NCBI GenBank assembly: GCA_003573975.1
Contig: AP018533.1
Coordinates: 2,852,319-2,916,318 of the forward strand
Direction: 5' to 3'
Source: Clostridiales bacterium CCNA10
GTDB taxonomy: Bacteria; Bacillota; Clostridia; Oscillospirales; Oscillospiraceae
Length of the DNA stretch: 64,000 bases
The notes under the pieces were generated by a model, which searched no databases, was not told the DNA's origin, and saw only the letters and a program-made list of their open reading frames with translations. Shown here piece by piece: positions 1 to 64,000 of the stretch. Positions within the stretch are counted from its first letter, which is position 1. Every line of letters begins with the position of its first letter. The translations under genes were made by a program, and so were the position numbers.

Positions 1-1569
1 CAGATTGGTGAAGACCGCCAGCTTGGCCGCCGCCCGCTCCAGCTCCGGATACATCCGGGCGTTGTCGATCACGGCATACAGAGAGCTTCCGTCCCGCCTG
101 GCAATGGCCTGGGCGGTCTCCACCGTCCGGGCCCCGATCCCCCGGGGCGGGTTGTTGATGATCCGGGTGAGGCGCAGGTCGTCCTCCGGGTTGTTGAGGA
201 CGGCCAGGTAGGCGATCATGTCCTTGACCTCCGCCCGGTCAAAGAAGCGGGTGCCCCCGATGATCCGGTAGGGGATGCCGTTTCGCTTGAAGGCCTGCTC
301 CAGCTGGTTGGACTGGGCGTTCATCCGGTAGAGGACCGCGTGATCCTTCCAGGGCCGGCCCTGGCTGTAATCCTCCATCACCTGCTCGGCCACATACCGC
401 GCCTCATCATTCTCGTTCATGGCGGTGTACAGGTGGAGCTTCTCCCCCTCCCCCGCCCGGGTCCACAGCTCCTTGCCCTTGCGCCCCTGGTTGTTGCGGA
501 TGACAGCGTTGGACGCCTCCAGGATGTGCCGGGTGGAGCGGTAATTCTCCTCCAGTCGGATGGTGCGGCAACCGGGGTACTGCTTCTCAAAAGAGAGGAT
601 GTTCTCGATGGTGGCCCCCCGGAAGCGGTAGATGGACTGGTCATCGTCGCCTACCACGCAGAAGTTTTCGTACCCTCCCGCCAGGGTGGAGGCCAGGAGA
701 TATTGCAGGTTATTGGTGTCCTGGTACTCATCGATCAGTACATAGCGGAATTTTCTCTGATAATACTCCCGTACGTCATCAAATTGTTGGAGCAGGCGCA
801 CGGTGTGGAGGATGATGTCGTCAAAGTCCAGCGCGTTGGCCTCCCAAAGGCGGCGCTGGTACTCCACATAGACCTGGGCGATCCGGGTCAGACGGTAGTC
901 CCCTGCCTTCTCGCACTCAGCCAAATACTGGTCGGCCAGCTTCATGGCGTCCTTGGCCCGGGAGAGATAGCCCAGCACCGTCCGGGGCGGAAACTGCTTC
1001 TCGTCCAGATTCAGGTCCTTCAGGCAGTCCTTAATGACCCGCAGGGAGTCGTCCGTATCGTAGATGGTGAAGGAGGAGGCGAAACCCAGCCGCTCGATGT
1101 CCCGGCGCAGGATACGCACACAGGCCGAGTGGAAGGTGGAGGCCCAAATATCCTCCGCCCCCGGTCCCAGCAGGGCGGCCAGGCGGTCCTTCAGCTCCCC
1201 GGCCGCCTTGTTGGTAAAGGTGATGGCCAGGATGGACCAGGGGACCGCCGGATCCAGGCGGCACAGCCGCTCCTGCCGTTCCCTGTCCCCCTGCCCCGTG
1301 GCGGCGTATCCCTCCAAAAAGGTCAGGTCGTCCCCGGTCACCCACTGGGGGACCTCCGGACTGTCGGAGCCCCGGCCATATTTCATCAGGTTGGCGATGC
1401 GGTGGATGAGCACGGTGGTCTTACCGCTCCCCGCCCCGGCCAGCAGAAGCAGCGGCCCCTCGGTGGCCAGCACCGCACGCTGCTGCTCCGGGTTCAGCCG
1501 GGCAAACTCCCGGGCGATGGCCGCCCGGCGCGCCTTACAAAATCGAAGTTCCTGTTCGTGGTCCAGCAT
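1..1569 (-). CDS. pcrA: ATP-dependent DNA helicase PcrA/UvrD (partial, 3' end outside window)
   Basis: This is an SF1A 3'-5' DNA helicase for replication and repair. The C-terminal part runs off the left edge, leaving about 523 residues. Visible motifs in order are a Q-motif region (LNPEQQRAV), Walker A (AGAGSGKTT), motif Ia (ITFTNKAAGELK), motif II (VLIDEYQDTN), motif III (VGDDDQSIYRFRGA) and motif IV (LEENYRSTRHIL). The spacing and the YRMN..S..LE...RNGIPYRIIGG block are typical of PcrA/UvrD. I chose the ATG at 1569 because GAAGGA lies about 12 nt upstream. An in-frame ATG at 1581 has almost no room for a ribosome site. tex lies upstream on the same strand, across a 78-bp gap. RecB or Rep are unlikely given motif spacing. 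Identity is secure. Confidence 0.95.
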   Translation of the reverse strand, partial: MLDHEQELRFCKARRAAIAREFARLNPEQQRAVLATEGPLLLLAGAGSGKTTVLIHRIANLMKYGRGSDSPEVPQWVTGDDLTFLEGYAATGQGDRERQERLCRLDPAVPWSILAITFTNKAAGELKDRLAALLGPGAEDIWASTFHSACVRILRRDIERLGFASSFTIYDTDDSLRVIKDCLKDLNLDEKQFPPRTVLGYLSRAKDAMKLADQYLAECEKAGDYRLTRIAQVYVEYQRRLWEANALDFDDIILHTVRLLQQFDDVREYYQRKFRYVLIDEYQDTNNLQYLLASTLAGGYENFCVVGDDDQSIYRFRGATIENILSFEKQYPGCRTIRLEENYRSTRHILEASNAVIRNNQGRKGKELWTRAGEGEKLHLYTAMNENDEARYVAEQVMEDYSQGRPWKDHAVLYRMNAQSNQLEQAFKRNGIPYRIIGGTRFFDRAEVKDMIAYLAVLNNPEDDLRLTRIINNPPRGIGARTVETAQAIARRDGSSLYAVIDNARMYPELERAAAKLAVFTNL

Positions 1570-1647
1570 GGTATCTCTCATTCCTTCATCCAGTGTGGTA
1601 TCGTCCCATTGTACCCGAAAAGGGGCCTGCGGTCAACCGCGGCTCCC

Positions 1648-3795
1648 TCAGGGCCGGCACATGGTCAGTCCGATGCGCCCCCGCTTTTCCTCCACATCCA
1701 CCACCCAGACAGTGACCACATCTCCCACGGCCAGCAGCTCGGAGGGGTGCTTCACCCGGCGGGGCAGGCGGCTGATGTGAACCAGGCCGTCCTGGTGGAC
1801 GCCGATGTCCACAAAGACGCCGAAGTCGATGACATTTCGGACGGTGCCCTGGAGCTCCATCCCCGGCTTCAGGTCCTTCAGCTCCATCACATCGGTGCGG
1901 AGAATGGGGGCGGGCAGCTCATCCCGGGGGTCCCGTCCGGGCTTCATCAACTCCCGGATGATGTCCGCCAGGGTGGGGGCGCCCGCGCCGCAAATCTCCG
2001 CCAGCCGGTCCAGTCCGATGGCCTCCGCCCGGGTCTTCAGCTCCTCCAGCCCGCCTGTCTCCACGTCTGTCTGGGTATAGCCGCAGGCGGCCAGCAGCTT
2101 TTCCGCCGCGCCATAGCTCTCCGGATGGACGCCTGTGTGGTCCAAAATAGAGGGACTCTCCGGCACCCGGAGGAAGCCGGCGCACTGCTCGTACGCCTTG
2201 GGACCCAGCTTGGGCACCTTCAGCAGCTGCTTCCGGGTGGTGAAGGCCCCGTGCTCCTCCCGGTACCTCACCAGATTCCGGGCGGTCGCGGCTGTAAGAC
2301 CGGACACCCGCTGGAGCAGGGAGGGCGACGCGGTATTCGCATCCACTCCAACAGCATTGACGCAGTCCTCTACCACGCCGTCCAGCGCCTCTCCCAGGCG
2401 GGCCTGGGGCATATCGTGCTGATACTGTCCCACGCCGATGGCCTTGGGGTCGATCTTCACCAGCTCGGCCAGGGGATCCTGGAGCCGCCGGGCGATGGAC
2501 ACGGCGCTTCTCAGGTTCACATCGTACTCTGGAAACTCCTCGGCGGCCAGCTTGCTGGCGGAGTACACCGACGCCCCCGCCTCGCTGACGATCATATAGC
2601 TCAGCCCGCCCCCCAGGCGGCGGATGAGCTCCACGGCCGCCTGCTCCGTCTCCCGGCTGGCCGTTCCATTGCCGATGGCGATGTGCTCCACCTCGTGCTT
2701 CCGCACCAGCTGGGACAGCCGGGTAATGGCCTCCTCCCTCTGCCGCGGACCGTGGGTGGGGTAGACCACCGCGGTGTCCAGCACCTTTCCGGTGCCGTCC
2801 ACCACCGCCACCTTACAGCCCATGCGGTAGCCGGGGTCCAGTCCCATGGTCACCCTGCCCTTCACCGGGGGCTGCATCAGCAGGGGCTTCAGATTCAGGG
2901 CGAAGGTGCGGATGGCCCCCTCGTCGGCCTGCTCGGTGAGCTGTGCCCGGACCTCCCGCTCCAGCGAGGGCTGAAGCAGCCGCTCCCAGGCGTCGTCCGC
3001 CGCCCCCCGGACAAATTCCATGGCGGCGGTCCCCGGGACGGTCCTGCGCCGGACCACCACCCTGGCAGTCTCCGAATCCAGCTCCACCGATACCTTCAGC
3101 AGCTTCTCCCGCTCCCCCCGGTTGATGGCCAGCGTCTGATAGCCCTGGACCCGGCTCACCGGGCACTTGAAATCGTAGTACAGACGGTAGACGCTGTCCT
3201 CCGGCTCCTTGTCCGCCGCTTTGGAGGTCAGTACGCCCCGGCGGAGGTACAGCTGGCGCAGCTCCTTCCGCAGGTCGGCCCGGTCGGAGATCTCCTCAGC
3301 CAGGATGTCGCTGGCCCCCTGGAGTGCGGCCTCCACCGTCTCCACCCCCTTTTCCGGGTCCACATAGTCCTGTGCGGCCCGCTCCAGATCCACCGCAGGC
3401 CCCCTGGCCGCGGCCAGGGCGGCCAGAGGCTCCAGTCCCTTCTCCCGGGCCATGGAGGCGCGGGTGCGCCGCTTCTGCTTATAGGGGCGGTACAGGTCCT
3501 CCACCTCCGCCAGCGTGGCGGCGGCGTCCAGTGCGGCGGACAGGTCCTCGGTGAGCTTGCCCTGCCCCTCGACGGCGGCGCGGACCTCCTCTTTCCGGGC
3601 GGCCAGGCCCCGGAGATATTGCAGGCGGTCGGCCAGCCGGCGCAGCAGCTGGTCGTCCATAGAGCCGTGCAGCTCCTTCCGGTATCGGGCGATGAAGGGG
3701 ATGGTGGCCCCCTCGTCGATCAGCCGGACCACATTTTCCACGTGCTCCGGGGCGGCGTCCAGCTCCCGGGCCAGCGTTTGTATCAGATCATTCAT
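1648..3795 (-). CDS. tex: Tex family S1 RNA-binding protein
   Basis: This 715-residue protein matches full-length Tex, a conserved nucleic-acid-binding protein linked to transcription. The N-terminal helical region includes the typical EGATIPFIARYRKE segment. It is followed by a YqgF/RNase H-like core (MGLDPGYRMGCKVAVVD), helix-hairpin-helix repeats around residues 480-560 (NAVGVDANTASPSLLQRVSG), and a C-terminal S1 domain (ELQGTVRNVIDFGVFVDIG...GLVHISRL). The ATG at 3795 follows an AAAGGAG ribosome site. The gene is on the same strand as pcrA and 78 bp upstream of it. No odd residues were noticed. The molecular role of Tex is only partly defined in any species, so the name is a family call. 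Confidence 0.95.
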   Translation of the reverse strand: MNDLIQTLARELDAAPEHVENVVRLIDEGATIPFIARYRKELHGSMDDQLLRRLADRLQYLRGLAARKEEVRAAVEGQGKLTEDLSAALDAAATLAEVEDLYRPYKQKRRTRASMAREKGLEPLAALAAARGPAVDLERAAQDYVDPEKGVETVEAALQGASDILAEEISDRADLRKELRQLYLRRGVLTSKAADKEPEDSVYRLYYDFKCPVSRVQGYQTLAINRGEREKLLKVSVELDSETARVVVRRRTVPGTAAMEFVRGAADDAWERLLQPSLEREVRAQLTEQADEGAIRTFALNLKPLLMQPPVKGRVTMGLDPGYRMGCKVAVVDGTGKVLDTAVVYPTHGPRQREEAITRLSQLVRKHEVEHIAIGNGTASRETEQAAVELIRRLGGGLSYMIVSEAGASVYSASKLAAEEFPEYDVNLRSAVSIARRLQDPLAELVKIDPKAIGVGQYQHDMPQARLGEALDGVVEDCVNAVGVDANTASPSLLQRVSGLTAATARNLVRYREEHGAFTTRKQLLKVPKLGPKAYEQCAGFLRVPESPSILDHTGVHPESYGAAEKLLAACGYTQTDVETGGLEELKTRAEAIGLDRLAEICGAGAPTLADIIRELMKPGRDPRDELPAPILRTDVMELKDLKPGMELQGTVRNVIDFGVFVDIGVHQDGLVHISRLPRRVKHPSELLAVGDVVTVWVVDVEEKRGRIGLTMCRP

Positions 3796-4031
3796 GGGCG
3801 ATGCTCCTTTGTTTTACTCTTCCCTAGTTTAGCGGAGCGCGGCAAAAAAGTCCAGTGCATCCGCCGCAAAATCCTCCCCGGGAAGCACCAGTCCATTTCT
3901 TCAGCAAATTTTAAGAAATTGTTCGCAAATTTTACATTTCTCTGTGGTATGGTATGAAAGAACGATAAGCGGCCCTCCCGGATCTCCCCGGTCCCCGGCC
4001 GCAGCAACACAAAGAGAGGTTTCGATCACGG

Positions 4032-4721
4032 ATGAAGCGATGGTTCAAATGGCTGTTTCTGCTCCTCACCGTCCTGCTGTGCATTGGCGGGGGGCTGTTT
4101 CTGTGGCAGAGCGGATTTTTTGCCGCCGCCGGTTCTCAGGAGTCCCTGCGGGCGTATATCGAGGATTTTTCTCCCTACTCCCACCTCTGCTTCTTCTTGA
4201 TCCAGTTCCTGTCCGTCATCCTGGCCCCCATCCCCAGCAACATCTCCGCCCTGGCCGGAGGGGTGCTCTTCGGCACCTGGGTCTCCTTCCTGCTCACCTT
4301 TTCCGCAGTCACCGCCGGCTCGCTGCTGGTGTTCTCTCTGGCCCGCGGCCTGGGCCGAGACGCAGTCACCCGCCTGGTGGGCCGAAAGGTCTCTGAAAAA
4401 TATCTGGATGTGATCCACGCCAAGACTGACATTTTCCTGGTGCTGGCCTTTCTGTTTCCCTTCTTTCCCGATGACGTTTTGTGCATTCTGGCCGGACTGA
4501 CCCAGATCTCCTTCCGCCGGTTCGCCGGCATCATCCTCTGTACCAGACCCTGGGGCCTCCTCTTTGCCAGCGCTCTGGGCGGTGCCTCTTTCTCCATCCC
4601 CGCCTGGGGCATGGCCCTGATCGGCGCCGCCGGTCTCCTCCTCTTCCTGCTGGGGATGAAGTACGGCGACCGGGCGGAGGCCGCCATCCTGCGCCGCCTG
4701 CGGCGGAACAGCCACTCTTGA
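4032..4721 (+). CDS. TVP38/TMEM64 (DedA/VTT-like) membrane protein
   Basis: This is a 229-residue polytopic membrane protein. An N-terminal hydrophobic segment covers residues 5-25. The VTT/SNARE-associated core follows, with a re-entrant loop region (LAPIPSNISALAGGVLFG) and several further hydrophobic stretches, and it ends in a basic tail (AAILRRLRRNSHS). Members of this superfamily are implicated in lipid scrambling or cation-coupled transport, but the substrate of this one cannot be read from sequence. The ATG at 4032 follows an AGAGAGG stretch about 11 nt upstream. A clear terminator follows, so it is probably a single-gene unit. Its upstream 236 bp contain only a weak promoter-like match (TTTACA at 3931, TATGAA at 3953). 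Confidence 0.85.
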   Translation: MKRWFKWLFLLLTVLLCIGGGLFLWQSGFFAAAGSQESLRAYIEDFSPYSHLCFFLIQFLSVILAPIPSNISALAGGVLFGTWVSFLLTFSAVTAGSLLVFSLARGLGRDAVTRLVGRKVSEKYLDVIHAKTDIFLVLAFLFPFFPDDVLCILAGLTQISFRRFAGIILCTRPWGLLFASALGGASFSIPAWGMALIGAAGLLLFLLGMKYGDRAEAAILRRLRRNSHS

Positions 4722-4730
4722 GCCCTGTGT

Positions 4731-4760
4731 ATCGGGTCCCTGCCGGACCCGATATTTTTT
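4731..4760 (+). terminator. Rho-independent terminator after TVP38-type gene
   Basis: A perfect 9-bp stem (ATCGGGTCC / GGACCCGAT, 4731-4739 and 4745-4753) is followed by a T-rich tract. Confidence 0.9.
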
Positions 4761-4781
4761 ATTCTTTTTTCATTTTCCCTC

Positions 4782-4810
4782 TTTACAAAAGCCTTGTGAT
4801 ATGCTATTAT
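4782..4810 (+). promoter_or_regulatory. SigA-type promoter of the fur-family/rubrerythrin operon
   Basis: TTTACA (4782-4787) and TATTAT (4805-4810) are separated by 17 bp. No clear Fur or PerR box is visible. A loose dyad (AACA...TGTT) lies between the -10 box and the ribosome site. Confidence 0.75.
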
Positions 4811-4852
4811 CTACTTGCAAACAAGAATTACTACTGTTTAGGAGGACAACCT

Positions 4853-5272
4853 GTGGAACGCGCAACCCGATACAGCAAAAAGCGGGAAGCCATCCTGACC
4901 GCGATCCGCAGTTCCGACGCCCACCCCTCCGCTGAGTGGATTTACCATACCCTGAAAAGCACCCACCCGGATCTCAGCCTGGGGACCGTGTACCGCAATC
5001 TGTTATTCTTTCAGCAGAATGGAACCATCCAAAGCGTTGGCGTGGTCAACGGGCAGGAGCGCTTCGACGCCGTTACGGCCCCGCACAGTCACTTTGTTTG
5101 CACCTCCTGCGGCGCAGTGATCGATCTGCACCGGATCCCCATGGATCCAGCGCTGACCGCCGCCGTCAGGGAGCAATATGGGTTCGAGGTCCAGCGCCAC
5201 GAGCTCACCTTTTACGGAAGATGCCAAAAATGTATGCAAAAAAGAATACACGAGGAGGATTTATTAGCATGA
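4853..5272 (+). CDS. Fur-family metalloregulator (PerR-like)
   Basis: This is a 139-residue winged-helix repressor. The DNA-binding domain ([16 protein letters not shown]...[13 protein letters not shown]) is followed by a metal-binding dimerisation domain with [15 protein letters not shown] and a C-terminal CQKC, giving the usual pair of structural CxxC zinc sites. The peroxide-sensing type (PerR) is favoured because the gene overlaps a rubrerythrin by 4 bp, but sequence alone does not separate PerR from other Fur paralogues. I chose the GTG at 4853 because AGGAGG lies 7 nt upstream and the promoter ends just before it. The frame is open further upstream, but that extension would cross the preceding terminator. 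It probably autoregulates and controls the rubrerythrin. Confidence 0.88.
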
Positions 5273-5811
5273 AGAAGTTTGTTTGTTCTGTCTGTGGTTA
5301 TGTTCACGAGGGTGAGACCGCTCCTGAGTTCTGCCCCATCTGTAAGGCCCCCAAGGAGAAGTTTGTGGAGCAGTCCGCTGAGCGCACCTGGGCTGCTGAG
5401 CACGTGGTCGGTGTGGCGCAGGGCGCTCCCGAGGAGATCCTCCAGGGTCTGCGTGAGAACTTTGTCGGCGAGTGCACCGAGGTCGGTATGTACCTGGCGA
5501 TGGCCCGTGTGGCTCACCGCGAGGGCTTCCCGGAGATCGGCGAGTACTGGCGCCGGGCCGCTCTGGAGGAGGCCGAGCACGCCGCCAAGTTTGCTGAGTT
5601 GCTGGGCGAGGTCCTGACCGACTCCACCAAGAAGAACCTGGAGATGCGTGTGGACGCCGAGAACGGCGCTACCCTGGGTAAGTTCGAGCTGGCCAAGAAG
5701 GCCAAGGAGCTGAACCTGGACGCCATCCACGACACCGTCCATGAGATGGCCCGCGACGAGGCCCGTCACGGCAAGGCTTTCGAGGGCCTGCTGAAGCGCT
5801 ACTTCGCCTAA
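5269..5811 (+). CDS. Rubrerythrin with N-terminal rubredoxin domain (reverse rubrerythrin)
   Basis: This 180-residue non-haem iron peroxidase reduces hydrogen peroxide in anaerobes. The domain order is inverted relative to classical rubrerythrin. A rubredoxin-like site comes first ([11 protein letters not shown] near residues 5-15, CPICKAP near 27-33), then a four-helix ferritin-like diiron domain with ExxE/ExxH motifs ([30 protein letters not shown]). The start overlaps the stop of the fur-family gene (ATGA), so they are translationally coupled. Family knowledge assigns NADH-linked peroxidase activity via rubredoxin. Fragments of its 3' end recur in the following spacer. Confidence 0.93.
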
Positions 5812-5826
5812 TCAACTTAAATTCCG

Positions 5827-5855
5827 ATCCCCCCGGTCCCCCGGGGGGATTTTTT
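5827..5855 (+). terminator. Rho-independent terminator after rubrerythrin
   Basis: A 10-bp stem (ATCCCCCCGG / CCGGGGGGAT) is followed by six T, 16 bp after the rubrerythrin stop. Confidence 0.92.
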
Positions 5856-5856
5856 C

Positions 5857-6018
5857 TGCCGTGGCGGGCCTCGTCCACAAGCATTTTTGCCCCGGCAAAA
5901 ATCTTGGCGCAGGCGGAATTTACTTCCGCCGAGCATTTTGACCAATGGGGCCCCCACAGGACCTGTCCTGTGTGGATGGACCGCCACGGCAAGGCTTTCG
6001 AGGGCCTGCTGAAGCGCT
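5857..6018. repeat. Structured spacer carrying duplicated rubrerythrin 3'-end fragments
   Basis: The outer arms are a perfect 11-bp inverted repeat (5857-5867 and 5981-5991). Smaller hairpins sit inside at 5883-5902, 5912-5930 and 5955-5972. The right arm runs into a 34-bp exact direct copy of the rubrerythrin 3' coding end (5985-6018 equals 5767-5800). Read on the minus strand, the left arm (5857-5875) matches rubrerythrin 5755-5773 at 18 of 19 bases. The block looks like a local duplication with an inverted piece, or an insertion that captured gene ends. No open gene is present. Its origin is unknown to me. Confidence 0.8.
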
Positions 6019-6054
6019 GCTTCTCAGCACATAAACCTAGTTTAAGCACTTTTT

Positions 6055-6089
6055 GAGAGGGAATGGGGAAACCTGTTCCCTCTCTTTTT
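6055..6089 (+). terminator. Terminator-like hairpin downstream of the rubrerythrin fragment
   Basis: A 9-bp stem (GAGAGGGAA / TTCCCTCTC) is followed by five T. No complete plus-strand gene ends here, so it may be the terminator of the duplicated rubrerythrin end. Confidence 0.7.
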
Positions 6090-6189
6090 GCGTTTTTCTT
6101 TCAGAGGGTGTGCAGCTTGTATGCAACTTTTCCCTCCTTTCTCTCCCATCTGCGTTGCACATATCGGCCTCGGACATATAACTTCATAT

Positions 6190-6225
6190 ACAAAACCGCC
6201 GCAGAACTGCTGTTCTGCGGCGGTT
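6190..6225 (-). terminator. rpoC terminator
   Basis: A perfect 14-bp stem (6194-6207 and 6212-6225) lies 23 bp past the rpoC stop. On the minus strand it is followed by TTTTG, a short U tract. Confidence 0.75.
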
Positions 6226-6247
6226 GACATTTGAATCAGCTTTTGGA

Positions 6248-9937
<3,690 letters not shown>

Positions 9938-9958
9938 ATATTTCAATCTCCTCCCTTA

Positions 9959-13804
<3,846 letters not shown>

Positions 13805-14053
13805 TCTAAAAATCAACTCGCTTTCTTCTTCACTAAACGGGTGGATTCCCTCATTTTCCGGTCCGTGCGCGGGGAAAACCGTCCTTTTCTTTGTTGAAAC
13901 CGCACAACTGCAAGGAAAGGCCAGCTTTCCGCACGCCCGGACGCGTTGTTAGTTCTATTTCCATGCCTCTTGCCTTTTTTTACCCCGTATGCTACACTGC
14001 TTCTGCACTGTGGGGGAGTTTGCCAGTTTCTCACAAGGACATGAAAGCATTTT

Positions 14054-14083
14054 ATTGTACCATGGTTGGCTCTTTTTTGTCAA
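14054..14083 (-). promoter_or_regulatory. rpoBC promoter
   Basis: On the minus strand, TTGACA (14078-14083) and TACAAT (14054-14059) are 18 bp apart. Transcription would start near 14047, giving an rpoB leader of about 240 nt. I recognise no riboswitch or protein-binding leader in it. Confidence 0.85.
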
Positions 14084-14124
14084 CCCTTTTTCCGTTTTCC
14101 CGGAAGTTTTTTCCCACTGTTCCG

Positions 14125-14199
14125 GCGGTCCCTTCGGGGACCGCTTTTTTGTATTTCAGCAGCTGAGCGGCGGCAGACCACGTCTGCCGCCGCTCTTTT
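14125..14199 (+). terminator. Two hairpins with plus-strand T tracts between rpoB promoter and hydrogenase
   Basis: Hairpin one is GCGGTCC / GGACCGC with six T (14125-14150). Hairpin two is a 13-bp stem (14165-14177 and 14183-14195) with four T. Both have the polarity of plus-strand terminators, although the neighbouring genes are on the minus strand. Hairpin two may still act as the 3' end of the hydrogenase transcript. The rest of 13805-14228 holds the rpoB leader and promoter. Confidence 0.6.
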
Positions 14200-14228
14200 A
14201 CTCTGCGATCTGTTGAACGCCGTCCCGG

Positions 14229-15746
14229 TCAGTCCTGGACCTCCCGCAGGCGCTTGACTGCCGCGGAATCCTGGATAGTACGGACCTTGGCGTCGGCCAC
14301 ATACTTGCCCACCGCCGCGGTGCTCTTCTTCACCGGGGTGATGGTGCCGGCGCCGGCCACACAGCCGCCGGGACAGCCCATGCCCTCCAGCAGGTATCCG
14401 TTGTACTTGCCCGCCTTGGCCATCATCAGCATCTTGCGGCACTCCCGCAGGCCGTCGGCGCGCTCGATCTTGACCTCACGGTCCGGGTCGATCTCCTTGA
14501 TGGCCTCCTTCACCGCGTTGGCAACGCCGCCGGTGACGGCAAAGCCGCGGCCCAGAGAGGTACCCGTGCTGAACTCCTCCTCGGGGTCCACCGGCATCTC
14601 GGAGGGGACGATCCCCTTGGCGTCGAAGATGCCCTGCATCTCCTCAAAGGTGAGGACGAAGTCCACATCGCTGCGGATGGTCCGGCGGGAGGCCTCCAGC
14701 TTCTTGGCTGTGCAGGGGCCGATGAACACGATGCGCACGTCCGGATGGTCCTTCTTATACAGCCGGGCGGTGAGCACCATGGGGGTCATGGCCATGGAGA
14801 TATAGTCCTTGAACTGGGGGAACAGCTTCTTGGCCATCACGCTCCAGGAGGGGCAGCAGGAGGTGGCCATGAAGGGCTGCTCGGTGGGGACCTTCTTCAG
14901 GAAGTCCTCGGCCTCCTCGGCGGTACACATATCGGCGCCCACCGCCACCTCGATCACCTTGTGGAAGCCCACCTGACGCATGGCCTCCCGCATCTGGGAG
15001 GAGGTGACGTTCTCGCCGAACTGGCTGACAAAGGCAGGGGCCACAGCGGCCACCACCTTATCGCCCCGCTTGATGGCCTGGATCAGCTGGAAGATCTGGC
15101 TCTTGTCCGAGATCGCGCCGAAGGGGCAGTTCACCAGGCACATACCGCAGGAGACGCACTTGTCATAATCGATCTTGGCGCGGCCCAGCTCGTCGGAGCC
15201 GATGGCGTCCATGCCGCAGGCCTCTGCGCAGGGGCGCTCGATGCGCAGGATGGCGCCATAGGGGCACTCGTCGGCGCACTTGCCGCACTTGATGCACTTA
15301 TTCTGGTCGATGACGCTCTTGCCCTGGACCAGGGAAATGGCGTCCTTGGGGCACACCTCCATACAGGGGTGGGCCAGGCAGCCCTGGCACATATTGGTCA
15401 CCCGGACCTGCTTGGTGGGGCAGGCGTTACAGGCGTAGGAGATGATATTGATCAGCGGGGGCTCGTAGTATTTCTCCGCGATCACGCTGTCCTCCAGCTG
15501 TGCATCCGTGGGCGCATACTCACTCAGGTCCCGCAGGGGCAGGCCGATGGCCAGACGGATGCGCTCGGTCACTACGGCGCGCTCCACCAGAATGTTCTGG
15601 CGGTACTTGGCCACCTCGCCAGGGATGATTTTGTGGGGCAGACGGCGGATGGTCTCGGCATAGTTGCCGCCCTCAAAGGCCATTCGGGCCACCTCTGTAA
15701 ACACCTGCCGCCGAATGTCGTTGATGAATGTGTGGACACCCCGCAT
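14229..15746 (-). CDS. [FeFe] hydrogenase, group B-like, ferredoxin-type
   Basis: This 505-residue iron-only hydrogenase catalyses proton reduction or hydrogen oxidation. The N-terminal half carries cysteine-rich 4Fe-4S regions around residues 106-135, 151-165 and 197-211 (CIKCGKCADECPYGA, CVSCGMCLVNCPFGA). The H-cluster motifs follow: L1 TSCCPSW (295-301), L2 IGPCTAKK (342-349) and L3 EGMGCPGGC (454-462). The conserved N-terminal FINDIRRQVFTEVARMAFEGGN resembles group B enzymes, and L2 has GPC where group A enzymes usually have MPC. GGAGG precedes the ATG at 15746 by about 9 nt. It is transcribed alone from its own promoter. The electron partner is probably ferredoxin (inference). Confidence 0.9.
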   Translation of the reverse strand: MRGVHTFINDIRRQVFTEVARMAFEGGNYAETIRRLPHKIIPGEVAKYRQNILVERAVVTERIRLAIGLPLRDLSEYAPTDAQLEDSVIAEKYYEPPLINIISYACNACPTKQVRVTNMCQGCLAHPCMEVCPKDAISLVQGKSVIDQNKCIKCGKCADECPYGAILRIERPCAEACGMDAIGSDELGRAKIDYDKCVSCGMCLVNCPFGAISDKSQIFQLIQAIKRGDKVVAAVAPAFVSQFGENVTSSQMREAMRQVGFHKVIEVAVGADMCTAEEAEDFLKKVPTEQPFMATSCCPSWSVMAKKLFPQFKDYISMAMTPMVLTARLYKKDHPDVRIVFIGPCTAKKLEASRRTIRSDVDFVLTFEEMQGIFDAKGIVPSEMPVDPEEEFSTGTSLGRGFAVTGGVANAVKEAIKEIDPDREVKIERADGLRECRKMLMMAKAGKYNGYLLEGMGCPGGCVAGAGTITPVKKSTAAVGKYVADAKVRTIQDSAAVKRLREVQD

Positions 15747-15800
15747 AGTTACGTTTCCTCCTTCATATTTGCAAGAAATCTTTCATATCTAAACGTCCTT

Positions 15801-15829
15801 ATCTTATCATAGCCGCTCCCGTTTGGCAA
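15801..15829 (-). promoter_or_regulatory. Hydrogenase promoter
   Basis: On the minus strand, TTGCCA (15824-15829) and TAAGAT (15801-15806) have a 17-bp spacer. An overlapping TATGAT is also present. Confidence 0.7.
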
Positions 15830-16014
15830 CCGTTAGCTCCCTCAGGAAAGCAGAGATTTCTTTCCACATTTTCCACTGGGAATCAGGCATTTTGCCCGAA
15901 CCATGCCCAAAAGCGTCCATTCCGCAAATGCCTCCCCTCCCCTTTGGCCCAGGTTTTCCACACAGCCGTCTTTTGTCCTGACGGAGCCGATGCATTTGCT
16001 CCCCCGTACAGAAT

Positions 16015-16044
16015 GAGGCCGGAACCCATTCGGGTCCCGGCCTC
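16015..16044 (-). terminator. coaX terminator hairpin
   Basis: An imperfect 13-bp stem (GAGGCCGGGACCC / GGGTTCCGGCCTC on the minus strand) lies 27 bp after the coaX stop. The U tract is poor (ATTCTGT). Confidence 0.6.
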
Positions 16045-16070
16045 AGCGCGTCGGCGTCGGTGATCCGCCG

Positions 16071-16838
16071 TTACTTCTTGTTTTTCTTGTAGATGGCGTA
16101 CAGGCCCTTCAGCAAAAGGTCTTTTTCCACCATCATCTTCCGCCGGCACAGGGGGGCGATGAACTGCGCCATCCCACCGGTCACCACGACCGTGGTCCTT
16201 TTCCCCAGTTCCTCCTCCATCCGGTCCAGCATCCCGTCCAGCATGGCGGCAGCTCCATACATGATCCCACTGCGCATACACTCCACGGTATTCTTCCCAA
16301 TGACCCGCTTGGGCTTGTCCAGCTGGATGCCCGGCAGCTGGGAGGCCCGGCTGGACAGAGCCTCCGCCGACACCCGGACCCCCGGGATGATGCAGCCGCC
16401 CAGATAGGTGTTCCCGTGGTCCACCACCTCCATGGTAGTGGCCGTCCCCATATCCACCAGGATGATGGGGGGCTTATATTCCTGAAGGGCGGCCACCGCG
16501 ATCACGATACGGTCACTGCCCACCGAAGCCGGATCGTCCATCTGGATGTTCAGTCCGGTCTTGATGCCCGGCCCCACTACGATGGGTTCCATCCCGGTCA
16601 CCTTGACCACGCCGGTACGCACCGCGTTGAAGACCGGCGGAACCACAGAGGAGATGATGCAGTCCTCCACCTCCTCCACCGGCACGCGAAACAGGTCCAG
16701 CATATTCTTGATCTCAACTCCGTACTGGTCGGAGGTCTTGATCCGGTCGGTGGCGATCCGCGCCTCGAAGTGGATCTTCTCCTCGTCGATCCCTCCGATC
16801 ACAATGTTGCTGTTCCCAATGTCGATGGCAAGAAGCAT
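16071..16838 (-). CDS. coaX: Type III pantothenate kinase
   Basis: This 255-residue cytoplasmic enzyme catalyses the first step of CoA synthesis, phosphorylating pantothenate. The acetate/sugar kinase/Hsp70-fold motifs are visible: N-terminal phosphate loop LLAIDIGNSNIVIGG, VGSDRIVIAVAA, VDMGTATTMEVVD and GGCIIPGVRVSAEALSSRAS. The C-terminal VVTGGMAQF completes the fold. I chose the ATG at 16838 because AGGTGA lies 5 nt upstream. An in-frame GTG at 16847 overlaps that ribosome site. The gene lies just downstream of the probable pantothenate transporter, on the same strand, with divergent coaBC beyond it, so this is a CoA supply cluster. Confidence 0.96.
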   Translation of the reverse strand: MLLAIDIGNSNIVIGGIDEEKIHFEARIATDRIKTSDQYGVEIKNMLDLFRVPVEEVEDCIISSVVPPVFNAVRTGVVKVTGMEPIVVGPGIKTGLNIQMDDPASVGSDRIVIAVAALQEYKPPIILVDMGTATTMEVVDHGNTYLGGCIIPGVRVSAEALSSRASQLPGIQLDKPKRVIGKNTVECMRSGIMYGAAAMLDGMLDRMEEELGKRTTVVVTGGMAQFIAPLCRRKMMVEKDLLLKGLYAIYKKNKK

Positions 16839-16908
16839 CCTGTTCACCTCAAACTTTATCTCTCTATCCCTTATCTATCCGCTGCCGGACAGCTGCCCAG
16901 GAACGGAT

Positions 16909-17574
16909 TTACGACTCCGACGCACCGCTCTCCCCGGCCAGGCCGCGCTGGGGCACAGTTCCGGTCAGCCGGAGCAGGGCCTTTCCCACCGCAGTGACCA
17001 GCACCGCGGCTGCAATGGCCTCCGGGATGCCGGAGGCGGTGACCGTGGCCATCACCAGGCCAAACACCGCATCCAGCGCCACATTTTTTACCTCAGCATA
17101 CTGCTGAGCCAGTAAGAAATAGATGCTGCCCATGACCAGCACTGTGTTGGTCATGGCCCCAGCCACACCCACCACAGGCAGGGCGATGTAATCGTTCACC
17201 CGCACCCGCTTCAGTGCGATCCACAGCCAGCCGGACACCACACCGATGAGGATGCGGCAGCCCACCGCGATCCATACCGCCTTCAGCGCACCGGGCAACC
17301 CTGTGGTGCTCATAAAGGGGGAGAAGGCAAAAGCCAGCAGCCCCGGGGCTGTGGTGTTGATCCACATAGAGCTCAGGCCAAACACCGCCCCCAGAATCCC
17401 GCCGGCCAGCGGGCCCAGCAGCACGGCGCCCAGGATCACTGGGATGTGCAGGGTCGTGGCCTTGATGACCGGCAGCGGGATCAGGCCGATGCCAGTGGCT
17501 ACCAGGACCAGCTCCACCGCCACCATCATAGCCAGCAGCGCCATCCATCGGGTGTCTTTCTTACGGTTTTTCAT
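16909..17574 (-). CDS. ECF-type transporter S component, probably pantothenate (PanT-like)
   Basis: This 221-residue hydrophobic protein has about six membrane segments (MALLAMMVAVELVLVATGIG, ILGAVLLGPLAGGILGAVFG, and others). The layout fits the substrate-binding S component of energy-coupling-factor importers. These work with shared EcfA/EcfT modules, which are not in this window. The pantothenate substrate is inferred from position: coaX lies 70 bp downstream on the same strand and coaBC is divergent. AGGAGGG precedes the ATG at 17574 by 9 nt. The frame stays open upstream, but that extension would cross the promoter. The short C-terminal tail (AGESGASES) is polar. Confidence 0.8.
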   Translation of the reverse strand: MKNRKKDTRWMALLAMMVAVELVLVATGIGLIPLPVIKATTLHIPVILGAVLLGPLAGGILGAVFGLSSMWINTTAPGLLAFAFSPFMSTTGLPGALKAVWIAVGCRILIGVVSGWLWIALKRVRVNDYIALPVVGVAGAMTNTVLVMGSIYFLLAQQYAEVKNVALDAVFGLVMATVTASGIPEAIAAAVLVTAVGKALLRLTGTVPQRGLAGESGASES

Positions 17575-17662
17575 ATTCAATTCCCTCCTGCTGTCGCTCC
17601 TCTCAGGGAGGATGCAACGCATTTTTGTCAGGGGACCGGCTCTCCGGCCTCTTAACCCCACC

Positions 17663-17691
17663 ATTATAACGAAACTGAGTCCTGATTGCAA
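17663..17691 (-). promoter_or_regulatory. panT-coaX promoter
   Basis: TTGCAA (17686-17691) and TATAAT (17663-17668, minus strand) have a 17-bp spacer. It is divergent to, and only about 40 bp from, the coaBC promoter, so a shared regulator could control both. Confidence 0.85.
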
Positions 17692-17732
17692 GGCTCAGAT
17701 TTTCTAAAACTTTGCAAATGTGGACCAATTCC

Positions 17733-17761
17733 TTTACAATCCGTCCTATTTGTGTCATAAT
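17733..17761 (+). promoter_or_regulatory. coaBC promoter
   Basis: TTTACA (17733-17738) and CATAAT (17756-17761) have a 17-bp spacer, about 70 bp before the coaBC start. Confidence 0.75.
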
Positions 17762-17832
17762 CCCCTTGGAAGCTCCCCACGCGCCCCCGCTCACACATTC
17801 TGCCCATCCTGAAACTAGGAGGTTTTCGTTCC

Positions 17833-19029
17833 ATGCTCAGCGGAAAAACAGTCCTTCTCGGGGTCACAGGCGGCATCGCCGCCTACAAGGCCGCCGCCCT
17901 GGCCTCCGCCCTGGTCAAGCAGCACTGCCATGTGGAGGTGATCCTGACCGAGCACGCCACCCAGTTCATCACGCCCCTCACCTTTGAACAGCTCACCGGG
18001 AACCGCGCCATGGTGGACACCTTCGACCGGAACTTCTCCCATCAGGTAGAGCACATTGCCCTGGCCCGACGCACCGACCTGGTGCTGGTGGCTCCCGCCA
18101 CCGCCAATGTGTGCGCCAAGCTGGCCCACGGCCTGGCGGACGATATGCTTACCACCACGATCCTGGCCTGCCGCTGCCTGAAGCTCATCGCCCCCGCTAT
18201 GAACACCGGGATGTTTGAAAACCCGGTGACTCAGGACAATCTGGATCTGCTCCGGAAATACGGCTGGGAGGTCATCGCCCCCGCCTCCGGCCGGCTGGCC
18301 TGCGGCGACGTGGGGGCGGGCAAGCTCCCGGAGCCAGACATTCTCCTCCAGTACGTTCTGCGCCGGCTTGCCCTCCCCCACGACCTGGAGGGCAGGCGGG
18401 TGCTGGTCACCGCCGGCCCCACCCAGGAGCCGCTGGATCCGGTGCGCTACCTCACCAACCACTCCTCCGGAAAAATGGGCTATGCCATCGCCCGGATGGC
18501 CATGCTCCGGGGGGCCAAGGTCACCCTCATCTCCGGCCCCACCGCTCTGACGCCCCCTCCCTTTGTGGAGGTAGTCCCCGTCGTCTCTGCTCAGGATATG
18601 TTTGAGGCAGTGGCCGCCCGGCAGGAGCAGGCTGACTTTATCTTCAAGGCCGCCGCTGTGGCGGACTACACCCCCGCCGATTACAGCGACAACAAGATGA
18701 AAAAGAAGGACGGCGACCTGTCCATCCCCCTCAAGCGGACCCAGGATATTTTGCAGCACCTGGGCAGCCACCGCCGCCCGGGCCAGGTGATCTGCGGCTT
18801 CTCTATGGAGACCCAGAATATGCTGGAAAACAGCCAGGCCAAGCTGGTCAAGAAAAATGTGGATATGATCTGTGCCAACAATTTGAAGGTAGCCGGAGCC
18901 GGCTTTGGTGTGGACACCAACGTAATCACCCTCATCACCCCCCAGGGCGCGGAGGAGCTCCCCCTTCTTTCTAAGGAGGAGGCCGCCAACCGCATCCTGG
19001 ACGCCGCCATGGCCCTGGCAGACCGCTGA
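17833..19029 (+). CDS. coaBC: Bifunctional phosphopantothenoylcysteine decarboxylase / phosphopantothenate-cysteine ligase
   Basis: This 398-residue fusion enzyme carries out CoA steps two and three. The N-terminal flavoprotein decarboxylase domain (CoaC, residues 1-180) contains GVTGGIAAYKAA, the active-site His region (NFSHQVEHIALARR) and the substrate-clamp motif PAMNTGMFENPVT. The C-terminal CTP-dependent ligase domain (CoaB) contains VLVTAGPTQEPLDPVRYLTN, SSGKMGYAIA, FKAAAVADYTP and the lysine motif KMKKKDGD. AGGAGG lies about 10 nt before the ATG at 17833. It is divergent from panT-coaX, and with them covers uptake to phosphopantetheine. Confidence 0.97.
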   Translation: MLSGKTVLLGVTGGIAAYKAAALASALVKQHCHVEVILTEHATQFITPLTFEQLTGNRAMVDTFDRNFSHQVEHIALARRTDLVLVAPATANVCAKLAHGLADDMLTTTILACRCLKLIAPAMNTGMFENPVTQDNLDLLRKYGWEVIAPASGRLACGDVGAGKLPEPDILLQYVLRRLALPHDLEGRRVLVTAGPTQEPLDPVRYLTNHSSGKMGYAIARMAMLRGAKVTLISGPTALTPPPFVEVVPVVSAQDMFEAVAARQEQADFIFKAAAVADYTPADYSDNKMKKKDGDLSIPLKRTQDILQHLGSHRRPGQVICGFSMETQNMLENSQAKLVKKNVDMICANNLKVAGAGFGVDTNVITLITPQGAEELPLLSKEEAANRILDAAMALADR

Positions 19030-19090
19030 TTGCACCGAGAACACCTTGCTTTTTCAGTCCGGCGGCACAAACCGCGCCCAGCACAAAACA

Positions 19091-19116
19091 GACCCGGAGG
19101 ATCGCTCCTCCGGGTC
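19091..19116. terminator. Bidirectional terminator between coaBC and rplT
   Basis: A perfect 11-bp stem (GACCCGGAGGA / TCCTCCGGGTC) sits between convergent genes. Minus-strand reads continue into TGTTTTGTGC. Confidence 0.8.
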
Positions 19117-19149
19117 TGTTGTCATGCAAATCTTGTTGACGCCGCGGGA

Positions 19150-19506
19150 TCAGGCCAGGGCCTTCTTAGCGGTCTCGGTCAGCTGGGTGAACGCAGCCTT
19201 GTCGCTCACAGCCAGCTCAGCCAGCATCTTGCGGTTGATCACGATGCCGGCCTTCTTCAGGCCGTTCATAAAGGTGGAGTAGTTCATCCCGTTCATCTTG
19301 CAGGCGGCGTTGATTCGGGTGATCCACAGCTGACGGAAGTCGCGCTTCTTCAGCTTACGGCCGGTGTAAGCGTACACGCCGGACTTCATCACGGCCTGGT
19401 TGGCCATCTTGAAGTGCTTGGACTTGGAACCCCAGTAGCCCTTCGCCATCTTGAGGATCTTATTTCTTCTCTTGCGCGTCATCATCGCGCCCTTCACTCT
19501 TGCCAT
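19150..19506 (-). CDS. rplT: 50S ribosomal protein L20
   Basis: 118 residues, full length. The basic N-terminal extension ([30 protein letters not shown]) and the globular end with [20 protein letters not shown] are diagnostic. L20 binds 23S rRNA early in 50S assembly. In Firmicutes it also represses its own operon through the infC leader. It is third in infC-rpmI-rplT, 21 bp after rpmI. Confidence 0.98.
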
Positions 19507-19527
19507 TGTACTCTGCCTCCTTCTCTC

Positions 19528-19731
19528 TTACTTGTACAGGATCATGCGCTTGATGGCAGCCTCGTTGGTCTTATCCGCGTAGCCGCCCTTGCGGAGGCCT
19601 CTCTTCAGCTTGGTGGTCTTGCCGTGGCCGTTCAGCAGGTGGCGCTTACCGGCGTGGGCGCGTTTGACCTTGCCGTTCTTCGTGAGAGCGAAACGCTTCT
19701 TCGCGCCGCTGTGGGTCTTGATCTTCGGCAT
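19528..19731 (-). CDS. rpmI: 50S ribosomal protein L35
   Basis: 67 residues. It has the classical [14 protein letters not shown] start and the basic stretch [20 protein letters not shown]. It is the middle gene of infC-rpmI-rplT, starting 21 bp after infC. Confidence 0.98.
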
Positions 19732-19752
19732 AACAGAAAACTCCTTTTCGAC

Positions 19753-20283
19753 TTACTTTTTGGTATCCTTCGCAGGCTTGGGCGACAGGAAAATGGACAT
19801 GTGACGCCCCTCCAGCTTCGGACTTTTATCCATCACGGCGGTCTCGCCGCAGGATTCGGCAAACTTCAGCAGCAGATCCTGGCCGATGTTGGTGTGCGCC
19901 ATCTCACGGCCGCGGAACCGAACCGTGATCTTGCACCGGTTGCCGTCCGCCAGGAACTTCTGCGCATTGCGCAGCTTCACATTGAAGTCGTTGACGTCAA
20001 TGCTGGGGGACATCCGGATCTCCTTGATCTCCACCACGCGCTGATTCTTGCGTGCTTCCTTCTCGCGCTTGGTCTGCTCGAAGCGGTACTTGCCGTAATC
20101 CATCAGCTTGCATACCGGGGGCACAGCGTTAGGAGAGATCTTCACCAGATCCAGATTCCGTTCCTCCGCCAGGCGCAGGGCCTCCTGAGAGGACATGATG
20201 CCCAGCTGTTCGCCGCTCTCAGAGATCAGGCGGATCTCCTTATCCCGGATCTCTTCGTTTGTTTGATGACCTGTGTTAGCGAT
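19753..20283 (-). CDS. infC: Translation initiation factor IF-3 with AUC start codon
   Basis: This 176-residue factor monitors start-codon/anticodon pairing on the 30S subunit. The N-domain (TNEEIRDKEIRLISESGEQLG) is joined by a basic linker to the C-domain (RVVEIKEIRMSPSIDVNDFN, ITVRFRGREMAH). The first ATG in frame (20196) falls after 29 residues of conserved N-domain. The true start is therefore upstream, and the only codon with a good ribosome site is ATC at 20283, with GGAGGT 8 nt before it. No ATG, GTG or TTG occurs in frame in that stretch. A rare start is typical of infC (AUU in several bacteria) and allows autoregulation by IF-3. Confidence 0.93.
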   Translation of the reverse strand: MANTGHQTNEEIRDKEIRLISESGEQLGIMSSQEALRLAEERNLDLVKISPNAVPPVCKLMDYGKYRFEQTKREKEARKNQRVVEIKEIRMSPSIDVNDFNVKLRNAQKFLADGNRCKITVRFRGREMAHTNIGQDLLLKFAESCGETAVMDKSPKLEGRHMSIFLSPKPAKDTKK

Positions 20284-20440
20284 GGGAAAGCACCTCCAAA
20301 CAAAAAATAAAACGCGTCTGCCTGAATGGCACCCGCGTCACAACAAAACCGCGCCGGACATTCCGGCGAAGATTGTACATTGTTGACCCTTTGGCTCTGG
20401 CCTGGGGTGAGGACGGGGCACCGTTCCTGCTTTCTTGTTC
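20284..20440 (-). ncRNA. infC-rpmI-rplT leader with transcription attenuator
   Basis: The leader is about 157 nt between the promoter and the infC start. A 7-bp hairpin (CGCCGGA / TCCGGCG, 20352-20368) is followed by a terminator hairpin at 20312-20338. The arms are ACGCG..TGCC and GGCA..CGCGT, with the U-rich run TTTTATTTTTTG. This fits the L20-responsive infC leader of Firmicutes, in which L20 promotes the terminator. The class is assigned by position and architecture, not by alignment. Confidence 0.8.
20302..20338 (-). terminator. infC leader attenuator
   Basis: A hairpin at 20312-20338 is followed on the minus strand by a U-rich run, ending about 19 nt before the infC AUC codon. Confidence 0.8.
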
Positions 20441-20446
20441 CTAAGC

Positions 20447-20475
20447 ATTCTACCAGAGCCAAACTCCGCTGTCAA
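20447..20475 (-). promoter_or_regulatory. infC operon promoter
   Basis: Minus strand TTGACA (20470-20475) and TAGAAT (20447-20452) have a 17-bp spacer. Confidence 0.88.
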
Positions 20476-20566
20476 CCCCTTTTTGAATTTTTTCACCGCC
20501 CCGCCGCCGGCCTCTGCCCCTGCCCATTTACATAATTTCATCCTAACCGCCCCGCAGTACAAAGAG

Positions 20567-20650
20567 TTATACACACTTTCCACATGTTTTTCCACATAAA
20601 TCGTGAAAAATTCCACTGTATTGCGGAATTTTCGCCGCTTTCTTTCCACA
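20567..20650. other. Cluster of DnaA-box-like 9-mers in gene-free spacer
   Basis: TTATACACA (20567-20575), CTTTCCACA (20576-20584), TTTTCCACA (20588-20596) and CTTTCCACA (20642-20650) lie in the same orientation, in an AT-richer stretch. The first fits TTATNCACA exactly; the others differ from TTATCCACA at one or two positions. This may be a DnaA titration site or chance. dnaA and other origin genes are absent. Confidence 0.35.
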
Positions 20651-20737
20651 CGGTTCGACACGTCTCCCTACGCTCCCTTCTGTATGGTTACATAACGCTT
20701 TTTACAAGGCCGCACCTCTGCACATCCAGACAGAACA

Positions 20738-20771
20738 GGGCCCCCGGAAAGCCCATTCTTTCCGAGGGCCC
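20738..20771 (-). terminator. tsaD terminator
   Basis: A long stem (GGGCCC.CGGAAAG / CTTTCCG.GGGCCC on the minus strand) is followed by TGTTCTGTC, 45 bp past the tsaD stop. Confidence 0.75.
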
Positions 20772-20815
20772 GCAGTCTGGACCTGGTTCTTAAATACGGT
20801 AAAGGTGCGCAGCCG

Positions 20816-21826
20816 TTATCCCAGGGAGATGTCCCGGTTGGCGTACGCGTTCAGCTCCATTCCGGCGGTGTGGCCCGCCTGGTACTCATAAAAGCCCTGA
20901 CAGCCGATCATGGCGGCGTTGTCCCCGCAGTACTTCAGCTCCGGGAGGTAGAGCCGATCCCCGCTCCGGGCGCAGGCCGCCTGGAGATCCGCCCGGATCC
21001 GCCGGTTGGCGGCCACACCTCCGGCCACCGCCACCTGGCCATAGCCCTTTGCCCGGGCCGCCGCCATCACCCGGGGCACCAGGGACTCGCTCACCGCCCG
21101 GCCGAAGCTGGCCGCGAAGTCCCGCAGATCCAGCGTCTCCCCCTTCTGCTCCGCGTTGTGGATCAGATTCAGGCTGGCGGTCTTAAGGCCGGAGAAGGAC
21201 ATATCCAGTTCATGGCCGGACACATGGGCCCGGGGCAGCTCATAGCGGCTGTCATCTCCCCCGTCCGCAAGGCGGTCCATGGGACCGCCGCCGGGGTAGC
21301 CGATGCCCAGCACCCGGGCCACCTTGTCAAAGCACTCCCCCGCCGCATCATCCCGGGTGCCGCCCAGCACCTCCATCTCCGTATAGGAGCGCACATCCAC
21401 CACCAGGGTGGTCCCGCCGGAGACACACAGGCAGACGAAGGGCGGCTTCAGGTCTGGGTGGGTGATGTAGTTGGCGGCGATGTGGCCCCGCACATGGTGG
21501 ACCGGGATCAGAGGGAGATCCAGGGCCATAGCCGCTCCCTTGGCGAAATTCACCCCCACCAGCACCGCGCCGATGAGGCCGGGGCCGTAGGTGACCGCCA
21601 CGGCGTCCAGATCCCGCTTGGTCAGGCCCGCCTGATCTACCGCCTGATCGGCCAGGCCGGTCACCGCCTCCACGTGCTTTCGAGAGGCGATCTCAGGCAC
21701 CACGCCGCCGTAAATGGTGTGCATCTCGATTTGTGACGCGATGCAGTTGGACAGCACCGTCCTCCCGTCCCACACCACAGCGGCGGCGGTCTCGTCACAG
21801 GAGGACTCAATGGCTAGAATATTCAC
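20816..21826 (-). CDS. tsaD: tRNA N6-adenosine threonylcarbamoyltransferase
   Basis: This 336-residue Kae1/Qri7-family enzyme transfers threonylcarbamoyl to A37 of ANN-decoding tRNAs. The ASKHA fold is seen in the N-terminal ILAIESSCDETAAAVV, metal-binding HHVRGHIAAN, SGGTTLVVDV, GYPGGGPMDRLA and MSFSGLKTA motifs. The C-terminal AVAGGVAANRRIR motif completes it. The start is GTG at 21826, with GGGGAG 7 nt upstream. mtaB at 50.2 kb adds a methylthio group to the same t6A37 modification. Length is normal for bacterial TsaD. Confidence 0.96.
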   Translation of the reverse strand: MNILAIESSCDETAAAVVWDGRTVLSNCIASQIEMHTIYGGVVPEIASRKHVEAVTGLADQAVDQAGLTKRDLDAVAVTYGPGLIGAVLVGVNFAKGAAMALDLPLIPVHHVRGHIAANYITHPDLKPPFVCLCVSGGTTLVVDVRSYTEMEVLGGTRDDAAGECFDKVARVLGIGYPGGGPMDRLADGGDDSRYELPRAHVSGHELDMSFSGLKTASLNLIHNAEQKGETLDLRDFAASFGRAVSESLVPRVMAAARAKGYGQVAVAGGVAANRRIRADLQAACARSGDRLYLPELKYCGDNAAMIGCQGFYEYQAGHTAGMELNAYANRDISLG

Positions 21827-21854
21827 AAAAGGCTCCCCTTTCCCATGGTTTTCC

Positions 21855-22712
21855 TCAGTACAGCTTTTCCCGCTCCATCACACTGTCGATCCGGTTGAAG
21901 CGCTTGCTGTCCTTCACATCCTTTCTCCCGCTCACAGACAGAAGAATGACCTCCGACAGGCTCAGCGGGGCGACGTAGGAGTTGGTGAAGCCCAGACCGT
22001 CCACCTGGGCCGTGACCACCACATCCGCCTTGTTCGCCAGCGGGCTGGTCCGGCGGTCTGTCATCAAGATCACCTTCGCCCCACTCTCCCGGGCGATCTC
22101 CATCAAAGGCCGGGCGATCTCGGAGTACCGGGGAAAGCTGTACAGGAACAGGCAGTCCCGCTCCGTGATGTCCAACAGGTTTTCCACCGCCGTGGCGTCC
22201 GCGTGGAGGATGGGCACCACATGGGGGGTGAGGAACAGGAGCTTGCTGGCCATATACTGGGCACAGCAGGCTGTCCCCCGGAAGCCTGCGATATACTTCC
22301 GGTCGCTGCGCAGGAGAATGTCCACGATCTGCTCCACCGTACCCTGATCCAGCTGGGCATAGCTTTTTTGCAGATTGTTCAGCGTATATTGGCTCACGTC
22401 GCTGATCAGGCTGCCGGAGCCCAGGTGTTCCAGGGTGCGGAGGTACTTCTCCCCGGGAGTCAGATCCGGCTGAGCCCGGTCGATCTGGCGGGCAGTCCGG
22501 GCGTTCATCTCGCTCCGGAAGTCCGCATATCCCTTAAAGCCCAGCTTGCGGATGAAGCGGATCACCGAGGTGTCGCTCACCCCAATCTCCTCCGCCATCG
22601 TTGTGGAAGTCTGAAATCCAATGGTGCTCAGATGGGCCAAAATATATTCCGCAATCTCCGCGTCCGTCCGGGTCAGCGTCATACTTTGAATTTTTCGTAC
22701 CAGATCTTCCAT
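21855..22712 (-). CDS. RpiR/MurR-family regulator (HTH + SIS)
   Basis: This 285-residue transcription factor has an N-terminal HTH_6 domain (residues 1-75, TMAEEIGVSDTSVIRFIRKLGFKG). A C-terminal SIS domain normally binds phosphosugars (KYIAGFRGTACCAQYM, LFLYSFPRYSEIARPLMEIA). I chose the ATG at 22712 because GGAGG lies 8 nt upstream. The frame extends 30 codons further, but that would cross its own promoter. It sits downstream of the aldolase/aminotransferase/NhaC operon on the same strand, yet has its own promoter after a terminator. It is a likely regulator of that operon, and the effector is unknown. Confidence 0.88.
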   Translation of the reverse strand: MEDLVRKIQSMTLTRTDAEIAEYILAHLSTIGFQTSTTMAEEIGVSDTSVIRFIRKLGFKGYADFRSEMNARTARQIDRAQPDLTPGEKYLRTLEHLGSGSLISDVSQYTLNNLQKSYAQLDQGTVEQIVDILLRSDRKYIAGFRGTACCAQYMASKLLFLTPHVVPILHADATAVENLLDITERDCLFLYSFPRYSEIARPLMEIARESGAKVILMTDRRTSPLANKADVVVTAQVDGLGFTNSYVAPLSLSEVILLSVSGRKDVKDSKRFNRIDSVMEREKLY

Positions 22713-22746
22713 GTTTCTATCCTCCGGCTCACAGTTTGACCAGAAA

Positions 22747-22775
22747 AGGATACCACAGAAGTCCTCTATGGTCAA
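22747..22775 (-). promoter_or_regulatory. RpiR-type regulator promoter
   Basis: Minus strand TTGACC (22770-22775) and TATCCT (22747-22752) have a 17-bp spacer. Confidence 0.65.
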
Positions 22776-22782
22776 TTCCAGC

Positions 22783-22820
22783 AAAAAAAGAAACCGCGGC
22801 ACAGCAGCTGTACCGCAGTT
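22783..22820 (-). terminator. Terminator after NhaC-family gene
   Basis: A 14-bp stem with two G-T pairs (22792-22805 and 22807-22820) is followed on the minus strand by TCTTTTTTTG. A T run on the other side may make it bidirectional. Confidence 0.8.
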
Positions 22821-22850
22821 TTTTACAGTTTTCCCACAAGGAGAACCGTC

Positions 22851-24221
22851 TTATGCCGTTTTTCTGCGCTTTCTTCCGATCCCGGTCATAATACTCAGGA
22901 AGAAAATAATCAGCAGACCCCAGCAGTGGAAATTGTAGGGCAGGAAGTCCAGGAAGGAGAAGGTCGCAGGCACACCGGCTACTCCGGTCGCCACGCCGGT
23001 GATGACCAGCGCGGGATTGCCGTGGGGGATCAGTCCATTCGTGCCGCAGGCAGTGGCATCCAGAATGTTCGCGCTGCGGCTGTGGTCGGCCTCATCCTTG
23101 TAGTCATCCATCAGAGTCCGAACAAAGGGCCCGGTGAAGATGATGGTATTGGTGGAGCTGTGGGTCGCCACGACGCCGAAGATCGCCATAAAATATGCGA
23201 TCAGCTCCGCGCTGCGGATGGTCCTGCACTTGGTGATGATCCAGGAAGCAAAGGCATCCATGGCGCCGCTCTTGGTGGGGATCTGGATCATCATCACGAT
23301 CAGGCAGGAGACGATGGCCACATTGGCCATACTGCCCATGCCGGAGGCGATCGGGCTGTCATCGCTGAACAGCACAGCGGGATCCAGAACGCCCAGAACC
23401 AGACTGAAGAAAATGACCAGCACATTGGAGAGGAGCAGCGCGGAGACCAGTCCCCAGCCCTTGTACATCAGCAGGACCAGGACCACAGGGACCAGCAGGA
23501 ATACCAGGGACTTGGCGGAGGAGGGATCCGCCTCAATGACCGCGCGTCCCCCCGCCGACTGGGACAGACCGATCACAATATAGAGGATCCCGGAAATAAT
23601 CCCCACAGTCATGGAATAGGGCAGCCGGGTCCGCACCGCCTCCTGCACTGTGACGCCCTGAGTCTGGGAAGAGGCGATGGTCGTATCAGAGATAGGTGCG
23701 AGGTTGTCCCCAAAAATCGAACCGCTGACCACCGCGCCGCACATCAGGCCCATATCGATACCCAGCTCCCCCGCCAGAGGACACATCACCGCAGAAACGG
23801 CAGTCACAGTACCGGTGGAGGTCCCGCAGGCAGTAGAGATCACCACGCAGATCAAAAATGCCACCACGGGGATAAAGCCGGTATTGACATGAAGCTCAGC
23901 CACCACCCAGATCAGCGCCTGGATCAGGCCGCTGGTTTTCAGCAGGGAGGACAGCAGACCGGCCATAAAGAAGGCCACACAGATCACACAGAACATGGAT
24001 TCCCGCAATCCGGCCAGCATCTCTTCTCCGTACGCCTTGCGGTCCTTTGCCAGAACCAGGCCCAGGACCAGAGTGAAAAACAGCGCCACCATCATGCTCT
24101 TCGTGCCGCCTCCGCGGCCCAGGAGCAGATACATAATACCCAGAATCGCTGCTGCCACACACAGCCAAGCAGTGACGTGCCCGCCATAGTAGCTGACCGC
24201 ATACTCTTTCTTTTTCTCCAT
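22851..24221 (-). CDS. NhaC-family Na+/H+ antiporter-like transporter
   Basis: This 456-residue membrane protein has about 11 hydrophobic segments and the NhaC/ion-transporter signature regions (STACGTSTGTVTAVSAVMCP, VSGSIFGDNLAPISDTTIAS, GTNGLIPHGNPALVITGV). Family members exchange Na+ for H+, but some move organic acids or amino acids (for example malate/lactate exchangers). Co-transcription with an aminotransferase and an aldolase suggests the substrate is the amino or keto acid they process. It is third in the minus-strand operon, 30 bp after the aminotransferase, and is followed by a terminator. Confidence 0.88.
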   Translation of the reverse strand: MEKKKEYAVSYYGGHVTAWLCVAAAILGIMYLLLGRGGGTKSMMVALFFTLVLGLVLAKDRKAYGEEMLAGLRESMFCVICVAFFMAGLLSSLLKTSGLIQALIWVVAELHVNTGFIPVVAFLICVVISTACGTSTGTVTAVSAVMCPLAGELGIDMGLMCGAVVSGSIFGDNLAPISDTTIASSQTQGVTVQEAVRTRLPYSMTVGIISGILYIVIGLSQSAGGRAVIEADPSSAKSLVFLLVPVVLVLLMYKGWGLVSALLLSNVLVIFFSLVLGVLDPAVLFSDDSPIASGMGSMANVAIVSCLIVMMIQIPTKSGAMDAFASWIITKCRTIRSAELIAYFMAIFGVVATHSSTNTIIFTGPFVRTLMDDYKDEADHSRSANILDATACGTNGLIPHGNPALVITGVATGVAGVPATFSFLDFLPYNFHCWGLLIIFFLSIMTGIGRKRRKTA

Positions 24222-24251
24222 TGTTTGCGCTCTCCCTTTCCAGCTTATTGC

Positions 24252-25448
24252 TTAGTGAAGCGCCGCCAGTGCCTGTTCCATCCGGTCCAGCGCTTTCTCC
24301 AGGTTCTCCATCGAATTGGAGTAGGAAATCCGGATCTTACCGGGAACGTTATATGCCTCGCCGGGGACCGTGGAGATCAGAGCTTCGTCCAGCAGATACT
24401 GGCACAGCTCCACCGCCGTCTCGATTTTCCGGCCGCCGAAGGATTTTCCCAGATAGAGCTGCACATCGGGGTACACATAGAATGCGCCCTTGACGTCGGG
24501 ACAGGTGATCCCCGGGATCCTGTTCAGCCGGTCCACCACATAATCCTTGCGCCTTCTGAACTCCTCCACCATGACCTCCAGGTCGTGCTGGGGGCCTCTC
24601 AGCGCCTCCACCGCCGCCTTCTGTGAAATGGCGCTGGTGGCGGAGGTGGTCTGGCTCTGCACCGCCATGATCCCCTTGATCACATTGGCCCGGGCGGCGG
24701 CATAGCCGATCCTCCAGCCGGTCATGGCGTAGGCCTTGGAGAAGCCGTTCACTGTAACGGTCCGGTCCCTGACCTCCTGAGAGATAGAGGCTACACTGAA
24801 GTGCTCCGCTCCATCATAGACCAGCTTCTCATAGATCTCGTCGGCCACAACGAAGAAATCGTGCTCCACCGCCAGTGCTGCCAGCTTTCTCAGGCTCTCC
24901 TCACTGTATACTGCCCCTGTGGGGTTGTTGGGGGTGCAGATGACGATGGCCTTGGTCCTGGGGGTGATGGCCTTCTCGATGGCGTCCAGATCCAGCTCAT
25001 AGTTGTCCTCCCGCACCGGGACGAACACCGGCGTCGCGCCGGCCAGGCGGATCATCTCGGTATAGCTCACCCAGCAGGGAATAGGCAGCAGGACCTCATC
25101 TCCTGGGCCGGCAAGGACCATCATTGCGCTGGCGATGGCCTGCTTGGCACCCACCGCTGTGGTCACCTCGTTCAGCGCATACTCTACACCGTTGTCCTCT
25201 CTCAGCTTCTTCACGATCTCCTGGCGCAGCTCCAGGATCCCGTTGCCGGGGGTATACTTTGTAAAGTTATCCGCGATCGCTTTCATACCAGCTACTTTGA
25301 TGTAATCAGGGGTCCCAAAATCAGGCTCCCCTACATTCAGGGAAATAATGTCCTTTCCCTGACGCTTCAGCTCCGCCACCTTGGCGATCAGCGCCGAGGT
25401 GGGAGAGCCGCTGAATTTGTTCATGCGTTCCGCAAGTGTGGTTGCCAT
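24252..25448 (-). CDS. Class I/II PLP-dependent aminotransferase (aspartate aminotransferase-like)
   Basis: This 398-residue fold-type I aminotransferase belongs to the 1-gamma AspC/AlaT-like group. Visible parts are the substrate-binding LNVGEPDFGTPDYIK, the PLP-contact region KQAIASAMM, CTPNNPTGAVYS, VADEIYEKLVYDG, the Schiff-base lysine in VNGFSKAYAMTGWRIGY and the carboxylate-binding arginine in KIRISYSNS. It converts an amino acid plus 2-oxo acid to the reverse pair, and the specific substrate is not readable. Its neighbours (RraA-like aldolase before, NhaC-type transporter after) suggest a catabolic role rather than biosynthesis. Confidence 0.93.
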   Translation of the reverse strand: MATTLAERMNKFSGSPTSALIAKVAELKRQGKDIISLNVGEPDFGTPDYIKVAGMKAIADNFTKYTPGNGILELRQEIVKKLREDNGVEYALNEVTTAVGAKQAIASAMMVLAGPGDEVLLPIPCWVSYTEMIRLAGATPVFVPVREDNYELDLDAIEKAITPRTKAIVICTPNNPTGAVYSEESLRKLAALAVEHDFFVVADEIYEKLVYDGAEHFSVASISQEVRDRTVTVNGFSKAYAMTGWRIGYAAARANVIKGIMAVQSQTTSATSAISQKAAVEALRGPQHDLEVMVEEFRRRKDYVVDRLNRIPGITCPDVKGAFYVYPDVQLYLGKSFGGRKIETAVELCQYLLDEALISTVPGEAYNVPGKIRISYSNSMENLEKALDRMEQALAALH

Positions 25449-25510
25449 GGTTCACGATTCCTTTCCTTCACGTTCTGCCTGGACGAAACAATGTGTCGAT
25501 ACTCCTTTGC

Positions 25511-26209
25511 TTACTCCCCGTACATCCCGTCAATAAACTCGGTCTTTTTCTCCTCCAGCTTTTTCCGCACCCAGGCCCGGTTGGAGGTCCCGTTCCGGGC
25601 CGCCTCCACCTTAGCGGCGTCCTGCTCATGGAACTTTCCCGCCGCCTCCAGCACCTCAGGGGCGTCCTTCAGAGGCACCACGATGATCCCATCGGCATCC
25701 GCTACGATGATGTCCCCGGGATGGACGCTGATGCCGCCGCAGGCGATGGGGACGTTGACCTCTCCAGGTCCCTCCTTGTGGGGGCCGCCGGGGGTGAATC
25801 CCGTGGCGTACACCGGCAGATCCATCTCCCGCAGGGCGTCCACATCCCGGACCGGGCCGTCGATCACCAGCCCGCCCAGCTTCTTCTGATACTTGGCATA
25901 GGTGAACATGATCTCCCCCATGAGGGAGCGGGTGGTATCCTCGTCATTGGACAACACGATGACGTCTCCCGGCTGGGCCATATCCAGGGCCTGATGGAGA
26001 AACAGGTTGTCCCCTGCCCGCGCCTTGACGGTCAGGGCAGGGCCCGCCATGATCCCCTGAAAGCCGCTCATCAGCCGGATCCTGGGATTCATGGCGCAGG
26101 AGCGGCCCATGGTATCCGCGATATTGGCCGCCGGGAGACCGACGAATCCCTCCAGCAGCTCCTGACTTGGCATGGGGCGCTTCAAAAACACACGATTTCC
26201 GATGGACAT
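25511..26209 (-). CDS. RraA-like HMG/oxaloacetate-type aldolase
   Basis: This 232-residue RraA-fold protein resembles class II 4-hydroxy-4-methyl-2-oxoglutarate aldolases. Visible blocks are ADTMGRSCAMNPRI, PALTVKARAGDNLFLHQAL, the substrate loop GEIMFTYAKYQKKLGGLVIDGPVRD and the divalent-metal region (DVDALREMDLPVYATG). A later block is HPGDIIVADADGIIVVP. Family enzymes cleave 4-hydroxy-2-oxo acids to pyruvate plus an oxo acid and often decarboxylate oxaloacetate. The protein is longer than minimal RraA (about 160 aa), which favours aldolase over RNase E inhibitor, as does the neighbouring aminotransferase. It is the first gene of the operon. Confidence 0.88.
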   Translation of the reverse strand: MSIGNRVFLKRPMPSQELLEGFVGLPAANIADTMGRSCAMNPRIRLMSGFQGIMAGPALTVKARAGDNLFLHQALDMAQPGDVIVLSNDEDTTRSLMGEIMFTYAKYQKKLGGLVIDGPVRDVDALREMDLPVYATGFTPGGPHKEGPGEVNVPIACGGISVHPGDIIVADADGIIVVPLKDAPEVLEAAGKFHEQDAAKVEAARNGTSNRAWVRKKLEEKKTEFIDGMYGE

Positions 26210-26257
26210 TTTTCTTGCCTTCTTTCTGCTCCGGAGTGTTGTTGTTGAACTGTCTCC

Positions 26258-26286
26258 ATTTTAATTTATTGAAGAATATTTGTCAA
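26258..26286 (-). promoter_or_regulatory. Promoter of the aldolase/aminotransferase/NhaC operon
   Basis: Minus strand TTGACA (26281-26286) and TAAAAT (26258-26263) have a 17-bp spacer. The flanks are strikingly AT-rich, with repeated GAATATT/ATTGAA words around 26265-26312 that could be operator sites. Confidence 0.85.
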
Positions 26287-26331
26287 CAACTATTGAATGT
26301 TTAGAATATTTTTCTGCATAATAGACAACAC

Positions 26332-26374
26332 AAAAAATCCCACCTGCCGGTTTTCCAACACCAGCAGATGGGAT
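26332..26374 (-). terminator. rimI terminator
   Basis: A 14-bp imperfect stem (ATCCCA.CTGC.GG / CC.GCAG.TGGGAT) is followed by six T on the minus strand. Confidence 0.88.
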
Positions 26375-26401
26375 CCTCCTCATTTTGTTTTATTTTTCAG
26401 T

Positions 26402-26854
26402 TTACCGCAACTTTTTGAAGTCTCTGGTCATAATGACCGCATCCTCTTTGGGCTTGGTGTAATAGTCCTTCCGGCGCCCCGCCTCCTCAAAGCCGTGCTT
26501 GCGGTACAAGGCGATCGCCGGTTCGTTGGAGGCCCGCACCTCCAGGGTAAGGAAGGCCAGATTGGCTGCGCCGAACCGGCAGAACACATCCAGCAGTTCG
26601 TCTGCCACGCCGTGGCGGCGGGCGTTGGGGTCCACAGCGATGTTGTCGATGTAGCCCTCGTCCAGCACCACATGGAGGCCCGCGTAGCCCAGCAGGCCCC
26701 CGTCCTCCGATTCAGCCACGATAAAGCTGGCCTGGGCGTCGAAGAGCGCCTCGGTGAGCATGGCCTCACTCCAGGGGGCGGAGAAGCATTCCCGCTCCAG
26801 CTCCGCGATCTGACCGACATGACTGCGGTCCATAGGCACGATGGTATATTCCAT
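26402..26854 (-). CDS. rimI: Ribosomal-protein-alanine N-acetyltransferase RimI-like (GNAT)
   Basis: This 150-residue GNAT enzyme has RimI hallmarks: AELERECFSAPWSEAMLTEAL, the YIDNIAVDPNARRHGVADELL acetyl-CoA pyrophosphate loop, and LEVRASNEPAIALYRKHGFEEAGRRKDYY. It is expected to acetylate the N-terminus of S18 or other proteins. The ATG at 26854 has AAAGGAG 5 nt upstream. In many Firmicutes rimI sits beside tsaB/tsaD, but here tsaD is 5 kb away. It is divergent from the SLH-domain gene. Confidence 0.9.
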   Translation of the reverse strand: MEYTIVPMDRSHVGQIAELERECFSAPWSEAMLTEALFDAQASFIVAESEDGGLLGYAGLHVVLDEGYIDNIAVDPNARRHGVADELLDVFCRFGAANLAFLTLEVRASNEPAIALYRKHGFEEAGRRKDYYTKPKEDAVIMTRDFKKLR

Positions 26855-26893
26855 AATAACTCCTTTTTTCAAGATTTCTTAATAATTTCCGCC

Positions 26894-26922
26894 TTGTCTT
26901 TTCCCTTGCAATCCGGTACAAT
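26894..26922 (+). promoter_or_regulatory. Promoter of SLH-domain gene
   Basis: TTGTCT (26894-26899) and TACAAT (26917-26922) have a 17-bp spacer. The leader is about 110 nt. Confidence 0.7.
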
Positions 26923-27038
26923 GGATGGACAATCGGTATGCTGTCCCCTTGATTATATCCGGACAGACTCCCTTTGACAAGCCGTCTTTCGCCGGCCGTC
27001 CTCCGCCGCGGCCGGCGTCCGCCAGAAAGGAATTCCTG

Positions 27039-28019
27039 ATGAAAAAACTTTTCTCCCTCCTGCTCTCCGCCGCACTCCTGTCCGGTCTGCTGGTCACCGG
27101 AGCGTCGGCCGCCACCCTTCAGAGCAACCAGGCCGTCTACCAGCTCTCCCAGGACCCCCTGGGCACAGAGCCCTTCTCCTACTCCGCCACCGAGACCCAC
27201 TCCGCCACCCTGGTCCCTGTGGGGACCGCCATCCAGAGCGGCGGAGACGGGCTGCTGCTGGTGGAGGTGTTCCTCTACCACGAGGCGGAGAAGCACTGGA
27301 ACCTGGACTCCATGCTCTCCGGACAGAGCCAGCTCACCATCCGGGACGGGGACCACATCTACCACATCTCCACCATGGATCCCAGCAGCTCTGAGCCCAA
27401 CGCCGTCCTTGACCGGGGCATCTGGGTCAAGGGACAGAGCACCGGCGAAGTCCAGCCCGTCACCGTCACCGGAGAGCCGGTGGACGACTGGGCGGCCAAT
27501 CTGGTCAACGAGGCCATCGCCAAGGACCTCTTCCCCGCCCACCTGAAGGGTCAGGACCTGCGGGAGCCCATCACCCGCACCCAGTTCGCCGCCCTGGCCG
27601 TCCGCCTGTATGAGGCCATGAGCGGCCAGACCATCCCCGCCTTCACAGGGACCAATCCCTTCACCGACACCACCGACCCCGAGGTGCTCAAGGCCTACTC
27701 CATGGGCTTTACCTCCGGTGTGAGCAGCACCGCCTTCGGCGCCGGGACCCAGCTGAACCGGGAGCAGGCGGCCACCATGCTCTCCGCCGTCTACCGGAAG
27801 CTGGGCGGTACCATCCCGCCTCAGGAGGCCGCTCCCTTCTCTGACCGCGGCTCTATCTCCGCCTGGGCCATGGACAGCGTGTGCTTCGCAGCCTCCAAGG
27901 GCGTTATCTCCGGCTATGAGGATGGCCGCTTCGGTCCAAAAGACTCCGCCCAGCGGCAGGCCTGCCTCATCATGGCCCTGCGGATGCAGCAGAAGCTGGG
28001 CAGCAGCGCCGCCATCTGA
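27039..28019 (+). CDS. Secreted SLH-domain protein
   Basis: This 326-residue exported protein has a classical signal peptide, with MKKLFSLLLSAALLSGLLVTG followed by an ASA-A cleavage site. A unique N-terminal beta-rich region (residues 25-160) is followed by two or three S-layer homology repeats. These are near ANLVNEAIAKDLFPAHLKGQ..ITRTQFAALAVRLYE, PFTDTTDPEVLKAYSMGFTSG..LNREQAATMLSAVYR and PFSDRGSISAWAMDSVCFAASKGVI..RQACLIMALRM. SLH repeats usually bind cell-wall polymers. The ATG at 27039 has AAAGGA 8 nt upstream. The frame extends upstream, but the signal peptide sets the start. It is monocistronic, and the N-terminal domain's function is unknown. Confidence 0.9.
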   Translation: MKKLFSLLLSAALLSGLLVTGASAATLQSNQAVYQLSQDPLGTEPFSYSATETHSATLVPVGTAIQSGGDGLLLVEVFLYHEAEKHWNLDSMLSGQSQLTIRDGDHIYHISTMDPSSSEPNAVLDRGIWVKGQSTGEVQPVTVTGEPVDDWAANLVNEAIAKDLFPAHLKGQDLREPITRTQFAALAVRLYEAMSGQTIPAFTGTNPFTDTTDPEVLKAYSMGFTSGVSSTAFGAGTQLNREQAATMLSAVYRKLGGTIPPQEAAPFSDRGSISAWAMDSVCFAASKGVISGYEDGRFGPKDSAQRQACLIMALRMQQKLGSSAAI

Positions 28020-28045
28020 GCGGCACCACAGAATTTTTCGCATAA

Positions 28046-28083
28046 CAGGGGCTCCGGATCACTCCGGAGCCCCTGCGTTTTTT
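28046..28083 (+). terminator. Terminator after SLH gene
   Basis: A 13-bp perfect stem (CAGGGGCTCCGGA / TCCGGAGCCCCTG) is followed by CG and six T. Confidence 0.93.
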
Positions 28084-28097
28084 CTCTTATGACAGGC

Positions 28098-30785
28098 TCA
28101 GTGGGACTCGGCCCAGGAGCGGCCCGCATGGGTCTCAGCCAGCAGGGGGACGGACAGGGCGGCGACCCCCTCCATCTCCTCCTCTACCAGCTTACAGACC
28201 GTCTCCGCCTCCGACTCCGGGCACTCCACGATCAGCTCGTCGTGGACCTGTAGGACCAGACGGCCCTCCAGTCCCTCCGCCTTCAGGCGGTCCCGCACCC
28301 GGATCATGGCCAGCTTGATGATGTCGGCCGCAGTGCCCTGGATGGGGGCGTTCAGGGCCACCCGCTCGCCGAAGGAGCGGGTGTTGAAGTTGGAGGACTT
28401 CAGCTCCGGCACCCAGCGGCGGCGGCCGTACAGGGTGGAGACAAAGCCCTGCTCCCTGGCCTGCTCCACCACCGCGTCCATATAGGCCCGCACCCCGGCG
28501 TAGTGGGCAAAGTACTTGTCCATATACTCCTTGGCCTCGGCCACGGTGACCCCGATGTCCTGGGACAGGGAGAAGGGGGAAATGCCGTACACGATACCGA
28601 AGTTCACCGCCTTGGCGCTGCGGCGCATGAGGGGGGTGACCTCTGACCGCGCCACACCGAACACCTGGGCGGCGGTGATGGTATGGATGTCCTCTCCGCT
28701 TCGGAAGCCGTCGATCATGGCCTTGTCCCCGGCGATATGGGCCAGCAGCCGCAGCTCGATCTGGGAGTAGTCCGCGTCCACCAGCACCTTCCCCGCCGGG
28801 GCCACGAACATTTTCCGCAGCTCCGCCCCCAGCTCCGTGCGGACGGGGATGTTCTGAAGGTTCGGCTCCGTGGAGCTGAGCCGTCCGGTGGCGGTGACAG
28901 TGTTCTGGAAGGAGGTGTGGATCCGTCCGTCCGGAGCGATCACCTTGCCCAAACCGTCGGCATAGGTGGATTTCAGCTTGGTGAGCTGGCGGTACTCCAG
29001 GATCTCCTCGATGATGGGGTGCTGTCCCCGCAGCTTCTCCAGCACCTCTGCGTTGGTGGACCACCCTGTCTTGGTCTTTTTCACCGGCGGCAGGCCCAGA
29101 CGCTCAAAGAGCACCTGGCCCAGCTGCTGGGTGGAATTGATATTGAAGGTGTCCTCTCCGGCCAGATCATAGATCCTGGCCTGGACCTGCCCGATCCGTT
29201 CGGACAGCATCTCTCCGAACTGCACCAGGGCGCCCCGGTCCACCAGCACGCCCTCCCCCTCCATCTCGGCCAGCACAGAGCAGAGAGGCAGTTCGATCTG
29301 CTGGTACAGCTCCCACAGCTCCAGTTCCTCCAGCCGGCTGGTGAGGGCGGTGCGCAGGGCCCCGATGAGGACGGCGTGAACCGTCAGGGCGGCAGTGGGG
29401 ACCGCCGGATCGGACAGCGGACCAAAGGCCCCCTCGTCCAAGTAGTCGGCCGCCCTGGGAGGCTGGAAGTTGAAATAGGCAAGTCCCAGCTTCTCCAGGT
29501 CATAGCTTCCGTCAGTGGGGGCCAGCAGATAGGCAGCCACCTCCGTATCAAACCCGAAGCCGCCGGGGACGATCCCCTCCGCCAGCAGGGTCCGCCACAG
29601 AGACTTCAGCCCGTGTACGGCCTTCCGGATGCGTCCATCAGAGAACAGGATCCGCAGAAAATCGTTGTGGCAGTTCCATTGGTCCGCAAAAAACAGGGCC
29701 GCGCGGCGTTCTCCCTCCGGCTCCTCCCACGCCACGCACACCACATCCAGAGAGGGCAGGGCCAGCACGCTCACCCAGTCCCGCTCCCGCCAAAGGTCCA
29801 GAAGCTCCTCCATCCGCTCCCGGCTGTCCACTCTTTCACTGACACAGGAGCAGTCGAATGTCTCCCCGGCATTTTTCTTCTCTCCCTGGGGCGCGGTGAG
29901 GCCGTATTTATCAATGAGTTTGGCAAACTCCAGATCCAGAAACAGCTGATACAGGGCGTCGTTGTCTGCTCCCCGTCTCAAATTCTGCTCCGGAGAAAAG
30001 TCGATGGGGGCGTCGGTGTGGATGGTGGCCAGGTCATAGGACATCCGGGCCATCTCCTCCCCCTCTGCCAGCTTTTTCACCACACCGGGCTTGGCCGGAG
30101 TCCCGGGCGCCATCTCCGGGGTGGGCATGGCGGCATACAGGGCGTCGATGGAATGATACCGCTGGACCAGGGCCATGGCGGTCTTTTCCCCCACCCCCTT
30201 GACCCCGGGGATATTATCGGAGCTGTCCCCCATCAGGGCCTTCAGGTCCACGATGTGGATGGGATCGAAGCCGTACTGTTCCCGGAAAGCGTCCGGGGTC
30301 ATATCCTTGGTCGTGGTGCGGCCCATACGGGTGGACACCAGCTTGACGGTGGTGGCGCCGGTGACCAGCTGGAGGGAGTCCTTGTCCCCGGTGACAATCA
30401 CCGTCTCCCAGCCGGCGGCGGCGTCCTTTACGGAGATGGTACCGATGAGGTCGTCGGCCTCCCAGCCGTCCAGCTCATACATGGGGATGTTCATGGCCGC
30501 CAGCACCTCCTTCAGCAGAGGCATCTGGCTGGCCAGCTCATCAGGCATCCCCTTCCGCTGGGCCTTATAGCCCTCATAGGCCAGATGGCGGAAGGTGGGG
30601 GCCTTTCGGTCAAAGGTGACGCACAGGGCATCCGGCTGCTCCTCGTCCAGCAGCTTATTCAAAATATTCAAAAACCCAAGGATCGCATTGGTGGGCTGTC
30701 CCGTCCGGGTGGTGAGATTCTGGCTCACCCCATAAAAGGCCCGGTTGACAATGGAGTTGCCATCCAGAACCATCAGCTTTTTCAT
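28098..30785 (-). CDS. polA: DNA polymerase I
   Basis: This 895-residue family A polymerase serves repair and Okazaki-fragment processing. The N-terminal 5'-3' exonuclease/flap domain (residues 1-300) has LDGNSIVNRAFYG, DGWEADDLIGTI, VTGDKDSLQLV and DSSDNIPGVKGVGEKTA. The middle 3'-5' exonuclease-like domain lacks the acidic DxE set (for example SVLALPSLDVVCVAW), so proofreading is probably lost, as in many Firmicutes. Polymerase motifs A (VDADYSQIELRLLAHI), B (RRSAKAVNFGIVYGIS) and C (VHDELIVE) are intact. The ATG at 30785 has GGGAGG about 9 nt upstream; the longer frame has none. Confidence 0.97.
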   Translation of the reverse strand: MKKLMVLDGNSIVNRAFYGVSQNLTTRTGQPTNAILGFLNILNKLLDEEQPDALCVTFDRKAPTFRHLAYEGYKAQRKGMPDELASQMPLLKEVLAAMNIPMYELDGWEADDLIGTISVKDAAAGWETVIVTGDKDSLQLVTGATTVKLVSTRMGRTTTKDMTPDAFREQYGFDPIHIVDLKALMGDSSDNIPGVKGVGEKTAMALVQRYHSIDALYAAMPTPEMAPGTPAKPGVVKKLAEGEEMARMSYDLATIHTDAPIDFSPEQNLRRGADNDALYQLFLDLEFAKLIDKYGLTAPQGEKKNAGETFDCSCVSERVDSRERMEELLDLWRERDWVSVLALPSLDVVCVAWEEPEGERRAALFFADQWNCHNDFLRILFSDGRIRKAVHGLKSLWRTLLAEGIVPGGFGFDTEVAAYLLAPTDGSYDLEKLGLAYFNFQPPRAADYLDEGAFGPLSDPAVPTAALTVHAVLIGALRTALTSRLEELELWELYQQIELPLCSVLAEMEGEGVLVDRGALVQFGEMLSERIGQVQARIYDLAGEDTFNINSTQQLGQVLFERLGLPPVKKTKTGWSTNAEVLEKLRGQHPIIEEILEYRQLTKLKSTYADGLGKVIAPDGRIHTSFQNTVTATGRLSSTEPNLQNIPVRTELGAELRKMFVAPAGKVLVDADYSQIELRLLAHIAGDKAMIDGFRSGEDIHTITAAQVFGVARSEVTPLMRRSAKAVNFGIVYGISPFSLSQDIGVTVAEAKEYMDKYFAHYAGVRAYMDAVVEQAREQGFVSTLYGRRRWVPELKSSNFNTRSFGERVALNAPIQGTAADIIKLAMIRVRDRLKAEGLEGRLVLQVHDELIVECPESEAETVCKLVEEEMEGVAALSVPLLAETHAGRSWAESH

Positions 30786-30834
30786 GTGGGTATCCTCCCT
30801 TTTCCGCCGTACGCGGCCAAGTCGTATCGACCAT

Positions 30835-30863
30835 AGTATATCAGCTTTCCCGGGACCGGGCAA
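30835..30863 (-). promoter_or_regulatory. polA promoter
   Basis: Minus strand TTGCCC (30858-30863) and TATACT (30835-30840) have a 17-bp spacer. Confidence 0.7.
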
Positions 30864-30866
30864 GGA

Positions 30867-30900
30867 AAACCGGGGGCCGCGGCTCTGCGCGGTCCCCGGT
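30867..30900 (-). terminator. Terminator after flavodoxin-fold reductase
   Basis: A stem ACCGGGG / CCCCGGT with an inner G/C-rich part is followed by TTTTCC on the minus strand, just upstream of the polA -35 box. Confidence 0.65.
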
Positions 30901-30928
30901 CCGGAGCATAGTTTATCGTGGCGGTCTC

Positions 30929-31525
30929 TCAGCCTTTCAGCTTCTCCGCCAGCACCGCAGCCCGGTCCTCCGCCGCCCGCAGGATGGCCTCCGGGTCATT
31001 TTCCCGGACGTCCAGCCCCTCGGCGGACAGGCAGTGAGCGGCCGGGATGCCGAACATCTTCCCCAGCCCCCTTATATAGTCGAAGCCGAAGTTTTTCCCC
31101 TCCAGAGGGCCCCCGGCAGTGGTGATATAGACCAGCTCCTCCGCCCGGCACAGCCCCTCCTGGACCCCTTCACGGGTGTAGTGGAAAGTGACCCCCAGGG
31201 TGCAGGTCCACTCCAGGTAGATCTTCAGTGCTGCCGGGAAGGTCATATCCCAGTCCGGAGCGGCGATCACCACCAGATCGGCCTGGGCCATCTCCCGGGC
31301 CGGCTCGAACATAGGGCCGGCGGTATCCACCTCCGCCTTCCGGTCCCGCTCCTGGGCCAGCGCCCCGGTGAGCACCGGCAGCTCACAGCCCGTCAGGTCC
31401 CGCTCCTTGACCACTGCCTCCGGCCAGCGGGTCCGGCAGGCCGCCAGAAACGCCTGGCTCAACCGCCAGGTGCGGGACTGCTCCGGCCCACGCATACACG
31501 CGTTGACAAATAAGATCTGCTTCAT
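30929..31525 (-). CDS. Flavodoxin-fold NAD(P)H oxidoreductase (azoreductase/FMN reductase-like)
   Basis: This 198-residue protein has a flavodoxin-like fold: N-terminal beta strand and phosphate loop (ILFVNACMRGPEQSRTWRLS), a central ADLVVIAAPDWDMTFPAALKIYLEW that resembles the FMN-binding P-W-N/D loop of AzoR-like quinone reductases, and VYITTAGGPLEG. Such enzymes reduce quinones, azo dyes or FMN with NAD(P)H. The physiological substrate here is unknown. It starts 14 bp after the pyruvate-kinase-like gene, on the same strand, so they are probably co-transcribed. Confidence 0.82.
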   Translation of the reverse strand: MKQILFVNACMRGPEQSRTWRLSQAFLAACRTRWPEAVVKERDLTGCELPVLTGALAQERDRKAEVDTAGPMFEPAREMAQADLVVIAAPDWDMTFPAALKIYLEWTCTLGVTFHYTREGVQEGLCRAEELVYITTAGGPLEGKNFGFDYIRGLGKMFGIPAAHCLSAEGLDVRENDPEAILRAAEDRAAVLAEKLKG

Positions 31526-31539
31526 TTCTATTACTCCTC

Positions 31540-32529
31540 CTAACCCGCGCGCCCAGTGCTCAGGGCGCTCCGGGCCGTTTTCACCAGATATTCCATCGCC
31601 TGCACCGGATAACGGCCCGCCGCAGTCTCTCCGGTCAGCATCAGGGCGTCAGAGCCGTCCAGCACCGCGTTGTAGATATCGCACACCTCCGCCCGGGTGG
31701 GTACCGCCCGCTGCTCCATAGACCACAGCAGCTGGGTCACCACAAAGAAGGACCGCCCCGCCGTCCGGCACCGGGCGGCGATGCCCTTCTGCGCGGCGGG
31801 CAGCTCCCACAGCGGCATACTGTTCCCCAGATCGCCCCGGGCAATACAGATCACATCGGATGCATCTATGATCTCGTCCAGCTTCTCTATGCCCAGCTGG
31901 TTCTCGATCTTCGCCATCACCCGCACCCGCTCCAGGCCGCGCTCCGCAAGGGCCCCTCGCAGCACCGCCAGGTCCTCCGCCCCCCGCACGAAGGGCTGGA
32001 GCACGTCGGTCACTCCGCACCGGGCCGCCCAGTCCAGATTCCGCCGGTCCTCCTCCGTCAGGGCAGGGGTGTCCGGCTGGACCCCCAGGATCGCCATGCT
32101 CTTCCGGCTCTTGAGCAATCCCCCCCGCTCCACCTGGCACAGCAGGGCGTCCGGGCGCTCCTCCACCACTGTCAGAAGCAGGGCGCTGTCATCCAGAGAG
32201 ATCTCATCCCCCGTCCGGGCGGCCGCCAACGCGGCGGCGGGCACAGGGATCCCCCCCGCGCCCAACAGGACCTCCGCCCCCTCGGCCAGGGAGACCGGCT
32301 CCTTCAGCGTCCCTACCCGCAGTTCCGGGCCCTGGAGGTCCACGATCAGCTTGGCCTCCACCCCCGCCTGCCGGGCCGCGGGCCAAAACCGCTCCTCCAG
32401 CAGAGGGGCACACGCCTCCAGCGTGGTGTGGGACAGGTTCAGCCGCGCGCCTGTCATCCCCGCCCGGAACAGCGCCTCCAGCGTCTCCCGCTCCCAGCAG
32501 GCATCCCCCAGCGTACCATAAAACTCCAT
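31540..32529 (-). CDS. Short pyruvate-kinase paralogue lacking the C-terminal domain
   Basis: The 329 residues cover only a (beta/alpha)8 barrel plus an inserted B-domain remnant. RLNLSHTTLEAC, KLIVDLQGPELRVGTL, VMAKIENQLGIEKLDEII, the metal/phosphate loop CIARGDLGNSMPLWELP and PTRAEVCDIYNAVLDGSDALMLTGETAAG all match pyruvate kinase. The usual N-terminal KIVCTIGPAS is replaced by MEFYGTLGDAC, and ATQML by VTQLL. The entire C-terminal regulatory domain (about 130-150 residues in ordinary enzymes) is absent. The key lysine and acidic residues remain, so catalysis on pyruvate/PEP or a related enol substrate is possible. It may be an unregulated isozyme or a neofunctionalised paralogue. GGAGG is 8 nt before the ATG at 32529. 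Confidence 0.8.
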   Translation of the reverse strand: MEFYGTLGDACWERETLEALFRAGMTGARLNLSHTTLEACAPLLEERFWPAARQAGVEAKLIVDLQGPELRVGTLKEPVSLAEGAEVLLGAGGIPVPAAALAAARTGDEISLDDSALLLTVVEERPDALLCQVERGGLLKSRKSMAILGVQPDTPALTEEDRRNLDWAARCGVTDVLQPFVRGAEDLAVLRGALAERGLERVRVMAKIENQLGIEKLDEIIDASDVICIARGDLGNSMPLWELPAAQKGIAARCRTAGRSFFVVTQLLWSMEQRAVPTRAEVCDIYNAVLDGSDALMLTGETAAGRYPVQAMEYLVKTARSALSTGRAG

Positions 32530-32602
32530 GTGATCTTCCTCCCGCCTGTTTGCCTTTTCCTCTATTATGGCCCACTTTTCCGCCGCCGTCAACCGGGCAC
32601 AC

Positions 32603-32639
32603 AAAAGGAACGGGCGGAGCCGGTGGCTCCGCCCGTTCC
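32603..32639 (-). terminator. prmA operon terminator
   Basis: A 15-bp perfect stem (32607-32621 and 32625-32639) is followed by TTTTGTGTG on the minus strand. Confidence 0.9.
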
Positions 32640-32654
32640 AGGCTCAGCTTTCAT

Positions 32655-33599
32655 TCAGGCCAGGACCGCCTCCAGCGCGGCCCAGCCGTTCCGCTCCCGC
32701 TTCCGGGTCACCCGCAGGCCGCTGCGGGCCAGGGCCTCCGCCACCTCGTGGGCCCGGCTGTCGAGGATACCGGAGCAGAGGAACACACCGCCCTCGGCCA
32801 GCAGGCCCGGCACCTGGGGCGCCAGGGGGATGATCACATCGGCCACAATGTTGGCCAGCACCAGCTGGTACCGCTCCTGGGCCAGCTCTGCCGCTAAGGC
32901 CCGGTCAGTGAGCACATCCCCCGCCCGGACAGTATAGCGTTCCTTCCCGATCCCGTTGAGAGCGGCGTTCTCATAGGCCACATCCACCGCCTTGGGGTCG
33001 ATGTCCACCGCAGAGGCCCGCTCTGCCCCCAGCACCAGGGCCGCGATGGACAGGATGCCGCTGCCGCAGCCCAGGTCCAGCACCCGGTCTCCCTGCCGGG
33101 TGTGGGCCTCCACACCCTCCAGGCACAGCTGGGTGGAGGCGTGGGACCCCGTCCCGAAGGTGAGCCCCGGGTTCAGATAGAAGGGGACCCGCCCCTGGGG
33201 GACCGGCTCCTCCCGCTCCCACTGGGGAACCACATAGAGGCGCTCTCCGATGGACAGCGGCTTATAGTACTTCTGCCAGCTGTACGCCCAGTCGTTGTCC
33301 ACCAGGGTGCGGGTGGTGTACTCGCACTCCAGGCCCCGGGTGTACCGCTCCAACTGGGTCCGGCCGTCCGCGTCGTCCGTGACATAGAACTTCACCCGGG
33401 TGACCCCCCGCATCCGCTCCATCAGCTCCTGATCCACATAGTCCCAGTACTGCCGGTTCTGCTCCAGGAACTGCTGGAACTCCGTCTCGTCCTCAATGAC
33501 CAGCCCGGTCATCCCCGCCGCCGTCAGCTTGGCCGTGATCTCATCCAGCCGCTCCGGGGTGGTGTTGATGGCAACCTCCAGCCACTTGATCTCATCCAT
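32655..33599 (-). CDS. prmA: Ribosomal protein L11 methyltransferase
   Basis: This 314-residue SAM-dependent enzyme trimethylates L11. The N-terminal substrate-recognition domain (MDEIKWLEVAINTTPERLDEI..) is followed by a linker (DWAYSWQKYYKPLSIG) and a Rossmann methyltransferase domain. The latter has NPGLTFGTGSHASTQLCLE, motif I VLDLGCGSGILSIAALVLGA, ASAVDIDPKAV and LANIVADVI. The ATG at 33599 has GGAAGGA 8 nt upstream. The gene ends a minus-strand group with degV and the DUF1836 gene. Confidence 0.95.
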   Translation of the reverse strand: MDEIKWLEVAINTTPERLDEITAKLTAAGMTGLVIEDETEFQQFLEQNRQYWDYVDQELMERMRGVTRVKFYVTDDADGRTQLERYTRGLECEYTTRTLVDNDWAYSWQKYYKPLSIGERLYVVPQWEREEPVPQGRVPFYLNPGLTFGTGSHASTQLCLEGVEAHTRQGDRVLDLGCGSGILSIAALVLGAERASAVDIDPKAVDVAYENAALNGIGKERYTVRAGDVLTDRALAAELAQERYQLVLANIVADVIIPLAPQVPGLLAEGGVFLCSGILDSRAHEVAEALARSGLRVTRKRERNGWAALEAVLA

Positions 33600-33644
33600 A
33601 GTACGATTCCTTCCCCATGTCATGATAATGTCAGCCGGAGCCGC

Positions 33645-34517
33645 TCAGCGCTCCGTCCCCAGATAGAACAGGGCCAGCGTCCCCGGCCCGGAGTGCGCCC
33701 CGATGACCGGCCCCACATAGTTGATGCGGACGTCCCGGGTCCCAAAGCGCTCCCGCACCATCTCCGCCACCTTGTCCGCGTCCCCGCGGCAGTCCCCGTG
33801 GCTGATGAACACGGTCTCCCGCCCCTCATCCGTCACCGTCTTTTCCATCCGGTCCACCAGGGTCTTCAGGGAGGCGTGACGGCCCCGGGCCTTTCCCACG
33901 GCGGTCAGCCTGCCCTCCTGGTCCACATGGAGCAGCGGCTTGATCTGGAGCATAGAGCCCAGCACAGCTGTGGTGGCCGTGATCCGCCCGCCCCGCTTTA
34001 AAAACTTCAGATCCTGTACGGTGAACTGGTGGCACACCGCCTGCTTATGGGTCTCCGCCCAGTCCCTGACCTCCTCAATGGTGCGTCCCTTCTTCTGCTC
34101 CCGGGCGGCCAGCCAAACCAGCAGGCCCTGCCCCAGGGAGGCGCACAGAGTATCCACCACATAAAGTTTCCGCTGGGGATACCGCTCCCGCAGCTCCTCC
34201 GCCGCCACCTCGGCGGAATTACAGGTCGTGGACAGCCCGGAGGAGAAGGCCAGGATGAGCACATCCTTCCCCGCCTGAAGCAGGGGCTCCACCGTATCGG
34301 TGTAGGCCGCTACATTGACGGCGGAGGTGGTGGCCAGCTCCCCCGCCCGGAGCATATCGTAAAACAGCGCCGGGTCCATCTCCCGATTGTCCGGAGTGTT
34401 CTCATAGGTCTCCCCCTGGATGGTAAAGCTCAGGGGCAGGACGGTCACACCGGCCTCCCGGACCATCTCCGCACTCAGGTCGGCGGAGGAGTCGGTTAGG
34501 ATCACATAATCAGGCAT
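33645..34517 (-). CDS. DegV family protein
   Basis: This 290-residue fatty-acid-binding EDD-fold protein contains DYVILTDSSADLSAEMV, LATTSAVNVAAYTDTV, ILAFSSGLSTTCNSAEVAAEEL, LKRGGRITATTAVLGSMLQIKPLLHVD and GPVIGAHSGPGTLALFYLG. Family members (FakB) present fatty acids to the kinase FakA in Firmicutes. No fakA is in the window, so that role is inference. It lies 45 bp upstream of prmA and about 70 bp after the DUF1836 gene, on the same strand. Confidence 0.93.
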   Translation of the reverse strand: MPDYVILTDSSADLSAEMVREAGVTVLPLSFTIQGETYENTPDNREMDPALFYDMLRAGELATTSAVNVAAYTDTVEPLLQAGKDVLILAFSSGLSTTCNSAEVAAEELRERYPQRKLYVVDTLCASLGQGLLVWLAAREQKKGRTIEEVRDWAETHKQAVCHQFTVQDLKFLKRGGRITATTAVLGSMLQIKPLLHVDQEGRLTAVGKARGRHASLKTLVDRMEKTVTDEGRETVFISHGDCRGDADKVAEMVRERFGTRDVRINYVGPVIGAHSGPGTLALFYLGTER

Positions 34518-34586
34518 TGCACAACCTCCTTGATCGTATCGTCATACCACAGGGCACACGCTCCGCCGGAGGCAGAGCACTTCCCA

Positions 34587-35120
34587 TCACCTTTTTCCTT
34601 TGGCCCGGTGCTCCTCCTCCGGAGGCTGGAGGATGTCCAGCAGCCGGGCGCAGGCCAGCTGGGCCGCATAGCTGCGCAGCGCCAGGTCCAGGGCCATCCG
34701 GGCCAGATCCTCCCTCTGGGCGGCGGGGTCGATGGAGGACGCCGTATCCGTGAGCGCCCGGTCCAGGGCCGCGCAGAAGTACTGGTACAACTCCTCCGGC
34801 GTCTTGTCCCGCGCCTCTCCCGCCGCGATGAGGATGCCCATATCCCGGACGGACAGCACCTTTTTCAGGGCGCACACCGCCGTCAGGTACCCCAAGTGGA
34901 TAGGGCCGTACCGCTTCCCAGCCGCCCGGGGCACCAGCCCCTCCTTGATATAGTTGTTCACCATGGCGGAGGTCAGTTCCTCGCTGTCATCAAAGTGGAT
35001 CAGCTGGCGGGGCAGATAGGAGATGATCTGATCCATATACAGGGCGATGTCCGGCAGCTCCCGCCAGTCGGCGGGGCGCTCCTGTTCCAGGCGCCGCTTC
35101 AGGTCCAGCAGTTCTTCCAT
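34587..35120 (-). CDS. DUF1836 protein
   Basis: This 177-residue protein has an N-terminal MerR-like helical region (LPDIALYMDQIISYLPRQL, SAMVNNYIKEGLVPRAAGKRYGPIHLGYLTAVCALKKVLSVRDM) typical of DUF1836. The C-terminal helical region is charged and alanine-rich. The fold suggests DNA binding, but no target is known. It often neighbours degV, as here. It is the first gene of the degV-prmA group. Confidence 0.85.
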   Translation of the reverse strand: MEELLDLKRRLEQERPADWRELPDIALYMDQIISYLPRQLIHFDDSEELTSAMVNNYIKEGLVPRAAGKRYGPIHLGYLTAVCALKKVLSVRDMGILIAAGEARDKTPEELYQYFCAALDRALTDTASSIDPAAQREDLARMALDLALRSYAAQLACARLLDILQPPEEEHRAKGKR

Positions 35121-35203
35121 ACCCGTCTCCCCTTGTCTCTGGTTTCTCTCCCGCCTCTGTCCGGGCCGTCCGGATCATGGACGGGATAATCCGATAATCA
35201 TTA

Positions 35204-35232
35204 TGCTATCACGTCATAATGAAAAAAGCAAT
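35204..35232 (-). promoter_or_regulatory. Promoter of DUF1836-degV-prmA
   Basis: Minus strand TTGCTT (35227-35232) and TAGCAT (35204-35209) have a 17-bp spacer, in an AT-rich gap after the CmpB-like gene. Confidence 0.55.
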
Positions 35233-35234
35233 TC

Positions 35235-36185
35235 TCAATTTCCACGGCGCTCCAGCCGGCGGCGCAGACGCTCCAGAGCGGGCTGATGGACGGTGGACCG
35301 CATCCCCGGGAAGGCCCGCAGCAGACGCCGCTGCCCGAAGATGCGGCTCTGTCTGGCCTCATCCAGCCGTGCCCACAGCTCCCGCAGGTCCTCTTCCCGC
35401 TTCTCCAGCCACTCCGCCTGGTCCATCTGAAGCTGGAATCTGTGCTGGGCCAGGGAGTCCTTGGCCTCGTCCAGGGCGTCCCGCACCCCTTCCAGACCAT
35501 TCTGAAGCTCCGATCTGCGGGCAGCCAGAACCTCCCGCAGGTCATCCAACTCCTCCTGGAGGTCCGTCCGCAGGCCGTCTCCAATCTCCGCGGCGTCCAG
35601 CACCCGGTCGGCCAGGTTCGCCCCCAGCTCGTTGGACATCTCCTTGATGCCGGCGGCCAGCTCATCCAGCTGGCTCAGCTGCCGGTTCATACGGGCAATG
35701 GTGCGCACCGTGGCGGCCAGATCCACCGCCATGACCGCGGAAAAGAGAGCCAGCAGCCCCACTCCCATGGGATAAGGGACCGTTCGGATGCACCACAGGA
35801 CAGAGGGATGCAGCAGCTTGACCACAAACAGGCAGGCCAGCCCCCAGGCAATGGAGAAGCGCAGGCAGATATAGCCACCCAGGTTAAAGGGCTCCTGGGA
35901 GTAGTCCCACCAGCGCTGGTGAAACAGCCGCTCCAGCACAAAGCCGGTCAGCCACTCCAGCAGGGAGGTCAGGGCCACCGACCCAAGGAAGAGCAGCAGC
36001 AGGTTCCCCCGCAGAGGTTCCAGCACCCACAGTACAATGACCACACCGAAGCCGTAGACCGGACAGACCGGCCCGTTGAGAAAGCCCCGGTTGACGAACC
36101 GCCCGGTCTTGAGGGCGGCATAACTCACTTCCGTACACCACCCCAGAAAGGCGTAGATAAAAAAGATCCAAAGCAGATGATACAT
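35235..36185 (-). CDS. CmpB-like putative ABC-transporter permease membrane protein
   Basis: This 316-residue protein has an N-terminal membrane domain with about five hydrophobic segments (MYHLLWIFFIYAFLGWCTEV, VCPVYGFGVVIVLWVL, LLLLFLGSVALTSLLEWLTG..). These match the CmpB family (gate region FLGWCTEVSYAALKTGRFVNRGFLNGPVCPVYG). The C-terminal cytoplasmic half (residues 190-316) is a long charged coiled coil rich in Leu/Glu/Arg. No ABC ATPase is adjacent, so the transporter label is only a family label. Start ATG 36185 with GGGGAGG close upstream. A weak promoter (TGGACT/TATACT) precedes it. Confidence 0.8.
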   Translation of the reverse strand: MYHLLWIFFIYAFLGWCTEVSYAALKTGRFVNRGFLNGPVCPVYGFGVVIVLWVLEPLRGNLLLLFLGSVALTSLLEWLTGFVLERLFHQRWWDYSQEPFNLGGYICLRFSIAWGLACLFVVKLLHPSVLWCIRTVPYPMGVGLLALFSAVMAVDLAATVRTIARMNRQLSQLDELAAGIKEMSNELGANLADRVLDAAEIGDGLRTDLQEELDDLREVLAARRSELQNGLEGVRDALDEAKDSLAQHRFQLQMDQAEWLEKREEDLRELWARLDEARQSRIFGQRRLLRAFPGMRSTVHQPALERLRRRLERRGN

Positions 36186-36295
36186 GGGGCCTCCCCGCCG
36201 CGCCGGACACATCCGGAGCCATTCAATTCGTCATAGTATAACGCCAACTGGGAGAAAAGTCCAGCATTTTGTGATGAATGTGCCGGAACGGGCAT

Positions 36296-36327
36296 GAAAA
36301 AAGACCGCTGTACAACACAGCAGTCTT
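36296..36327 (-). terminator. rpmF terminator
   Basis: An 11-bp stem with one G-T pair (36301-36311 and 36317-36327) is followed by six T on the minus strand. Confidence 0.88.
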
Positions 36328-36339
36328 TCTTCCCGCAAA

Positions 36340-36525
36340 TCACTGGGCCTCAACCTGGCCGAAGGAACGGCCGTTGTAGGTCAGGCAATTTTTGCACATC
36401 CGGTGAGGTAGCCGATAGGCACCGCACTTGGGGCAGGTCACGATACCGGGAGTCTCCAGCTTCCAGTGGGAGCTGCGCCGCTTATCGCGCCGGGCCTTGG
36501 ACACTTTTCTCTTAGGAACCGCCAT
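36340..36525 (-). CDS. rpmF: 50S ribosomal protein L32
   Basis: 61 residues from the ATG at 36525 ([22 protein letters not shown]), with GGAGG 8 nt upstream. It keeps the zinc-ribbon cysteines ([18 protein letters not shown]), so it is the zinc-binding form. It follows the yceD-like gene by 46 bp, the standard bacterial order. Confidence 0.97.
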
Positions 36526-36571
36526 TGGTGACACCTCCTTCGGTTAATGTGCTGTCATCAGCACGTTTGGA

Positions 36572-37078
36572 CTACTCAGTTTCATCATCCAACAGCTGCG
36601 CAAGCGCCGCCAATCGTGGATCCACTTCAGGTCTGCACCCGCAGGGGCCGAGGTTCAGATCGGCACCGCACTTGGCACACAGCCCTTTGCAGTCTTCTGA
36701 GCAAAGGTTTGTTGTATCCATCGCGAGGACGAAGGCCGTGGTGACCACCTCGTCCAGATCCAGCTCGTTCCCGTCCAGCAGAAAAATCTCGTCCTCACTG
36801 TCCTCGTTCTCCAGCTCCTCAGCCAGCAGACTATCCAGCGGGACGACCTTCTCCCGGGAAAATTCCTTCCCACAGCGGTCACAGACCAGATCCAACTCCG
36901 AGCGGGCCGTTCCGTTCAGCACCAAGGCGCCCGCGTGGTTGATCACGCTGCCCTCTGCCACAACAGGCCGGGTAATCGGCTTTCTCCCATAAAAGTCCAG
37001 CTGGGACAGGTCCAGCTGATACTGGAAGGACTTCTCCGCGTCCGGCCTATGGATGACGTCTCGCAGATCCAGCCGCAT
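36572..37078 (-). CDS. YceD/DUF177 family protein
   Basis: A 168-residue DUF177 protein. Paired cysteines (CDRCGKEF near residue 66; CSEDCKGLCAKCGADLNLGPCGC near 125-150) and an acidic centre (ELENEDSEDEIFLLDG) are typical. The family is linked to 23S rRNA synthesis or ribosome assembly through its conserved pairing with rpmF, and it is the upstream partner of rpmF here. It has its own strong promoter. Confidence 0.92.
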   Translation of the reverse strand: MRLDLRDVIHRPDAEKSFQYQLDLSQLDFYGRKPITRPVVAEGSVINHAGALVLNGTARSELDLVCDRCGKEFSREKVVPLDSLLAEELENEDSEDEIFLLDGNELDLDEVVTTAFVLAMDTTNLCSEDCKGLCAKCGADLNLGPCGCRPEVDPRLAALAQLLDDETE

Positions 37079-37133
37079 CGGTTACCCTCCTCTGGGGATA
37101 CAGACCCCTTACTCGCATAATGGTACGGAAGAT

Positions 37134-37162
37134 ATTATACTGATTCTCCACAGAAATGTCAA
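37134..37162 (-). promoter_or_regulatory. yceD-rpmF promoter
   Basis: Minus strand consensus TTGACA (37157-37162) and TATAAT (37134-37139) have a 17-bp spacer. Confidence 0.92.
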
Positions 37163-37246
37163 ACCTTTTTTTGTGGTTGACAAATATATTTTTTTATGCT
37201 GGAATTGCAGTAGAATGCTCAAATCAGACAAAAGGATCGGTGCGCC

Positions 37247-38230
37247 ATGAAAGAATTCACCATTGGAAAGAACGACGCTGGTCAGCGGCTGGACCGCTGG
37301 CTGGCCAAGACCCTCCCCCTGCTCCCCGCCCCTCTGGCCCAGAAGTACATCCGGCTCAAGCGGGTCAAGGTCAACGGGAAGGGTTCCAAGCGGGATGTGC
37401 GCCTGGCCGTAGGCGACCTCCTTCAATTATATATCAACGACGAGTTTTTCGACCGCCCCACACCGGAGAACGCCTTTCTCTCCCTCTATCAGCCCAAGCT
37501 GAATATTTTATATGAGGATGAGCACATCCTTCTGGTGGACAAGCGCCCCGGTCTGGTGGTCCACCCCGACGAGAGCGAACGGGTCAACACCCTGCTCACC
37601 CACATCCAGGCCTACCTCTACCAGAAAAAGGAATGGTCCCCCTATTGGGAGAACTCCTTTGCCCCCGCCCTATGCAACCGCATCGACCGGAACACCGGCG
37701 GCATCGTCATCGCCGCCAAGACCGCCGAGGGCCTGCGGGTAATGAACCAGAAGATCAAGGACCGTGAACTGGAAAAGCGCTACCTCTGTGTGATCCACGG
37801 GACGATGCCCCAGCGGAAGGGAAAGCTGGAGGGCTATCTATGGAAGGATGAGGTGAAAAAGCAGGTCTATGTCCGCTCCAAGCCTGTTCCGGGGGCCAAG
37901 ACCGCCGTCACCCTCTACCGCACCCTGGCCGTCCGGAACGGTCTCTCTCTGGTGGAGTGCGAGCTGGTCACCGGCCGCACCCATCAGATCCGCGCCCAGT
38001 TCTCCGCCTCCGGCCATCCCCTGCTTGGGGACGGGAAGTATGGCAGCGAGCGGGATAACCGGAGGTATGGCCGCCACGGACAGGCCCTGTACTCCTACCG
38101 TCTCTCCTTCCGCTTCACCACCGACGCCGGCCCTCTGGAGCCCCTCAACGGCCGCAGCTGGCAGGTGGAGGAGGTGGACTTTGTACAGGAGTATTTTCCC
38201 GGTTTCTCCCTGCCACGGACAGAGGGATGA
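37247..38230 (+). CDS. RluA-family pseudouridine synthase
   Basis: This 327-residue enzyme isomerises uridine in rRNA. An N-terminal S4 RNA-binding domain (residues 10-70, QRLDRWLAKTLPLLPAPLAQKYIRLKRVKVNGKGSK) precedes the catalytic domain. Catalytic aspartate lies in LCNRIDRNTGGIVIAAKT. Other motifs are ILYEDEHILLVDKRPGLVVHP and LVTGRTHQIRAQFSASGHPLLGD. It is RluC/RluD-like; the target position cannot be assigned. The ribosome site before ATG 37247 is weak. A TTGACA at 37178 with TGGAAT 17 bp further could be its promoter. Confidence 0.92.
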   Translation: MKEFTIGKNDAGQRLDRWLAKTLPLLPAPLAQKYIRLKRVKVNGKGSKRDVRLAVGDLLQLYINDEFFDRPTPENAFLSLYQPKLNILYEDEHILLVDKRPGLVVHPDESERVNTLLTHIQAYLYQKKEWSPYWENSFAPALCNRIDRNTGGIVIAAKTAEGLRVMNQKIKDRELEKRYLCVIHGTMPQRKGKLEGYLWKDEVKKQVYVRSKPVPGAKTAVTLYRTLAVRNGLSLVECELVTGRTHQIRAQFSASGHPLLGDGKYGSERDNRRYGRHGQALYSYRLSFRFTTDAGPLEPLNGRSWQVEEVDFVQEYFPGFSLPRTEG

Positions 38231-38314
38231 CTCTTTGACGTTTTGCCCTGTCTCTCCATAAATTTTCTCCCGATTTTTCCCGTAAAATTTCCCCTATATT
38301 TTCGACAAAATCCA

Positions 38315-38343
38315 TTGACATTTCTAAGGTAAACAGATATAGT
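38315..38343 (+). promoter_or_regulatory. potABCD promoter
   Basis: TTGACA (38315-38320) and TATAGT (38338-38343) have a 17-bp spacer. The leader is about 113 nt and contains a small AGTCC/GGACT hairpin. Confidence 0.85.
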
Positions 38344-38462
38344 TGATTGCGCTATCCGTGAATCCCCGCACAGGCAGTCCTCTGTCCCTCCAGGGCGGAC
38401 TCCAGCGGGAACTAAACCGAGGGAGCTGACATTTTTTATTGAATAGAAATGGGGGAGGATCT

Positions 38463-39644
38463 ATGCCGAAAGAGCTGATCCGTCTGGCCAACTGTACTAT
38501 GGCGTTTGACGGCGAGGTCGTGCTGGACAACATCAATCTATACATCAACGATCAGGAATTCCTCACGCTGCTGGGTCCCAGTGGGTGCGGCAAAACCACC
38601 ACACTTCGTATCATTGGCGGTTTTCAGACGCCCACACAGGGGGACGTTTTTTTTGACGGCGTGAGGATCAATGATGTTCCGCCCCATAAGCGGACCATCA
38701 ACACCGTGTTCCAGCGGTACGCCCTTTTCCCCCACCTGAATGTATTTGAAAACATCGCCTTTGGCCTTCGGATCCCAAAGACCGACCCAGAGAGCCGCCG
38801 GAAGGTCAAGCTTCCGGAGTCTGAGATCCAGGAGCGGGTGCTGGAGATGCTGAAGGTGGTCAACCTGAAGGGCTTTGAGAAGCGGGCGGTCTCCTCTCTG
38901 TCCGGCGGCCAGCAGCAGCGGGTCGCCATCGCCCGTGCTCTGGTGAACCGGCCCAAGGTCCTTCTGCTGGACGAGCCTCTGGGCGCGCTGGATCTGCGTC
39001 TGCGCAAGGATATGCAGATCGAACTCAAGCGCATCCAGCAGGCCATGGGCATCACCTTCATCTACGTCACCCACGACCAGGAGGAGGCCCTGGCCATGTC
39101 CGACACTGTGGTGGTCATGGACGAGGGAAAGATCCAGCAGATCGGCACCCCGGAGGACATTTATAACGAGCCTAAGAACGCCTTTGTGGCCGACTTCATC
39201 GGCGAGTCCAACATCATCGACGGCATCATGCGGGCCGACGGCGTGGTGGAGATCTTCAACCGCCGTTTCCAGTGCCTGGACAAGGGCTTCGCTAAGGACG
39301 AGCCGGTGGACGTGGTCATCCGCCCAGAGGACGTGGATATCGTCCCCGAGGGGCAGGGTCAGCTGAAGGGTACGGTCACCTCTGTCACCTTCAAGGGGAT
39401 GCAGTACGACATCATCGTGGACTTCTACGGCTTCAAGTGGCTGATCCAGACCACCGATCTGTCCCCCGTGGGCTCCCGTATCGGGATCAAGATCGATCCT
39501 GACGGCATCCATGTGATGAAAAAGAGCCACTACTCCGGGATGTTCGGGGACTACTCCTCGTACAGTGAGGAGTATGAGGAGATCAGCGACGCCGACTACG
39601 ATCCCGAGGCGGAGGATCAGGAGGCGGAACATGAAGAAGAATAA
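38463..39644 (+). CDS. potA: Spermidine/putrescine ABC transporter ATP-binding protein
   Basis: This 393-residue importer ATPase has Walker [10 protein letters not shown] (near residue 40), Q-loop ([13 protein letters not shown]), signature [15 protein letters not shown], Walker [13 protein letters not shown] and switch His ([10 protein letters not shown]). A C-terminal TOBE domain (residues 290-370) follows. The last 25 residues form an acidic tail ([19 protein letters not shown]). GGGGAGG is 5 nt before the ATG at 38463. It is the first gene of the potABCD operon. Confidence 0.95.
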
Positions 39645-40488
39645 GCTGGCCCTGTTCTCCGCCCCCTATGTGCTGTGGATGGCCGTCTTTGTGGTCATCC
39701 CCATTCTGATGATCGTCGTCTACGCCTTCTCCTCCGCGGGGGGCGGCTTTACACTGGAGAACTTTGCCCGGATCGGCGACTACATGGTGGTATTCACCCG
39801 CTCTTTCAAGCTGGCCTTCATCGCCACCGCCATCTGCCTGCTGCTGGGCTACCCCGTCTCCTGCTTCCTGGCCCGGGAGGGCCCCCGGTTCCAGCGTGTG
39901 GCCATGATGCTCATCATGCTGCCCATGTGGATGAATTTCCTGCTGCGGACCTACGCCTGGATGTCCCTTCTGGAGAACACCGGCCTGCTGAACCGTTTTT
40001 TTGAGGCCATCGGCCTGTTTGACCTGATCAACGGCATATTCGGCACAAACCTGGAATATTTTAAGATGATTAACACCCAGGGGGCTGTGGTGCTGGGCAT
40101 GGTCTATAACTTCCTGCCCTTTATGATCCTGCCCATCTACTCGGTGATCGTCAAGCTGGACCACCGGCTCATCGAGGCCGCCCGGGATCTGGGGGCTGAC
40201 TCGGCCACCGTGTTCCGGCGGGTCACTCTGCCCCTGTCGCTCCCCGGGGTCCTCTCCGGCATCACCATGGTGTTTGTCCCCGCAGTCTCCACCTTCGCCA
40301 TCTCCCAGCTACTGGGAGGCGGCAAGCAGCTCCTGCTGGGCAACCTCATCGAAATGCAGTTCAAGGGAACGGCCTACAACCCCCAGTTGGGCTCCGCCGT
40401 TGCCCTGGTGATGATGCTGGTGGTGGTGGTCTGTATGACTGTGATGAATCGCTTCGGTGAGGGCGAAGAACAGGCGGTGATGCTATGA
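39631..40488 (+). CDS. potB: Spermidine/putrescine ABC transporter permease
   Basis: A 285-residue permease with six membrane spans and the EAA loop ([29 protein letters not shown]) that contacts PotA. The ATG at 39631 overlaps the end of potA by 14 bp and has AGGAGG about 7 nt upstream, so translation is coupled. Confidence 0.94.
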
Positions 40489-41351
40489 ACCGGAAACCCT
40501 CTCTGTTCAGCCGCCTGATGACCGGACTGATTTTTCTCTTCCTTTACGCCCCCATCTTTGTCCTCATCATCTTTTCCTTCAACAACTCCAAAAGCCGCTC
40601 TGTATGGGCCGGCTTCACCTTGGATTGGTACGACAAGCTGTTCCACGATCAAATGATCCTGGACGCCCTGTACACCACCCTGGCCGTCTCAGTGCTGGCG
40701 GCAGTCATCGCCACCGTTGCGGGCACCTTTGCCGCCATCGGCTTCTACAATATGAAAAAACGCTGGCGCACTCCGCTGATGACGGTGAACAACATCCCCA
40801 TGGTCAACGCGGAGATCGTCACCGGCGTCTCCCTCTGCCTGTTCTTCGTGGCCTTTTTCAACCTTTGGGGGGATTTTGCCCACTGGGTCAACGGAGCCTT
40901 CGGGCTCCAGCTGCCCGAGCAGCTGTACCTGGGCTTCGGCACCATGCTCATCGCCCACATCACCTTCAACATCCCCTATGTGATCCTGTCTATCATGCCC
41001 AAGCTGCGGCAGATGGACAAGAACCTGGTGGATGCGGCCCAGGACCTGGGCTGTACCTGGATGCAGGCGTTTTGGAAGGTGGTTGTCCCGGAGATCAAGC
41101 CGGGCATCATCAATGGCCTGCTCATTGCCTTCACCATGTCAGTGGATGACTTCGTTATCAGCTACTTCACCGCCGGCTCCAGCACGGCCAACCTGGCCAT
41201 GCGCATCTACGCCATGACCAAGAAACGTATCAGCCCGGAGGTCAACGCAGTATCCACTTTGTTGTTTGTCACCGTCCTGGTCCTTCTTGTTATCATCAAT
41301 GTGCGGGAGGCCCGCCAGGAGCGTGCCGCCGCAAAACAGCGCATCACGTAA
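40485..41351 (+). CDS. potC: Spermidine/putrescine ABC transporter permease
   Basis: A 288-residue permease with six membrane spans and an EAA-type loop (DAAQDLGCTWMQAFWKVVVPEIKPGIING). It overlaps potB by 4 bp (ATGA). With PotB it forms the membrane channel for polyamines. Confidence 0.94.
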   Translation: MNRKPSLFSRLMTGLIFLFLYAPIFVLIIFSFNNSKSRSVWAGFTLDWYDKLFHDQMILDALYTTLAVSVLAAVIATVAGTFAAIGFYNMKKRWRTPLMTVNNIPMVNAEIVTGVSLCLFFVAFFNLWGDFAHWVNGAFGLQLPEQLYLGFGTMLIAHITFNIPYVILSIMPKLRQMDKNLVDAAQDLGCTWMQAFWKVVVPEIKPGIINGLLIAFTMSVDDFVISYFTAGSSTANLAMRIYAMTKKRISPEVNAVSTLLFVTVLVLLVIINVREARQERAAAKQRIT

Positions 41352-41410
41352 TTTTTGCGGTGGTCCCATCGTGAAAATAAAATTTTGAACACCATTGGAG
41401 GAATGATCAA

Positions 41411-42517
41411 TTGAAAAAAACAGTTTCCCTGACCCTGGCTTTGACCCTCTCCGCCGGTCTGCTGGCCGGCTGCTCCGGCGGCAGTGATCCCGCCGGCTCC
41501 GGCAGCTCCGAAAAGCGCGTTGTCAATGTGTGCAGCTGGGGCGAATATATCGACGAGAGCCTGATCGACGAATTTGAGCACGAGACCGGGATCGAAGTCA
41601 ACTACCAGACCGTCCCCAGCAACGAAGAGCTCTATTCCATGCTCAAGACCGGCGGCGCCAACTATGACGTGGTGGTCCCCTCTGACTACATGATCTCCCA
41701 GCTGATCGAAGAGGGGATGCTGGCCGAGCTGGACTATGACAATATCCCCAACTTCTCCCTGATTGATGACCGGTTCAAGAACCTGTCCTACGATCCTGAG
41801 AACAAGTACACCGTCCCCTACACCTGGGGCACGCTGGGCATCATCTACAACAGCGCCATGGTGGAGGAGCCCATCACCAGCTGGGACGCCATGTTTGATC
41901 CCCAGTACGCCGACCAGGTCCTGATGATCAACAACTCCCGGGACGCTCTGGGCATCGCTCTGATGGATCTGAACTACTCCGTGAACACCGACAGCGAGGA
42001 GGAGCTGCGGGCCGCCTATGACCTTCTGGCCCAGGCCAAGGAGGCCGGCGTCTACCAGGCCTTTGTCATGGACGAGGTGTTCGACAAGATGGAGACCGGA
42101 GAGGCCGCCATCTCCGCCTACTATGCCGGCGACTATCTGACCATGCTGGAGACCAACCCCGACCTGAAGTATGTGGTCCCCGAGGAGGGCTCCAACTGGT
42201 TCGTGGATGCCATGTGCGTGCTGAAGGACGCGGAGAACAAGGACGAGGCTGAGGAGTGGATCAACTTCCTCTGTTCCACGGACGCCTCCCTGAAGAACAT
42301 GGACTATATCTGGTACGCCTCCCCCAACAAGGAGGCCCTGGAGCAGTACCCTGAGTACTACGAGGAGACCTACGGCGAGGAGCTGGACCCCGAGCTCTAT
42401 GAGATCATGGCCCCCCCCCAGGAAGTCCTGAAAAACTGTGAGGCCTACCTGGTCCGCCCCGCAGCCACCCGCACCCTGTACAACGATCTGTGGACTGATC
42501 TTGGCATCTTGGCCTGA
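41411..42517 (+). CDS. potD: Spermidine/putrescine-binding lipoprotein
   Basis: A 368-residue extracellular substrate-binding protein. It begins with TTG at 41411 (GGAGG 9 nt upstream), a lipoprotein signal peptide and lipobox LLAGC, then a Gly/Ser-rich linker. The type II periplasmic-binding fold follows (VVNVCSWGEYIDESLIDEFEHE, YDVVVPSDYMISQLIEEGML, PYTWGTLGIIYNS). The W and D/E residues around these match the polyamine-binding family. It is the last gene of potABCD. Confidence 0.94.
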   Translation: MKKTVSLTLALTLSAGLLAGCSGGSDPAGSGSSEKRVVNVCSWGEYIDESLIDEFEHETGIEVNYQTVPSNEELYSMLKTGGANYDVVVPSDYMISQLIEEGMLAELDYDNIPNFSLIDDRFKNLSYDPENKYTVPYTWGTLGIIYNSAMVEEPITSWDAMFDPQYADQVLMINNSRDALGIALMDLNYSVNTDSEEELRAAYDLLAQAKEAGVYQAFVMDEVFDKMETGEAAISAYYAGDYLTMLETNPDLKYVVPEEGSNWFVDAMCVLKDAENKDEAEEWINFLCSTDASLKNMDYIWYASPNKEALEQYPEYYEETYGEELDPELYEIMAPPQEVLKNCEAYLVRPAATRTLYNDLWTDLGILA

Positions 42518-42553
42518 TGGTCATCTGATGTAAATCCAACAAAAATACAGATC

Positions 42554-42590
42554 AGCAGCCCTGGGACCTCTGGACCCAGGGCTGCTTTTT
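42554..42590 (+). terminator. potABCD terminator
   Basis: A 15-bp stem (AGCAGCCCTGGGACC / GGACCCAGGGCTGCT, one mismatch) is followed by TTTT. Confidence 0.9.
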
Positions 42591-42699
42591 CCTCTCCCTC
42601 ACTGTCACACACAGGCGGAGAGTATTCCATCGTTTTGGATTTACAAATTGTTCACGCTTTAGCCGAAATTTCGTGATAACTTTTCCACCCAATGTGGTA

Positions 42700-42939
42700 T
42701 TCTATTCCTGGATCAAGGATCCACAATGTTTCCCCCCCTTTTCTGATTGGAGATCTCCTCCAGATCCCACATCGGGTCCCCGGTCCCGCACACCGGGGCC
42801 CGCAGGTTCCGGTCCCATAGACGGTCCGGTTCACCTGACATTTTGGCGCTTTGCGCTTCACTGCCACCCGGCCCGGACACCGGTCTGCTCCGGGTGGCAG
42901 ACCAAAATTTTTCCGGCCTAAACTTCAGGCCGGTTTTTT
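42700..42939 (+). other. Candidate structured RNA block ending in a terminator, no gene
   Basis: The gene-free stretch between potD and etfA contains a GC-rich hairpin (CCCCGGT / ACCGGGG near 42780-42800). A closing stem ATTTTGG (42840-42846) / CCAAAAT (42902-42908) encloses an 11-bp hairpin CTGCCACCCGG / CCGGGTGGCAG (42861-42871 and 42890-42900). An intrinsic terminator CCGGCCT / AGGCCGG plus six T follows (42913-42939). No CDS follows on this strand. The promoter is unclear (a TATTCT near 42697 has a poor -35). It could be a small RNA or a decayed leader. The 5' boundary is a guess. Confidence 0.45.
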
Positions 42940-42947
42940 GATGCAGA

Positions 42948-42985
42948 AACCGGCGTTTGGAGAAAAAAATCTCCCAACGCCGGTT
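42948..42985. repeat. Long perfect-type hairpin downstream of etfA
   Basis: The arms AACCGGCGTT.GGAGA and TCTCC.AACGCCGGTT form a 16-position stem with one mismatch and an A-rich loop. It may be a second stop for the etfA transcript; it lacks a T run on either side. Confidence 0.7.
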
Positions 42986-43017
42986 CGTCTCTCCACCGGA
43001 TCCTCACCTTTCCAGCG

Positions 43018-43053
43018 AATAAAACACCCTGCTCCCAAACAGGAGCAGGGTGT
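43018..43053 (-). terminator. Butyrate operon terminator
   Basis: A 12-bp stem (CACCCTGCTCC. / .GGAGCAGGGTG) is followed by TTTTATTC on the minus strand, 22 bp after the etfA stop. Confidence 0.9.
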
Positions 43054-43074
43054 AATGTCCAACAGAGGAAACTC

Positions 43075-44187
43075 TTACTTGGCAGCCTTGGCAGCCTTGA
43101 TGGCCTCGATCAGCATGGGGGTGACCTTGAACAGGTCGCCGCAGATGCCGTAGTCGGCGATCTCGAAGATGGGAGCGGTCTCGCTCTTGTTCACCGCGAT
43201 GATGCACTCAGAATCCTGCATGCCAGCCTTGTGCTGGATGGCGCCGGAGATGCCCAGAGCAACATAGATCTTGGGGTGAACGGTCTTGCCGGTCTGACCA
43301 ACCTGATGGTCGGCGGACAGCCAGCCAGAGTCGATGGTGGCACGGGAACCGCCAACGACGCCGCCCAGCTCAGCAGCCAGCTCCTCAGCCAGCTTGATGC
43401 CGCCCTGGACATCCTTGGAGATGCCACGGCCCACAGAGACGACCACGTCAGCGCCAATCAGATCGACCAGCTTCTTGGCGGCCTTGACGACCTCGACCAC
43501 CTGGGTCTCCATGTCGTTCTCAGTCAGCGCGATGGTGGGCTTGATCAGCTCGCAGGCGTCAGCCTTGGCCTGATCGAACTCAGCCTTCTTCATCACGCCG
43601 GGGCGCACAGTGGCCATGGCGGGACGGAAGCGGGGGCAGATGATGGTAGCCATCAGATGGCCGCCGAAAGCGGGACGGGTCATCTTCAGGTTGCGGTCCT
43701 CCTCGGGGATCCCGTCGATCATTGCGGGGGCCAGAGTGGAGGACTCACGCAGGAACTGCTTGTACTTGGGCACATCGATGTCCAGATGAGTACAGTCAGC
43801 GCACAGACCGGTGTGCAGACGGGCAGCACAGCGGGGGCCCAGATCGCGGCCGATGTTGGTGGCGCCAATCAGCATGACCTCAGGCTTGTACTCCATGACG
43901 GTGTCGCAGATCACCTTGGTGTAACCGTCGGTGGTGTAGTTCTCCAGCAGGGGGTGGTCGCAGACGTACACGCCGTCAGCACCGTAGCCGCCCAGCTCCT
44001 TGGCGATGCCCTCAATGTTGTGGCCCAGCAGGATACCGTACAGCTTAGTCCCCAGCTCGTCGGCCAGCTTGCGGCCCTCGGAGATCAGCTCGAAGGAGGT
44101 GGGCATCATGGTGCCCTGACGCTGCTCGCAGAATACCCACACACCGCCGTTGAAGGCAGCGATATCAGCACTGTTAAAAGTAGACAT
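43075..44187 (-). CDS. etfA: Electron transfer flavoprotein subunit alpha
   Basis: A 370-residue EtfA. The N-terminal adenine-nucleotide-alpha-hydrolase fold is followed by the C-terminal FAD domain: VSVGRGISKDVQGGIKLAEELAAELGGVVGGSRATIDSGWLSADHQVGQTGKTVHPKIYVALGISGAIQHKAGM. That domain holds the FAD through SRATID, QVGQTG and SGAIQH. With EtfB it accepts electrons from NADH and passes them to Bcd. In clostridial Bcd-Etf the complex can bifurcate electrons to ferredoxin; that role is inferred from operon context. Last gene of hbd-bcd-etfB-etfA. Confidence 0.96.
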   Translation of the reverse strand: MSTFNSADIAAFNGGVWVFCEQRQGTMMPTSFELISEGRKLADELGTKLYGILLGHNIEGIAKELGGYGADGVYVCDHPLLENYTTDGYTKVICDTVMEYKPEVMLIGATNIGRDLGPRCAARLHTGLCADCTHLDIDVPKYKQFLRESSTLAPAMIDGIPEEDRNLKMTRPAFGGHLMATIICPRFRPAMATVRPGVMKKAEFDQAKADACELIKPTIALTENDMETQVVEVVKAAKKLVDLIGADVVVSVGRGISKDVQGGIKLAEELAAELGGVVGGSRATIDSGWLSADHQVGQTGKTVHPKIYVALGISGAIQHKAGMQDSECIIAVNKSETAPIFEIADYGICGDLFKVTPMLIEAIKAAKAAK

Positions 44188-44208
44188 ATTCTTCCGTTCT
44201 CCCTTCTA

Positions 44209-45009
44209 TCAGATCAAATGCTTGGCAGCCAGAATGCCGGCCAGCTTGTCGCAGGTGTCTTTGTCGGCGCCTTCCAGCATCATGCCGGCACCCTTCTGGG
44301 GAGGCGTGAAGGACTTAAAGATGTTGGTGGGGGAGCCCTTCAGACCAATGGTGGTGGAGTCGATCAGGGGATCGTCCTTCAGGGTGTTGTAATCAAAGAC
44401 CTCATAGGGCTTCTCATAGCACTCGAAGATGCCGCCCACGCTCATGTAACGGGGAGCGTTCAGCTCCTTGATGCAGGTGATCAGGCAGGGGGTGTTGACC
44501 TTGATAGTCATGTAGCCGTCCTCCAGCATACGCTTGATGGTGAGGGTACGGCCCTCCTTAGTGATCTCAGCAGCATAGGAGACCTGGGGCAGGCCCAGCT
44601 TCTCAGCGATCTGGGGACCAACCTGAGCGGTGTCGCCGTCGATAGCCTGACGGCCGCACATCACGATGTCCTCCTCGCCCACGCCGATCTTGTTGATGGC
44701 GGCAGCCAGGATCTGAGAGGTAGCATAGGTATCGGAACCACCAAACTCACGGGCAGAAACCAGAACGGCACGGTCAGCGCCGCGGGCAATGACCTCGCGC
44801 AGCATACCCTCGGCAGGAGGGGGCCCCATGGAGACGACCACGACCTCGGCGCCGGTCTGCTCCTTCAGGGTCAGAGCGGCCTCGACGGCGTTCAGGTCAT
44901 CGGGGTTGGTGATGGTAGCCATGGAGGCGCGGTTCAGAGTACCATCGGGATTCACGGCCACCTTACCAGAGGTATCGGGGACCTGCTTGACACAAACAAT
45001 GATTTTCAT
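44209..45009 (-). CDS. etfB: Electron transfer flavoprotein subunit beta
   Basis: A 266-residue EtfB (MKIIVCVKQVPDTSGKVAVNPDGTLNR; VDGDTAQVGPQIAEKLGLPQVSYA). The nucleotide region VVSMGPPPAEGMLREVIARGADRAVLVSAREFGGSDTYATS is the bifurcating-type FAD-binding loop. I use the ATG at 45009 (GGAGG 9 nt upstream); an ATG at 45015 is too close to the ribosome site. It lies 18 bp after bcd and 21 bp before etfA. Confidence 0.95.
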   Translation of the reverse strand: MKIIVCVKQVPDTSGKVAVNPDGTLNRASMATITNPDDLNAVEAALTLKEQTGAEVVVVSMGPPPAEGMLREVIARGADRAVLVSAREFGGSDTYATSQILAAAINKIGVGEEDIVMCGRQAIDGDTAQVGPQIAEKLGLPQVSYAAEITKEGRTLTIKRMLEDGYMTIKVNTPCLITCIKELNAPRYMSVGGIFECYEKPYEVFDYNTLKDDPLIDSTTIGLKGSPTNIFKSFTPPQKGAGMMLEGADKDTCDKLAGILAAKHLI

Positions 45010-45027
45010 TTCCATCTGCCTCCTATC

Positions 45028-46173
45028 TTATTTCACACCCAGAGCACGGGAGATGACCATGCGCTGGACCTCGGAAGTACCCTCATAGATCTCGGTGATC
45101 TTGGCGTCACGCATCATGCGCTCCACGGGATACTCACGGGTGTAGCCGTAACCGCCGAACAGCTGGACAGCGCGGCGGGTCACGTCAGAGGCGGACTCAG
45201 CAGCAAACAGCTTCGCCATAGCGGCGTCCACGCTGTAGGGCTCGTGCTTCTCCTTCTTCATGGCAGCGGCGTACACCAGGTACTGAGCGGCCTGCATCCG
45301 GGTGTGCATATCGGCCAGCTGGAACTGGGTGTTCTGGAACTGAGACAGACGCTTCTTGAACTGGACGCGCTCCTGGGTGTACTTGACAGCCTCGTCAATG
45401 GCGCCCTCGCCCAGGCCCAGGGCCTGTGCAGCGATGCCGATACGGCCGCCGTCCAGGGTCTGCATGGCAATCTTGAAGCCCTGGCCCTCCTTGCCCAGCA
45501 GGTTCTCCTTGGGCACGACACAGTCCTCAAAGATCAGGTCGCAGGTGGAGGAGCCGCGGATGCCCATCTTCTTCTCCTTCTTACCCACGGAGAAGCCGGG
45601 GAAGGTGCTCTCCACGATGAAGGCAGAGATGCCGTGGTTGCCGGCCTTCTGATCGGTCATAGCGAAAACAACGATGGTGCCGGCCACGGTGCCGTTGGTG
45701 ATGAAGCACTTGGAGCCATTGAGCACATAGTCGCCGTTCTCATTCTTCACGGCGGTGGTCTGCTGGCCGGAAGCATCGGTACCGGCGTTGGGCTCGGTCA
45801 GGCCGAAAGCGCCAATCTTCTTGCCGGACAGCAGGTCAGGCAGGTACTTCATTTTCTGCTCCTCAGTGCCGTGCTCGTAGATGGGGGCGCAGCACAGAGA
45901 GGTGTGAGCGGAGACGATAACGCCGGTGGTGCCGCACACCTTGGACAGCTCCTCAACGCACATGGCGTAGGACAGCACATCGCCGCCGGCTCCGCCGTAC
46001 TTCTTGGGGAAGTAAATGCCCATCATGCCCAGCTTGCCCATCTTTTCGACGGTCTCCATGGGGAAGCGCTCTTCCTCATCGAGTTCCTCGGCCAGAGGCT
46101 TGACCTCATTTTCCGCAAACTCACGGTACATTTTGCGGACCATCTCTTGCTCTCTAGTCAGATGAAAATCCAT
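45028..46173 (-). CDS. bcd: Butyryl-CoA dehydrogenase (acyl-CoA dehydrogenase)
   Basis: A 381-residue acyl-CoA dehydrogenase of the short-chain type. Visible parts are FGLTEPNAGTDASGQQTTAV (substrate/FAD contact), LNGSKCFITNGTVAGTIVVFA and GIRGSSTCDLIFEDCVVPKENLLG. The C-terminal YTREYPVERMMRDAKI.EIYEGTSEVQ carries the catalytic glutamate. In this operon it reduces crotonyl-CoA to butyryl-CoA with EtfAB. GGAGG precedes the ATG at 46173. Bcd is better supported than a branched-chain enzyme because hbd and etfBA flank it. Confidence 0.95.
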   Translation of the reverse strand: MDFHLTREQEMVRKMYREFAENEVKPLAEELDEEERFPMETVEKMGKLGMMGIYFPKKYGGAGGDVLSYAMCVEELSKVCGTTGVIVSAHTSLCCAPIYEHGTEEQKMKYLPDLLSGKKIGAFGLTEPNAGTDASGQQTTAVKNENGDYVLNGSKCFITNGTVAGTIVVFAMTDQKAGNHGISAFIVESTFPGFSVGKKEKKMGIRGSSTCDLIFEDCVVPKENLLGKEGQGFKIAMQTLDGGRIGIAAQALGLGEGAIDEAVKYTQERVQFKKRLSQFQNTQFQLADMHTRMQAAQYLVYAAAMKKEKHEPYSVDAAMAKLFAAESASDVTRRAVQLFGGYGYTREYPVERMMRDAKITEIYEGTSEVQRMVISRALGVK

Positions 46174-46194
46174 TTTCCAGTCCTCCTAAAATTT

Positions 46195-47034
46195 TTACTT
46201 CTTGGAATAATCGTAAAACCCCTTGCCGGATTTGACGCCCAGCAGACCACCGCGGACCATCTTCTTCAGCAGCAGGGCAGGACGATACTTAGAGTCGCCT
46301 GTCTCATCGTACAGGGTGTTCATAATGGCCAGGCAGATGTCCAGGCCGATAAAGTCGCCCAGAGCCAGGGGGCCCATGGGATGGTTGGCGCCCAGGCGCA
46401 TAGACTTGTCGATGTCCTCCACAGAGGCGGTGCCGGACTCCACCAGGCCGATGGCGTCGTTGATCATGGGGATCAGCAACTTGTTGACCACAAAGCCGGG
46501 GGCCTCAGCCACCTCAACAGGATCCTTGCCAATATCCTGAGCCAGCTTGTACACGAAGTCAAAGGTCTCCTGAGGCGTGTTCACACCCCGGATGACCTCA
46601 ATGAGCTTCATACTGGGCACGGGGTTGAAGAAGTGCATCCCGATGAGGGAGTGCTTCAGCCCATGGCCCATCTCCGTAATGGACAGGGAGGAAGTGTTGG
46701 AAGCAAAAACCGTCTCCGGCTTGCACAGCTCATCCAGCCGGCGGAACAACTCCTTCTTGGGACCCATCTCCTCCGCGATGCACTCGATCACCAGATCGGC
46801 GTCCGCAGCGGCGGATTCCTCTTCCACCAAAACATTGGCCATCAGGGCATCCTTGGTACCCTGGGACATCTTGCCCTTGGCTACCCGCTTCTGCAGAGAT
46901 GCGTCCAGCTGCTCTTTATGCCGCTGGGCGGAGGCGATGCTGCTGGCGTACATCAGGGCAGTGTGGCCGTTGGCGGCGAAGACCTGAGCAATGCCGCGGC
47001 CCATAGTGCCGGCGCCGAAAATTGCAACCTTCAT
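46195..47034 (-). CDS. hbd: 3-hydroxybutyryl-CoA dehydrogenase
   Basis: A 279-residue enzyme that reduces acetoacetyl-CoA to 3-hydroxybutyryl-CoA. The N-terminal Rossmann motif ([19 protein letters not shown]), the family signature [16 protein letters not shown] with catalytic His-Glu pair, and the C-terminal domain ([41 protein letters not shown]) are complete. AGGAGG is 7 nt before the ATG at 47034. It is the first gene of the butyrate operon. Thiolase is not in the window and crotonase is 6.8 kb away. Confidence 0.96.
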
Positions 47035-47102
47035 TGTGTTTCCTCCTAAAAAGACGATTTGGGAGCGCCAAATCTCTACGATTTGACGGAACATAGACGG
47101 TT

Positions 47103-47120
47103 TCGTTAGAAAATTAACAA
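47103..47120 (-). promoter_or_regulatory. Rex-like operator in hbd leader
   Basis: On the minus strand the 18-mer TTGTTAATTTTCTAACGA matches the Rex consensus TTGTTAANNNNTTAACAA at all but two defined positions. It lies about 70 bp before the hbd start. Confidence 0.6.
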
Positions 47121-47206
47121 ATGATGACCAGAAAAATCGCAACATAGGGGACGCCCCCTCTTGTTGCGGCGTATATTTCCAAACGAACTGTTTATGTACT
47201 TATCAA

Positions 47207-47235
47207 ATTATATCGTTTTTCATGGCGAGAAGCAA
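47207..47235 (-). promoter_or_regulatory. Candidate promoter of hbd-bcd-etfBA
   Basis: Minus strand TTGCTT (47230-47235) and TATAAT (47207-47212) have a 17-bp spacer. The leader would be about 165 nt and contain the Rex-like site. The rest of the 47035-47454 gap shows no gene; it includes one more TTTTCCACA word near 47328. Confidence 0.6.
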
Positions 47236-47454
47236 GGGGTTGAACACCAGCAAAATACACAGTTTTTACGGTCTTATTTTGTCTCCTTTAACAAAAGCAT
47301 TGGAGAGCTCCGGCAGATGCAGAAACATTTTCCACAGCCGATGCATAAACAGAATCTTTTGCAGAAAGTCTTGGAATTTCAAGACTCAGCCAGGTGCCCT
47401 CCTGACCGTCTTCCTTTCATCGAACGCACGGCCCCCTCTCCAAGGCGTACTTCT

Positions 47455-47498
47455 GAAAAACAGGGAACCCAAACCAGTCTCAGCCGGTTCGGGCTCCC
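47455..47498 (-). terminator. Terminator after zinc-ribbon/SH3 gene
   Basis: A stem GGG..CCC.AACC / GGTT.GGG..CCC (47463-47498) is followed by TGTTTTTC on the minus strand. Confidence 0.75.
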
Positions 47499-47517
47499 CG
47501 CTCACCCAAGTCCTGGT

Positions 47518-48429
47518 TCACTTCTTGGCAGCGAGATACTGGAACATGACGTAGCCTTCCTCATAGACTCCGCCGCCGGTGGCATACTTGATCTTGCACC
47601 AGCCGTTTCCAGCATCCTCCAAAACGGTGACCACGGCTCCATCAGCGGTGCTGGCCTTGGCCTCATAGCTGGTACCCGGGCCGGAGCGGATATTCAAGCC
47701 GCCGGAGGCTCCAGTGATCACCGCCTCCGTGTTGGGAGCCAGGGTCCCGGATGTACCGGCGCTCTGTCCACCCTGTCCGGAGCCCTCCTGTCCACTCCCG
47801 CTGGGGGCGATGTTGGCGCCGGAGCCGTCGCCAGTACACTGGACGGTACACTGGGCGGTCTGCCCACCCGCAGTGGCGGTGATGGTGACGGAGACCGTGT
47901 CGCTCCCCCGGTACACGTTGGTCACGTTGCCGAACTGGTCCACAGTGGCCACATCCGCATCACTGCTGGTCCACTCCACTGTGACCTGAGCGTCTGCCGG
48001 ATCGGTAGCCGCGATGAGCTGGTAGGGCTCCCCCGCCTGAAGCGCCACTTCCGTTCGGCTCAGGGTCAGGCTGTTCAGGGTGACCTCGGTCCCCTGTGTG
48101 CTCTGGCTGTTGGAGGACTGTCCAGAGCCCGAGGCATCTCCGGAAGGAGTTTTATGGAAGATCATAGGGGCCAAACTGGTAAACACAATGACCACCGCGG
48201 TAATGATCAGGGCCAGGGAGATCACCAGTCCGGCGATCTGCATGGGATTGGGTCTGTGGCTCCGGCCTCCGCCGGAGACCCGGCGTCCTCCCACCGGGGC
48301 ACGGCCCTGGCCGCCGGGGCGCTCATCGCAGAATGGGCAGCGTTTATAGGTAGTGGAGTATTCCTCCCCACAGTTCTCACAGCGGATCACGTCGGTGTTC
48401 CGACGAGGCGGTGCTTTCTTGGTCGCCAT
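47518..48429 (-). CDS. Membrane-anchored zinc-ribbon, Ig-like (Big_2) and SH3 protein
   Basis: 303 residues. N-terminal zinc ribbon (CENCGEEYSTTYKRCPFC, residues 17-34), basic linker, one membrane span (GLVISLALIITAVVIVFTSL, about 67-86), Ser/Gln/Gly-rich spacer, Big_2-type Ig-like domain (LNSLTLSRTEVALQAGEPYQL..DVATVDQFGNVTNV), second spacer, and C-terminal bacterial SH3 domain (GLNIRSGPGTSYEAKAS..GWCKIKYATGGG). It probably has an intracellular ribbon and an extracellular wall-binding end. No enzymatic domain. The specific role is unknown. Confidence 0.8.
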   Translation of the reverse strand: MATKKAPPRRNTDVIRCENCGEEYSTTYKRCPFCDERPGGQGRAPVGGRRVSGGGRSHRPNPMQIAGLVISLALIITAVVIVFTSLAPMIFHKTPSGDASGSGQSSNSQSTQGTEVTLNSLTLSRTEVALQAGEPYQLIAATDPADAQVTVEWTSSDADVATVDQFGNVTNVYRGSDTVSVTITATAGGQTAQCTVQCTGDGSGANIAPSGSGQEGSGQGGQSAGTSGTLAPNTEAVITGASGGLNIRSGPGTSYEAKASTADGAVVTVLEDAGNGWCKIKYATGGGVYEEGYVMFQYLAAKK

Positions 48430-48489
48430 AATTTGGAGTCCCTCCTCAAACAGGAAAATGGCCGCAAGGCCTATGCGGGTTCAGCTTTC

Positions 48490-48518
48490 ATTTTACAAGG
48501 AATCCCCCGCTCCGTCAA
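48490..48518 (-). promoter_or_regulatory. Promoter of zinc-ribbon/SH3 gene
   Basis: Minus strand TTGACG (48513-48518) and TAAAAT (48490-48495) have a 17-bp spacer. Confidence 0.75.
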
Positions 48519-48617
48519 CGGAAAAAGGCGAAATAACAGAAAGTTCACAAATTTCCCTCTTATTTTTCCATCCCCCCATCCGACGTGCCGAAGGGTGCCC
48601 CCCACCAGAATGCCGCC

Positions 48618-48646
48618 TTGACCGGGGCCCGAGTTTCTTTTATAAT
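48618..48646 (+). promoter_or_regulatory. Promoter of AAA+ ATPase-mtaB group
   Basis: TTGACC (48618-48623) and TATAAT (48641-48646) have a 17-bp spacer. Confidence 0.85.
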
Positions 48647-48708
48647 AGGAGCGTCTGGCCCGGCCATATGCCATAGCATCCACGGCCAGGGAAAGGGAGG
48701 ATATGCCC

Positions 48709-50160
48709 ATGAAGGAGAGCGTAACCACCGCCGCGGCTCACCGGCAGTATCAGGATTCAGTGAGCGCCTTTCACCGGTGGATCCCAGACCCCACCCTGCG
48801 CATGGCGTTCAGCCGGGAGGCGGACGGATATTTCCGCCGCTGTGCCCTGGGGGTCTGGCAGGCGGACAACGCCGTGGGGATCACCCCCCGGCATGTGGAA
48901 TTTTACAACGCCATCTACTCCGGGACCGGCCCCGCCCCCTCCGCCCTGTACTGGGAGGTAGCCACCGGCGTGGCTGACTATGACCTGTTCCAGCCACCCG
49001 CCTTTTTTGCCGCCCTGCGGGACTACGACCGGCGGAAGGGGACCACACTGGCCCGGCGCTTCACCGACCAGCTGACCCTGCTCCTCCTGCTCTTCGCCGC
49101 GGTGGACGGAGTGGTCAGCGAGGCGGAGGCGGGCTTTGTCAACGCCTGCTCCGATACGCTGATGGCCCTGTGCGAGCGGGACGGCCTCAGTGGAGACCGC
49201 CCAGCTCTGAAGGCTGACGAATTCGTGACCCATGTCCCCGCCCCCGCCCAGCCTCCTACGGAGGTGGTCCCGGCGGCGGAACAGGAGGAAACTCCTCTCC
49301 CCGAGTCAGAGCCCACTCTGGAGGAGCTGCTGGCCGAACTGGACGGGCTGTGCGGCCTGGAGCAGGTGAAGCAGGATGTGAAGAGCCTGATCAATCTGGT
49401 GAAGGTGCGCCGCCTCCGGGAGGAGGCGGGCCTGCCCGTCCCCCCTATGTCCCTGCACCTGGTATTCCTGGGCAACCCGGGGACAGGCAAGACCACAGTG
49501 GCCCGCCTGCTGGCCAGGCTCTACCACGCCATCGGCGTGCTGCCCAAGGGCCAGCTGGTGGAGGTGGACCGCTCCGGCCTGGTGGCCGGCTTTGTGGGGC
49601 AGACCGCCCTGAAGACCCAGGAGGTCATCCAGAAGGCCATCGGCGGCGTGCTGTTCATCGACGAGGCCTACGCCCTTGTAAATCAGGACAACGGGAACGA
49701 CTTCGGCCGGGAGGTCATCGAGGTCCTGCTGAAAAACATGGAGGACCACCGGAAGGACCTGGTGGTCATCGTGGCGGGCTACTCCCAGCTGATGGAGAAG
49801 TTCATCCACTCCAACCCCGGACTGGAGTCCCGCTTCAACAAATATTTCTACTTTGAGGACTATGACGGGGCGCAGCTGTTCACCATTCTCCAGTCCATGT
49901 GCGTCAAAAACGGCTATGTTCTCACGCCGGAGGGGGAGGCACTGGCCCGGAGGGAGCTGATGGCCCTCTACGAGGACCGGGACGAGAATTTCGGCAACGC
50001 CCGGGATGTGCGTAACCTGTTCGAGCAGGCGGTGGCCCGGCAATCCGACCGGGTGGCCCGGCTGGAGGCTCCCACCCGGGAGCAGCTGATGGCGCTGCGT
50101 CCGGAGGATCTGGCGGAACCGGGAGATGCTTCATCCCCACAAGGAGCGATGGAGGTTTGA
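48709..50160 (+). CDS. AAA+ ATPase, CbxX/SpoVK-like, with N-terminal helical domain
   Basis: 483 residues. The N-terminal half (1-165) is all-helical and resembles a TerB-like region (LTLLLLLFAAVDGVVSEAEAGFVNACSDTLMAL). A Pro/Glu linker follows, then a CbxX/CfxQ-type AAA+ module: Walker A FLGNPGTGKTTVARLLARL, pore-like LVAGFVGQTALKT, Walker B GGVLFIDEAYALV, and NFGNARDVRNLFEQAV (sensor 2). Relatives include rubisco activase CbxX and sporulation protein SpoVK. The client is unknown. I use ATG 48709 (GGGAGG 8 nt upstream); ATG 48703 is too close. mtaB starts 12 bp after its stop. Confidence 0.85.
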   Translation: MKESVTTAAAHRQYQDSVSAFHRWIPDPTLRMAFSREADGYFRRCALGVWQADNAVGITPRHVEFYNAIYSGTGPAPSALYWEVATGVADYDLFQPPAFFAALRDYDRRKGTTLARRFTDQLTLLLLLFAAVDGVVSEAEAGFVNACSDTLMALCERDGLSGDRPALKADEFVTHVPAPAQPPTEVVPAAEQEETPLPESEPTLEELLAELDGLCGLEQVKQDVKSLINLVKVRRLREEAGLPVPPMSLHLVFLGNPGTGKTTVARLLARLYHAIGVLPKGQLVEVDRSGLVAGFVGQTALKTQEVIQKAIGGVLFIDEAYALVNQDNGNDFGREVIEVLLKNMEDHRKDLVVIVAGYSQLMEKFIHSNPGLESRFNKYFYFEDYDGAQLFTILQSMCVKNGYVLTPEGEALARRELMALYEDRDENFGNARDVRNLFEQAVARQSDRVARLEAPTREQLMALRPEDLAEPGDASSPQGAMEV

Positions 50161-50172
50161 GGTAAACTTGTT

Positions 50173-51480
50173 ATGAAGATCGCATTTTATACATTGGGCT
50201 GCAAGGTGAATCAGTATGAGACCCAGGCCCTGGAGCAGCTGGCTGTCCGGCGCGGCCACACCCTGGTCCCCTTTGAGGGGGAGGCGGACGCCTATGTTAT
50301 CAACACCTGCACCGTCACGGCGGTGAGCGATAAAAAGTCCCGTCATGTCATCCGGCGGGCCCGCAAGACGGCTCCTGACGGAATCATCGCCGTATGCGGC
50401 TGTTACCCCCAGACCCATCCGGAGGATGTGGGCCGCCTTGGGGTGGACCTGATCGCCGGGACGGGGGACCGGACTGGCTTCGTGGAGCTGCTGGAGCGGA
50501 CCTGGCAGGAGCGCCAGCCCATCACAGCCCTGGATAACGCCTTCCACCGCAGGAGTTTTGAAGCGCTCCCTGCCGGCGGTCTGGAGGGCCGCACCCGCGC
50601 CATGCTGAAGATCGAGGACGGATGCGTCAACTTCTGCTCCTACTGCATCATCCCATACGCCCGGGGCCGGGTGCGCTCCCTGCCTCTGGAGCAGTGCGCC
50701 CACGAGGCCCAGGCCCTGGCGGAGGCCGGTTATCAGGAGATCGTCCTCACCGGGATTGAGATCTCCTCCTGGGGGCAGGAACTGGGGGATGGTCTGGCCC
50801 TTATCGACGTGGTGGAGGCCATCTGCCGGGCGGTCCCTGCCCACATCCGGGTGCGGCTGGGCAGCCTGGAGCCCCGGACCATCACCCCGGAGTTCTGCCG
50901 CCGTGCGGCCGCCCTGCCCAACCTGTGCCCCCACTTCCACCTGTCTATGCAGTCCGGGTGCGACTCGGTTTTGGCCCGCATGAACCGAAAGTACGATTCC
51001 GAACGGTATTATGAGAGTGTAAGATTACTCAATGAAGCATACGAGACCCCCGGGATCACCACAGATCTAATCGTGGGCTTCCCTGGTGAGACTGAGGAGG
51101 AGTTCCAGCAGACCCTGGCGTTCATCCGCCGCTGTGCCTTCTCCGCCATGCACATCTTCCCCTATTCCAGGCGGCCGGGGACCCCGGCGGACGGGATGCC
51201 CGGTCAGATCCTCAACAGCGTCAAGGAGGAGCGGGCCCACAGGGCCCAGCAGGCCGCCCTGGAGATGGAGGCGGCCTATCTGGACCGCTGGGTGGGACGG
51301 ACGGTCCCGGTGCTCTTTGAGGAGGAGCGGGACGGCCTGTGGCGGGGGCACACCACCCGGTACAGTGAGGTGGCGGCCCCCTCTGGTGAGAACCTGCACA
51401 ACCAGCTCCGTCAGGTGTACATCATCGGACGGGCCGGGAATATCCTCCAAGGGGAGTTGTGTGAAGGACAGGAGAAGTGA
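50173..51480 (+). CDS. mtaB: tRNA t6A37 methylthiotransferase
   Basis: A 435-residue radical-SAM methylthiotransferase that converts t6A37 to ms2t6A37 in tRNA. The N-terminal UPF0004 domain has three cluster cysteines (YTLGCKVNQYE, INTCTVT, CGCY). The radical-SAM CxxxCxxC motif is CSYCIIPYARGR near residue 158, followed by ILTGIEISSWG and the C-terminal TRAM-like end. It depends on the t6A made by TsaD (21 kb). GAGGT is about 9 nt before the ATG at 50173. Confidence 0.95.
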   Translation: MKIAFYTLGCKVNQYETQALEQLAVRRGHTLVPFEGEADAYVINTCTVTAVSDKKSRHVIRRARKTAPDGIIAVCGCYPQTHPEDVGRLGVDLIAGTGDRTGFVELLERTWQERQPITALDNAFHRRSFEALPAGGLEGRTRAMLKIEDGCVNFCSYCIIPYARGRVRSLPLEQCAHEAQALAEAGYQEIVLTGIEISSWGQELGDGLALIDVVEAICRAVPAHIRVRLGSLEPRTITPEFCRRAAALPNLCPHFHLSMQSGCDSVLARMNRKYDSERYYESVRLLNEAYETPGITTDLIVGFPGETEEEFQQTLAFIRRCAFSAMHIFPYSRRPGTPADGMPGQILNSVKEERAHRAQQAALEMEAAYLDRWVGRTVPVLFEEERDGLWRGHTTRYSEVAAPSGENLHNQLRQVYIIGRAGNILQGELCEGQEK

Positions 51481-51512
51481 GGACAAGCCCAGTGAAGGGA
51501 GGTGAGAAAACC

Positions 51513-51731
51513 TTGACCAAGCAGGAATTTGACGCATTATTTGAGCGGTGTAAGGCCCGCTGCCTGCCCTCCGATCAGGGGCAGATCCAGGAGAAGCTGG
51601 CCCGCTTCACCAACGAAAACGGGCAGGTATCGGCCCAGGCCCTGGCGGTGTTCACCTATGTGGAGACCATCCAGTATACCAACGAGCTGCTCTACTCCGT
51701 TCTTTCGGAGGCCCTGAACATCCAGGAGTGA
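51513..51731 (+). CDS. Small hypothetical protein downstream of mtaB
   Basis: 72 residues, starting with TTG at 51513 (GGAGG 10 nt upstream). It is soluble, mixed-charge and predicted helical (FDALFERCKARCLPSDQGQI; LAVFTYVETIQYTNELLYSVLSEAL), with no membrane segment. It has two cysteines but no CxxC motif. I do not recognise the family. It follows mtaB by 32 bp on the same strand and is probably co-transcribed. Confidence 0.75.
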   Translation: MTKQEFDALFERCKARCLPSDQGQIQEKLARFTNENGQVSAQALAVFTYVETIQYTNELLYSVLSEALNIQE

Positions 51732-51821
51732 GCGCTTTCCAGTCACGCCCCCGGCCCGGCTTTGACGGCCGGGGGCGGACCGGGAGAAATTGCGGCAGAT
51801 CAGGAGAATTACGGAAATCCC

Positions 51822-51850
51822 TTGACTTCTCAGCAAAAATCCGCTAAAAT
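51822..51850 (+). promoter_or_regulatory. tRNA-Thr promoter
   Basis: TTGACT (51822-51827) and TAAAAT (51845-51850) have a 17-bp spacer, 28 bp before the tRNA. Confidence 0.85.
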
Positions 51851-51877
51851 AGCAGAGCATCCTACAAACAGAGATGC

Positions 51878-51952
51878 GCTGGTGTGGCTCAATGGCAGAG
51901 CACATCACTCGTAATGATGGGGTTGTGGGTTCGATTCCCACCACCAGCTCCA
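51878..51952 (+). tRNA. tRNA-Thr (anticodon CGU)
   Basis: A complete cloverleaf of 75 nt: acceptor GCTGGTG / CACCAGC, D arm GCTCAATGGCAGAGC, anticodon arm CATCA-CTCGTAA-TGATG giving CGU (reads ACG), T arm GTGGG-TTCGATT-CCCAC. The 3' CCA is encoded. It has its own promoter and terminator. Confidence 0.97.
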
Positions 51953-51953
51953 G

Positions 51954-51987
51954 CTCGCCGCAAGCGGTCGCTTGCGGCGAGTTTTTT
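51954..51987 (+). terminator. tRNA-Thr terminator
   Basis: A 13-bp perfect stem (CTCGCCGCAAGCG / CGCTTGCGGCGAG) is followed by six T. Confidence 0.93.
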
Positions 51988-52104
51988 CTTCTATCTGATA
52001 CTTTACTTGTTCTACCGCCCCATCTCCAGAGCCTGTCCGTCCTTCCGGCTTGGCTTTGCTTTGGGGCAAAATTGAAGCCCGGAACAGCTTGGGGAGTTGA
52101 TTTT

Positions 52105-53046
52105 TTGTCTCTCGATCTGCAAACGGTTTTTCTTAATCTGCTGGAGCTGTTCCTCCTCATCGGGGCGGGCTATGGCGTTGTCCGCTGGGGCGCACTGCCC
52201 GCCTCCGCTTCCAGCGCATTCAGTGGGCTGCTGATGAATGTCACCCTCCCGGCAACCATTCTCACCTCCCTGGTCCGGCCCTACGACCCCGCCTTCATTC
52301 GGGACGGCATCCTCACCGCCGTGCTGGGCGCGGTCCTGATCCTGGGCTACGGCCTGTTCTGTATCCCCGCCCTGCGTCTCTTTCGTGTCCCGGAGGGGCG
52401 CAGAGGCGCCTGGATCCTCTGCTGTACTTTCTGCAACAACGGATTCATGGGCTTCCCCATCACGCTCGCCCTGTTTGGGGAAGAAGGGTTGGCTCTGGCC
52501 GTTTTTTTGGCCATTCCCTTCAATCTGCTGATCTATACTGCCGGACCCAAGCTGGTCTGCCTGGACCGGAGCTCCTCCGGAGACATGCAATCCCTCCCCT
52601 GGGGCGCTATTCTGTTCACCGCCACCAACCTGGCCACCCTGCTGGGCATCCTGCTCTATGCCCTCCAGATCCCTCTGCCGGCGGTGCTGGCTGCTCCCCT
52701 GAATTATCTCTCGGACATCACCACTCCGCTGTCCATGGTGGTCATCGGCATGAACCTGGTTGGCCAGAGGCTGTCCGGCATCCTCCGGGACCGGGATGTC
52801 CTCTCCGCCTCCCTCCTGCGTCTCCTGGTCCTCCCCGTTTTGACCTGGGTCCTGCTGGTCCTTCTGCCAATCTCCAATCCCCTGGTGGCGGGGGTGATCG
52901 TCATTATTATGGCGATGCCCTGCGCCGCTGTCACTTCTATCCTTGCGGAAAGCTATGGCGGCAACACGGAGTTTCCCTCCAAGAGCGTTTTTCTCTCCAG
53001 CCTGTTCTGCCTGGTGACCATCCCACTGATCTCCCTGCTGCTGTAA
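52105..53046 (+). CDS. AEC-family (auxin efflux carrier-type) transporter
   Basis: A 313-residue membrane protein with about ten hydrophobic segments and the AEC layout: N-terminal LLELFLLIGAGYGVVRWG, LLMNVTLPATILTSLVRPY, CTFCNNGFMGFPITLALFGEEG and a C-terminal AVTSILAESYGGNTEFPSKSVFLSSLFCLVTIPL. Bacterial members export organic or amino acids (for example malate). I use TTG at 52105 (GGGGAG 8 nt upstream); the frame is open further upstream but would run through the tRNA. A GCGGG/CCCGC hairpin near 53070-53090 may terminate it. Confidence 0.88.
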   Translation: MSLDLQTVFLNLLELFLLIGAGYGVVRWGALPASASSAFSGLLMNVTLPATILTSLVRPYDPAFIRDGILTAVLGAVLILGYGLFCIPALRLFRVPEGRRGAWILCCTFCNNGFMGFPITLALFGEEGLALAVFLAIPFNLLIYTAGPKLVCLDRSSSGDMQSLPWGAILFTATNLATLLGILLYALQIPLPAVLAAPLNYLSDITTPLSMVVIGMNLVGQRLSGILRDRDVLSASLLRLLVLPVLTWVLLVLLPISNPLVAGVIVIIMAMPCAAVTSILAESYGGNTEFPSKSVFLSSLFCLVTIPLISLLL

Positions 53047-53101
53047 AACCGACCCAAGGCAGCAAAAAAGCGGGCCCAACTGCCCGCCATACCGCCTTTT
53101 T

Positions 53102-53630
53102 AAAAAAGAAATGACCCTTGACTGCCCGTTTTGTAATCCGCTGCAGTCAAGGGTCATTTCTGGTGCTCCTTGTTATCTAACATCATGTGGTTACCTCTCT
53201 TTCTACTGATTCACCGCACTCACACATTCCGTACACAAGAACCTGCTTCATCTGTCCAACGTCTTTTGATGCGCTCTCTGGCTGCATCCCTCATACATGA
53301 GGTCCTGTTCTGTTGCGTGATTCTGCCTGATTCCTGTGGCCTTCTGTGGTTTCGGTGTGCTCCAGCTTTCTTCCTCTCTGACCGGCATCTCGTTTGGAAC
53401 AGGTTTTACATAGTTTTCTCAAGGTCTCTTTCAAATGGAATCGCTCAGGTCTGCTTGGATCCATACGGTTCTTTTGCTTACCCAGGGTTTCAAGTGATCC
53501 AGATTTTGAGTTCCTGCTTCCGTTTCCTTTTCTGACTTCTACGTTGGATGCGATCCTTTCTGATTTACTCTGCCAGTCTGAGAGTCCTCTGGAGATCCAG
53601 GTTGTTTACCACATTGGTATCACCCTTTCT
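53102..53630 (-). ncRNA. Candidate large structured non-coding RNA (about 530 nt)
   Basis: The interval has no convincing ORF and is AT-richer than its flanks. A strong minus-strand promoter (53637-53665) starts it. A 19-bp perfect terminator hairpin (53107-53125 and 53143-53161) followed by six U ends it. The transcript is purine-rich, with short hairpins joined by A-rich linkers: CCTCA-TGTA-TGAGG type at 53289-53302, GATGC/GCATC at 53268-53288, GGAT-CGC-ATCC. A 7-bp AUGUGGU (53608-53614) can pair with ACCACAU (53185-53191), joining the two ends. The style recalls large ornate RNAs such as ROOL, OLE or GOLLD. I cannot assign a class from sequence alone. Confidence 0.7.
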
Positions 53631-53636
53631 GGCTAC

Positions 53637-53665
53637 AATATAGCATCAGTCTCCGATTTTGTCAA
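53637..53665 (-). promoter_or_regulatory. Promoter of the candidate large RNA
   Basis: Minus strand TTGACA (53660-53665) and TATATT (53637-53642) have a 17-bp spacer. Predicted start is about 53630. Confidence 0.88.
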
Positions 53666-53752
53666 TAGTTTTTTGGAGGAAATTATAATTTCTTTTCATC
53701 TTTTCCGAAAACTCTTTGCGGAATGCACAGTTTCTCCCTGCCCATCGACGCG

Positions 53753-53793
53753 AAAGGGCCCGGCGCCGCCGAAAGGCGGCGCCGGGCCCTTTT
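53753..53793 (-). terminator. Crotonase terminator
   Basis: An 18-bp GC-rich stem with a 4-nt loop lies just after the stop. The U tract on the minus strand is short (TTTCG); the other strand ends in TTTT. Confidence 0.8.
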
Positions 53794-53806
53794 CTATCAG
53801 AGCAGC

Positions 53807-54583
53807 TCAGCGGTTCTTGAAGGCGGCGACCTTCTCCTTGTTGACAAAGGCGGTCATGGCGTCCTTCTGGTCCTCCGTGGCGAAGCAGAGCCCAAAGGCC
53901 TCCGCCTCATAGGCGGCGCCAGTGTACATATCCGTCTGGAGCCCCCGGCGGATGGCGGCCTTGGACTGGCGGACGGCCACCTGGGCGTTGGCGGCGATGG
54001 CCTGGGCCAGCTCCATGGCCTTATCCATCAGCTCCTCAGGGGGATAGACGTGGCTGACCAGCCCCAGCTCCTGGGCCCGGGCGGCGTTGATGGTCTTGGC
54101 GGTGAGGATCAGCTCCATCGCATTGGAGACGCCCACGATGCGGGCCAGGCGCTGGGTGCCGCCGAAGCCGGGGGTGATGCCCAGGCCCACCTCAGGCTGT
54201 CCGAACTTGGCCTTTTCGCTGGCCAGACGAATGTCACAGGCCATGGACAGCTCACAGCCGCCGCCCAGGGCAAAGCCGTTGACTGCGGCGATGACGGGCT
54301 TGGGGAAGTTCTCCAGCTTCAAAAAGACCTGGTTGCCATAGCTGCCGAATTTCTTGGCCTGAACGGGAGTAAGGTCCTTCATCTGGCCGATGTCGGCCCC
54401 AGCCACAAAGGAACGGCCCGCGCCGGTGAGGATGACCACCAGCACCTCGTCGTTGGCCTCCACCGCATCCAGGGCGGCGTTCAGATCCCGCAGGACCTGC
54501 TCGTTCAGGGCGTTGAGCGCCTCGGGGCGGTTCATGGTCAGTACTCCGATGGGTCCGCGCTGTTCAAAGGCTACAAAAGACAT
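53807..54583 (-). CDS. crt: Enoyl-CoA hydratase / crotonase
   Basis: A 258-residue crotonase-fold enzyme. The oxyanion-hole segments (RSFVAGADIGQM and the AAVNGFALGGGCELSMACD loop), with catalytic glutamates in GGGCELSMA and FGQPEVGLGITPGFGGTQRLAR, are all present. It would hydrate crotonyl-CoA or dehydrate 3-hydroxybutyryl-CoA, the step missing between Hbd and Bcd in the 43-47 kb operon. GGAGG lies about 11 nt before the ATG at 54583. It is transcribed alone. Confidence 0.93.
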   Translation of the reverse strand: MSFVAFEQRGPIGVLTMNRPEALNALNEQVLRDLNAALDAVEANDEVLVVILTGAGRSFVAGADIGQMKDLTPVQAKKFGSYGNQVFLKLENFPKPVIAAVNGFALGGGCELSMACDIRLASEKAKFGQPEVGLGITPGFGGTQRLARIVGVSNAMELILTAKTINAARAQELGLVSHVYPPEELMDKAMELAQAIAANAQVAVRQSKAAIRRGLQTDMYTGAAYEAEAFGLCFATEDQKDAMTAFVNKEKVAAFKNR

Positions 54584-54643
54584 AGTGAAAACTCCTCCTT
54601 GTATTTGGTCCATGGCGGGGCGGTCCGCCCCTTGCTGTCCCTC

Positions 54644-54672
54644 ATTATACAACAGAACATCCGTGCCGGCAA
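54644..54672 (-). promoter_or_regulatory. Crotonase promoter
   Basis: Minus strand TTGCCG (54667-54672) and TATAAT (54644-54649) have a 17-bp spacer. No Rex-like site is visible here. Confidence 0.75.
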
Positions 54673-54732
54673 GGGAAACAGGTCCCAAAGTCATAGGCAG
54701 CCGTCTGGAGGAATAGGGTAAAGGGAGGGGGG

Positions 54733-56274
54733 ATGGCTGTGGCACAAAACGGGGAGATGTCGGCGGCGGGGAGCGTCCTGTTCCTGACAGTGCTGGGGAC
54801 TGTGTCCCAGGTGCTGGGCTTTGGGTACCGGGTGGCCCTGTCCCGCATGGTGGGCGCAGAGGTCATGGGGCTGTATCAGTTGCTGATGCCGGTGTACTCG
54901 GTGCTCCTGTCCCTGACGGCGGTGGGGCTGACCGCTGCGGCGTCCAACCTCACCTCCCAGCACCTGGCTCTGGGCAACGGGCGGGGCGCGGCCCAGGTCC
55001 TTGGGACCTGCCTGCGGCTCCTGGCCCTGGTCCTTCTTCCAGTGGGCGGGGCGGCGGTGCTGGGCTCTGACGCCATCTCCGTCTATCTGCTGGGGGATGC
55101 CCGGACGCAGCTGGGGCTGGTGCTGCTGGTCCCCTGTGCGGCCCTGACCGGAGTGGAAAACCTACATAAACATGTATTCTATGGGGCCGGGCTGGTGCGC
55201 CCCCCCGCCGTGACCGAGCTGCTGGAGCAGGCTGTGCGGGCAGCGGCAGTGCTGGGCCTTCTGATCTGCTTTCTTCCCCAGTATCCGGAGCGGGCGGCGG
55301 GTCTGATCGTGGCGGGCATGGTGGTCTGTGAGGTGTTCTCCGCCCTGACCCTGACCGTCCTGTACCACAGCCGCCTGGGCGATCTTCGGCGGCAGGGTCC
55401 CGGGGAGCCCGGGCAGATCCGCCGCCGACGGATTCTGTCCATCGCCCTGCCGGTGGGCGCAAACGCCCTGCTTGGCAACCTGATGGGGGCGGTAAATGCC
55501 ACGCTCATCCCCCGGAAGCTGGTGGAGGGCGGCATGGACCGTGGGGAGGCAGTGTCCGAGCTGGGGGTGGTGTGCGGTATGACCCTGCCCATGCTGTCCC
55601 TGCCCACGGTGTTTCTGGGGGCCATGAGCCTGGTCCTGGTGCCCCGGCTGGCCCGCTCCGCCGCCCTGGGACAGCGGGACCGGGTACGCCGGCAGATCGA
55701 CCGGGCTCTGTCTGCGGTATCGGTGCTGACTCTGCCTGCTATGGGAATGATGGCGGTGCTGGGGCCCGACCTGGGTACCTTCCTGTTTGGTCAGGAAAAG
55801 GTGGGGGAGCACCTGGTCCCCCTGGCCGCAGCCATGGCCCTGAGCTGCTATCAGTCCACCTTCGGGGCCGCTCTGAACGGCATTGGACGCCAGGGGAGCG
55901 TTGCCTGGATCTCCATTTTGTGCGACGGGGTGCAACTAGCTTTCACCGCCGGTCTGGTGGCCCGACCCGGGATTGGGATGGGGGGATACGTCCTGGGGAC
56001 GCTGGTGACCTCTGCCCTCGGGCTGGCGCTGTGCGCCTGGCAGGTGGTGCGGGCGACAGGCCTGCGGCTCCGGCTGTTCCAGTGGGCCACCGCCCCGGGA
56101 CTGGCCGCCCTGCTCATGGCTCTGGTGACCAATCTGCTCTACCGGGTACTGCGGGACAGCGGCCTTCCTCTCCCCCACAGCCTGGCCGCAGCCCTGCTCT
56201 TCGGCGGGGTGCTCTATCTGGCTGCACTGAATGCCCAGGGCGTCCATCTGCGGGAGCTGTTCCGCCTGCAATAA
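54733..56274 (+). CDS. SpoVB-like MOP-superfamily flippase
   Basis: A 513-residue MOP-superfamily membrane protein with about 12-14 hydrophobic segments. SpoVB/polysaccharide-transporter motifs are present (GTVSQVLGFGYRVALSRMVGAEVMGLYQLLMPVYSVLLSL; ALPVGANALLGNLMGAVNATLIPRKL; LPTVFLGAMSLVLVPRLARSAALG). Such proteins flip lipid-linked cell-wall precursors; SpoVB serves the spore cortex. The frame opens after a GGGAGGGGGG ribosome site. The exact substrate is not readable. It is monocistronic. Confidence 0.85.
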   Translation: MAVAQNGEMSAAGSVLFLTVLGTVSQVLGFGYRVALSRMVGAEVMGLYQLLMPVYSVLLSLTAVGLTAAASNLTSQHLALGNGRGAAQVLGTCLRLLALVLLPVGGAAVLGSDAISVYLLGDARTQLGLVLLVPCAALTGVENLHKHVFYGAGLVRPPAVTELLEQAVRAAAVLGLLICFLPQYPERAAGLIVAGMVVCEVFSALTLTVLYHSRLGDLRRQGPGEPGQIRRRRILSIALPVGANALLGNLMGAVNATLIPRKLVEGGMDRGEAVSELGVVCGMTLPMLSLPTVFLGAMSLVLVPRLARSAALGQRDRVRRQIDRALSAVSVLTLPAMGMMAVLGPDLGTFLFGQEKVGEHLVPLAAAMALSCYQSTFGAALNGIGRQGSVAWISILCDGVQLAFTAGLVARPGIGMGGYVLGTLVTSALGLALCAWQVVRATGLRLRLFQWATAPGLAALLMALVTNLLYRVLRDSGLPLPHSLAAALLFGGVLYLAALNAQGVHLRELFRLQ

Positions 56275-56280
56275 GCAAAA

Positions 56281-56315
56281 AAGACGGTCAAGGTACAACG
56301 TACCTTGACCGTCTT
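56281..56315. terminator. Bidirectional terminator between SpoVB-like gene and rplL
   Basis: A 15-bp perfect stem (56281-56295 and 56301-56315) sits between convergent genes, with A tracts on the left and T on the right. Confidence 0.88.
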
Positions 56316-56336
56316 TGGTTTGAAACAGGAATAAGC

Positions 56337-56711
56337 TTACTTCAGCTCGACCTTGGCGCCGGCCTCTTCCAGCTTCTTCTTCAGCTCCTCGGCCTCGTCC
56401 TTGCTGACAGCCTCCTTCAGGGTCTTGGGAGCGCCCTCGACCATGCCCTTGGCCTCAGCCAGGCCCAGGCCGGTGATCTCACGGACAGCCTTGATGACCT
56501 TGATCTTGGCAGCGGCGTCGAAGCCGGCCAGGACCACGTCAAACTCAGTCTTCTCCTCCACGGGAGCGGCAGCAGCGCCGGCGGCGGGAGCAGCCATAGC
56601 GGCGGCGGAAACGCCGAACTCCTCCTCCAGAGCGTGAACCAGCTCGGACAGCTCCAGAACGGTCAGGGCCTTAACTTCCTCAATGAGAGCGTTGATCTTC
56701 TCGCTAGCCAT
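56337..56711 (-). CDS. rplL: 50S ribosomal protein L7/L12
   Basis: 124 residues. The N-terminal dimerisation helices ([27 protein letters not shown]), an Ala-rich hinge ([14 protein letters not shown]) and the C-terminal factor-binding domain ([32 protein letters not shown]) are complete. It forms the stalk that recruits translation GTPases. It follows rplJ by 53 bp. It is not followed by rpoB here. Confidence 0.98.
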
Positions 56712-56764
56712 GGTAAAATACCTCCTAAAATGATGAAATCAAAAATCAGAATGTGCCGGTGTAC

Positions 56765-57310
56765 TTACTCGGCGGGGGCAGCCTCGGGCTCGGCAACGGC
56801 TTCCACGAAGCCGCCCTTCTCCTCGGCAATGGCCTTCAGAACGATGGCCAGGCTGGTGATGGGGGCCAGCATGGTGCCCAGGACCTGGGCCTGCAGGACC
56901 TCCTTGGCGGGCAGCTCGGCAATGGCCAAAACCTCGTCAAGAGGCAGGATCTTGCCGTCCATGAAGCCGGCCTTAATGGCAAACTTCGCGCCGTTGAACT
57001 GCTTGGCAAACTTGTTGATGACGCGCATGGGAGCGATGGGGTCGCTGTGGCTGATGGCCAGAGAAGTGGTGCCATTCAGGCTGTCAGACAGCTCGCCCAG
57101 GCCGGCGCCCTCAGCGGCAAAACGGGTGAGGGTGTTCTTCACAACAGCGTACTCCACGTCGTTCTTGCGGAGCTCGTTACGAAGAGCGGTATCCTCAGCC
57201 ACGGTGATGCCCTTATAGTCTACCAGGACACCGGAGGCGGCGTTCTGCAGCTTCTCAGTCAGCTCGGCCACAATGGCCTTCTTTGCTTCCAGGACATTTG
57301 CGTTAGGCAT
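56765..57310 (-). CDS. rplJ: 50S ribosomal protein L10
   Basis: 181 residues from the ATG at 57310 (MPNANVLEAKKAIVAELTEKL), with GGAGG 10 nt upstream. Visible parts are GVLVDYKGITVAEDTALRNELRK, the rRNA-binding region YAVVKNTLTRFAAEGAG, and the C-terminal helix that docks L7/L12 dimers. The gene has an L10-binding leader with attenuator. Confidence 0.97.
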   Translation of the reverse strand: MPNANVLEAKKAIVAELTEKLQNAASGVLVDYKGITVAEDTALRNELRKNDVEYAVVKNTLTRFAAEGAGLGELSDSLNGTTSLAISHSDPIAPMRVINKFAKQFNGAKFAIKAGFMDGKILPLDEVLAIAELPAKEVLQAQVLGTMLAPITSLAIVLKAIAEEKGGFVEAVAEPEAAPAE

Positions 57311-57457
57311 TTGGGATTCACCTCCAGAGAATAATCGACAATGCAAAAAACACTGTTTTGCGTACAAAGACACAAAACAGTGCAGACAGATCACATCATA
57401 CTCCACTGCATCCTCGGCAGGACTTCCGCATCATGCAGCCTGCTGTCTTTGAACGCA
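57311..57457 (-). ncRNA. L10 leader (rplJL autoregulatory RNA)
   Basis: The leader begins shortly after the -10 box. It contains GACAGCAGGC..GAAGTCCTGCCGAGG, the kink-turn-type L10-binding region of Firmicute rplJ leaders. It ends in an attenuator hairpin at 57351-57382 followed by TTTTTTG. In this class, excess L10 stabilises the terminator form. Confidence 0.88.
57345..57382 (-). terminator. rplJ leader attenuator
   Basis: A 10-bp stem (CACTGTTTTG / CAAAACAGTG) with six U on the minus strand, about 35 nt before the rplJ start. Confidence 0.88.
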
Positions 57458-57463
57458 CAAGTT

Positions 57464-57491
57464 ATTATACCATCCTATTTCAAAAAGTCAA
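57464..57491 (-). promoter_or_regulatory. rplJL promoter
   Basis: Minus strand TTGACT (57486-57491) and TATAAT (57464-57469) have a 16-bp spacer. Confidence 0.8.
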
Positions 57492-57535
57492 GCTCTTTTT
57501 TCACATTTTCGTATGTTTCCTTTGTGGGGAGGGGG

Positions 57536-58246
57536 TCACCTTCCGCCGGAGCAGCCCGGACAGCCGGAGCAGGGGGCTCCCCCTGCCTGCTTCCGCCGCA
57601 GGCGGCCCGCCCACAGGTCGGCGGCGATGAGCACGGCGCACCAGAATACCAGCAGAATCAGAATCAGCAGGGCGCAGTTCCGGAAAAAGGCCTCCGGCAG
57701 GAAGAGGATGATGGGGTCGGTCCGCCAGTCAAAGAGCCAGTTGGTCTTTCCAGGGAAAAACAAAGTATGGAACACCACAAAGGCCCGCTGGAAGTCCAGG
57801 GCCGCCAGACCGCCCACCGTGAGAAAGACCGCCGCCAGTCCGGCCGCGGCCCAGAAGCCGGGACCGTGCCCCAGAGGGGCGGCAGGGATCAGCTTTTTCC
57901 TCCGGCCCACGGCAAACAGGACCGCCAGGACCAGCGCGGAGAGGACCAGCACCCCCAGGTCCAGCAGGAAGAGGGCGCGCACATCGGCGAAGTGGGCGGC
58001 CCCCTCCGGCGAGGCCGGAAGGACCCCGGCGGCAAAGTCGGGGCGCAGTCCCAGGCAGTAATCCATCATCTCCCCATAAGCCCGGCGGATCTCCTCCGCC
58101 GGCAGGCCGTACCGGGTCAGCTCCAGTGGGGCAATGTGGGCGTAATAGAAGGGGCGGCACAGGATGGGGGCCGCCACAGAGGCGGACAGCACCAGCAGGG
58201 CCGTAGCCAGAGCGGACAAGATGCAGAGGAGTTTACTGGACTTCAT
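57536..58246 (-). CDS. DUF1461/TIGR01906-type integral membrane protein
   Basis: A 236-residue protein with four to five membrane segments: one N-terminal span (LLCILSALATALLVLSASVAA), then a loop with the family block YGLPAEEIRRAYGEMMDYCLG. Later spans are near residues 90-112, 135-150 and 185-215. The C-terminus is Cys/Gly-rich (GGAPCSGCPGCSGG). Family members are uncharacterised integral membrane proteins; the Lit-type lipoprotein acyltransferases share the same Pfam group, so lipid work is possible. Stop lies just before the rplJ promoter. Confidence 0.75.
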   Translation of the reverse strand: MKSSKLLCILSALATALLVLSASVAAPILCRPFYYAHIAPLELTRYGLPAEEIRRAYGEMMDYCLGLRPDFAAGVLPASPEGAAHFADVRALFLLDLGVLVLSALVLAVLFAVGRRKKLIPAAPLGHGPGFWAAAGLAAVFLTVGGLAALDFQRAFVVFHTLFFPGKTNWLFDWRTDPIILFLPEAFFRNCALLILILLVFWCAVLIAADLWAGRLRRKQAGGAPCSGCPGCSGGR

Positions 58247-58327
58247 GGGATCACCTCAAAAAACAAATCAGCTGACTGGTATCATACCACAGACCGGAGC
58301 GGCACACAAGGGCCGGCAGATGACAAA

Positions 58328-58356
58328 GGAGCGGACCCTAAAACGGGTCCGCTCCT
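58328..58356 (-). terminator. cstA terminator
   Basis: An 11-bp perfect stem (GGAGCGGACCC / GGGTCCGCTCC) is followed by TTTGTC on the minus strand. Confidence 0.85.
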
Positions 58357-58377
58357 GAAAAGATACCAGGACTGGGA

Positions 58378-59892
58378 TCAGTGCTGGAGGGTATGGGCGG
58401 CGGCGCGCTTGCGGCCGTACCAGATGATGACGCCCACATAGAGCACAGCAGCCGCAACGCCGATGATATAGGCATAGGTCCAGGGGATGTTGAAGCCGAT
58501 CTTGGCGTTGGCGATGTAGGTGGAGCAGATGAAGCAGTAGAAGCCGCCGGGGATCATGGGCATCCACGCATACTTGCCCTTGCCGTTCTCGAACATCCAG
58601 ACCGTGATGGCCAGGAAGGCAAACAGGGACAGGGTCTGGTTGGACCAGGCAAAGTAGCGCCACAGGATCTGGAAGCCCTCGTTGTTGAACTTGGCGAACA
58701 CCAGGATCACGGCCACCAAGGCGAAGATGACGGCGGACAGGCTCAGGCGCTTGCCCTTGGTGCTCTGGTCGATGTGCAGGGTCTCCGCCACCGTCAGGCG
58801 CAGGCCGCGCAAGGCGGTATCGCCGGAGGTGATGGGCAGGACCACAATGCCCACCAGGGCGATGACGCCGCCCACGGGACCCAGGATGTCCTTACAAACC
58901 TTGATAACAGTGCTGGTGGCGCCGGCATTGGCGGCCTGGAGACCAGCATTGAAGATGCCCATGGCGGCGCCGGCCCAAACCATGGCGATGAAGCCTTCCA
59001 GAACCATCATGTTGTAGAAGGTCATGCGGCCTTCCTTCTCGCTCTTAACCGTGCGGGAGATGATGGCGGTCTGGGTAGAATGGAAGCCGGACAGGATGCC
59101 ACAGGCCACGGTCACAAAGAACACAGGCAGGAAGTGGCCATTGGCAAAGTACTCGCCATAGCTGAACGCGGCAGTGGAGCCGTCAGCCGCAGTCTGGAAC
59201 GCGGCGAAGGCGGGGGCCTGCCAGTTGTCCCACAGGTTCAGCAGGGGATAGCCCTTGACGAACATGCCGGCGAACACGCCCACGGCGGAGAACAGCAGGA
59301 TCGCGCCGAAGATGGGGTAGATCTTGCCGATGATGGCGTCGATGGGGAACACGGTGGCGATCAGATAGTAGACAAAGATCGCACCATAGATGACCCAGGT
59401 GGAGACAGAGGTGGCAGCGCCGTCAAAGCCGAAGATTCCGGTGGCGGCGATGTCGCCGGGGGTGTAGATGAACACAGCACCCACCAGCAGCAGCAGCAGG
59501 CACACAAACACGTTGTAGATCCGGTAAATACCCTTGTTGGAATACTTGTGGATCATGGAGGACATCTGGGAACCGCCGTCACGCAGGCAGATCATACCAG
59601 AGAAGTAGTCGTGCATGGCGCCGCCGATGATATTACCGATGGGGATGGTAATAAAGGCGATGGGGCCAAAGAGGATGCCCTGGATGGGGCCAAAGATGGG
59701 GCCGGTACCTGCAATGTTCAGCAAATTGATCAGCATATTCTTCCACTTGGGCATGGGCACATAGTCCACGCCGTCCTGCTTGGAATAGGCCGGAGTCTGC
59801 CGGTCATCGGGACCAAACACCTTTTCGCAGATCGCGCCGTAGACAGCGGCACCCACGAACAGGATGACAAGACCGATGATGAATGTAATCAT
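58378..59892 (-). CDS. cstA: Carbon starvation CstA-family transporter
   Basis: A 504-residue membrane protein with about 14 hydrophobic segments. CstA blocks are GTGPIFGPIQGILFGPIAFITIPIGNIIGGAMHDYFSGM, CGILSGFHSTQTAIISRTVKSE, TSGDTALRGLRLTVAE and RYFAWSNQTLSLFAFL. Characterised relatives import peptides or pyruvate. AAGGAG is about 9 nt before ATG 59892; the longer frame has no such site. Shorter than E. coli CstA (about 700 aa), as is usual for this clade. No BtsS/BtsR-type sensor is adjacent. Confidence 0.93.
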   Translation of the reverse strand: MITFIIGLVILFVGAAVYGAICEKVFGPDDRQTPAYSKQDGVDYVPMPKWKNMLINLLNIAGTGPIFGPIQGILFGPIAFITIPIGNIIGGAMHDYFSGMICLRDGGSQMSSMIHKYSNKGIYRIYNVFVCLLLLLVGAVFIYTPGDIAATGIFGFDGAATSVSTWVIYGAIFVYYLIATVFPIDAIIGKIYPIFGAILLFSAVGVFAGMFVKGYPLLNLWDNWQAPAFAAFQTAADGSTAAFSYGEYFANGHFLPVFFVTVACGILSGFHSTQTAIISRTVKSEKEGRMTFYNMMVLEGFIAMVWAGAAMGIFNAGLQAANAGATSTVIKVCKDILGPVGGVIALVGIVVLPITSGDTALRGLRLTVAETLHIDQSTKGKRLSLSAVIFALVAVILVFAKFNNEGFQILWRYFAWSNQTLSLFAFLAITVWMFENGKGKYAWMPMIPGGFYCFICSTYIANAKIGFNIPWTYAYIIGVAAAVLYVGVIIWYGRKRAAAHTLQH

Positions 59893-59982
59893 ACACACAC
59901 ACTCCTTAACATTCGTTCTCTCTTCTCTCAATACCGTCCGGAGCCGGCGCGCGTGACCCGCCGACGATCCCAGAACGTGAAT

Positions 59983-60010
59983 AGTATAGCACAGAATCTG
60001 TAAAAGTAAA
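59983..60010 (-). promoter_or_regulatory. cstA promoter
   Basis: Minus strand TTTACT (60005-60010) and TATACT (59983-59988) have a 16-bp spacer. The 60011-60204 stretch holds an imperfect inverted repeat (GGCTCCGG near 60092, CCGGAGC near 60136) and no gene. Confidence 0.6.
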
Positions 60011-60204
60011 GAGGCTAGGCCGGTTAAATGCGACAAAAATGGACACTGCTGCGCAAAAAAGTTCAGCGTAATGCAGTGCTAAATCAAACGAAATCCCAGA
60101 GCGGCTCCGGGCCGCGCCAGCTTCCTGGGCACAGGTTCCAGAACCGGAGCGGCGGGCACAGAAAAAGGCGGAAACAGCTGTCAGCGTCCCAATCCACGCA
60201 AGGG

Positions 60205-60233
60205 TAGACATTAACGCGCGGGCATGATAAAAT
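60205..60233 (+). promoter_or_regulatory. Promoter of wecG/tagA-tmk group
   Basis: TAGACA (60205-60210) and TAAAAT (60228-60233) have a 17-bp spacer. Confidence 0.7.
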
Positions 60234-60294
60234 AGAGTACTTACAGGGGAATTTTGTTCCCATGGAACCACAAACGCTCTGGAGGAACCGTCCA

Positions 60295-61035
60295 TTGAAA
60301 ACCAATATATTAGACATCCAGTTTGACAACCTCACCCGGGAGGAGGCCAGGCAGGCCGGGGCCGAACTGCTCCGCTCCTCCGACTTTCACTACGCCGTCA
60401 CCCCAAACCCGGAGTTCATCCTCACCGCAGACAAGGACCTGGAGTTTCAGAAGATCCTGAATCAGGCCGATCTGGTCCTCCCAGACGGCATCGGGGTGGT
60501 CTATTCCGCCAAGATCCTGGGCACCCCGCTGAAGGAGCGGGTGGCCGGCTTTGACTTCGCCTGCGATATGCTGGACGTGCTGGACGAGATGGGCGGCCGG
60601 CTGTACCTGCTGGGCTCCAAGCCCGGCGTGGCCGAGGAGGCAGGCCGCCGTATCCTGGAGCAGCACCCCAACATCGTTCTGTGCGGCGTCCATGACGGCT
60701 ATTTTCAGGACTCCGATCCCGTAGCCCACGAAGTGGCCCAGGCCCAGCCCGACCTGCTGTTCGTCTGTCTGGGCGCGCCCAAGCAGGAGAAGTGGATCAC
60801 CCGCTTCGGCCTGCTCACCGGGGCCAAGCTGGCCATCGGCCTGGGGGGCGCTCTGGATGTGTTCGCCGGCAATGTGGAGCGGGCCCCGGAGCAGTGGCAG
60901 AAGCTGGGAATGGAGTGGGCCTACCGCCTGGTGAAGGAGCCCAAGCGCATCGGCCGCATGGCCAAGCTGCCCCTGGTCCTGGTCAAGGCCGCCGGCCGCC
61001 GGGCCAGCGGCCGGGGAAAGCAGAGGGTCCTGTGA
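60295..61035 (+). CDS. WecG/TagA/CpsF-family glycosyltransferase
   Basis: A 246-residue GT26 enzyme. Visible motifs are YAVTPNPEFILTADKD, the catalytic loop ADLVLPDGIGVVYSAKI, RLYLLGSKPGVAEEA and the C-terminal LLFVCLGAPKQEKWI..GLGGALDVFAGNVERAPEQWQKLGMEWAYRLVKEPKR. Relatives transfer N-acetylmannosamine or ManNAcA to lipid-linked GlcNAc in teichoic-acid or enterobacterial-antigen synthesis. TTG at 60295 has GGAGG 9 nt upstream and gives the usual MKTNILDI start; ATG 60262 lacks a ribosome site. It overlaps tmk by 1 bp. Confidence 0.92.
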   Translation: MKTNILDIQFDNLTREEARQAGAELLRSSDFHYAVTPNPEFILTADKDLEFQKILNQADLVLPDGIGVVYSAKILGTPLKERVAGFDFACDMLDVLDEMGGRLYLLGSKPGVAEEAGRRILEQHPNIVLCGVHDGYFQDSDPVAHEVAQAQPDLLFVCLGAPKQEKWITRFGLLTGAKLAIGLGGALDVFAGNVERAPEQWQKLGMEWAYRLVKEPKRIGRMAKLPLVLVKAAGRRASGRGKQRVL

Positions 61036-61703
61036 TGGCGGGCCGGCTGATCGTATTCGAGGGGACGGACGGCTCCGGCAAATCCACCCAGTTCCGGGCC
61101 CTGTGCGATCGGGCCGCCCGGTCCGGCCACAGCTTTCAGAAGCTGGTCTTCCCCCAGTACAGCGAGCCCTCCTCCGCCCTGATCCGGATGTATCTGGGCG
61201 GTGAATTCGGCTCCCATCCCGGCGACGTGAATCCCTACGCCGCCTCCTCTTTCTACGCGGTGGACCGGTACGCCTCCTTTAAAAAGGTATGGGGAACATT
61301 TTATCAGTCGGGCGGTCTAGTCCTCACCGACCGCTACACCACCTCTAACGCCGTCCACCAGGCGGTCAAGTGCGCCCCCAAGGAGCGGGAGGCCTTTCTC
61401 CGCTGGCTGGACGATTTTGAGCATCACAAAATGGGGCTTCCACGTCCCGATCTGGTCCTTTACCTGGATATGCCCACTGACCGCGCCGTCTCCCTGCTCC
61501 GGCAGCGGGAGAGCGACACCCACACCCAGGCGGACATCCACGAGCTGGATACCGGCTATCTGTCCGCCTGCCGCTCCTGCGCCCTCCAGGCCGCCCAGCT
61601 GCTAGGCTGGAAGGTGGTCCGCTGTGTGGACGAGGCGGGCCGGCTGCGCTCCATCCAATCCATCCACGAGGAGATCTGGTCCCTGGCAGAGCCCCTTTTG
61701 TGA
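61035..61703 (+). CDS. tmk: Thymidylate kinase-like protein
   Basis: A 222-residue dTMP kinase-family protein. The P-loop (VFEGTDGSGKSTQ), the nucleotide-contact DRYTTSNAVHQAVK and the lid/adenine region (LYLDMPTDRAVSLL, with Arg in QRESDTHTQADIHE) are present. It makes dTDP. The insert of about 15-20 residues around FEHHKMGLPRPD is typical of the longer clostridial version. ATG 61035 overlaps the stop of the glycosyltransferase. Confidence 0.9.
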   Translation: MAGRLIVFEGTDGSGKSTQFRALCDRAARSGHSFQKLVFPQYSEPSSALIRMYLGGEFGSHPGDVNPYAASSFYAVDRYASFKKVWGTFYQSGGLVLTDRYTTSNAVHQAVKCAPKEREAFLRWLDDFEHHKMGLPRPDLVLYLDMPTDRAVSLLRQRESDTHTQADIHELDTGYLSACRSCALQAAQLLGWKVVRCVDEAGRLRSIQSIHEEIWSLAEPLL

Positions 61704-61772
61704 CCCTCTCCCCGGCCCGGTGCCGCTTCTGCCCGGGTCCCACCCATTTACTGATTTTAAGGAGGTCTCGTT

Positions 61773-62318
61773 ATGGTTTATGTCCTGCTCGCCCCCGGCT
61801 TCGAGGAGTCGGAAGCCGTCGTCCCCACCGACCTGCTCCGGCAGGCCGGTCTGGAGACCGCCCTGGTCTCCCTCTCCGGTCCCACCGTCTCCGGTTCCCA
61901 CGGGATCACCCTGTGTGCCGATCTGGAGCTGTCCCAGGTGGACCTGTCCAACGCTGAGATGCTGGTCCTCCCCGGCGGCCTGGGGGGCGTAGAGGCCCTG
62001 TGGGCCGACGACCGGGTCTCCGCCCTGATCCAGGAAGCCGCCGGGAAGGGCGTCTGGCTGGCCGCTCTGTGCGCCGCCCCCATCCTTCTGGGGCGCTGGG
62101 GGCTTTTGGACGGCCGGAAGGCCACCTCTTACCCCACCCGCCACGGTCAGCTGGGCAAGGCCGAGGTCCTTCCGGAGGCCCGTGCCGTATCCGACGGGAA
62201 GTTCGTCACCGGCCATGCCTGCGGCTCCGCCTTCGACTTCGGCCTGAAGCTGGTGGAGGTCCTCCGGGGCGAGGAGGCCGCCCGTGCTGTCAACGATGTC
62301 ATCTACTACCGCCGCTGA
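61773..62318 (+). CDS. DJ-1/PfpI-family protein
   Basis: A 181-residue DJ-1-type flavodoxin-like protein (YVLLAPGFEESEAVVPTDLLRQAG). The reactive cysteine sits in WLAALCAAPILLGRWGLL after the elbow, with the acidic partner at GFEESEA. It resembles the YajL/ThiJ subgroup (glyoxalase/chaperone-like in some reports). AAGGAGG precedes the ATG at 61773. Its end overlaps the next gene. Confidence 0.92.
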   Translation: MVYVLLAPGFEESEAVVPTDLLRQAGLETALVSLSGPTVSGSHGITLCADLELSQVDLSNAEMLVLPGGLGGVEALWADDRVSALIQEAAGKGVWLAALCAAPILLGRWGLLDGRKATSYPTRHGQLGKAEVLPEARAVSDGKFVTGHACGSAFDFGLKLVEVLRGEEAARAVNDVIYYRR

Positions 62319-62874
62319 GGATAAGGCCGCCCTGCGCCGCCAGGTGCGGCTGACTCTGGACGGCCTGTCCCCGGACGCGCTCCGCCGCAGCGACGATGCC
62401 CTGTTCGCCGCCTTTTCTGCCCTGCCCCAGGTGGAAGCGGCCTCCACCATATTTGCCTTCTGGGGCATCCCGGGCCGCGAGCCTGAGACCGGCCGTCTGG
62501 TCCAGGCCCTCACCGCCCGGGGCAAGCGGGTGGGTCTGCCCCGGATGCTGCCCGGCCGCCAAATGGAAGTGCGGCTGTACGACCCGGACCGCCCCCTGGT
62601 CCCAGCGGCCTTCGGAATCCTGGAGCCGCCGGCGGACGCCCCCCTTCTCCCTCGAGCGGACATCGGCCTTGCACTGGTCCCCGCCGTGTGCTATGACCGC
62701 CGCGGCTTCCGCCTGGGCTTTGGCGGCGGATACTACGACCGTTGGCTGTCCGGTTTTTCCGGCGTTACTGTGGGGCTGTGCCGGGACTGTGTGCTCCAAG
62801 AGCACGTCCCGATTGAGGACCACGACCGCCGGGTGGAGTTTCTTCTCACCGAGAGCCGCCGCTTCTCCCTCTGA
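62284..62874 (+). CDS. 5-formyltetrahydrofolate cyclo-ligase
   Basis: A 196-residue MTHFS that makes 5,10-methenyl-THF from 5-formyl-THF with ATP. Signature blocks are KAALRRQVRLTLDGL, ARGKRVGLPRML, LPRADIGLALVPAVCYDRRGFRLGFGGGYYDRWL and EDHDRRVEF. The start overlaps the DJ-1 gene: GTG 62284 (GGAGG 6 nt upstream), or ATG 62296. Confidence 0.93.
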   Translation: MLSTMSSTTAAEDKAALRRQVRLTLDGLSPDALRRSDDALFAAFSALPQVEAASTIFAFWGIPGREPETGRLVQALTARGKRVGLPRMLPGRQMEVRLYDPDRPLVPAAFGILEPPADAPLLPRADIGLALVPAVCYDRRGFRLGFGGGYYDRWLSGFSGVTVGLCRDCVLQEHVPIEDHDRRVEFLLTESRRFSL

Positions 62875-62880
62875 AACGCA

Positions 62881-62908
62881 GAGGGAGCGGGGTTTTCCCC
62901 GCTCCCTC
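62881..62908. terminator. Hairpin between cyclo-ligase and Cys/Gly-rich gene
   Basis: A 12-bp perfect GC-rich stem (GAGGGAGCGGGG / CCCCGCTCCCTC) with a TTTT loop. It lies between convergent genes and has no long U tract. Confidence 0.65.
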
Positions 62909-62930
62909 CGCCGGTCCGCTCAGGATCTCC

Positions 62931-63110
62931 TCAGCATCCACAGCCGTTGTCACAGCCGCAGCCGCCGCAGTTGTTCCCGCAGCCGCAGTTGTTCCCACAG
63001 CCGCTTCCGCTGCCGCCCCAGCTGTTTCCGCAGCAGCAGCACAGGATGATGATCAGCAGGATGATCCACAGGCAGCTATTGCCGCCCCAGCCATTGTTTC
63101 CGCAACACAT
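62931..63110 (-). CDS. Small Cys/Gly-rich membrane protein (HCB-13-like)
   Basis: A 59-residue protein (MCCGNNGWGGNSC...). A short hydrophobic segment (LWIILLIIILCCCCG, residues 14-28) is followed by a Gly/Cys/Asn-rich repeat tail (CGNNCGCGNNCGGCGC). About 17 of 59 residues are cysteine. GAGGTGA lies 8 nt before the ATG at 63110. It resembles the small proteins annotated as chorion-class high-cysteine HCB protein 13 in Clostridia, whose function is unknown. Convergent with the cyclo-ligase and divergent from mltG. Confidence 0.75.
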   Translation of the reverse strand: MCCGNNGWGGNSCLWIILLIIILCCCCGNSWGGSGSGCGNNCGCGNNCGGCGCDNGCGC

Positions 63111-63232
63111 TTTTGTTTCACCTCACTTACAGCGCCGGGAGCCTCTCCCGCGCGTTCTGGTATAGTCTATGGCGAACCCCTGTCCCCGGTTCCCCCGGGA
63201 CGGAAAATTTTTCTCTGTTAGGAGCTGACTCT

Positions 63233-64000
63233 ATGGCACAGGAACACCGCAGATCTCCCCACGAGCCGGAGCGGAGGGGGCGCTCCGCCCCCCGGACCCG
63301 CTCCACTCAGTCCCGTCCTGCTCCGGCCCGCCGCCGGAACGGCGGGGCCAGCTTCGCCCTGCTCTATGTGATCTTTGTTATCGGGATCTCCGCCCTGCTG
63401 GCCTGCATCGGCTGGGTGGCGGCCAACGATGTACTGGCCCTGAACAAGCCGGAAAAGACGGCCACGATTACCATCCGGGAGGAGGACAGCTTCGGCGACG
63501 TGGTCTCCATGCTGGAGGAAAACGGCCTGATCGAGTACCAGAGCCTCTTCAAGCTCTTTGCCGCCTTCACCGGCGGCCGGGACAAGATCGTAGCCGGGAC
63601 CTTCACCCTGAACACCGACATGGACTACCGGGCCCTGATCTCCGGCATGAGCGCCAACTCGGCCACCAAGGCCACCGTCAAGGTCACCATCCCGGAGGGC
63701 TACTCCATCGATCAGATCTTCGCTCTGCTGGAGGAAAAGGGCGTGGTGTCGGACACAGCCAAGCTGGAGGAGGAGGCAGCCAACCACGACTACGCCTTCT
63801 CCTTCCTCCAGGACCTGCCCCTGGGCGACTACCACCGGCTGGAGGGCTATCTGTACCCGGACACCTATGAATTCACCACCCCCCAGAATCCCCTGTACGT
63901 CATCAACAAGATGCTGGTCCGGTTTGACGCCAAACTCACCGAGGAACTGCGCCAGCAGATCGCCGACAGCGGGCGCACCATCCACGAGGTGCTCACCGTG
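63233..64000 (+). CDS. mltG: Endolytic transglycosylase MltG (partial, 3' end outside window)
   Basis: The first 256 residues are present. A basic, disordered N-terminus (RRSPHEPERRGRSAPRTRST) precedes one membrane span (LLYVIFVIGISALLACIGWV, about 44-63). The YceG LysM-like and catalytic beginning follows (TITIREEDSFGDVVSMLEENGLI, VTIPEGYSIDQIFALL, LEGYLYPDTYEF). The catalytic glutamate of MltG lies in the ...LEGYLYPDTYEF.. region. It cuts nascent peptidoglycan strands. The frame stays open to the window edge. GGAG precedes the ATG. Confidence 0.92.
   Translation, partial: MAQEHRRSPHEPERRGRSAPRTRSTQSRPAPARRRNGGASFALLYVIFVIGISALLACIGWVAANDVLALNKPEKTATITIREEDSFGDVVSMLEENGLIEYQSLFKLFAAFTGGRDKIVAGTFTLNTDMDYRALISGMSANSATKATVKVTIPEGYSIDQIFALLEEKGVVSDTAKLEEEAANHDYAFSFLQDLPLGDYHRLEGYLYPDTYEFTTPQNPLYVINKMLVRFDAKLTEELRQQIADSGRTIHEVLTV

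Follow-up and report, generated by a model that had tools for sequence, protein, structure and literature searches.

An interval in a 64,000-nucleotide stretch of DNA from Clostridiales bacterium CCNA10 (the window) raises the question of whether an RNA gene with no sizeable ORF is a large structured non-coding RNA or a transcript that ribosomes use. The initial annotation had described a gap without credible ORFs, carrying on the minus strand an independent RNA gene that resembles the large bacterial RNAs ROOL, OLE, and GOLLD. The gap is indeed there, but it holds two very short ORFs that are conserved in relatives. The features discussed below are listed in Table 1.

Table 1. Features of the RNA gene, with positions counted from the first letter of the window.
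Feature	Position	Strand	Basis
Promoter: -35 TTGACA, 17-nt spacer, -10 TATATT, TG before the -10	53637..53665	-	Sequence scan; relatives
5' Shine-Dalgarno element AAAGGGTGATACC	53616..53628	-	Family motif GG(T/A)...CC-(A/G)-ATG
5' mini-ORF ATG-TGG-TAA (Met-Trp-stop)	53606..53614	-	Early stop conserved in the family
Variable body, purine-rich, locally structured	53204..53605	-	MFE z-scores
Stem P1, CAAC (53312-53315) with GTTG (53257-53260), enclosing hp1 and a second hairpin	53257..53315	-	Coordinates counted by hand
Conserved hairpin hp1, CCTCATGTATGAGG	53289..53302	-	Coordinates counted by hand; relatives by eye
3' Shine-Dalgarno element GAAAGAGAGGTAACC	53189..53203	-	GAA and GAGG columns invariant in the 85 members of A2
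3' mini-ORF ATGATGTTAGATAACAAGGAGCACCAGAAATGA (MMLDNKEHQK), start at the first or second ATG	53154..53186	-	Conserved ORF in relatives
Intrinsic terminator, 19-bp perfect stem and six T; 5' arm holds the last codons and stop of the 3' mini-ORF	53102..53162	-	Sequence; compensatory stem changes in relatives

The signals at the two ends, together with a family of such genes in relatives, support the locus being a real RNA gene that would be transcribed separately from a strong promoter to a terminator of its own, as had been proposed. The promoter agrees with the consensus at 11 of 12 positions, and the 3-kb scan that included it gave four promoter-like sites, as compared with 0.6 on average for shuffled sequence. 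Among relatives, a match to the promoter plus ATG was present in 37 of the 38 loci checked, and TTGACA was present in all 36 loci of the genus. The predicted transcript is about 530 nt long in the window and roughly 200-680 nt long in relatives. With 63% purine and a GC content of 46%, as compared with 60% and 63% in the coding flanks, the RNA interval also has the purine-rich and comparatively AT-rich composition first attributed to it. From a reading of their translations, the neighbors in the window are putatively an enoyl-CoA-hydratase-like gene upstream on the same strand and a permease-like gene downstream in convergent orientation. Just past the end of the RNA is another terminator-like hairpin (53069-53088, minus strand), and a very GC-rich hairpin, found by eye at about 53750-53790, follows the upstream gene; the RNA gene thus appears to be insulated at either side.

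We searched the window against Rfam, the library of which includes the ROOL, OLE, GOLLD, raiA, and HEARO families named in the initial annotation. At the gathering score, a tRNA was the sole match in the whole window, and relaxing the threshold to an E value of 10 for the RNA interval gave seven matches, none of them meaningful, the best being microRNA models placed on the terminator hairpin. None of the five named families appeared at either level, and we reject these five and the rest of Rfam as identities for the interval. The interval likewise matched no model of RNase P RNA, tmRNA, 6S RNA, or SRP RNA, which bears out the earlier judgment that it is not RNase P RNA, tmRNA, or SRP RNA. Matches of the 6S and tmRNA models above the cut-off occur elsewhere in the same genome, and these two identities are rejected as well. 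Of two tmRNA-model matches in this genome, the stronger one (L033, C1:72145-72512, 143.5 bits) receives no call from ARAGORN, and a second one inside a tRNA gene cluster (L034, C1:1055837-1056241, 88.5 bits) is called by ARAGORN as a tmRNA with a 21-residue tag and may be an artefact of the adjacent tRNAs. A CsrB-like sponge for CsrA was also rejected, with no CsrA match in the genome of the window and matches in 3 of 14 control genomes. The tRNA gene that had been noted nearby is real (tRNA-Thr, 51878-51952), but a tRNA is present in none of 31 relative loci, which leads us to reject a linkage, and the proximity in the window looks like coincidence.

The RNA belongs to a family whose extent we assessed with nucleotide searches, with a covariance model of the 3' module (R1), and with a second model (R2). 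Of 60 related genomes searched at the nucleotide level, 38 have the RNA, comprising 36 of the 37 genomes of the genus (own genome included) and one each from two other families. In these relatives, the last ~105 nt are conserved and the first ~45 nt are conserved in several, while the middle is not. R1 matched at least 70 of 394 genomes drawn from the order, spread over 34 of 168 genera and 11 families, with some genomes having up to four copies or tandem copies; the genome of the window has one. R2 matched at least 33 of 120 genomes drawn from the family, at least 22 of 391 drawn from the class (that of the window plus 21 from other orders, which belong to seven families and include two marginal matches), and at least 2 of 398 drawn from the phylum (again that of the window, plus a marginal match of 35 bits). 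All these counts are lower bounds, with 10 candidates scored per genome in the order, class, and phylum draws and 33 in the family draw. A repeat search of 40 genomes without an earlier match, one of them of the genus, gave no match with R2 and a larger number of candidates; this set included no positive genome, although R2 does match the genome of the window.

A pattern scan of the database returned at least 117 stretches, and the model was carried by 63 of the 80 listed and by 29 of 37 further ones. Among the matches listed, the model-carrying records are labeled Oscillospiraceae, Ruminococcaceae, Ruminococcus, Clostridiales, Clostridia, Candidatus Faecousia, or uncultured bacterium, and many come from ruminant guts. 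The 17 listed stretches without the model come from other phyla (Treponema, Burkholderiales, Nocardioides, and others) and from some Clostridia, and were taken as chance matches to the pattern. Within the sample, the family thus appears confined to the class of the window, being near-universal in the genus and patchy elsewhere. An origin in phages or plasmids was rejected, given that the RNA of the window had no match among the phages or plasmids searched and that the model was carried by none of 21 pattern matches on viral contigs, with the proviso that a diverged phage copy could escape detection. Tandem copies about 460-610 nt apart, with peptides differing between copies, are found at L079 (G299), L080 (G372), L082 (G082), and L275 (G801), and G304 has four copies (L084-L086), two of them with strongly diverged peptides (MIEPNNEER and MTEPKHSGNNP). 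For the counts that follow, 206 entries of the module were reduced to 197 loci, and a further 21 loci, which were not de-duplicated against the 197, bring the set to 218.

The initial annotation had named a conserved ORF in related genomes as evidence against a non-coding reading, and the best-conserved parts of this family are two very short ORFs, each with a ribosome binding site. The 3' module is laid out as a Shine-Dalgarno element, GAAAGAGAGGT..., followed directly by ATG(ATG)TTAGATAACAAG...TGA. A core of [L/T/I]-[D/E]-x-K is encoded in 212 of the 218 loci, with four of the others having another sequence and two having no ORF; frequent products are MLDIKSEQK, MMLDNKTEQK, MMLDNKSEQK, and MMLDTKSEQK. 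The codons behind this core vary (TTA, CTA, CTG, TTG, and CTC for Leu, GAT and GAC for Asp, AAG and AAA for Lys), all three stop codons occur (TGA 94, TAA 71, and TAG 9 of 174 unique ORFs), and the number of codons from the L to the stop is identical in 163 of the 174. Single-base differences between unique cores are synonymous in 53 of 114 pairs, against 17.5% expected and against 8 of 63 and 24 of 88 in the other frames. The stop codon sits within the 5' arm of the long terminator stem, the two arms of which change together (AAATGA/TCATTT, AAGTGA/TCACTT, AACTGA/TCAGTT), with one locus, L044, as an exception that has a mismatch; the last codons of the ORF are constrained by the stem as well. 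These ORF counts are not independent events, because the patterns used favor the consensus and tilt the figures towards it, relatedness links the members, and the 21 added loci went in without de-duplication.

Amino acid conservation of this kind, along with the few paralogues of diverged peptide within one genome, could point to the 3' ORF being a leaderless signal peptide of about nine residues, with the remainder of the transcript as its 5' UTR. The peptide is polar and lacks a secretion signal, however, the family shares no receptor-like or exporter-like neighbor, and the arrays of mini-ORFs described below would be left unexplained; we consider this reading improbable.

At the 5' end, the conserved element is a ribosome binding site followed by an ORF of minimal length, and the canonical anti-Shine-Dalgarno sequence occurs three times in the genome of the window. 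The pattern with which we detected this element consists of the promoter and the context of the ATG, and the stop codon is not part of it. Counting only elements that scored at least 6 (159 of the 197 loci, 153 of them unique), the first in-frame stop falls within four codons after the ATG in 140 of 153 members, as compared with 12 and 2 of 153 in the other two frames. The ORF encodes two residues in 29 and three residues in 108 of the 153, and ORFs of 6-20 residues are present in 13 of the 159 well-scored loci. Among the 137 unique ORFs of two or three residues, the stops are TAA in 106, TGA in 17, and TAG in 14, and the last codon is AGG in 44 and AAG in 26. The products vary (Met-Tyr-Arg, Met-Tyr-Lys, Met-Asn-Arg, Met-Phe, Met-Ile, and others, with Met-Trp in the window). 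A fixed RNA motif fails to explain the element, since its length shifts between two and three codons and all three stops are used. With a Shine-Dalgarno site, a start codon, and an in-frame stop after one or two more codons, the element has the parts that define a minigene.

The mini-ORF can also be repeated. Arrays of two to four, commonly 45-60 nt apart, are found in about 13 members, a number obtained from 18 cases flagged as multiple by setting aside three neighboring gene copies and two doubtful cases. In one locus from another order, c_L270, the body is all but gone, leaving three mini-ORFs, the 3' ORF, and the terminator. In the scan for arrays, a single mini-ORF is the rule (153 of the 171 members that have any), 47 of the 218 loci have none that fits the pattern, and the pattern on the reverse strand is found in 2 of 218. 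By the detection pattern, the 5' element is absent from 32 of the 197 loci, including G415, where mini-ORFs can be seen by eye.

The main rival to the reading that we prefer starts from these minigenes and takes the RNA to be a translation decoy, which would capture ribosomes and initiator tRNA, or cause peptidyl-tRNA drop-off, through its strong Shine-Dalgarno minigenes, and so slow translation under some condition. The ORFs of two or three codons, the prevalence of TAA stops and of AGG and AAG as last codons, and the existence of arrays are all in its favor. Work cited in the available portion of PMC8708949 describes minigene toxicity as being raised by short length, a strong Shine-Dalgarno site, and UAA. 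The same portion of that paper also reports a minigene with those features that does not inhibit growth and acts in cis only, which counts against the decoy. Moreover, the single mini-ORF of most members would make a weak sink, and a decoy has no need of a 3' ORF with a conserved amino acid sequence. On balance, we find a decoy or drop-off role unlikely.

Between the two ORFs, the body of the RNA ranges from less than 100 to more than 500 nt across members, and it folds better on average than shuffled sequence. The whole transcript of the window folds better than its shuffles (z = -3.6), mainly through the terminator, and the body alone gives z = -0.96 (20 shuffles). Across the 145 members folded out of 155 eligible, the body z-scores have a mean of -2.0 and a median of -1.75 (20 shuffles each). 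The two start regions are more open than the body, with unpaired fractions of 0.53 and 0.61 versus 0.45 in the first 110 eligible transcripts. The initial annotation had proposed that the ends pair through AUGUGGU and ACCACAU; this pairing exists in the window, but only 6 of 37 loci can form the 7-bp helix, and the 5' letters of these six are identical, and the ends of the bodies pair less than those of shuffles (3.2 versus 5.7 expected pairs in 145 members). As such, we reject a helix that closes the RNA end to end.

Some local helices are conserved. By eye, the loop-closing bases of hp1 change together in relatives (CUCA..UGAG, CUCG..CGAG), and the stem around the two hairpins is kept through compensatory changes in the loci of the genus, with the alignment giving GACC/GGUC, AACC/GGUU, CAAC/GUUG, and GCCA/UGGC as P1 pairs. 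Because alignment A3 shifts P1 by one column between subgroups, P1 was tested by swapping strands between loci; the hairpin is present in 80 of 218 loci, or 68 after removal of near copies, and the resulting family-wide signal is weak (p = 0.009, median rank 0.37). A different motif, CACG[R]CGGUG...CG[Y], is found in 31 members (33 pattern matches with 2 discarded by eye), none of them a locus of the genus, with R=G and Y=C in 22 and R=A and Y=U in 9. This covariation is consistent with a pseudoknot, although the A-U form is limited to loci of other orders and may reflect one event. The form CACGRCGGUG...ACGY with AUAUAGA nearby, also absent from the genus loci, may define a subfamily.

These observations bear on two further alternatives. 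The first is the large structured non-coding RNA of the ROOL, OLE, or GOLLD sort proposed at the outset, for which the size, the promoter and terminator, some conserved helices, and the pseudoknot-like motif outside the genus can be cited. Like the ROOL, OLE, and GOLLD RNAs described in the available portion of PMC12286853, the family is a large bacterial RNA with its own transcription signals; it differs from them in its weakly conserved body and conserved ORFs. The likeness thus does not hold up: no Rfam model matches, the body varies widely in length and sequence, and what is conserved is a pair of ORFs rather than a large multi-helix architecture without one. We regard this as a decidedly improbable account. 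The second is a dual-function base-pairing sRNA, in which the variable body would regulate target mRNAs in trans and the mini-ORFs would be secondary. RNAIII is a dual-function sRNA, and dual-function sRNAs typically carry a terminator. By comparative evidence, the family likewise combines a stand-alone RNA of regulatory size with a small ORF that is conserved, the gene has local hairpins between purine-rich linkers as well as its own terminator, and SR1 and VcdRP offer precedents in the available portions of the sources that describe them. The body, however, shows less conservation than any other part and has nearly vanished in c_L270, and VcdP has 29 residues, as far as those portions describe it, in contrast to the peptide of 9-10 residues and the conserved second ORF of two or three codons found here. 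We judge this alternative rather unlikely.

The neighboring genes are in keeping with a stand-alone gene. Where the flanks were long enough (151 loci), the downstream gene shares the strand of the RNA in 79 cases and lies on the opposite one in 72, and the corresponding numbers for the upstream gene are 88 and 63; the gene calls behind these counts are crude and include some ORFs on the wrong strand. No neighbor is common to the whole family in these loci. One upstream gene, which we take to be DUF2461-like, recurs within the genus in up to about 19 loci (among L003-L048, half of them read on the wrong strand); its absence upstream of the RNA in the window suggests that this species has undergone a local rearrangement. 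The location of the 3' stop codon within the 5' arm of the terminator might recall a leader-peptide attenuator, with a ribosome on the 3' ORF opening the terminator for the downstream gene. In cat-86, a short leader ORF precedes an inverted repeat, and the family is alike in having a short ORF with a hairpin immediately after it. It differs from such leaders in having no consistent downstream gene: co-orientation is near balance, the downstream genes are not one family, and the next gene in the window is convergent. On these grounds we reject attenuation of a neighbor and consider it very improbable.

Taken together, it is highly probable from comparison of relatives that the family carries conserved translation units on an independent RNA. 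As that comparison shows, selection keeps a ribosome binding site with an ORF of two or three codons at the 5' end, sometimes as a tandem array, and a ribosome binding site with an ORF of 9-10 residues, its stop in a long terminator stem, at the 3' end. Our best explanation, which we hold with middling confidence, is that Clostridia possess a stand-alone gene for a small, mRNA-like RNA that engages ribosomes, with a division of labor among its parts; this explanation overlaps with the rivals above, as they do with one another. That the 5' mini-ORFs, the body, and the 3' ORF divide the labor among themselves is a more tentative proposal. The strong promoter would yield the transcript of about 530 nt. 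Ribosomes would load on the 5' mini-ORF or mini-ORFs and reach the stop almost immediately, and in doing so they would protect the 5' end against nucleases. What matters there would be initiation itself, since conservation extends to the early stop and not to the 5' peptide. The body would consist of local hairpins that keep both ribosome sites open and at a distance from each other. The 3' ORF would give a conserved product, either a peptide that acts in trans or a ribosome that stays parked at the 3' end; we infer action in trans from the lack of a consistent neighbor.

We favor shielding by ribosomes because it is the shortness of the 5' ORF rather than its peptide that is conserved, and because the available portion of PMC8708949 describes a two-codon minigene that acts in cis, is thought to protect its mRNA, and was not growth-inhibiting in that study. 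The minigenes of mRNA leaders covered in that portion (axe-txe mg2, ler, and the six-codon esp mini-ORF) are similar to the 5' element in being very short 5' ORFs with their own Shine-Dalgarno site and a thought protective role. They sit in the leaders of ordinary genes and act on those genes, whereas here the minigene is part of a stand-alone RNA, can be arrayed, and is followed by a sole downstream ORF of about ten codons. A more far-reaching and rather doubtful extension is that the family forms a new class of stand-alone bacterial RNA, in which neither a fold nor a protein but translation events would be the essential parts. At the 5' end, between one and four start-stop mini-ORFs would trap or gauge initiating ribosomes ahead of the terminator-locked nonapeptide ORF, and the lifetime or output of the RNA would report or regulate the state of translation in Clostridia.

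In the open-licence literature on structured and large non-coding RNAs, dual-function sRNAs, and Oscillibacter sRNAs, we found no description of the family or of its peptide strings, and the genera queried do not appear in the main texts of the systematic discovery papers, as far as the available portions of these go. The arrangement of a 5' minigene of two or three codons with a terminator-fused minigene of about nine residues is thus provisionally undescribed. Its conservation suggests that selection can hold ORFs of two or three codons across a bacterial class, and such ORFs are missed by annotation based on length. Intergenic RNAs that are called non-coding from the length of their ORFs may therefore be translated, and some caution in such calls is warranted. 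If the ORFs of this family are translated, it would offer a natural system for studying how minimal ORFs contribute to RNA stability and ribosome supply, and also the role of a conserved intracellular peptide of about nine residues.
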